20,017 nucleotides of DNA from IMG/VR virus record IMGVR_UViG_3300028569_000211, positions 1 through 20,017 of that record; one strand, given 5' to 3'. The DNA comes from a virus. The notes beneath the pieces were generated by a model. The model saw only the letters and a program-made list of their open reading frames with translations. It made no database searches and had not been told where the DNA came from. The position numbers were made by a program, and so were the translations under genes. Positions 1 to 20,017 of the stretch are shown here, in pieces; position 1 is the stretch's first letter; the number at the start of each line of letters is the position of its first letter.

Positions 1-3000
1 AAATGACGCACCTGTTGGTGTGATGTAAAATGTGATATCAATAAATTCAAGAGACCTTGTTGGTTTAATATAGATTTTACCTACCATTTGATTTTTATCC
101 AAATCTTCAGTATCACTTGAAACCGTTACTCGGAAATCATATAAACCTCTATCTCTTCTTATTGAATCTAAGATTGGGTTAACCGCGTTCAAGAAGTCTT
201 GTCTTACTTGTTGGTCGTTTTGGTCAAACAACAATCTTACAGAAACAGCAGAGATTAATTTTCTAGCTTGTAGTAATAATCTTCTTACATTGATTCTATC
301 AAGTGCAGATTCTCTTACTTGAAGTGTTTTGTTACCCCAGATTACTGTACCTACATCAGCAAACGTAGCAATTGGGTTAATTCTACCAAGATAAAGAACG
401 TCTCTATCTTCTTGTGTTAACTTCTTACGAGCTTTAATTGAATTTACAATACCACGAGTATAACCTGCTGCCGCAAACCAAGGGAATGCAATATTATCAG
501 TAAGTGCCAAGTTTCTTGTAACCTCAGCCGTTGCTGGAATATAGATTTGTGTATTGTTTACACTATCTCTTGTTAATACCCAAGGATAATATGTTGCAGT
601 ATAGTTAGAGTCAATTCCTGTTTCTTCTAACAAATCAACAGCTTCTTGTGGGTAGATAAAATTATCACCTTCAGTTGTTGTTGCAACAAACATATTGTAA
701 TCCGGCATTGTTGTAATATAAAGTGAATCCGCTCTTTCTCTTTCAACCATATCGATTGTTGTTTCAACAAGATTACTATTATTATACAAATCAATACCTG
801 GTGTTGTTAATATATTGATATTTACAGCTTCTGGGTTTGCAAATGTTCTGATACCTAATAAGTAAGCATAGTAATCTGTGTTACCATATTCAACACTTCC
901 ATCACCGATTGCAATTTGTTTAAACAATCCATTTCCTTTACCTTTTGGATATCTTAAAGATGAACAAGCACCATTTAAGAATCCTGTTCTACCTAAAGTA
1001 TATTTATCGGCATTTGTTCTAAATTCTCTATAGATATCCCAACCATCAAATCCACCATAAACCATTACTGTGAATTTTCTAGTGTTTAATCTGTAGTAAG
1101 GATCAGTTGGGTCTGTAGGTTCTGAAGAGAATGTAGCATCACCAACTTCAAAAGCTGAAGTACCGCTTGAAGCAAATGCTCCTGAAATTGTAATTCCGCT
1201 AGCAAGTTCATCCATATGGAAACCTTTAGTTTTGAAATCCCAATCAAATGGTTCTCCAGTACATAAGTTAAATGGTTTTCTTTTTCCTTTATATTGGAAG
1301 AAGTCTGTATCATAACCCCAGTAAGAACCTAAACCTAAGTATGTTCTTCTAACATTATCTCCAGGACTTGTGAAAGCATCGTCACCACCACTAGATAAAC
1401 CAAAAGGAGGGTTAAATACTTGCTCACCAGGTAAGAAATATTTAGTTTTGTAAACTGGGAATGGTGATTGACCACCTGGGTATTCTCTGAATGTATAACC
1501 TTCAAAACCACAAGGGATTGAATCTATTGGTGCATCTTCATTTATTTCAACAAGGACGTATCTAGATTTTAATTCATATTCACCATCTAATGTACCAATT
1601 TTCTTAGCTATAAAGTTATTTTCTTGTGGATTCATTGAACAATTAGTGAATTTTTCTAACACTACTGGGTTAGAATCACTATCAAAATAATCTCTAATTA
1701 GAACTGTAAACGTTTCATTATTAAATGATAAATCGGCTAATGAAATTTTCACCTCAGTGTTTGCACTATTACCATCTGAAATTGTATAGAACTTAAATAA
1801 GTTATAAACCTTTGTACCTCTTAATTCTGATACAACCCAAGGTGTACTTGGTGATTGGAATTTTTCTAAATAGTAACCAATACTATTTAAATCATTACTT
1901 TGAGCACCTTCACTAGCAACTAATTCAGTACTTAAACCTCTTATATAACCTTTACTCCACGCATAGTTAAGTAAATTCAAATATGATTCTTCAACCATTA
2001 ATGGAACTTGAGTTCTTGGTTTTTCAAAGTTACCACGACCAAACACTTTATTAATGTTTTTAGCATCACTATTAGATAATGAAACTTCAAAATCAAATTC
2101 TTTACCATCATAGTTAGTAACACCAACACTAAATGGTAAGAACGGATTTTTAAGAACGCCACTATATTGACCAGTCATATCTATTGTAACATCTGTAATA
2201 CCAGTAACTTCATAAACTGGATTTGTTCCATCCGAATAAGGGGAATTACCTCTTGATCTTAATGTTGTAATAACTAAATCATCGTATTCAGTAAATGAAC
2301 TTCCAGTGTAATAATAAATCATACCTACAACAGAACCTGTAAAACATACATTTGGTATTGGTGGTACTGTTGTTGTAGTGGTTACTGGTAAAATTGGGTC
2401 ACAAACAAATTGTAGTGTGATTGTAACGTCATTAGGGTCTAATTCCGCTGGGTCACTTGATACTAAATTACTTATTGAACCAGTACCTGCCAATCTTTGG
2501 TAGTCATCGTTAGGGAAACTAACAACTGTACAACCACTAACTTCGCCAGCTTCAATTGTTACAGAATCACTAATTAATATTGGTAATCCACTTGTAACAT
2601 CTATTGTTGCATCAAATGATAGTGTTACATCATTTGGAACCGGTAATGTTGAGGATAAACAAAATTGAACGACAATCGAACCTGGGGCGACTTTAACAAC
2701 TAAATTATAAGGGCCAAAATTTCCAGTCGTTGTTGTCGTTGTTATCATATACGGAATGAACGGATTTTGTAAACTTGTATATGTGTTTGTTTGAACAAGG
2801 TTATCAACAGATGAAAAGAATGAAAATCCTGAGTATAGACTATTTCCAGCATTTTGGAATAAAGCATAATACCAAGAATCGTTTTGTGGTGATGTTGGGT
2901 CTGAGTTTTCAAAAACAACATTATCAACCGCAAATACATTTGTTTCCGCAGTGTAACCACCTGCATATAAACTATTATAATCTGCTTGTGGTATTGAACC

Positions 3001-3645
3001 AAAATATCTTATAAAATTATTTTGTGCTGCAGTTGGATTGCTGCTGTTAATAACATCTGCAATTAATGCGTTAATCTGTGTTTGTAGTGTTGATAAATCA
3101 CCATCAAATTCTTCATACGAAGAAGTTAGAATGTTTTGGATGTCACTTGGGAAACTTGTTAAGTAAGTAACAGCTCCTGTGTTTAGTGTACATGCACTAA
3201 AATTTACGGTAAATGGTAATTCTTTTTTAGTTATACATCCCGGTTCACACAAAACGGTACCAGCACTTAAGCACCAATAGTCTAATGTTTTAGAGTCCAA
3301 GTTTGCTTTAGTTAAAATAGACCAAGAAGGTCCAGCGTCATAACCAGATAATCCTAAAACTCTGGTAACAAACAATTGATTTGATTGTTGTAAATACGCT
3401 TTAGCAATATATGCAGATTCATATCTAGGAATCTGTGTGTTTACGAATTTTTCTGGTGATGTTCCACCGAAATATTGTTGATATTCGTCGTAGTTTCTTA
3501 CAAAAATTGGTTCAAATGCTGGACCTTTAATTGTTTCTCCGACTATTCCTAGAGTTGTAACACCAACACTTTGAGCAACAAAACTCAAATCAACTTCTGA
3601 TGTATAAACTCCTGGTGATACAAAAACTTTACTGTTAGTAGCCAT
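1..3645 (-). CDS. Contractile tail sheath protein, T4 gp18-like, oversized (3' end outside window)
   Basis: Forms the contractile sheath around the tail tube. The frame is open from the ATG at 3645 to the window edge (1215 codons), so the C-terminus is missing. The N-terminus reads SPGVYTSEVDLSFVAQSVG, then GIVGETIKGPAFEPIFV and YFGG, typical of sheath proteins. The last part visible (complement of about 1-720) has the conserved sheath C-terminal pattern, including FPWFAAAGYTRGIV, WGNKTLQ, NVRRLLL and RGLYDFRV, followed by IYIKPTRSLEFI. T4 gp18 is about 660 residues; here roughly 550 extra residues sit between the N-terminal and C-terminal sheath parts. Residues about 300-425 form a beta-rich module flanked by Thr runs (ITTTTTTG and VTTTTVPPIP) that resembles a domain in the protein at 16143-17141. 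The family is certain; the role of the insertion is unknown. Confidence 0.93.
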   Translation of the reverse strand, partial: MATNSKVFVSPGVYTSEVDLSFVAQSVGVTTLGIVGETIKGPAFEPIFVRNYDEYQQYFGGTSPEKFVNTQIPRYESAYIAKAYLQQSNQLFVTRVLGLSGYDAGPSWSILTKANLDSKTLDYWCLSAGTVLCEPGCITKKELPFTVNFSACTLNTGAVTYLTSFPSDIQNILTSSYEEFDGDLSTLQTQINALIADVINSSNPTAAQNNFIRYFGSIPQADYNSLYAGGYTAETNVFAVDNVVFENSDPTSPQNDSWYYALFQNAGNSLYSGFSFFSSVDNLVQTNTYTSLQNPFIPYMITTTTTTGNFGPYNLVVKVAPGSIVVQFCLSSTLPVPNDVTLSFDATIDVTSGLPILISDSVTIEAGEVSGCTVVSFPNDDYQRLAGTGSISNLVSSDPAELDPNDVTITLQFVCDPILPVTTTTTVPPIPNVCFTGSVVGMIYYYTGSSFTEYDDLVITTLRSRGNSPYSDGTNPVYEVTGITDVTIDMTGQYSGVLKNPFLPFSVGVTNYDGKEFDFEVSLSNSDAKNINKVFGRGNFEKPRTQVPLMVEESYLNLLNYAWSKGYIRGLSTELVASEGAQSNDLNSIGYYLEKFQSPSTPWVVSELRGTKVYNLFKFYTISDGNSANTEVKISLADLSFNNETFTVLIRDYFDSDSNPVVLEKFTNCSMNPQENNFIAKKIGTLDGEYELKSRYVLVEINEDAPIDSIPCGFEGYTFREYPGGQSPFPVYKTKYFLPGEQVFNPPFGLSSGGDDAFTSPGDNVRRTYLGLGSYWGYDTDFFQYKGKRKPFNLCTGEPFDWDFKTKGFHMDELASGITISGAFASSGTSAFEVGDATFSSEPTDPTDPYYRLNTRKFTVMVYGGFDGWDIYREFRTNADKYTLGRTGFLNGACSSLRYPKGKGNGLFKQIAIGDGSVEYGNTDYYAYLLGIRTFANPEAVNINILTTPGIDLYNNSNLVETTIDMVERERADSLYITTMPDYNMFVATTTEGDNFIYPQEAVDLLEETGIDSNYTATYYPWVLTRDSVNNTQIYIPATAEVTRNLALTDNIAFPWFAAAGYTRGIVNSIKARKKLTQEDRDVLYLGRINPIATFADVGTVIWGNKTLQVRESALDRINVRRLLLQARKLISAVSVRLLFDQNDQQVRQDFLNAVNPILDSIRRDRGLYDFRVTVSSDTEDLDKNQMVGKIYIKPTRSLEFIDITFYITPTGASF

Positions 3646-3677
3646 TGTCTTTATTTAATTTATTCATTTATTTTAAT

Positions 3678-3685
3678 ATAAATAT
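3678..3685 (-). promoter_or_regulatory. Upstream motif ATATTTAT before the sheath gene
   Basis: On the minus strand ATATTTAT lies 32 nt before the sheath ATG and is one of a set found before most operon-leading genes here. In the same intergenic region the T4 late-promoter string TATAAATA occurs on the plus strand (3677-3684) and on the minus strand (3728-3721), so more than one promoter reading is possible. Confidence 0.4.
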
Positions 3686-3720
3686 TAACGTTTTTACTAA
3701 AAACTTTACTTATTATAAAC

Positions 3721-3728
3721 TATTTATA
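3721..3728 (-). promoter_or_regulatory. T4-type late promoter string TATAAATA facing the sheath gene
   Basis: The minus strand has an exact TATAAATA, the core of T4 late promoters, 75 nt upstream of the sheath ATG and correctly oriented. A plus-strand TATAAATA at 3677-3684 faces the RHH gene, so the 118-bp divergent gap could hold two late promoters. The assignment rests on sequence match alone, and such strings are not rare in AT-rich DNA. Confidence 0.4.
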
Positions 3729-3763
3729 TTTTGGTATGTTTTTTTTCTACCTTTTTTCTACCT

Positions 3764-3928
3764 ATGTCAGAACAACCAAAAAAGATAAAAAATTTAAAAA
3801 TTGATAAAGACGTTCACGAGGTCTTAAAAAAGTATTGTGATAAACGAGGACTTAAAATGTATAAGTTTTTAGAAGGTCTTATTTTAGAAAAATGTAAAGA
3901 AAAAAAAGATATATACGGTGAAGATTAA
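3764..3928 (+). CDS. Small ribbon-helix-helix (RHH)-like DNA-binding protein
   Basis: A 54-residue basic protein starting MSEQPKKIKNLKIDKDVHEV and ending KDIYGED. A short strand (KNLKIDK) followed by two predicted helices (DVHEVLKKYCDKRG and MYKFLEGLILEKCK) fits the Arc/CopG/MetJ fold, which binds DNA as a dimer. I chose the ATG at 3764. An in-frame TTG at 3731 would add a hydrophobic stretch (MVCFFSTFFLP) that does not belong to this fold, although a TATTTAT motif sits just before it. The gene stands alone on the plus strand between two minus-strand tail genes and its stop overlaps the stop of the gp15-like gene. It may regulate neighbouring late genes or be a stray part of a mobile cassette; it is only distantly like the two RHH proteins at 11603 and 17237. 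Confidence 0.65.
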   Translation: MSEQPKKIKNLKIDKDVHEVLKKYCDKRGLKMYKFLEGLILEKCKEKKDIYGED

Positions 3929-4962
3929 TTAAGAGCCTCAACGTATACTAAGCTAGCAACTTGTGTTGCATCTAGTCTAACAATTTGAAATAAAATTGTA
4001 TCATTTGTGTTAATCTGTATTTCAGTTAAATCATTTCCATAGTAATCGCCATTTATATAAACCTGGAACGAACTAATGTTGTTTGATTGGGTTAAGTTCA
4101 TTTTAAATGTATAATTAAATAATTCCTCAACCTCATCAGTTGTTACTGGAAATACAACATCATAAACCGTTGGTTCTGGTGGTTGTGCTCTTTTTTGTCT
4201 TTTTTTCTTATACGGAGTTTCAGTTTCAAATATTTGAAAAGATCTTGTAATTGCCGGACTAACTTCAAATTGGTCTTCATCTATTAGAAAACCCATCATT
4301 GTAAATTCGTATTTTTGGATATAATACTTTCTTTTCTCCAAATCCATTACGGATTCATCCGTTATACTATTCATTTTAATTGGAATATAATGTCCTTTAA
4401 TTGTTTGATATGCTTGAAGTGATGAAAACTTTTCTATAACAGTTTGATTAAATCTATTAACTTCACGCATTCTATTACAGATAATTGCAACCGTGTAAGT
4501 TATATCAACTGGTACTGGTTGTGGTATTTTATAAATGTCGTAACCATTTTTGTTTCCATCCCAAGTTGGTACTTTAGCGTAAAAATACAATCTCCTATTA
4601 GGTATTGTATAAACTATTGAGGGGTTGTTACCGTATTTAACTTCTGGCGTTCTAATTACTGTAATAAAAGGTGGTTCGGTGTTCTTGTCGATGTTTTGGA
4701 AATCCCAAGTTTCAACAAACTGTGACCAATTTTGTGTTGTAATTAAAATATCTATCATTGGGATAGTCTTTCCTTCAACAACACATTTTAATTCATCACG
4801 AACAAAATCCAAAAACCCCCTATCCAAATCAGCATGTAATAAACTTTTTGGTAAGAATGTTCCATCAGCTTCTATCATATCACGAAGTTCTCTTCTTCGT
4901 GGTAAAAGAGTTTTAGATTCGGTTAACGGAATGTATTTTTTTATTTTTTTTGGTAATGCCAT
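3925..4962 (-). CDS. gp15-like tail sheath stabiliser / tail completion protein with C-terminal extension
   Basis: A 345-residue protein. Its middle and later parts resemble the T4 gp15 family, which caps the tail tube and sheath and joins tail to head: a segment with VDITYTVAIICNRMREVNRF, then GHYIPIKM, a KRKYYIQKYEFTMMGFL strand pair and DEDQFEVSPAI. After about residue 255 a basic linker (KKKRQKRAQPPEP) leads to some 80 residues of beta-rich sequence (TVYDVVFPVTTDEVEEL to LVYVEALN) that I do not expect in gp15 and that looks like an added domain. The ATG lies 2 nt after the stop of the gp14-like gene, so the two are co-transcribed. This neighbourhood, and the sheath gene beyond, supports the assignment. 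The similarity is by eye and distant. Confidence 0.55.
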   Translation of the reverse strand: MALPKKIKKYIPLTESKTLLPRRRELRDMIEADGTFLPKSLLHADLDRGFLDFVRDELKCVVEGKTIPMIDILITTQNWSQFVETWDFQNIDKNTEPPFITVIRTPEVKYGNNPSIVYTIPNRRLYFYAKVPTWDGNKNGYDIYKIPQPVPVDITYTVAIICNRMREVNRFNQTVIEKFSSLQAYQTIKGHYIPIKMNSITDESVMDLEKRKYYIQKYEFTMMGFLIDEDQFEVSPAITRSFQIFETETPYKKKRQKRAQPPEPTVYDVVFPVTTDEVEELFNYTFKMNLTQSNNISSFQVYINGDYYGNDLTEIQINTNDTILFQIVRLDATQVASLVYVEALN

Positions 4963-4964
4963 TA

Positions 4965-5477
4965 TTATAATGCTCTAAATTCGTTAGGTCCGACTGGTGC
5001 CGCAACAATTGTTTTATAAAAAGGTCTGTATCCTTTATATGTATGTTTAAAATCAGATACAACCCTACCGTCATTAACAACTGTATAGTATCTTACAAAA
5101 TTTTCTGTGTCGTAGTACCCAACATAGTCACCAAGGTCAATGTCTATACCAAGTTCTTCAAGGGTTTTTAAATAAACAGATATTGTTATATTACCTGGCT
5201 CAAGTTGTACGTTTTTAGTAGTACCAACATTTTTATTTTCTGGTGTTGCAATTTGAACAAATGCTCCAAACTCGATTGGTGGTAAAAACTTAATACCGTC
5301 TGATACAGTTTCACCATAAACATCGTCAGTTTTTGTTTTTGTTTTATCAACTTTGTAAAGAACACAAGTAAAATTTAAATCACCAATTAACCACTCTTGG
5401 CCCATCTCAAGCTCAAGGTTAAAATCACTATCTCCAAAAAATTTACCAAGTCTTGTTATTGGAAGTCTATTTTGCAT
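4965..5477 (-). CDS. gp14-like neck protein
   Basis: A 170-residue protein, first gene of a two-gene minus-strand unit with the gp15-like gene. Features that recall T4-type gp14 neck proteins are the FTCVLYKVDKTKTKTDDVYGE segment (a Tyr/Val strand followed by D-x-YGE), then FLPPIEFGAFVQI, LEELGIDIDLGDYVGYYDTE and a YYTVVND strand, in that order. In T4, gp13 and gp14 sit on the portal and complete the head before tail joining. This protein is clearly shorter than T4 gp14 (about 256 residues), the C-terminal part being absent. The leader has no Shine-Dalgarno sequence but carries ATATTTAT 16 nt before the ATG. Another head-tail connector family remains possible. Confidence 0.5.
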   Translation of the reverse strand: MQNRLPITRLGKFFGDSDFNLELEMGQEWLIGDLNFTCVLYKVDKTKTKTDDVYGETVSDGIKFLPPIEFGAFVQIATPENKNVGTTKNVQLEPGNITISVYLKTLEELGIDIDLGDYVGYYDTENFVRYYTVVNDGRVVSDFKHTYKGYRPFYKTIVAAPVGPNEFRAL

Positions 5478-5493
5478 TTTGTATTATTTATTG

Positions 5494-5501
5494 ATAAATA
5501 T
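5494..5501 (-). promoter_or_regulatory. Upstream motif ATATTTAT before the gp14-like gene
   Basis: The minus strand reads ATATTTAT with 16 nt before the ATG at 5477, within the 13-16 nt spacing seen for five genes in this window. A minus-strand TATAAATA also lies further upstream at 5527-5520. Confidence 0.45.
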
Positions 5502-5519
5502 TGTTTTTATTATTATTTT

Positions 5520-5526
5520 TATTTAT
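5520..5526 (+). promoter_or_regulatory. Upstream motif TATTTAT before the SNF2 helicase
   Basis: TATTTAT ends 11 nt before the proposed TTG start at 5538. A second TATTTAT is at 5485-5491 and a near late-promoter string GATAAATA at 5493-5500. The motif helps support a start near 5538 rather than the later ATG. Confidence 0.35.
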
Positions 5527-5537
5527 AACTTGCAATT

Positions 5538-7298
5538 TTGGAATTACAAAAACAATTAATAGAACATAAAGCACTCGATTTGTTGGATTCATATAGTGGA
5601 GGTAATAACCATATTCTTTATATGAAAACCAAAAAAGAAACTAATAAAAAGTTTTACCCAACAAGAACTCAAGCGGAATATGTTGTAACGTATTTTGATA
5701 CAAAACCAAAGGTTGCTCGTAAGTGGGTTGAGCTTGACCATTACTTTGCTAAAAAGTTTGCCCAAGAAAGGTATCTACTTGAAACACCGGAAAAAATTTA
5801 CATTGAAAAACTACTTGTTGAAAAAGATAAATCATATCATATATGGGGTAAGTTTTTTGAAAAAGATGTTTTATCTGAATTTTGGATACCTAAATCATCT
5901 TTAATTAAATCACAAACGGTAGATGAGGTTAATATTGATTATTCTAAATACGACCACAGACCACCATTATCACACCAAAGAGAAGCGATAGAAAAATTAG
6001 TAAGTACTAGAAGATTTATATTAGCCGACGATATGGGACTTGGTAAAACAACATCGACAATAATCGCAGCACTTGAGACTGGTGCAAAGAAAATATTAAT
6101 TGTTTGTCCGGCATCCCTTAAAATAAATTGGGAAAGAGAGATTGCAAATTATTCAGATAGAACCTGCTATATTGCAGAAGGTAAAAAATTTTCAACTGAA
6201 GCTGATTTTGTTATTGTTAACTATGATATCTTAAAAAACTTTCATAATAAAGAAGATAAAGAAAATTCACTTTTGTTACAATCTAAATTTGAACTTGTAA
6301 TACTTGATGAAGCACATATGGTTTCAAATGCTCAAGCTCAAAGAACAAAACTTATAAATGATTTTACAAAAAATGTAAAAAGAGTTTGGTTACTTACTGG
6401 TACACCAATGACTTCAAGACCAATTAATTACTATAACTTATTAAATATTATTGAAAGTCCGGTAGCACAAAACTGGATGGCCTATGCTATTCGTTACTGT
6501 CAGGGTTTTCAGTTTAGAGCGGGAAATAGAAAGGTTTGGAACGTTACTGGTGCCTCAAACCTAGAAGAATTAAGAGATAGAACATCAAAACAAATTTTAA
6601 GAAGATTAAAAGAAAATGTTTTAGATTTACCAGATAAAATAATCACACCAGTTTATTTGAGGACATCGTCAAAAGAATATAAGGACTTGATGGGTGAGTA
6701 TTATGAGTGGTTAGAAAATAAAAAAGAAGAATCGTCATCACTTACCGTCCAGTTTTCAAAAATTATGAAGGTAAGAAAAGTAATTGCTAATGAAAAAGTA
6801 AAAGACACAATTGAGTTTGTTCAAAACATTATAGATCAGGGAAAAAAAGTAATCATTTTTACAAACTTTACTGACACATTACAATTAATACATAGTCACT
6901 TTGGTAAAGAATCTGTTTATTTAGATGGTAGTTGTAATAAAGTACAAAGACAATATGCGGTTGACCAATTCCAGGAAAATGAAAAAATTAAAGTTTTTGT
7001 TGGTAACTTAAAAGCGGCCGGTGTTGGTCTTACTTTAACCGCAGCTGAAGTTGTAATAATGAATGACCTATCATTTGTACCTGCAGAACACGCACAAGCT
7101 GAAGATAGGGCGTATCGCTACGGCCAAAAAAATAATGTCCTTGTTTACTACCCAATATTTGAAAATACAATTGAGGGCGTTATATACGATATATTAAATA
7201 ATAAGAAGAAGGTAATTGGTACCGTGATGGGTGACGAACTACAAGAATCTGGTGACGTTGTAGAAGAAATCCTACACCTAATAAATAAAAGAAATTAG
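5538..7298 (+). CDS. SNF2-family (SF2) DNA helicase / translocase
   Basis: ATP-driven double-stranded DNA translocase or annealing helicase, probably for replication-fork repair or recombination, a place filled in T4 by the SF2 helicase UvsW. All core motifs are present: Q-like LSHQREAIEKL (144-154), motif I DDMGLGKTT with Lys170, DEAH at 257-260, motif III LLTGTPM (285-291), motif IV KVIIFTNFTDTL, motif V AAGVGLTLTAA and motif VI QAEDRAYRYGQ with its arginines. The motif V-VI style resembles SMARCAL1/ZRANB3-like proteins. About 140 N-terminal residues are specific to this protein. The start is uncertain: an in-frame stop lies at 5526, the first usable codon is TTG at 5538, and the first ATG is residue 29. 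I prefer TTG because the intervening sequence looks like ordinary coding. Transcription appears to end at the hairpin at 7302-7330. Confidence 0.9.
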   Translation: MELQKQLIEHKALDLLDSYSGGNNHILYMKTKKETNKKFYPTRTQAEYVVTYFDTKPKVARKWVELDHYFAKKFAQERYLLETPEKIYIEKLLVEKDKSYHIWGKFFEKDVLSEFWIPKSSLIKSQTVDEVNIDYSKYDHRPPLSHQREAIEKLVSTRRFILADDMGLGKTTSTIIAALETGAKKILIVCPASLKINWEREIANYSDRTCYIAEGKKFSTEADFVIVNYDILKNFHNKEDKENSLLLQSKFELVILDEAHMVSNAQAQRTKLINDFTKNVKRVWLLTGTPMTSRPINYYNLLNIIESPVAQNWMAYAIRYCQGFQFRAGNRKVWNVTGASNLEELRDRTSKQILRRLKENVLDLPDKIITPVYLRTSSKEYKDLMGEYYEWLENKKEESSSLTVQFSKIMKVRKVIANEKVKDTIEFVQNIIDQGKKVIIFTNFTDTLQLIHSHFGKESVYLDGSCNKVQRQYAVDQFQENEKIKVFVGNLKAAGVGLTLTAAEVVIMNDLSFVPAEHAQAEDRAYRYGQKNNVLVYYPIFENTIEGVIYDILNNKKKVIGTVMGDELQESGDVVEEILHLINKRN

Positions 7299-7301
7299 CC
7301 A

Positions 7302-7333
7302 AATCCCACCCAAAAGTGGGGTTTTTTATTTTA
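7302..7333 (+). terminator. Rho-independent terminator after the helicase gene
   Basis: AAATCCCAC and GTGGGGTTT form a 9-bp stem (one G-T wobble) around the loop CCAAAA, followed by TTTATTTT. It starts 4 nt after the helicase stop codon. Confidence 0.8.
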
Positions 7334-7338
7334 TAATG

Positions 7339-7345
7339 TATTTAT
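7339..7345 (+). promoter_or_regulatory. Upstream motif TATTTAT before the fusion gene
   Basis: TATTTAT ends 5 nt before the ATG at 7351, directly after the helicase terminator, so the fusion gene should have its own promoter in this roughly 20-nt gap. The same bases extended by one (TATTTATA) read as a late-promoter string on the minus strand, but no gene lies downstream in that direction. Confidence 0.35.
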
Positions 7346-7350
7346 AGTTA

Positions 7351-9447
7351 ATGAAAGTTAAGGTAAAACATATAAAGTGTGATATGTCTGAAAAAGACAG
7401 AAAGTTAGCAAACGATTTTATAAAATTTCTACAAAAAAAATATCCATTAAAAGAAGAAATTACAATTATTTTTACTGGTGAAAGATTTGGTACAATGTCA
7501 TCTGGAAGTAGAACTCAAGATTCTGAATTAAAGATATTAACTAAAGGAAGAATGAATAGAGATATTTTTAGAACTTTAGCGCACGAATGGGTACACGAAT
7601 GGCAAATGAATGTAAAAAGAAAAAAACCAACTAATGATGGTATTGGTGGACCACTAGAAGATGAGGCAAATGCTGAAGCGGGTTCTCTATTAAAAAAATT
7701 TGAAAAGTCTTTCCCGGATAAAGAAGAAATGATGTATGAGAGTATAAATAAAAAAATTAATTTATTAAAAGAAAATATTTTAATTACTGAAAAACAAAAC
7801 ATCAAAGAAGAATTTCTTTTAGAGATGAAAAAAATTGGTATTGAAAAACTACCTTATTCGTATTCGGCATTAAAACAATTTGTTGATCCAGAAACAATGG
7901 ACATACATTATAACAAACATTATAAAGGTTATGTTAAAAAATTAAATGACGCTCTTTCTAAAAAAAATTATAAAGATGTTGATTTAGAAGATATTATAAA
8001 ATCTATTAGTAAGTACGATACAAAAGTTAGAAACAACGCAGGTGGTGCATTTAATCACGCATTGTTTTGGAAAATGTTATCACCAAAAAAACAAATCCCA
8101 AAAGGTGAGATTTTTGAAAAAATTACCAGACAATATGGTAATATTAAAAAAATGAAAGACGAGTTTAATGAAGTCGCTAAAGAAAGGTTTGGTTCTGGTT
8201 GGGTTTGGCTTGTTTTAACAAAAACAAATAGATTAAAAATTATGTCCACACCAAACCAAGATAATCCACTGATGAATATTATTAAAGATGGTGGATATCC
8301 ACTTCTTGGTCTTGATTTGTGGGAACACGCATATTATCTTAGATATAGAAATAAAAGAGATGAATACATTAAAAAGTTCTGGAACCATATAAATTGGGAA
8401 TTTGTTAATGAACTTTATGTTGGTAAATCTAAGAAAAAATTAAACGAAACATATTTGAGGGTTCTATTAGAAAGTGAAGAATTTGAACCTGATGTTAAAC
8501 GAGCAATGAATCGAGAATTACAAAAAATTAGACTAATTCCTTTGGATACTGAAGCTGGTGAAGTTGCTATTAATAATATTATAACAATTGAAATTGATGA
8601 ACGTGGTTTAAAATTTAATAGAACAATAGAAGGTCTTATGAATTTAGATTTATCTGAAACTTCCGAAAGAACAAAATTTAGATTTAATAATTATTACCAA
8701 AGATTTGTTAGAAGTAGATCAAGAGGTTTAGATTTTGAAGCATTAATTTCTGGTTTGCTTGGTGGACAAATTCCTTCTGGTTTAAATACACCTTATGATT
8801 TAATAACACCAGAAGGATTAAAAATTTCTTGTAAAATAGTAAGAAACACAAGTGAGTCACCGGTTTTAAAAGGGATTAAAGCATCACTTTCTGGATATAT
8901 TAATTCGTATACCGGTAGTGAAGAAAATAAAAAATATTTACAATCAATTGAAAATGAATCTAATTTTATTGCTCAGTTGATTAGTAGTCAAAACCAAGAT
9001 ATAGTTAATGTTGCTGAAGATTTAATTGATTACTTATTAAGTGATATTGACGGTATGTTATTGGGTGTACCAAAAGATAATTATGAAATATCATTATATT
9101 ATTATGATAAGAATGCACTTAAAAATATTCTTAAATTACCTGGTATGACGACAGCACCAAAATCAAAAAATTCACAACAAATAAGATTTTCAACAAAAAT
9201 ATTAAAATTAACCGATTCTGATGTGGCACCACAAAGAGGTGCAATAAAGTTTCCAAAAATATCAACCCAAGAATATTCAGAATTTTTATTAGGTGATGAT
9301 AAAACAAAAGAAGTTCTTGATTTATTTAATAACTTAGGTCAAAAATATGGTGTTGGTAAATTAGGTGATAACATCCCACAAGATATAATTAGGAACCTTT
9401 CTAGAAATGAAAGATTCAAAATGGATGTAAGAAGAATACTAAAATAA
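7351..9447 (+). CDS. Three-part fusion: HExxH peptidase-like, Mn/Fe superoxide dismutase, nuclease-like C-terminus
   Basis: A single open frame of 698 residues. Residues about 1-125 carry a zincin signature, LAHEWVHEWQ (His78, Glu79, His82), with a possible third ligand in EDEANAEAG (103-111). Residues about 160-356 are a complete iron/manganese superoxide dismutase, converting superoxide to peroxide and oxygen. Its metal ligands His186 (in IHYNKHYKGYV), His236 (in GGAFNHALFW), Asp322 and His326 (in LDLWEHAYYL) are all present, and Gln303 in the PNQDNPL segment is at the position typical of Mn enzymes. Residues about 370-698 match nothing I know well; DFEALISGLLGG (461-472) and YDLITPEGLKISCK (482-495) faintly recall a PD-(D/E)XK nuclease core. 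Spacer segments rich in Lys/Glu/Asn separate the parts. The next gene is a gp13-like neck protein, so a virion or assembly role is possible. Confidence 0.85.
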   Translation: MKVKVKHIKCDMSEKDRKLANDFIKFLQKKYPLKEEITIIFTGERFGTMSSGSRTQDSELKILTKGRMNRDIFRTLAHEWVHEWQMNVKRKKPTNDGIGGPLEDEANAEAGSLLKKFEKSFPDKEEMMYESINKKINLLKENILITEKQNIKEEFLLEMKKIGIEKLPYSYSALKQFVDPETMDIHYNKHYKGYVKKLNDALSKKNYKDVDLEDIIKSISKYDTKVRNNAGGAFNHALFWKMLSPKKQIPKGEIFEKITRQYGNIKKMKDEFNEVAKERFGSGWVWLVLTKTNRLKIMSTPNQDNPLMNIIKDGGYPLLGLDLWEHAYYLRYRNKRDEYIKKFWNHINWEFVNELYVGKSKKKLNETYLRVLLESEEFEPDVKRAMNRELQKIRLIPLDTEAGEVAINNIITIEIDERGLKFNRTIEGLMNLDLSETSERTKFRFNNYYQRFVRSRSRGLDFEALISGLLGGQIPSGLNTPYDLITPEGLKISCKIVRNTSESPVLKGIKASLSGYINSYTGSEENKKYLQSIENESNFIAQLISSQNQDIVNVAEDLIDYLLSDIDGMLLGVPKDNYEISLYYYDKNALKNILKLPGMTTAPKSKNSQQIRFSTKILKLTDSDVAPQRGAIKFPKISTQEYSEFLLGDDKTKEVLDLFNNLGQKYGVGKLGDNIPQDIIRNLSRNERFKMDVRRILK

Positions 9448-9450
9448 TTT

Positions 9451-9480
9451 ATTGTGATATTTATATAAAAAAATCACAAT
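9451..9480 (+). promoter_or_regulatory. Inverted repeat spanning the neck-gene start codon
   Basis: ATTGTGAT (9451-9458) and ATCACAAT (9473-9480) are perfect 8-bp arms around a 14-nt A/T loop. The right arm includes the A and T of the ATG at 9479. The loop and left arm contain the GATATTTAT motif. It may be an operator or a start-occluding RNA hairpin. Confidence 0.5.
9456..9464 (+). promoter_or_regulatory. Upstream motif GATATTTAT before the neck gene
   Basis: GATATTTAT ends 14 nt before the ATG at 9479, in the main 13-16 nt spacing class. It is identical to the strings before the RHH genes at 11758 and 17237 and before the gene starting at 16112. Confidence 0.45.
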
Positions 9481-10606
9481 GGCAATTATTGATGAACCAA
9501 ACAGAAGTAAATTATACACAAAAGTAAGACATTTACTTGGCGCACCACTTAGAAGTGTTGAGTTAGAAGATGAACAAATGGACACTCTTTTAGAATTTTC
9601 TATCGACGAGTATTCACAATATGTTCAAGATTGGCTAATTGAATCGCAATGGACCGCACTTTATAATCTTAATTTAGATACGCAATCATTAACAAAAGCT
9701 TTTACAACTAGAAGTCTTGATTATGAAACAAGATACACATATGCCTATTCAAAAATCGTAGGTCTACAAGCTGGTGGTGATTCTGTATTAAAAAAGGATT
9801 ATATACAATTAGTACCTAAACAACAGATATATGAAATTCCCGCTGGTCGTGAATTAAACGAATTGTTATGGTTTTCTCCACCAGAATTAAATAATATGAC
9901 ATTTGACCCTTGGTCTTTTGGTTCTTTAGGTGTTGGTGGTGGTCTCGGAGGAGGTGGTGGTTTAGCTCAAATGGGTAATATGGGTGGTAGTTATTTTATG
10001 ATGCCAGCTTTTGATATGCTATTAAGAATGCAAGAAATTAACATACAAAGAAGAATTATTGCCGGTGAATTAACATATCGTGTAACAGCATTACCTGAAG
10101 GTAAAAAAGCAATTCACTTAATGAATACCCCTGGTGGTAAGTTTGACTTTGGTAATGGGACATTAATGAAAGGTCGTGTTTGGTATTGGTATTACGATGA
10201 TGGCGGTGATAGAGATAAATGTTTGGCTGAAAATCCAGACATAATAAGACTACCATCGGATGTTCCGTTTGATAAAATGGGTTGGAATGATTTAAATAAT
10301 CCAGCACAAGTTTGGGTTAGAAGATGGTTTATTGCTTATTGTAAGGAAACATTATCTAGAGTACGAGGTAAGTTTAGTGGAAACTTAAAAACAGGTGAAG
10401 GTGGTGATTTAACTATGGATTACGCATCACTGGCAACTGAAGCTAAAGATGAAAAGACAAAACTTATTGATGAACTTATTGGTGCTGAAGGAAGACTTAC
10501 AAGATTAAAACCAGAAAAAGTTATGGAACGTGAAGCATTACTTGCTGAAAACTTAAATAAACAGCTCAAGTTCAGAGCAATGCCAAGACAAATTTATGTA
10601 ATATGA
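9479..10606 (+). CDS. gp13-like neck (head completion) protein
   Basis: A 375-residue protein with the layout of the T4 gp13 family: an N-terminal helical segment (YTKVRHLLGAPLRSVELEDE, then LLEFSIDEYSQYVQDWLIES), a tyrosine/glycine-rich middle, a helix AFDMLLRMQEINIQRRIIAG, a beta region GRVWYWYYDD, and a C-terminal WVRRWFIAYCKETLSRVRGK helix followed by GKFSGNLKTGEGG. In T4, gp13 binds the portal after packaging and, with gp14, makes the platform for the tail. An unusual glycine-rich loop, roughly residues 149-171 (GVGGGLGGGGG and onward), interrupts the middle, and the C-terminus is longer than T4 gp13 (309 residues). The ATG is inside an inverted repeat. The stop overlaps the next ATG (ATGA), so the two genes are translationally coupled. 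Confidence 0.75.
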   Translation: MAIIDEPNRSKLYTKVRHLLGAPLRSVELEDEQMDTLLEFSIDEYSQYVQDWLIESQWTALYNLNLDTQSLTKAFTTRSLDYETRYTYAYSKIVGLQAGGDSVLKKDYIQLVPKQQIYEIPAGRELNELLWFSPPELNNMTFDPWSFGSLGVGGGLGGGGGLAQMGNMGGSYFMMPAFDMLLRMQEINIQRRIIAGELTYRVTALPEGKKAIHLMNTPGGKFDFGNGTLMKGRVWYWYYDDGGDRDKCLAENPDIIRLPSDVPFDKMGWNDLNNPAQVWVRRWFIAYCKETLSRVRGKFSGNLKTGEGGDLTMDYASLATEAKDEKTKLIDELIGAEGRLTRLKPEKVMEREALLAENLNKQLKFRAMPRQIYVI

Positions 10607-10977
10607 TAAGAGTTGAAAACATAACACCAAGAAAAAATATTGTAAAATACCAAACACATATTCCGATTGAAATACCAAGTGAGGTTGTTGTGGTACCACA
10701 AGTTACTAATAAAGTAATTTCAGAACCAATCTATAAAACTGGTGAAGAATCTTTATTAATTGTAAGAAAAATAGAACAATCTGAAGTTACTTTAAATTCT
10801 GAAACAAGTTCTAAAATTACAATAAAATCTTTATCTACTGTTATTGTAAAAACTGATATTGGCCAAATTGATGAAGAATGGGATGAACTACTTTTAGAAA
10901 AAGGAGCTTGTGTTCAGTTTCAGTTTGTTGAAGGAAACTGGTATATCCTATCAAGTGATGGTTTGAAGATGAGTTAG
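10603..10977 (+). CDS. Small probable virion protein, function unknown
   Basis: A 124-residue protein whose ATG overlaps the stop of the gp13-like gene (ATGA), indicating coupled expression with it. The N-terminal third is proline- and valine-rich (PIEIPSEVVVVPQVTNKVI). The rest is predicted almost entirely as beta strands: SLLIVRKIEQSEVTL, SKITIKSLSTVIVKTDIG, then EEWDELLLEKGACVQFQFVE and NWYILSSDGLKMS. The last segment looks like a compact beta domain ending that could trimerise or decorate a capsid or fibre, but I do not recognise the family. Its 3' end overlaps, tail to tail, the end of the broken HNH reading frame by 27 bp. Position next to the neck gene suggests a structural or head-completion role; this is inference only. 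Confidence 0.7.
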   Translation: MIRVENITPRKNIVKYQTHIPIEIPSEVVVVPQVTNKVISEPIYKTGEESLLIVRKIEQSEVTLNSETSSKITIKSLSTVIVKTDIGQIDEEWDELLLEKGACVQFQFVEGNWYILSSDGLKMS

Positions 10978-11622
10978 TATTTTTGAACCTTTACTTAAAT
11001 TTTCTTTAGCCCAAAGAGGCTGTAGATTTGAATAATGACACAACTTATATAGTTCTTCTTTTGATTTTGCCGAGGATAATGGTATTACGTGATCAATGTG
11101 CCAACCGTATAAACCGTGATTTTCCCAGGTCATTTCGTTCTTAAATTGTTTTTCTATATGTTCTTTTAAAAATTGGGGAGTACAACCAACAATATCAAAA
11201 GTTTTATTTTTTTTGGTTATGTTGTTTATTCGTATGTAATCTTTTATCCTCTGTCTAACAACGTCCGCTAATCTATATTTTACGTCGGTTTTTCATTTGT
11301 ATTTACGATACTTCCTCCGTCTATCAATTTGTTCGTCTTTAGTTTTATTTTTATGGTAAGATTTTAATTTAATTGTCTTAATTTTTTCAGGATTTTCTAA
11401 AAGTCTAATTTTATCTTTTTCTTTAATCTTTTCTTTATTATTTTCATAATATTTTTTTATGGTTTCTTTTCTTTTTTCCGGATTTCTTTTTCGATACTCC
11501 GAACTTTCAATTTTCCTACAATCATTACAATGTACCCTCAAGCCATCTTTTCTTTTTTTGTCAACACCAAAAAAACATAATTTTTTTTCTTCTTTACATT
11601 TACTACAAATTTTTGTTTCCAT
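10951..11622 (-). pseudogene. HNH homing-type endonuclease interrupted by an in-frame TGA
   Basis: Read from the ATG at 11622, this is a phage HNH endonuclease of the kind with an N-terminal zinc-binding head: CSKC (residues 6-9) and CNDC (32-35), a long Lys/Glu helix, then a TGA at 11293-11295. The very same frame continues past it for about 110 codons with KTDVKYRLADVVRQRIKDYI, IVGCTPQFLKEHIEKQF, and the catalytic core WHIDHVIPLSSAKS plus CHYSNLQPLWAKENLSKGSK. One nonsense change therefore separates head and catalytic core, with no frameshift. The core after the TGA could restart at the ATG at 11133 but would lack the zinc head. The gene's start lies inside the RHH gene at 11603-11758. TGA is used as an ordinary stop elsewhere here (gp13-like gene, upstream glycosyltransferase), so recoding is unlikely. 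Confidence 0.8.
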
Positions 11623-11758
11623 AATACTCCCTAACTAATTTTTCAAGTAATGTGGAGACCTTATAACCATCTTCTTTTATTTTTTGATATAATTTAGGGT
11701 CTAAACTTATACCAAATTTTATTTTCCTATCCTCTTGTTTAATCTTCGGTCTTCCCAT
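11603..11758 (-). CDS. RHH-type DNA-binding protein of the RHH/HNH cassette, copy A
   Basis: A 51-residue basic protein: MGRPKIKQEDRKIKFGISLD, then helices PKLYQKIKEDG and VSTLLEKLVREYYG, ending NKNL. The strand KIKFGISL followed by two helices is the ribbon-helix-helix pattern of CopG/Arc-type repressors. The last 7 codons and stop overlap, in another frame, the start of the HNH gene (11622), so the two are read from one message and translation may be coupled. A paralogue with the same overlap lies at 17237-17392; 27 of 51 aligned residues are the same by my count. The likely job is to repress the cassette itself, since a partly palindromic AAAGTTTCACTTT lies just upstream. The start follows the GATATTTAT motif by 3 nt. 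Confidence 0.75.
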   Translation of the reverse strand: MGRPKIKQEDRKIKFGISLDPKLYQKIKEDGYKVSTLLEKLVREYYGNKNL

Positions 11759-11761
11759 AAT

Positions 11762-11770
11762 ATAAATATC
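11762..11770 (-). promoter_or_regulatory. Upstream motif GATATTTAT before RHH copy A
   Basis: The minus strand reads GATATTTAT ending 3 nt before the ATG at 11758. Copy B of the cassette keeps the same string 4 nt before its ATG. Confidence 0.45.
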
Positions 11771-11782
11771 TGTTAGTTTATT

Positions 11783-11795
11783 AAAGTTTCACTTT
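11783..11795 (-). promoter_or_regulatory. Candidate operator of the RHH/HNH cassette, copy A
   Basis: AAAGTTTCACTTT is an inverted repeat (AAAGT, 3-nt centre, ACTTT) about 25 bp upstream of the RHH ATG. The reverse-strand core GTGAAACTTT recurs at 17202-17211 upstream of copy B, although the rest of both leaders has diverged. Confidence 0.4.
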
Positions 11796-11805
11796 TATTA
11801 AAAAT

Positions 11806-14778
11806 TTATGAAATAAATTTTTGCATATATGGGTCAACACCCTCATACATATGGTAAGGTGAGGTGTTAATGTTTTCCCAAAAATTTAATTCTTCTTGTG
11901 ATATTGTCATAACGTCTTCTAGTTTATCTTGGTCTCCATCGTCAAACGGAACACCATTTATTAACTCACATTGGTCCTTGGTAAAGAAAGGTCTATCCTC
12001 TGGATTTTTAACTAAAAACCCTTCTCTGACTTCTTGTTTAAAACAAACAAGTAGTGGTTCTACTCTTTTATTGAAAGTTGCAATTGCTCTTTGGATATTA
12101 TATTCACCGGTTAATCCTGGGTTACTTTCTAATTCTTGGGGATTAATTCTATAACAGTTTAATTGTATAACAGAACCGACAAGATCAGAAAACGCTCGTT
12201 GGTATGCCGAATCTGTTGGGATACCTGTGTTTGCTTCTTTATTTGGTGAGTCACTTCTTACCCAGTTATCATCAGACCAAGATTGTTCCCACCCATTTTT
12301 AAGTAAGAATTTTACTTTTTCTTTATGACTTTCATTAGTTTGGAAAAATAAATTTAAGTGTTCTTGTGACCAACCCTTCTTTGGTTTATTAACTTTCTGA
12401 ACATCACCGTGTGAAGCTTTTGTTCCGTTGTTTACATAATAAATTACATCACCAAGATTAACATTAAGACCTTCATTTATTGCAAGTTCCATATGTGCTT
12501 GTCTTGATATAAAGGCACCAGCTTTTGTTTTGGTTTTACTTCGTTTAATGTAATCATCAATTGATTGTTTTATTCTTGCTTTACTCGCAATATCAATAAG
12601 TGGTATTTTTTGGTCAAAGATTCTTTGTATGTATTCATAATACCACTCAACAAATCCTTGTCCATTACCATTAAGTAATAACTTAATTGCTTTATCTAAG
12701 AAAATCTCAATATATTTTGGCATCTTTTTAGATTTAATACTATTACCAGTAAGTTTGATTTTACCTTTTTCTGTTATTAACGCATAATTCTTACGAGCAA
12801 GATTAATACATGCCGGCCATCTACCGTCCGTATCGAGCGCCATTTCACCTTTCATTGCCAAATCATTAAATTCCATAACATCTGCCTCCTCACCAAAATA
12901 TTCTTTACCTTTCGTTACTTTCCAGTTTAAACCCTTACCAACATATCTTCTACTATCAACACCATCTGGGACAGAAAAATTGACACCATCAGTATCCATC
13001 ACAGTCGCAGAATATCCTCTTTCACCAAAAAAATTTATCATCATTCGTAGATATTGTCTTCCTGTTGTTGTAATCATTTCCCCTTTATCCATATCACCCC
13101 AAGGAAAAACTTGTGGGGCAGAAAGTGCACCGAATAAAGAGTTAATAAATATCTTAATTGGTAATTGTTTAGTATCAAATGACTTTGATTTTTTTGAATC
13201 AACGTTACTGTATTCTTCGGCTAAATTTTTATACATAATTCGGGTATTCCTAAAATAAGATAGGAGACCCTTCATAACACCTGTTATATCCGATTCTGGA
13301 AATACATTATGAACTAACTGAATAGACGGATAAAGTGATGAATAATCCAGTTTCAAAATATTTTTAGAATACCCAACTTTTAATAATCTTGATAATCCAC
13401 CAACAAAGTTTCTTTTTTCTTTCTTTGTAGGAATTGCAAGTCCATTTTTATATGACCAGGCAAGCATTACAAGCTTCCAGATTGTTGCGGTACCCATAGT
13501 TGATACTCTTTCATATGTTGTTGGGAGAAGTGACGCCAGAAGGAATGAACCTTGGTTAAATTCTTCATCAACAAGTAACGTTTCTTCTAAGTCATCGTCA
13601 AGGTAACGTTCCACAATGTCGTCCCCCGTTGTTTGAATATAAATGTCAGTTCTTCTTGAACATACCTCATCTATCTTTTCGTCTACACCAACCTTTTTAT
13701 ATTTTCCGTTTTCTATGTTTAACCAGTATAAGTTTTTTTCTTTGTATAAAGAACCAATCTTATCGTGATCAATATAAACACGATCTTTTGCTTCACCATC
13801 AATAAATTTTGTAATATATTTAAGACCCGCTTCTTTGATTGAAGAATTAATTGCTTGAGCTCTACGAACTGAATGGATAATATCAATGATGTTATAACCC
13901 CACATTTGAGTCTGAGTAAATTTTTCAACCTCGTTACCAAGTTTTAACATCGAATCTTTTTGTGTTATTGACCTTTCACCGTGAAGTGACTTTGCAATTT
14001 TTTTAATATCAAGATTTAACATCTTACATCTTTCATAAATCCAATACCAGTCAAAGTTTGCTGAGTTATAACCAGAAATGATTGATGGTTTTATTTCGTC
14101 TATAATTTTAAAGAACTCAACAAGACCTTTTCGTTCTTCGTCTTCATTTGAACACTCAATTACTTTTCTGTAACCTTTATTTGTTTTAATTCCAATCATA
14201 AAGATACAACCATCTCTAGGCTCTAAAGAGGTCGTCTCAAGGTCAAATACAAGTCTATGAATATCGTTGTACTCATCAAATCCTTTAAATAGTCTTTTTT
14301 CTTTTGATATTAAAAATTGTTCCGTTGGTGTTAACATTAAGAATTTATCTTTTGCTTTTTCACCCCAGGGATCAATACCACCGTCTCTAAAAAATTGTGA
14401 TAGTGCTCTATACCCTTTTAATGATTTAACAAGGAATGTTAAGCCTTTTTCTAATTGTTCATTACCATCAGTTCTTAACTTTTCAATAACAATACCATAT
14501 TTAGACATTGCTTCTTTTTGTAAAGCTTTTGAACCTTGATAAAAGTTAAGTCCACGTAAGTCACCAACCCACGCAAATGCTATTAAACTATCTCTAACGA
14601 TTGATTTTCCCTTTCCGGGTACTTCTTTGATTTTATAAATGTGGTCTTTTTGATAGTCGAACTCTATTGTCACAATGTGTTCTTCAGGGTCGTTTCCTTC
14701 TAGAAACGATTTAATTTCTTCTGCTGTTATCATAATATATTTTTTGAGTGGTTCATTTGCTGTCGCACAAAACGACAT
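11806..14778 (-). CDS. Replicative DNA polymerase, family B (T4 gp43-like)
   Basis: Phage replicase with 3'-5' proofreading. Exonuclease motifs: Exo I VFDLETTSL (Asp179, Glu181), Exo II ISGYNSANFDWYW (Asp243) and a probable Exo III RYLDDDLEET (Tyr392, Asp396). Polymerase motifs: A LKLDYSSLYPSI (Asp478), B KQLPIKIFINSLFGAL (Lys537 to Gly550) and C TVMDTDGVNF (Asp595, Asp597). Motif C has Gly where DTDS is usual. Length, about 990 residues, is near T4 gp43 (898) with a longer N-terminus. Two starts are possible: the ATG at 14778, which sits 13 nt after an ATATTTAT motif, the same spacing as at 16112 and 17141, or the ATG at 14733 (MITAEEIKSFL), which gives a more ordinary N-terminus. I keep 14778 on the motif evidence. 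No intron or split is seen. Confidence 0.95.
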   Translation of the reverse strand: MSFCATANEPLKKYIMITAEEIKSFLEGNDPEEHIVTIEFDYQKDHIYKIKEVPGKGKSIVRDSLIAFAWVGDLRGLNFYQGSKALQKEAMSKYGIVIEKLRTDGNEQLEKGLTFLVKSLKGYRALSQFFRDGGIDPWGEKAKDKFLMLTPTEQFLISKEKRLFKGFDEYNDIHRLVFDLETTSLEPRDGCIFMIGIKTNKGYRKVIECSNEDEERKGLVEFFKIIDEIKPSIISGYNSANFDWYWIYERCKMLNLDIKKIAKSLHGERSITQKDSMLKLGNEVEKFTQTQMWGYNIIDIIHSVRRAQAINSSIKEAGLKYITKFIDGEAKDRVYIDHDKIGSLYKEKNLYWLNIENGKYKKVGVDEKIDEVCSRRTDIYIQTTGDDIVERYLDDDLEETLLVDEEFNQGSFLLASLLPTTYERVSTMGTATIWKLVMLAWSYKNGLAIPTKKEKRNFVGGLSRLLKVGYSKNILKLDYSSLYPSIQLVHNVFPESDITGVMKGLLSYFRNTRIMYKNLAEEYSNVDSKKSKSFDTKQLPIKIFINSLFGALSAPQVFPWGDMDKGEMITTTGRQYLRMMINFFGERGYSATVMDTDGVNFSVPDGVDSRRYVGKGLNWKVTKGKEYFGEEADVMEFNDLAMKGEMALDTDGRWPACINLARKNYALITEKGKIKLTGNSIKSKKMPKYIEIFLDKAIKLLLNGNGQGFVEWYYEYIQRIFDQKIPLIDIASKARIKQSIDDYIKRSKTKTKAGAFISRQAHMELAINEGLNVNLGDVIYYVNNGTKASHGDVQKVNKPKKGWSQEHLNLFFQTNESHKEKVKFLLKNGWEQSWSDDNWVRSDSPNKEANTGIPTDSAYQRAFSDLVGSVIQLNCYRINPQELESNPGLTGEYNIQRAIATFNKRVEPLLVCFKQEVREGFLVKNPEDRPFFTKDQCELINGVPFDDGDQDKLEDVMTISQEELNFWENINTSPYHMYEGVDPYMQKFIS

Positions 14779-14791
14779 TTACCTTACTCAG

Positions 14792-14799
14792 ATAAATAT
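14792..14799 (-). promoter_or_regulatory. Upstream motif ATATTTAT before DNA polymerase
   Basis: The minus strand reads ATATTTAT with 13 nt to the ATG at 14778. It is followed by AAGG, one of the few purine-rich stretches before a start in this window. Confidence 0.45.
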
Positions 14800-14820
14800 A
14801 TTAATTTACCTAACTAATGT

Positions 14821-14860
14821 CAAATAAAAAACCCACCTTTATTTTTGGGGTGGGTTTAAT
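14821..14860 (-). terminator. Rho-independent terminator (minus strand, possibly bidirectional)
   Basis: AAACCCACC (14829-14837) and GGTGGGTTT (14849-14857) form a 9-bp stem with an 11-nt loop. Read on the minus strand the hairpin is followed by TTTTTTATTTG, ending the operon 17141-15021 before the polymerase gene. On the plus strand it is also followed by a T-rich stretch. Confidence 0.8.
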
Positions 14861-14999
14861 TTTTTAATTCTACGACTTAATGTAATTCGTGGATCATTTT
14901 TATCCCTATTTAAACTTTCATAAGGTAATAAGAATCCAAAACTTAAAAACACCCTTCTTGTTCTACCTTATCGTTTTCTGTTAAAATATTTATTCTCAT
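14839..14999 (-). pseudogene. Small frameshifted reading frame upstream of the terminator
   Basis: The 242-bp gap between the carbonic-anhydrase-like gene and the polymerase gene holds a minus-strand frame starting ATG at 14999 (MRINILTENDKVEQEGCF, stop at 14943). In the -1 frame, overlapping that stop, a second stretch continues as LSFGFLLPYESLNRDKNDPR and then ITLSRRIKKLNPPQK, stop at 14839 inside the terminator loop. Joined by a -1 shift in the TTTTT run at 14945-14949 they would make one basic protein of about 53 residues. Slippage at TGT TTT TAA would keep the tRNA on TTT. It may be a decayed gene, a sequencing indel, a real frameshift, or chance. I do not recognise the product. Confidence 0.3.
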
Positions 15000-15020
15000 A
15001 TTATTTATTTTTTAATTTAC

Positions 15021-16112
15021 TTAGTCAATCGGTAACCCAACCATATAATTTGATGTAATATTACTCCAACCAATACCAAATTCATATTTCATAACTTTAT
15101 CAACAACAACATAAGATTCAAATTGTAACGTACTGTCAGGAATAACATCAGTATTGATAAAAATACCACTTAAAAAATATACATCGTTTTGTGTGTTACC
15201 TGTTACTTGACTTGGTAAAACATCAATAATGTAATCATATGCAGAATCTCTAATTACTTCTGTTGCATAAATCATTTGTTTATTGTAAATTACTTCGGAA
15301 GTACCAGTAAATGCTGATAATGTTGCCTTATGTGACCATAAAATATCTGTTAACTTCCAAAAAGAATAATTACCATTATCAAATGGAGGATTACTTTGAC
15401 TTGGAGGTGCCGATAAAACATTTACAACTTGGTTAATTGCTCCCCAAACTGCTCCACAGGTATTATCAGTTAAACTATCAGATTTACCTCTACGTAACAT
15501 TCTTCCTGAACGACCATCTTCGGTAACACCAATGTGTGGCATACTTGTAACAAATAAAGTTGCATTTGTTTCGGTAACACCACTTGCGGCTACGTGACTC
15601 GCAAATGCCCCAAAACCAACACTACCAACAAATGGATAACCCGCCAATCCACCTGACATAAATGGACCTAAAAACGAATTAATACTATTTGGCCATTGAC
15701 CAATATTTGATGGTACTTTTGATGCGTCAACATCATCAGAACAAATACCTTCGGCCAATACAATAGATGTTGACGGTATTCCTTGATTTGTTATATATTC
15801 AGTTGTATATGTTCCCCAAATTTCAGATAACACCGCTCCTGAAAATGGTTTTAACCCACCATCTATTGTAACGTCTCTAACTATTGTTGTATATGCACCC
15901 TGCCCATTTTGTGGTGCTGGAACAATTACATTATATGTATAATTAAATAAAGGGACAAATAATTCATACGTACCGTAAGGATAGTTTGTGATGTTATTAA
16001 AAGGGATTGTTTGAGTACCTAAATTAATTGTACCTCCCGTTTGTGGGTTAAAAGTGACATTAGCGGTATCTCCCGATAAATTTTGACTTGTAATTCTTAT
16101 TCCTTGTATCAT
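15021..16112 (-). CDS. Probable virion protein containing an LCIB-type beta carbonic anhydrase-like domain
   Basis: A 363-residue protein. Residues 1-85 form a beta-rich module (ITSQNLSGDTANVTFNPQTG, then GTINLGTQTIPFNNI and YGTYELFVPLFNYTYNVIV) of phage structural type. Residues about 88-345 resemble the LCIB family of beta-type carbonic anhydrases, which interconvert CO2 and bicarbonate. Matching features are EGICSDDVDASK (Cys124, Asp126/127), GGLAGYPFVGSVGFGAFASH (154-173), FVTSMPHIGVTEDGRSGRML (187-206, His193), the RRGK that follows, NTCGAVWGAI (Cys219) and a later FLSGIFINTD strand like the GGIQINT of LCIB proteins. The three expected zinc ligands, Cys, His and Cys, are all present. There is no signal peptide. 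It is co-directional with the repeat-bearing gene upstream and ends before a terminator. The family call is from memory of its motifs, and activity is inference. Confidence 0.65.
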   Translation of the reverse strand: MIQGIRITSQNLSGDTANVTFNPQTGGTINLGTQTIPFNNITNYPYGTYELFVPLFNYTYNVIVPAPQNGQGAYTTIVRDVTIDGGLKPFSGAVLSEIWGTYTTEYITNQGIPSTSIVLAEGICSDDVDASKVPSNIGQWPNSINSFLGPFMSGGLAGYPFVGSVGFGAFASHVAASGVTETNATLFVTSMPHIGVTEDGRSGRMLRRGKSDSLTDNTCGAVWGAINQVVNVLSAPPSQSNPPFDNGNYSFWKLTDILWSHKATLSAFTGTSEVIYNKQMIYATEVIRDSAYDYIIDVLPSQVTGNTQNDVYFLSGIFINTDVIPDSTLQFESYVVVDKVMKYEFGIGWSNITSNYMVGLPID

Positions 16113-16125
16113 ATTTTTTTTATTT

Positions 16126-16134
16126 ATAAATATC
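16126..16134 (-). promoter_or_regulatory. Upstream motif GATATTTAT before the carbonic-anhydrase-like gene
   Basis: The minus strand reads GATATTTATAAATA, the first nine bases being the shared motif with 13 nt to the ATG at 16112. The overlapping TATAAATA (16128-16121) is an exact T4 late-promoter string only 8 nt from the ATG, which would give an almost leaderless message if used. Confidence 0.45.
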
Positions 16135-16142
16135 TTATAATT

Positions 16143-17141
16143 TTAAATTATTAACTCAAAATTTAAATTTCCTTCAGGTATTCCTATAGGTTCTAAATTT
16201 GTAATAACCAAATCAAAATTTAAATCTCCTTCAGGTATTCCTATAGGTTCTAAATTTGTAATAACCAAATCAAAGTTTACATCATCTTCTGGTATATCTA
16301 AAACGACAAAATCATTAGGTGTTGGACTAGGTGTTGGTGTTGGTGTTGGACTAGGTGTTGGTGTTGGGGTAATTGGAAACTGTTCAAAGATTTCCCAAGT
16401 CGCATCACTTGGTATTACAACAATATTTCCAAACACATCATTTCTTGATAAATTATCAAAATTTTCATCTAATATAACTTGTGTTGTTCCAGATGTAAAA
16501 CCTGTAAAAATTGTAACACCAGTTGATATTGTAATTGGACTTCCACTATAAACACTTAATATATGATCAAAATCAAATTGTACGTCTTGACCTAGTATTG
16601 TTTTATTTGCTGTTAAATAATAATCAACAACAACAGAACCAGATGTAACAACGGCTGTTAATTGTAAATTAAGTGGGATTGGTTGTACACAAATTGTTGT
16701 TGTTGTCGCAGTAATAACCGGACTTGTATTACAACAAGGAAATTCACTAACATAACAATTATTATATTCTAATGAATCACCAATAAAACTTTCTTGTACA
16801 TTAATATATAGTTTGTCTCTTAAAGGTAGTATTAAAACACCTTCATCATTTCTAAATAAAAATTGTCCTTCATATCTACCAACTTTTCTTGTGTCTGTAT
16901 TTGAAAACTGATAATAAACATAATATTCTGGTTCGGCATTTGGGTCCAACATTTCTTTTGCAACAAATCCTGCCGGTCTTGTGATAATCTTTGGTATCCC
17001 AGTATCAACATCAACCATTGAAAAGAATATCGCAGATTCTTCAATAAGACTCATCATTCTATTAAAATCACTTCTGCCGTCTTTTGTCACGGATAACTTC
17101 AATAAGGGTAATGTTGCGTTTTTCTTAATAAAGAATTCCAT
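16143..17141 (-). CDS. Probable virion protein with sheath-related beta domain, Pro/Thr linker and repeats
   Basis: A 332-residue protein of unrecognised family. Residues 1-130 are a folded module (MEFFIKKNATLPLLKLSVTK, then IFFSMVDVDTGIPKI, EYYVYYQFSNTDTRKVGRYE and LPLRDKLYINVQESF). After a cysteine pair and a Thr run (ITATTTT) comes a beta domain (about 150-255) similar to the insert in the tail sheath: both have GS(I/V)VV, F-D-x-x-(I/L)-x-V-x-SG-x-PI-x-IS, VTI-x-x-G and a following SG. Next is the linker PTPTPSPTPTPTPSPTP, then three tandem copies, the last shortened, of a repeat like IPEGDLNFDLVITNLEPIG. This is the layout of a surface fibre, appendage or decoration protein. It is 30 bp upstream of the carbonic-anhydrase-like gene. 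There is no signal peptide or membrane segment. Confidence 0.7.
   Translation of the reverse strand: MEFFIKKNATLPLLKLSVTKDGRSDFNRMMSLIEESAIFFSMVDVDTGIPKIITRPAGFVAKEMLDPNAEPEYYVYYQFSNTDTRKVGRYEGQFLFRNDEGVLILPLRDKLYINVQESFIGDSLEYNNCYVSEFPCCNTSPVITATTTTICVQPIPLNLQLTAVVTSGSVVVDYYLTANKTILGQDVQFDFDHILSVYSGSPITISTGVTIFTGFTSGTTQVILDENFDNLSRNDVFGNIVVIPSDATWEIFEQFPITPTPTPSPTPTPTPSPTPNDFVVLDIPEDDVNFDLVITNLEPIGIPEGDLNFDLVITNLEPIGIPEGNLNFELII
16156..16299. repeat. 57-bp tandem repeat (2.5 copies) in the 3' end of the gene
   Basis: Units start at 16156, 16213 and 16270, exactly 57 bp apart; the first two differ at only a few bases and the third is partial and diverged. The unit is a whole number of codons (19) and encodes the C-terminal IPEG...NLEPIG repeats of the 332-residue protein. 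Confidence 0.9.
16318..16370. repeat. Short-period repeat encoding a Pro-Thr-Ser linker
   Basis: Two copies of GGTGTTGGACTAGGTGTTGG with extra GGTGTT units encode alternating Pro-Thr and Pro-Ser on the minus strand. This forms a stiff, extended linker between the beta domain and the C-terminal repeats. Confidence 0.85.
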
Positions 17142-17154
17142 TTAACTTTTATTC

Positions 17155-17163
17155 ATAAATAGT
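17155..17163 (-). promoter_or_regulatory. Upstream motif ACTATTTAT before the repeat-bearing gene
   Basis: The minus strand reads ACTATTTAT with 13 nt to the ATG at 17141, the same spacing as at 14778 and 16112. The same nine bases occur on the plus strand at 3719-3727. Confidence 0.4.
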
Positions 17164-17201
17164 TAGTTATTTAAAAAATTTTTAATAAAAAAATTAAAAA
17201 G

Positions 17202-17211
17202 GTGAAACTTT
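17202..17211 (+). promoter_or_regulatory. Candidate operator of the RHH/HNH cassette, copy B
   Basis: GTGAAACTTT, inside AAAGGTGAAACTTT, repeats the core found in front of copy A (11783-11792, opposite strand). It lies 25 nt before the RHH ATG. The AAAG/CTTT arms give weak dyad symmetry. Confidence 0.35.
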
Positions 17212-17223
17212 TTTATATTAAAA

Positions 17224-17232
17224 GATATTTAT
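17224..17232 (+). promoter_or_regulatory. Upstream motif GATATTTAT before RHH copy B
   Basis: GATATTTAT ends 4 nt before the ATG at 17237, matching its place in copy A. Confidence 0.45.
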
Positions 17233-17236
17233 TAGT

Positions 17237-17392
17237 ATGGGAAGAAAAATAATGGAAGAAAAAGAACGAAAAATTAAATTTGGAATTAGTTTAAATCGTA
17301 AAATTTTTGATAGAATGGTTAATGAAAAAGAAAATAAATCTAGGTTAATTGAGAAACTGTTAAAGGAATATTATGGAAACAAAAATTTGTAG
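17237..17392 (+). CDS. RHH-type DNA-binding protein of the RHH/HNH cassette, copy B
   Basis: A 51-residue protein, MGRKIMEEKERKIKFGISLN, then RKIFDRMVNEKENK and SRLIEKLLKEYYGNKNL. It has the same length, the same KIKFGISL strand, the same second helix pattern and the same C-terminal EYYGNKNL as the protein at 11603-11758, so the two are paralogues from a duplicated or twice-inserted cassette. Its ATG follows GATATTTAT by 4 nt. Its last 20 bases overlap the start of an HNH remnant in another frame. The gene sits on the plus strand between two minus-strand genes, as expected of an insertion. It looks intact and could still bind the candidate operators of both copies. Confidence 0.75.
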   Translation: MGRKIMEEKERKIKFGISLNRKIFDRMVNEKENKSRLIEKLLKEYYGNKNL

Positions 17393-17483
17393 TAAATGTA
17401 AGGAAGAAAAAGATGTTTGTGAATTTGGACTACAAAGTTCAAATAAAGATAATTTAAAAAAAAGTAATAAAATTTTAAATTAA
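17373..17483 (+). pseudogene. Remnant of an HNH endonuclease (N-terminal head only)
   Basis: The frame METKICSKCKEEKDVCEFGL followed by QSSNKDNLKKSNKILN is 36 residues. Its first 12 residues are identical to the start of the HNH gene at 11622 and similarity continues through the FG and a K-D-x-L to about residue 28. The second zinc pair (CNDC in copy A) and the whole catalytic core are missing, and the frame stops at 17481, overlapping the end of the glycosyltransferase gene by 4 bp. This is the stump of a deleted endonuclease, not a working enzyme. The start overlaps the RHH gene in the same way as in copy A. Confidence 0.75.
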
Positions 17484-19141
17484 CTTTCTTTTCTTAATTC
17501 TTTAGAATAATGATCAAAGCGTTCATGCTCAACTGGTGTTAATAATAACAAACCACCCCTTAATTGATTTTTCTTTGTTAATTGGTAATGATGACTCATC
17601 CAAGTATTTTCAAAAGGGTGTGTCCATTTTGTATCCAAAAACATTTTTTTATTACCTTCTTGACTTATAATATGTGTCCAATTACAATAGTATATTTCAC
17701 CATCAACATATGGTAATCCTTTATGTGACATTATATTATTAAACTTGGTTTTTGGTACATTTGGCTCTAATCCATTGGTTGGTAAATTAGGTTTTTCAGG
17801 AAAATACTCATTTCTTTTTTCTTGTGGTAGGTTATACCAGGGCCAACAAGTCCCGTTGTCACCGTAAAATTCACTATAATTTATTTTGAGAAATTCAAAA
17901 TCTTCTTTATTCATTATTTCAAAACACTTGTTAAATAAATTTGGTGTGTATCTATTAAATCCGTTTTTACAAGTTTCATCTGGTTTATTTTGGAAAAACA
18001 TATCATCCTCTGACCACCACATATATTGTAAATCCGTGTTAGCAAAATGTTCGGCAACAAATTGTCTTCCACCACAAATACCCAAATTATTCTTCTTAAT
18101 GTGTTCAAAACCATATTCATCACATAACTCTTTATACCTTGGTGTTGTTGAAAGGTCTGTTGAGTTATCAAGTAAATATTTTTTTGTTTTATGTATAAAA
18201 TTTGGGTCATAACCCAACATTGATTTTATTAAAGTTTCAAATTGTTTTGGTGAGTTAAACGTGATTACATATAAACCAATATCTCCTTTATATTTTGTTA
18301 CAACTTTTTTTCCCTTATTTTTAATCACAACCGTATTATTTTTTACATCTTCAAAAAATTTGTACATCAAACCATTTGATTCTATTTCACAATAATCAAT
18401 CATTGATGGATAAAGATATGTCATAATTGTGAAAATACTTTCTTCGGTTCCCATCAAATTTTTATTTAATGTATCAATAAGTAATTGGTAATATAAAACA
18501 TTTAAGTCAGCAATTTTTTGTTTTGTCCCACCAAAAAATCCGCCCCTTGAAACAAATTCTGTTTTTGTTTTTGCGTAATCACACATTTTTTTATAATCAA
18601 ATCCGTGCACTTCGTTTTCCGCTTCATAAGGAAAAACAACAAACATAAATTTATCAAATAAACTTTCTATTTTATCTAATACATTATCACGAGTAAAATA
18701 CCCAAGATTAACCGTGTTAGTTAATCCGGCATCTATCCAGTAAAGTTTTTCGGAATTAAAAGAATCCAAAATAGAAGCGTCGTGTAGTAAAAACATTTTA
18801 GACATTACAAGTGGATTGTAATATTCTAATCTTGCTTGCGTTGATTCTTTTAACCAACCAGAAATATTATACCAATTTTCATTTGTTCTTATTTTTTGGA
18901 TTTTATCAAAGTATTCGTTATTTCTAAACCAAGATAAATCCCTATTGATAAATTTTGTATTAGTTGGGTTTCTATATTTGAATACAAATTCTTCTAGGTG
19001 GTTATCACCAAAAATAATTAAATTACAATCTATTTGTAAAAGTTCTTTGAATTTTTCTAAATAATAGTCAAAAGACCTATTCCATCCTTCATTAAGATTG
19101 CCTCTACCAATATCCCAAAGACCTGTAACAAGTGTTATCAT
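17480..19141 (-). CDS. Two-domain glycosyltransferase (HtrL/WlaTC-like N-terminus plus GT-A-like C-terminus)
   Basis: A 553-residue cytoplasmic-type protein. The first half (TLVTGLWDIGRG at 3-14, GWNRSFDYYLEKFKELL, NLIIFGDNHLEEFVFKYR, later KLYWIDAGL) matches the pattern of HtrL/YibB/WlaTC proteins, probable sugar transferases of surface polysaccharide clusters. The second half begins near residue 290 (GDIGLYVITFNSPKQFETLI) and carries LLDNST, NNLGICGGRQFVAEHF and MWWSEDDMFF, where EDD is a plausible metal-binding DxD-type motif of GT-A enzymes. A natural two-enzyme fusion is likely. The ATG overlaps the stop of the upstream glycosyltransferase (ATGA), so they form one unit. Targets could be phage DNA bases, virion proteins or host surface sugars; the sequence does not say which. 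Confidence 0.7.
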   Translation of the reverse strand: MITLVTGLWDIGRGNLNEGWNRSFDYYLEKFKELLQIDCNLIIFGDNHLEEFVFKYRNPTNTKFINRDLSWFRNNEYFDKIQKIRTNENWYNISGWLKESTQARLEYYNPLVMSKMFLLHDASILDSFNSEKLYWIDAGLTNTVNLGYFTRDNVLDKIESLFDKFMFVVFPYEAENEVHGFDYKKMCDYAKTKTEFVSRGGFFGGTKQKIADLNVLYYQLLIDTLNKNLMGTEESIFTIMTYLYPSMIDYCEIESNGLMYKFFEDVKNNTVVIKNKGKKVVTKYKGDIGLYVITFNSPKQFETLIKSMLGYDPNFIHKTKKYLLDNSTDLSTTPRYKELCDEYGFEHIKKNNLGICGGRQFVAEHFANTDLQYMWWSEDDMFFQNKPDETCKNGFNRYTPNLFNKCFEIMNKEDFEFLKINYSEFYGDNGTCWPWYNLPQEKRNEYFPEKPNLPTNGLEPNVPKTKFNNIMSHKGLPYVDGEIYYCNWTHIISQEGNKKMFLDTKWTHPFENTWMSHHYQLTKKNQLRGGLLLLTPVEHERFDHYSKELRKES

Positions 19142-20017
19142 AAATCACCAACTAATCTATCACACCAACCTTTTGATTTTGAATGTGGCCATACAACCCA
19201 ATATTTCGGTTTTTCTTTTGCATTAAACTCCCTCCATATTTTTCCGTAACCGTCGGCATCTGTTTTTATTTTTTTGATTTCTTCTTCTTGTGCGTCAATA
19301 CGATAAATTGTTTCATCTTTATCGTTATGAAATGCAACAACTAAAAAATCATAATCGTCTTCTGGTATTTTATCTAATGGAATATCTATACAATGTTTGA
19401 ATATTCTTAAAAAACTTTCTTTCCATTCTTTATCATTTTTATAATCATAAGGATTTGGTGGATAGTTTTTATCTATTGTATATTGTTGTACGGATCTTTT
19501 TTCAAAAAGAACACCAGAGTATTTTTCATAGTCTCTTACCTTTCTTTCTTTTCCAAAACCATATTTTAATTTTCCTTTAAATTTTTCACCATCAACACCT
19601 AATACTTTTCTATTTTTACTATGTGAACTTTCATTTTTCTTATACCATACACTATCATCATCCCACTGTTTTGTTCTACCTTTTCTTGTGTACTCGTGAT
19701 AAATTACAATTTTATGTGGATGGAATAAATCATATCCGTGGGTATACGCTCTAACAGCAATTGATATTTCTTCTCCGTGAAAATAATATTCTGGATCGTG
19801 TTGGACTTCTGTTGAAAATTCACCTAACGTGAAACAAAAATGTGCCGAGTAAAATCTTGCGGGTATTGGTTTTTTTAATTCTTGCCAATTAGGTATTACT
19901 TCTGGTAAAAAGAAAACAACACCTTCTGGCGTAAATCTATCAAATACCATTCTCCAGGGTTCTGTAACTCTTCCTTGTGGGTCGTTGTCTGGATCAAAAG
20001 ATGAAACATAACCTGTA
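19138..20017 (-). CDS. GlcNAc-type glycosyltransferase, 5' end outside the window
   Basis: The frame is open to the window edge (about 292 codons seen), beginning mid-protein with TGYVSSFDPDNDPQGRVTEP; the Met encoded at 19950 is internal. The part seen resembles the GlcNAc glycosyltransferase family first described for eukaryotic cytoplasmic enzymes and widespread in large phages: FTPEGVVFFLPE, ARFYSAHFCFTLGEFSTEV and DPEYYFHGEEISIAVRAYTH, followed by GYDLFHPHKIVIYHEYTR. The GEE and H-x-Y elements are hallmarks of its active region. After about residue 155 of the visible part the sequence becomes Lys/Asp-rich (YDYKNDKEWKESFLRIFKHC, EDDYDFLVVAFHNDKDETIY), probably an extra beta domain. The stop overlaps the downstream glycosyltransferase start by 4 bp, giving a coupled pair. 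Confidence 0.8.
   Translation of the reverse strand, partial: TGYVSSFDPDNDPQGRVTEPWRMVFDRFTPEGVVFFLPEVIPNWQELKKPIPARFYSAHFCFTLGEFSTEVQHDPEYYFHGEEISIAVRAYTHGYDLFHPHKIVIYHEYTRKGRTKQWDDDSVWYKKNESSHSKNRKVLGVDGEKFKGKLKYGFGKERKVRDYEKYSGVLFEKRSVQQYTIDKNYPPNPYDYKNDKEWKESFLRIFKHCIDIPLDKIPEDDYDFLVVAFHNDKDETIYRIDAQEEEIKKIKTDADGYGKIWREFNAKEKPKYWVVWPHSKSKGWCDRLVGDL

Follow-up and report, generated by a model that had tools for sequence, protein, structure and literature searches.

An apparently intact LCIB-type carbonic anhydrase domain in putative virion proteins of uncultured tailed phages

Genes of the window

We analysed a virus record of 20,017 bp, the whole of which is called the window in this study. 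It carries the gene set of a contractile-tailed phage (sheath, Ad2-like adaptor, PolB, SNF2-type helicase, glycosyltransferases), with the following features.

1..3645, minus strand: tail sheath protein of a contractile-tailed phage, start codon at 3645 (phrog_23 tail sheath, E=2.4e-56)
7351-9447, plus strand: 698-aa protein with an Fe/Mn superoxide dismutase (SOD) domain at residues 165-354 (Sod_Fe_N 1.5e-22, Sod_Fe_C 1.1e-38)
9479..10606, plus strand: head-tail adaptor, Ad2-like (phrog_211, E=3.4e-9); 65 ORFs of the fetched loci
11806..14778, minus strand: Family B DNA polymerase (PolB), the next gene downstream of LCIB in the window (PF00136 E=2.9e-13, phrog_262 E=8.8e-55)
15021..16112, minus strand: 363-aa fusion gene, N-terminal beta module plus LCIB-type carbonic anhydrase (CA) domain; intact ORF, ATG to TAA
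15909..16112, minus strand: N-terminal beta module (N-module), residues 1-68, common to non-LCIB proteins of the same phages
15849..15908, minus strand: linker and first helix, residues 69-88 (AlphaFold2 helix 71-79); other architectures join the LCIB domain near here
15078..15848, minus strand: LCIB-type beta-carbonic-anhydrase domain, residues 89-345 (PF18599, Foldseek, profile to PDB)
15024..15077, minus strand: phage-specific C-terminal tail, residues 346-363, W.(D/N)ITxxYxxGLPID
16143..17141, minus strand: 332-aa appendage-like gene, 30 bp upstream of the LCIB gene on the same strand
17480..19950, minus strand: HtrL_YibB-like protein and GlcNAc-type glycosyltransferase (Pfam PF09612 E=2.2e-20, PF11397 E=3.3e-32)

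Near copies of the 363-aa protein were found in IMG/VR, two records at 93-94% identity and about 22 further full-length ones at 75-81%. Its C-terminal tail was kept among phage homologues, and most bacterial homologues were without it. The 332-aa protein encoded upstream is modular, with a conserved N-terminus, a PTPT linker and C-terminal LDIPEDD repeats. We found homologues of it in 65 ORFs of the fetched loci, many of them directly upstream of LCIB or one to two genes off. Repeats of the LDIPExDLNFxLI type end several otherwise unlike appendage-like proteins (window 16143-17141 on the minus strand, L023 5498-7972, L116 724-1104, L118 7818-9977) and are possibly a common C-terminal tag.

The GlcNAc-type glycosyltransferase ORF continues towards the window edge. 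Genes for HtrL_YibB-like proteins and GlcNAc-type glycosyltransferases were kept near LCIB across the phage group, and their products might glycosylate the Thr/Pro-rich linkers of the appendages. The nearest cultured relatives of the PolB were in Salinibacter phages (~24% identity), while relatives of the sheath came from Flavobacterium phage immuto and a Microcystis phage. The sheath of the window was unusually long, 1215 aa compared with 574-578 aa in the L130 group. The sheath-family match was limited to its last ~300 residues, and a large middle part was without assigned type.

The LCIB domain and its predicted fold

Profile searches and the predicted fold both show that the 363-aa ORF contains an LCIB-type beta-carbonic-anhydrase domain. 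The sequence-only reading had named a set of motifs in LCIB order, and all of them were present: C-S-D-D at 124-127, PHIG with His193, TCG with Cys219, the GYPFVG...GFGAFASH block (in full GGLAGYPFVG...GFGAFASH) and SGIFINT. Its assignment of the protein to the LCIB-type beta-carbonic anhydrases was borne out by Pfam-A, in which residues 103-337 matched PF18599 LCIB_C_CA (E=1.9e-27, 96.4 bits, curated cut-off 25). In a phmmer search of the PDB LCIB structures alone were matched (best 6KFS, E=3.2e-11). With a profile of 53 homologues, 6KFS and 5B5Y were found at E~1e-52 and Chlamydomonas LCIB and LCIC at E~1e-18 and 1e-16, respectively.

The AlphaFold2 model of the 363-aa protein had a mean pLDDT of 76.9. 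It was poor at the N-terminus and at residues 133-148 and 176-180, and moderate around residue 124 (block mean 66). We compared this model with the PDB by Foldseek, a check that the sequence-only reading had proposed, and the top six matches were all LCIB structures. PtLCIB4 was the best (5B5Y, E=9.9e-14, TM 0.82 by target length), followed by 6KFS, CrLCIB and then, weakly, canonical beta-CAs (such as E. coli Can and H. influenzae HICA; E 4e-3 to 4e-2). The latter resemble the phage domain in their Cys-His-Cys zinc site and Asp-Arg type of dyad; they differ in the spacing of the zinc motif, and no sequence relationship with them was found.

An unrelated phage fold was considered and rejected, as there was no match in BFVD (best E 0.8) and the PDB matches above threshold were LCIB proteins only.

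Conservation of predicted active-site residues

The residues of the predicted active site, with the counts of phage and bacterial sequences that cover each position, were the following.

15741..15743, minus strand: Cys124, predicted zinc ligand (CSDD); Cys in 46/46 phage and 40/40 bacterial sequences
15594..15596, minus strand: His173 (ASHV), counterpart of PtLCIB4 His88; His in 48/48 phage and 39/39 bacterial sequences
15534..15536, minus strand: His193, predicted zinc ligand (PHIG); His in 48/48 phage and 38/38 bacterial sequences
15492..15494, minus strand: Arg207, predicted dyad Arg; Arg in 48/48 phage and 38/38 bacterial sequences
15456..15458, minus strand: Cys219, predicted zinc ligand (TCG); Cys in 48/48 phage and 38/38 bacterial sequences

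Together with Asp126, the predicted dyad Asp within CSDD, these residues were invariant wherever covered (48 distinct phage and 40 distinct bacterial sequences), and Arg207 was the sole invariant Arg of the LCIB domain. The invariance of the six residues spanned phage groups only ~44-55% identical to the window protein. Cys124, His193 and Cys219 are the Cys/His/Cys zinc ligands predicted in the sequence-only reading, and they were conserved in all covering phage and bacterial homologues. We estimated the chance that six residues named in advance would all fall among the 25 invariant of the 257 domain columns at ~5e-7, a figure which leaves aside that Cys and His tend to be conserved in general.

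In the alignment with PtLCIB4, Cys124-Ser125-Asp126 corresponds to C-S47-D and His173 to His88, for which a mutant structure, H88A, has been deposited (5B5Z). In the alignment with solved LCIBs, His193 falls on the H of SHVG/PHVG, and Cys219 on the second C of CCG. Judged by the whole-fold match and the alignment with PtLCIB4, Cys124, His193 and Cys219 would probably lie close together in space. Beta-CA sites hold zinc by two Cys and one His, and also require an Asp-Arg dyad and an active-site His. Since the six invariant residues match this requirement, we infer an active site of the beta-CA type.

The phage domain resembles the LCIB/LCIC family (PF18599; PtLCIB4 5B5Y, 6KFS, CrLCIB 5K5W, CrLCIC 5B5X) over the whole domain, in fold and in the predicted zinc and active-site residues. 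It differs in being fused to modules of the structural region, in forming a separate clade on a long branch, in an insertion of ~6 residues near 135-146, in T/N for the first C of CCG, in its extra C-terminal tail and in D for E at position 127, which is Asp in the window protein and Glu in 39 of the 40 bacterial homologues. Stand-alone bacterial LCIBs (L033 Planctomycetota, L034 Chitinophagaceae, L041 Balneolaceae) have the same domain at 20-30% identity with the same invariant residues; they are, however, single-domain proteins of ~230 aa with no virion module and fall outside the phage clade.

In the original LCIB study three of six homologues were reportedly active, PtLCIB4 included. Conserved residues are no guarantee of catalysis, because Chlamydomonas LCIB and LCIC keep the fold and the zinc motif, yet had no CA activity as purified (PMC5876011).

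The N-terminal module and an adhesin alternative

The sequence-only reading had also described a separate beta-rich N-terminal module. This description proved right, as AlphaFold2 gave a confident model of the N-module with six strands (pLDDT 92.7), and the module was found in other appendage-like proteins. An iterated HMM search of the same loci detected the module in roughly a dozen ORFs without LCIB, where it stood alone (67-86 aa), with Thr/Pro-rich linkers, or at the head of proteins of 170 to 910 aa. There were up to six copies per phage record. The 272-kb record G003 had six, one with LCIB, one followed by DUF285/BspA-type repeats (Pfam) and a second of this kind recognized by eye. The 363-aa protein has modules in common with other structural-region proteins, through its N-module and through the several LCIB fusions described below.

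The fold search with the N-module against the PDB gave no significant match (best E 0.28 and above, to Ig-like/VHL-like beta sandwiches), and phage proteins were absent among the best 50 matches. This is a failure of recognition and not proof against location on the virion. At L215 3022-5430, 5417-7648 and 7885-11004, the 272-kb record encodes further N-module proteins with long DUF285/BspA-type repeats, as well as a 1040-aa protein that has many Thr/Pro/Gln linkers and a Hint/intein-like end (CGCLVVNTVITLSDGSTKLIQDV...VLTHNK).

The adhesin-like cargo which the N-module carries elsewhere, such as the DUF285/BspA repeats, and the position of the LCIB gene among appendage and glycosyltransferase genes fit an adhesin built on the CA fold, in which LCIB was recruited for binding of a receptor or glycan and CO2 chemistry is irrelevant. 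Vaccinia protein D8 has a CA fold of the alpha type. This envelope protein is a virion adhesin whose CA-fold domain binds chondroitin sulfate, which makes it a precedent for the CA fold in virion adhesion; it shares with the phage protein a CA fold on the virion and differs as a membrane-anchored chondroitin sulfate adhesin of an animal virus, from an unrelated family (PMC4256255). The remark in the sequence-only reading that it knew of no described virion carbonic anhydrase has to be qualified by D8 (PMC4256255).

In a receptor-binding domain one would expect the binding surface to be the most variable part, and there would be no reason for metal ligands and a dyad to be kept. The six active-site residues never vary, though much of the LCIB domain does, and constraint is slightly stronger on the LCIB part than on the N-module. 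That the metal and dyad residues are wholly conserved argues for chemistry. We regard the adhesin as the main rival to a virion-borne enzyme, and as an unlikely one.

Carrier proteins of the LCIB domain

We observed five architectures of LCIB proteins in related phages. Architecture A is that of the window, with the beta module (residues 1-68) and LCIB in 356-363 aa. In architecture B (L121, L122, L134) LCIB is an in-frame insert of ~275 aa in a ~500-aa protein, at a short loop (...LILFRIP(E/K)... / ...PQxWDEGVGYDY...). The carrier was uninterrupted in 77 fetched relatives, and G003, which has architecture A, also has an uninterrupted carrier (57% identity). The architecture B gene directly follows a gene of ~510 aa with the motif DPLMLGRIRG. 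From its sequence this neighbour looks like a gp5/baseplate-hub OB-fold protein, and it had no PHROGs or Pfam match.

In architecture C (L132, L133) LCIB is fused to a TKDQLTALLNSNITDALNKQNTASKVRQVIQS... N-terminus, which in L126-L130 belongs to a neighbouring 307-aa protein, and the gene lies between the Ad2-like neck genes and the tail sheath. Architecture D (L126-L131) has a short N-terminus and LCIB at the same place before the sheath, and architecture E (L125) has LCIB and a C-terminal part of ~110 aa. Because the phage LCIB domains form a single clade (100/100), one acquired domain has moved among structural-region genes. Throughout these moves the LCIB domain always kept its predicted catalytic residues.

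Further, we considered an intracellular auxiliary metabolic enzyme, which would supply HCO3- for carboxylations in nucleotide and fatty-acid synthesis, with the N-module as a dimerisation or solubility domain. Stand-alone LCIB homologues do exist in Bacteroidota, Balneolota, Planctomycetota and other bacteria, and bacteria such as E. coli need carbonic anhydrase to grow at low CO2. Our motif-based IMG/VR scans, however, found no stand-alone metabolic-gene form of LCIB, and several kinds of insertion into and fusion with structural-region proteins are unexpected for a soluble metabolic gene. This is the reading least consistent with the fusions, and we consider it decidedly unlikely.

Distribution, phylogeny and selection

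We scanned IMG/VR three times, using the window protein or alignments of LCIB, and obtained about 70 contigs with the LCIB domain. The last scan, with a bacterial LCIB as reference, found no further group; these scans rest on short motifs (in the last, GGLAG[FY]PF), and forms without such motifs would escape. We found no phage with the LCIB domain in INPHARED, PHROGs or BFVD. When 50,697 phage records were searched by tblastn, there was no match to the window protein or the short LCIB form, nor to the 500-aa carrier or either of the two N-terminal modules. Literature searches on LCIB carbonic anhydrase in phage returned just an unrelated algal review, those on LCIB in viral genomes nothing, and the papers on carbonic anhydrase and tail fiber included unrelated uses (size-exclusion marker, plasmid gene).

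In the maximum-likelihood tree the phage LCIB domains were apart from the bacterial and solved LCIBs, and the branch of their clade was long (2.9 changes per column). A phage-specific insertion lay at about 133-148, where the AlphaFold2 model was poor. The gene was under purifying selection (median dN/dS about 0.19 for the LCIB part and 0.23 for the N-module).

The long branch, the phage-specific insertion and Asp127 allow a changed pocket, and beta-CA-fold enzymes that act on COS or CS2 are known. The domain might then be a zinc enzyme of the beta-CA fold displayed on the virion that hydrolyses COS or CS2, or acts on some other carboxylated substrate. Its motif set, however, agrees with PtLCIB4, and 44 of 46 phage sequences also have Ser125; nothing observed here points to another substrate, and we regard this reading as highly unlikely.

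Other origins of the gene were considered. Host contamination or a mis-binned contig is out, as homologues lie in viral records that reach 272 kb and have genes for sheath, tube and adaptor; contamination is also contradicted by a phage-only clade apart from bacteria. Recent pick-up from a host was not supported, as all bacterial sequences fell outside the phage clade, which a long branch separates from them. A pseudogene or drifting relic is out as well, given dN/dS of about 0.19 and complete ORFs.

Proposed function

Of the interpretation in the sequence-only reading, the LCIB membership, the ligand conservation and the separate beta-rich N-terminal module stood; location on the virion, zinc, catalysis and a physiological benefit we infer as follows. 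The product of the window gene is probably a virion-anchored, zinc-dependent carbonic anhydrase. The small beta module would serve as its anchor on the virion, probably on an appendage of the tail, collar or baseplate. The LCIB part would bind one zinc per subunit through Cys124, His193 and Cys219, with water/hydroxide at the fourth position or, alternatively, Asp126, which would pair with Arg207, and His173 would assist at the active site. On the virion the enzyme may convert CO2 to HCO3-/H+ and back at the surface of the host, while the phage adsorbs or its DNA enters. Alternatively, it may do so inside the infected cell during virion maturation and assembly.

These results suggest that the virus particle itself carries a CO2/bicarbonate enzyme. 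Uncultured tailed phages apparently carry an intact zinc LCIB-type CA domain in several putative virion proteins. It is quite possible, though we put this forward tentatively, that this LCIB-type domain is the first case of a catalytically competent carbonic anhydrase in phage particles, those of a lineage of large contractile-tailed phages, probably of Bacteroidota. The domain would be an exchangeable virion cassette on beta-module appendage, baseplate-region and neck/collar-region proteins, and would presumably manipulate CO2/bicarbonate or pH at the host surface.

Phage particles are known to bear enzymes that degrade polymers, and phage genomes to encode metabolic enzymes. The enzymes known from phage virions include tail-spike depolymerases, virion lysins and virion-associated proteases, which degrade cell-surface polymers. 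The phage LCIB protein is like them in having an enzymatic module on an appendage or baseplate protein; LCIB belongs instead to a CO2-hydrating family. In the papers and databases that we searched, a metabolic-type CO2 enzyme in structural-region proteins is undescribed. New here are an anchoring module common to several proteins, an in-frame insertion into another structural-region protein, a third carrier next to the sheath, and the grouping of the phage LCIBs in one clade. One enzymatic domain on three or more carriers, with active-site residues that are never lost, is a strong natural experiment for virion function. It raises the questions whether free virions hydrate CO2 and whether local bicarbonate or pH is relevant to phage adsorption or DNA entry. 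The phage set also provides very divergent proteins of the LCIB family, whose biochemical function within the carbon-concentrating mechanism of algae is still under debate.

Host and further enzyme domains

We found a Shine-Dalgarno-like motif in only 11 of 704 ORFs of these phages, and the upstream regions of their ORFs were A-rich at -3 and at -11 to -13. Few Shine-Dalgarno sites and an A-rich upstream pattern are known for Bacteroidota. Because Shine-Dalgarno sites are lacking, the phages probably infect Bacteroidota.

L023 encodes, at 817-4206, a linker-rich, appendage-like protein of 1130 aa with a C-terminal papain-type peptidase (phrog_16701, E=1.6e-43), and this gene sits three genes upstream of the LCIB gene. 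In the 698-aa protein of the window, the SOD domain follows an N-terminal part that contains a protease-like HEWVH motif, and precedes a C-terminal part of unassigned type. The SOD domain was seen again in ~20 relatives, in differing fusions of 250-958 aa. With LCIB, it makes two small-molecule enzyme domains in this region of the phages.
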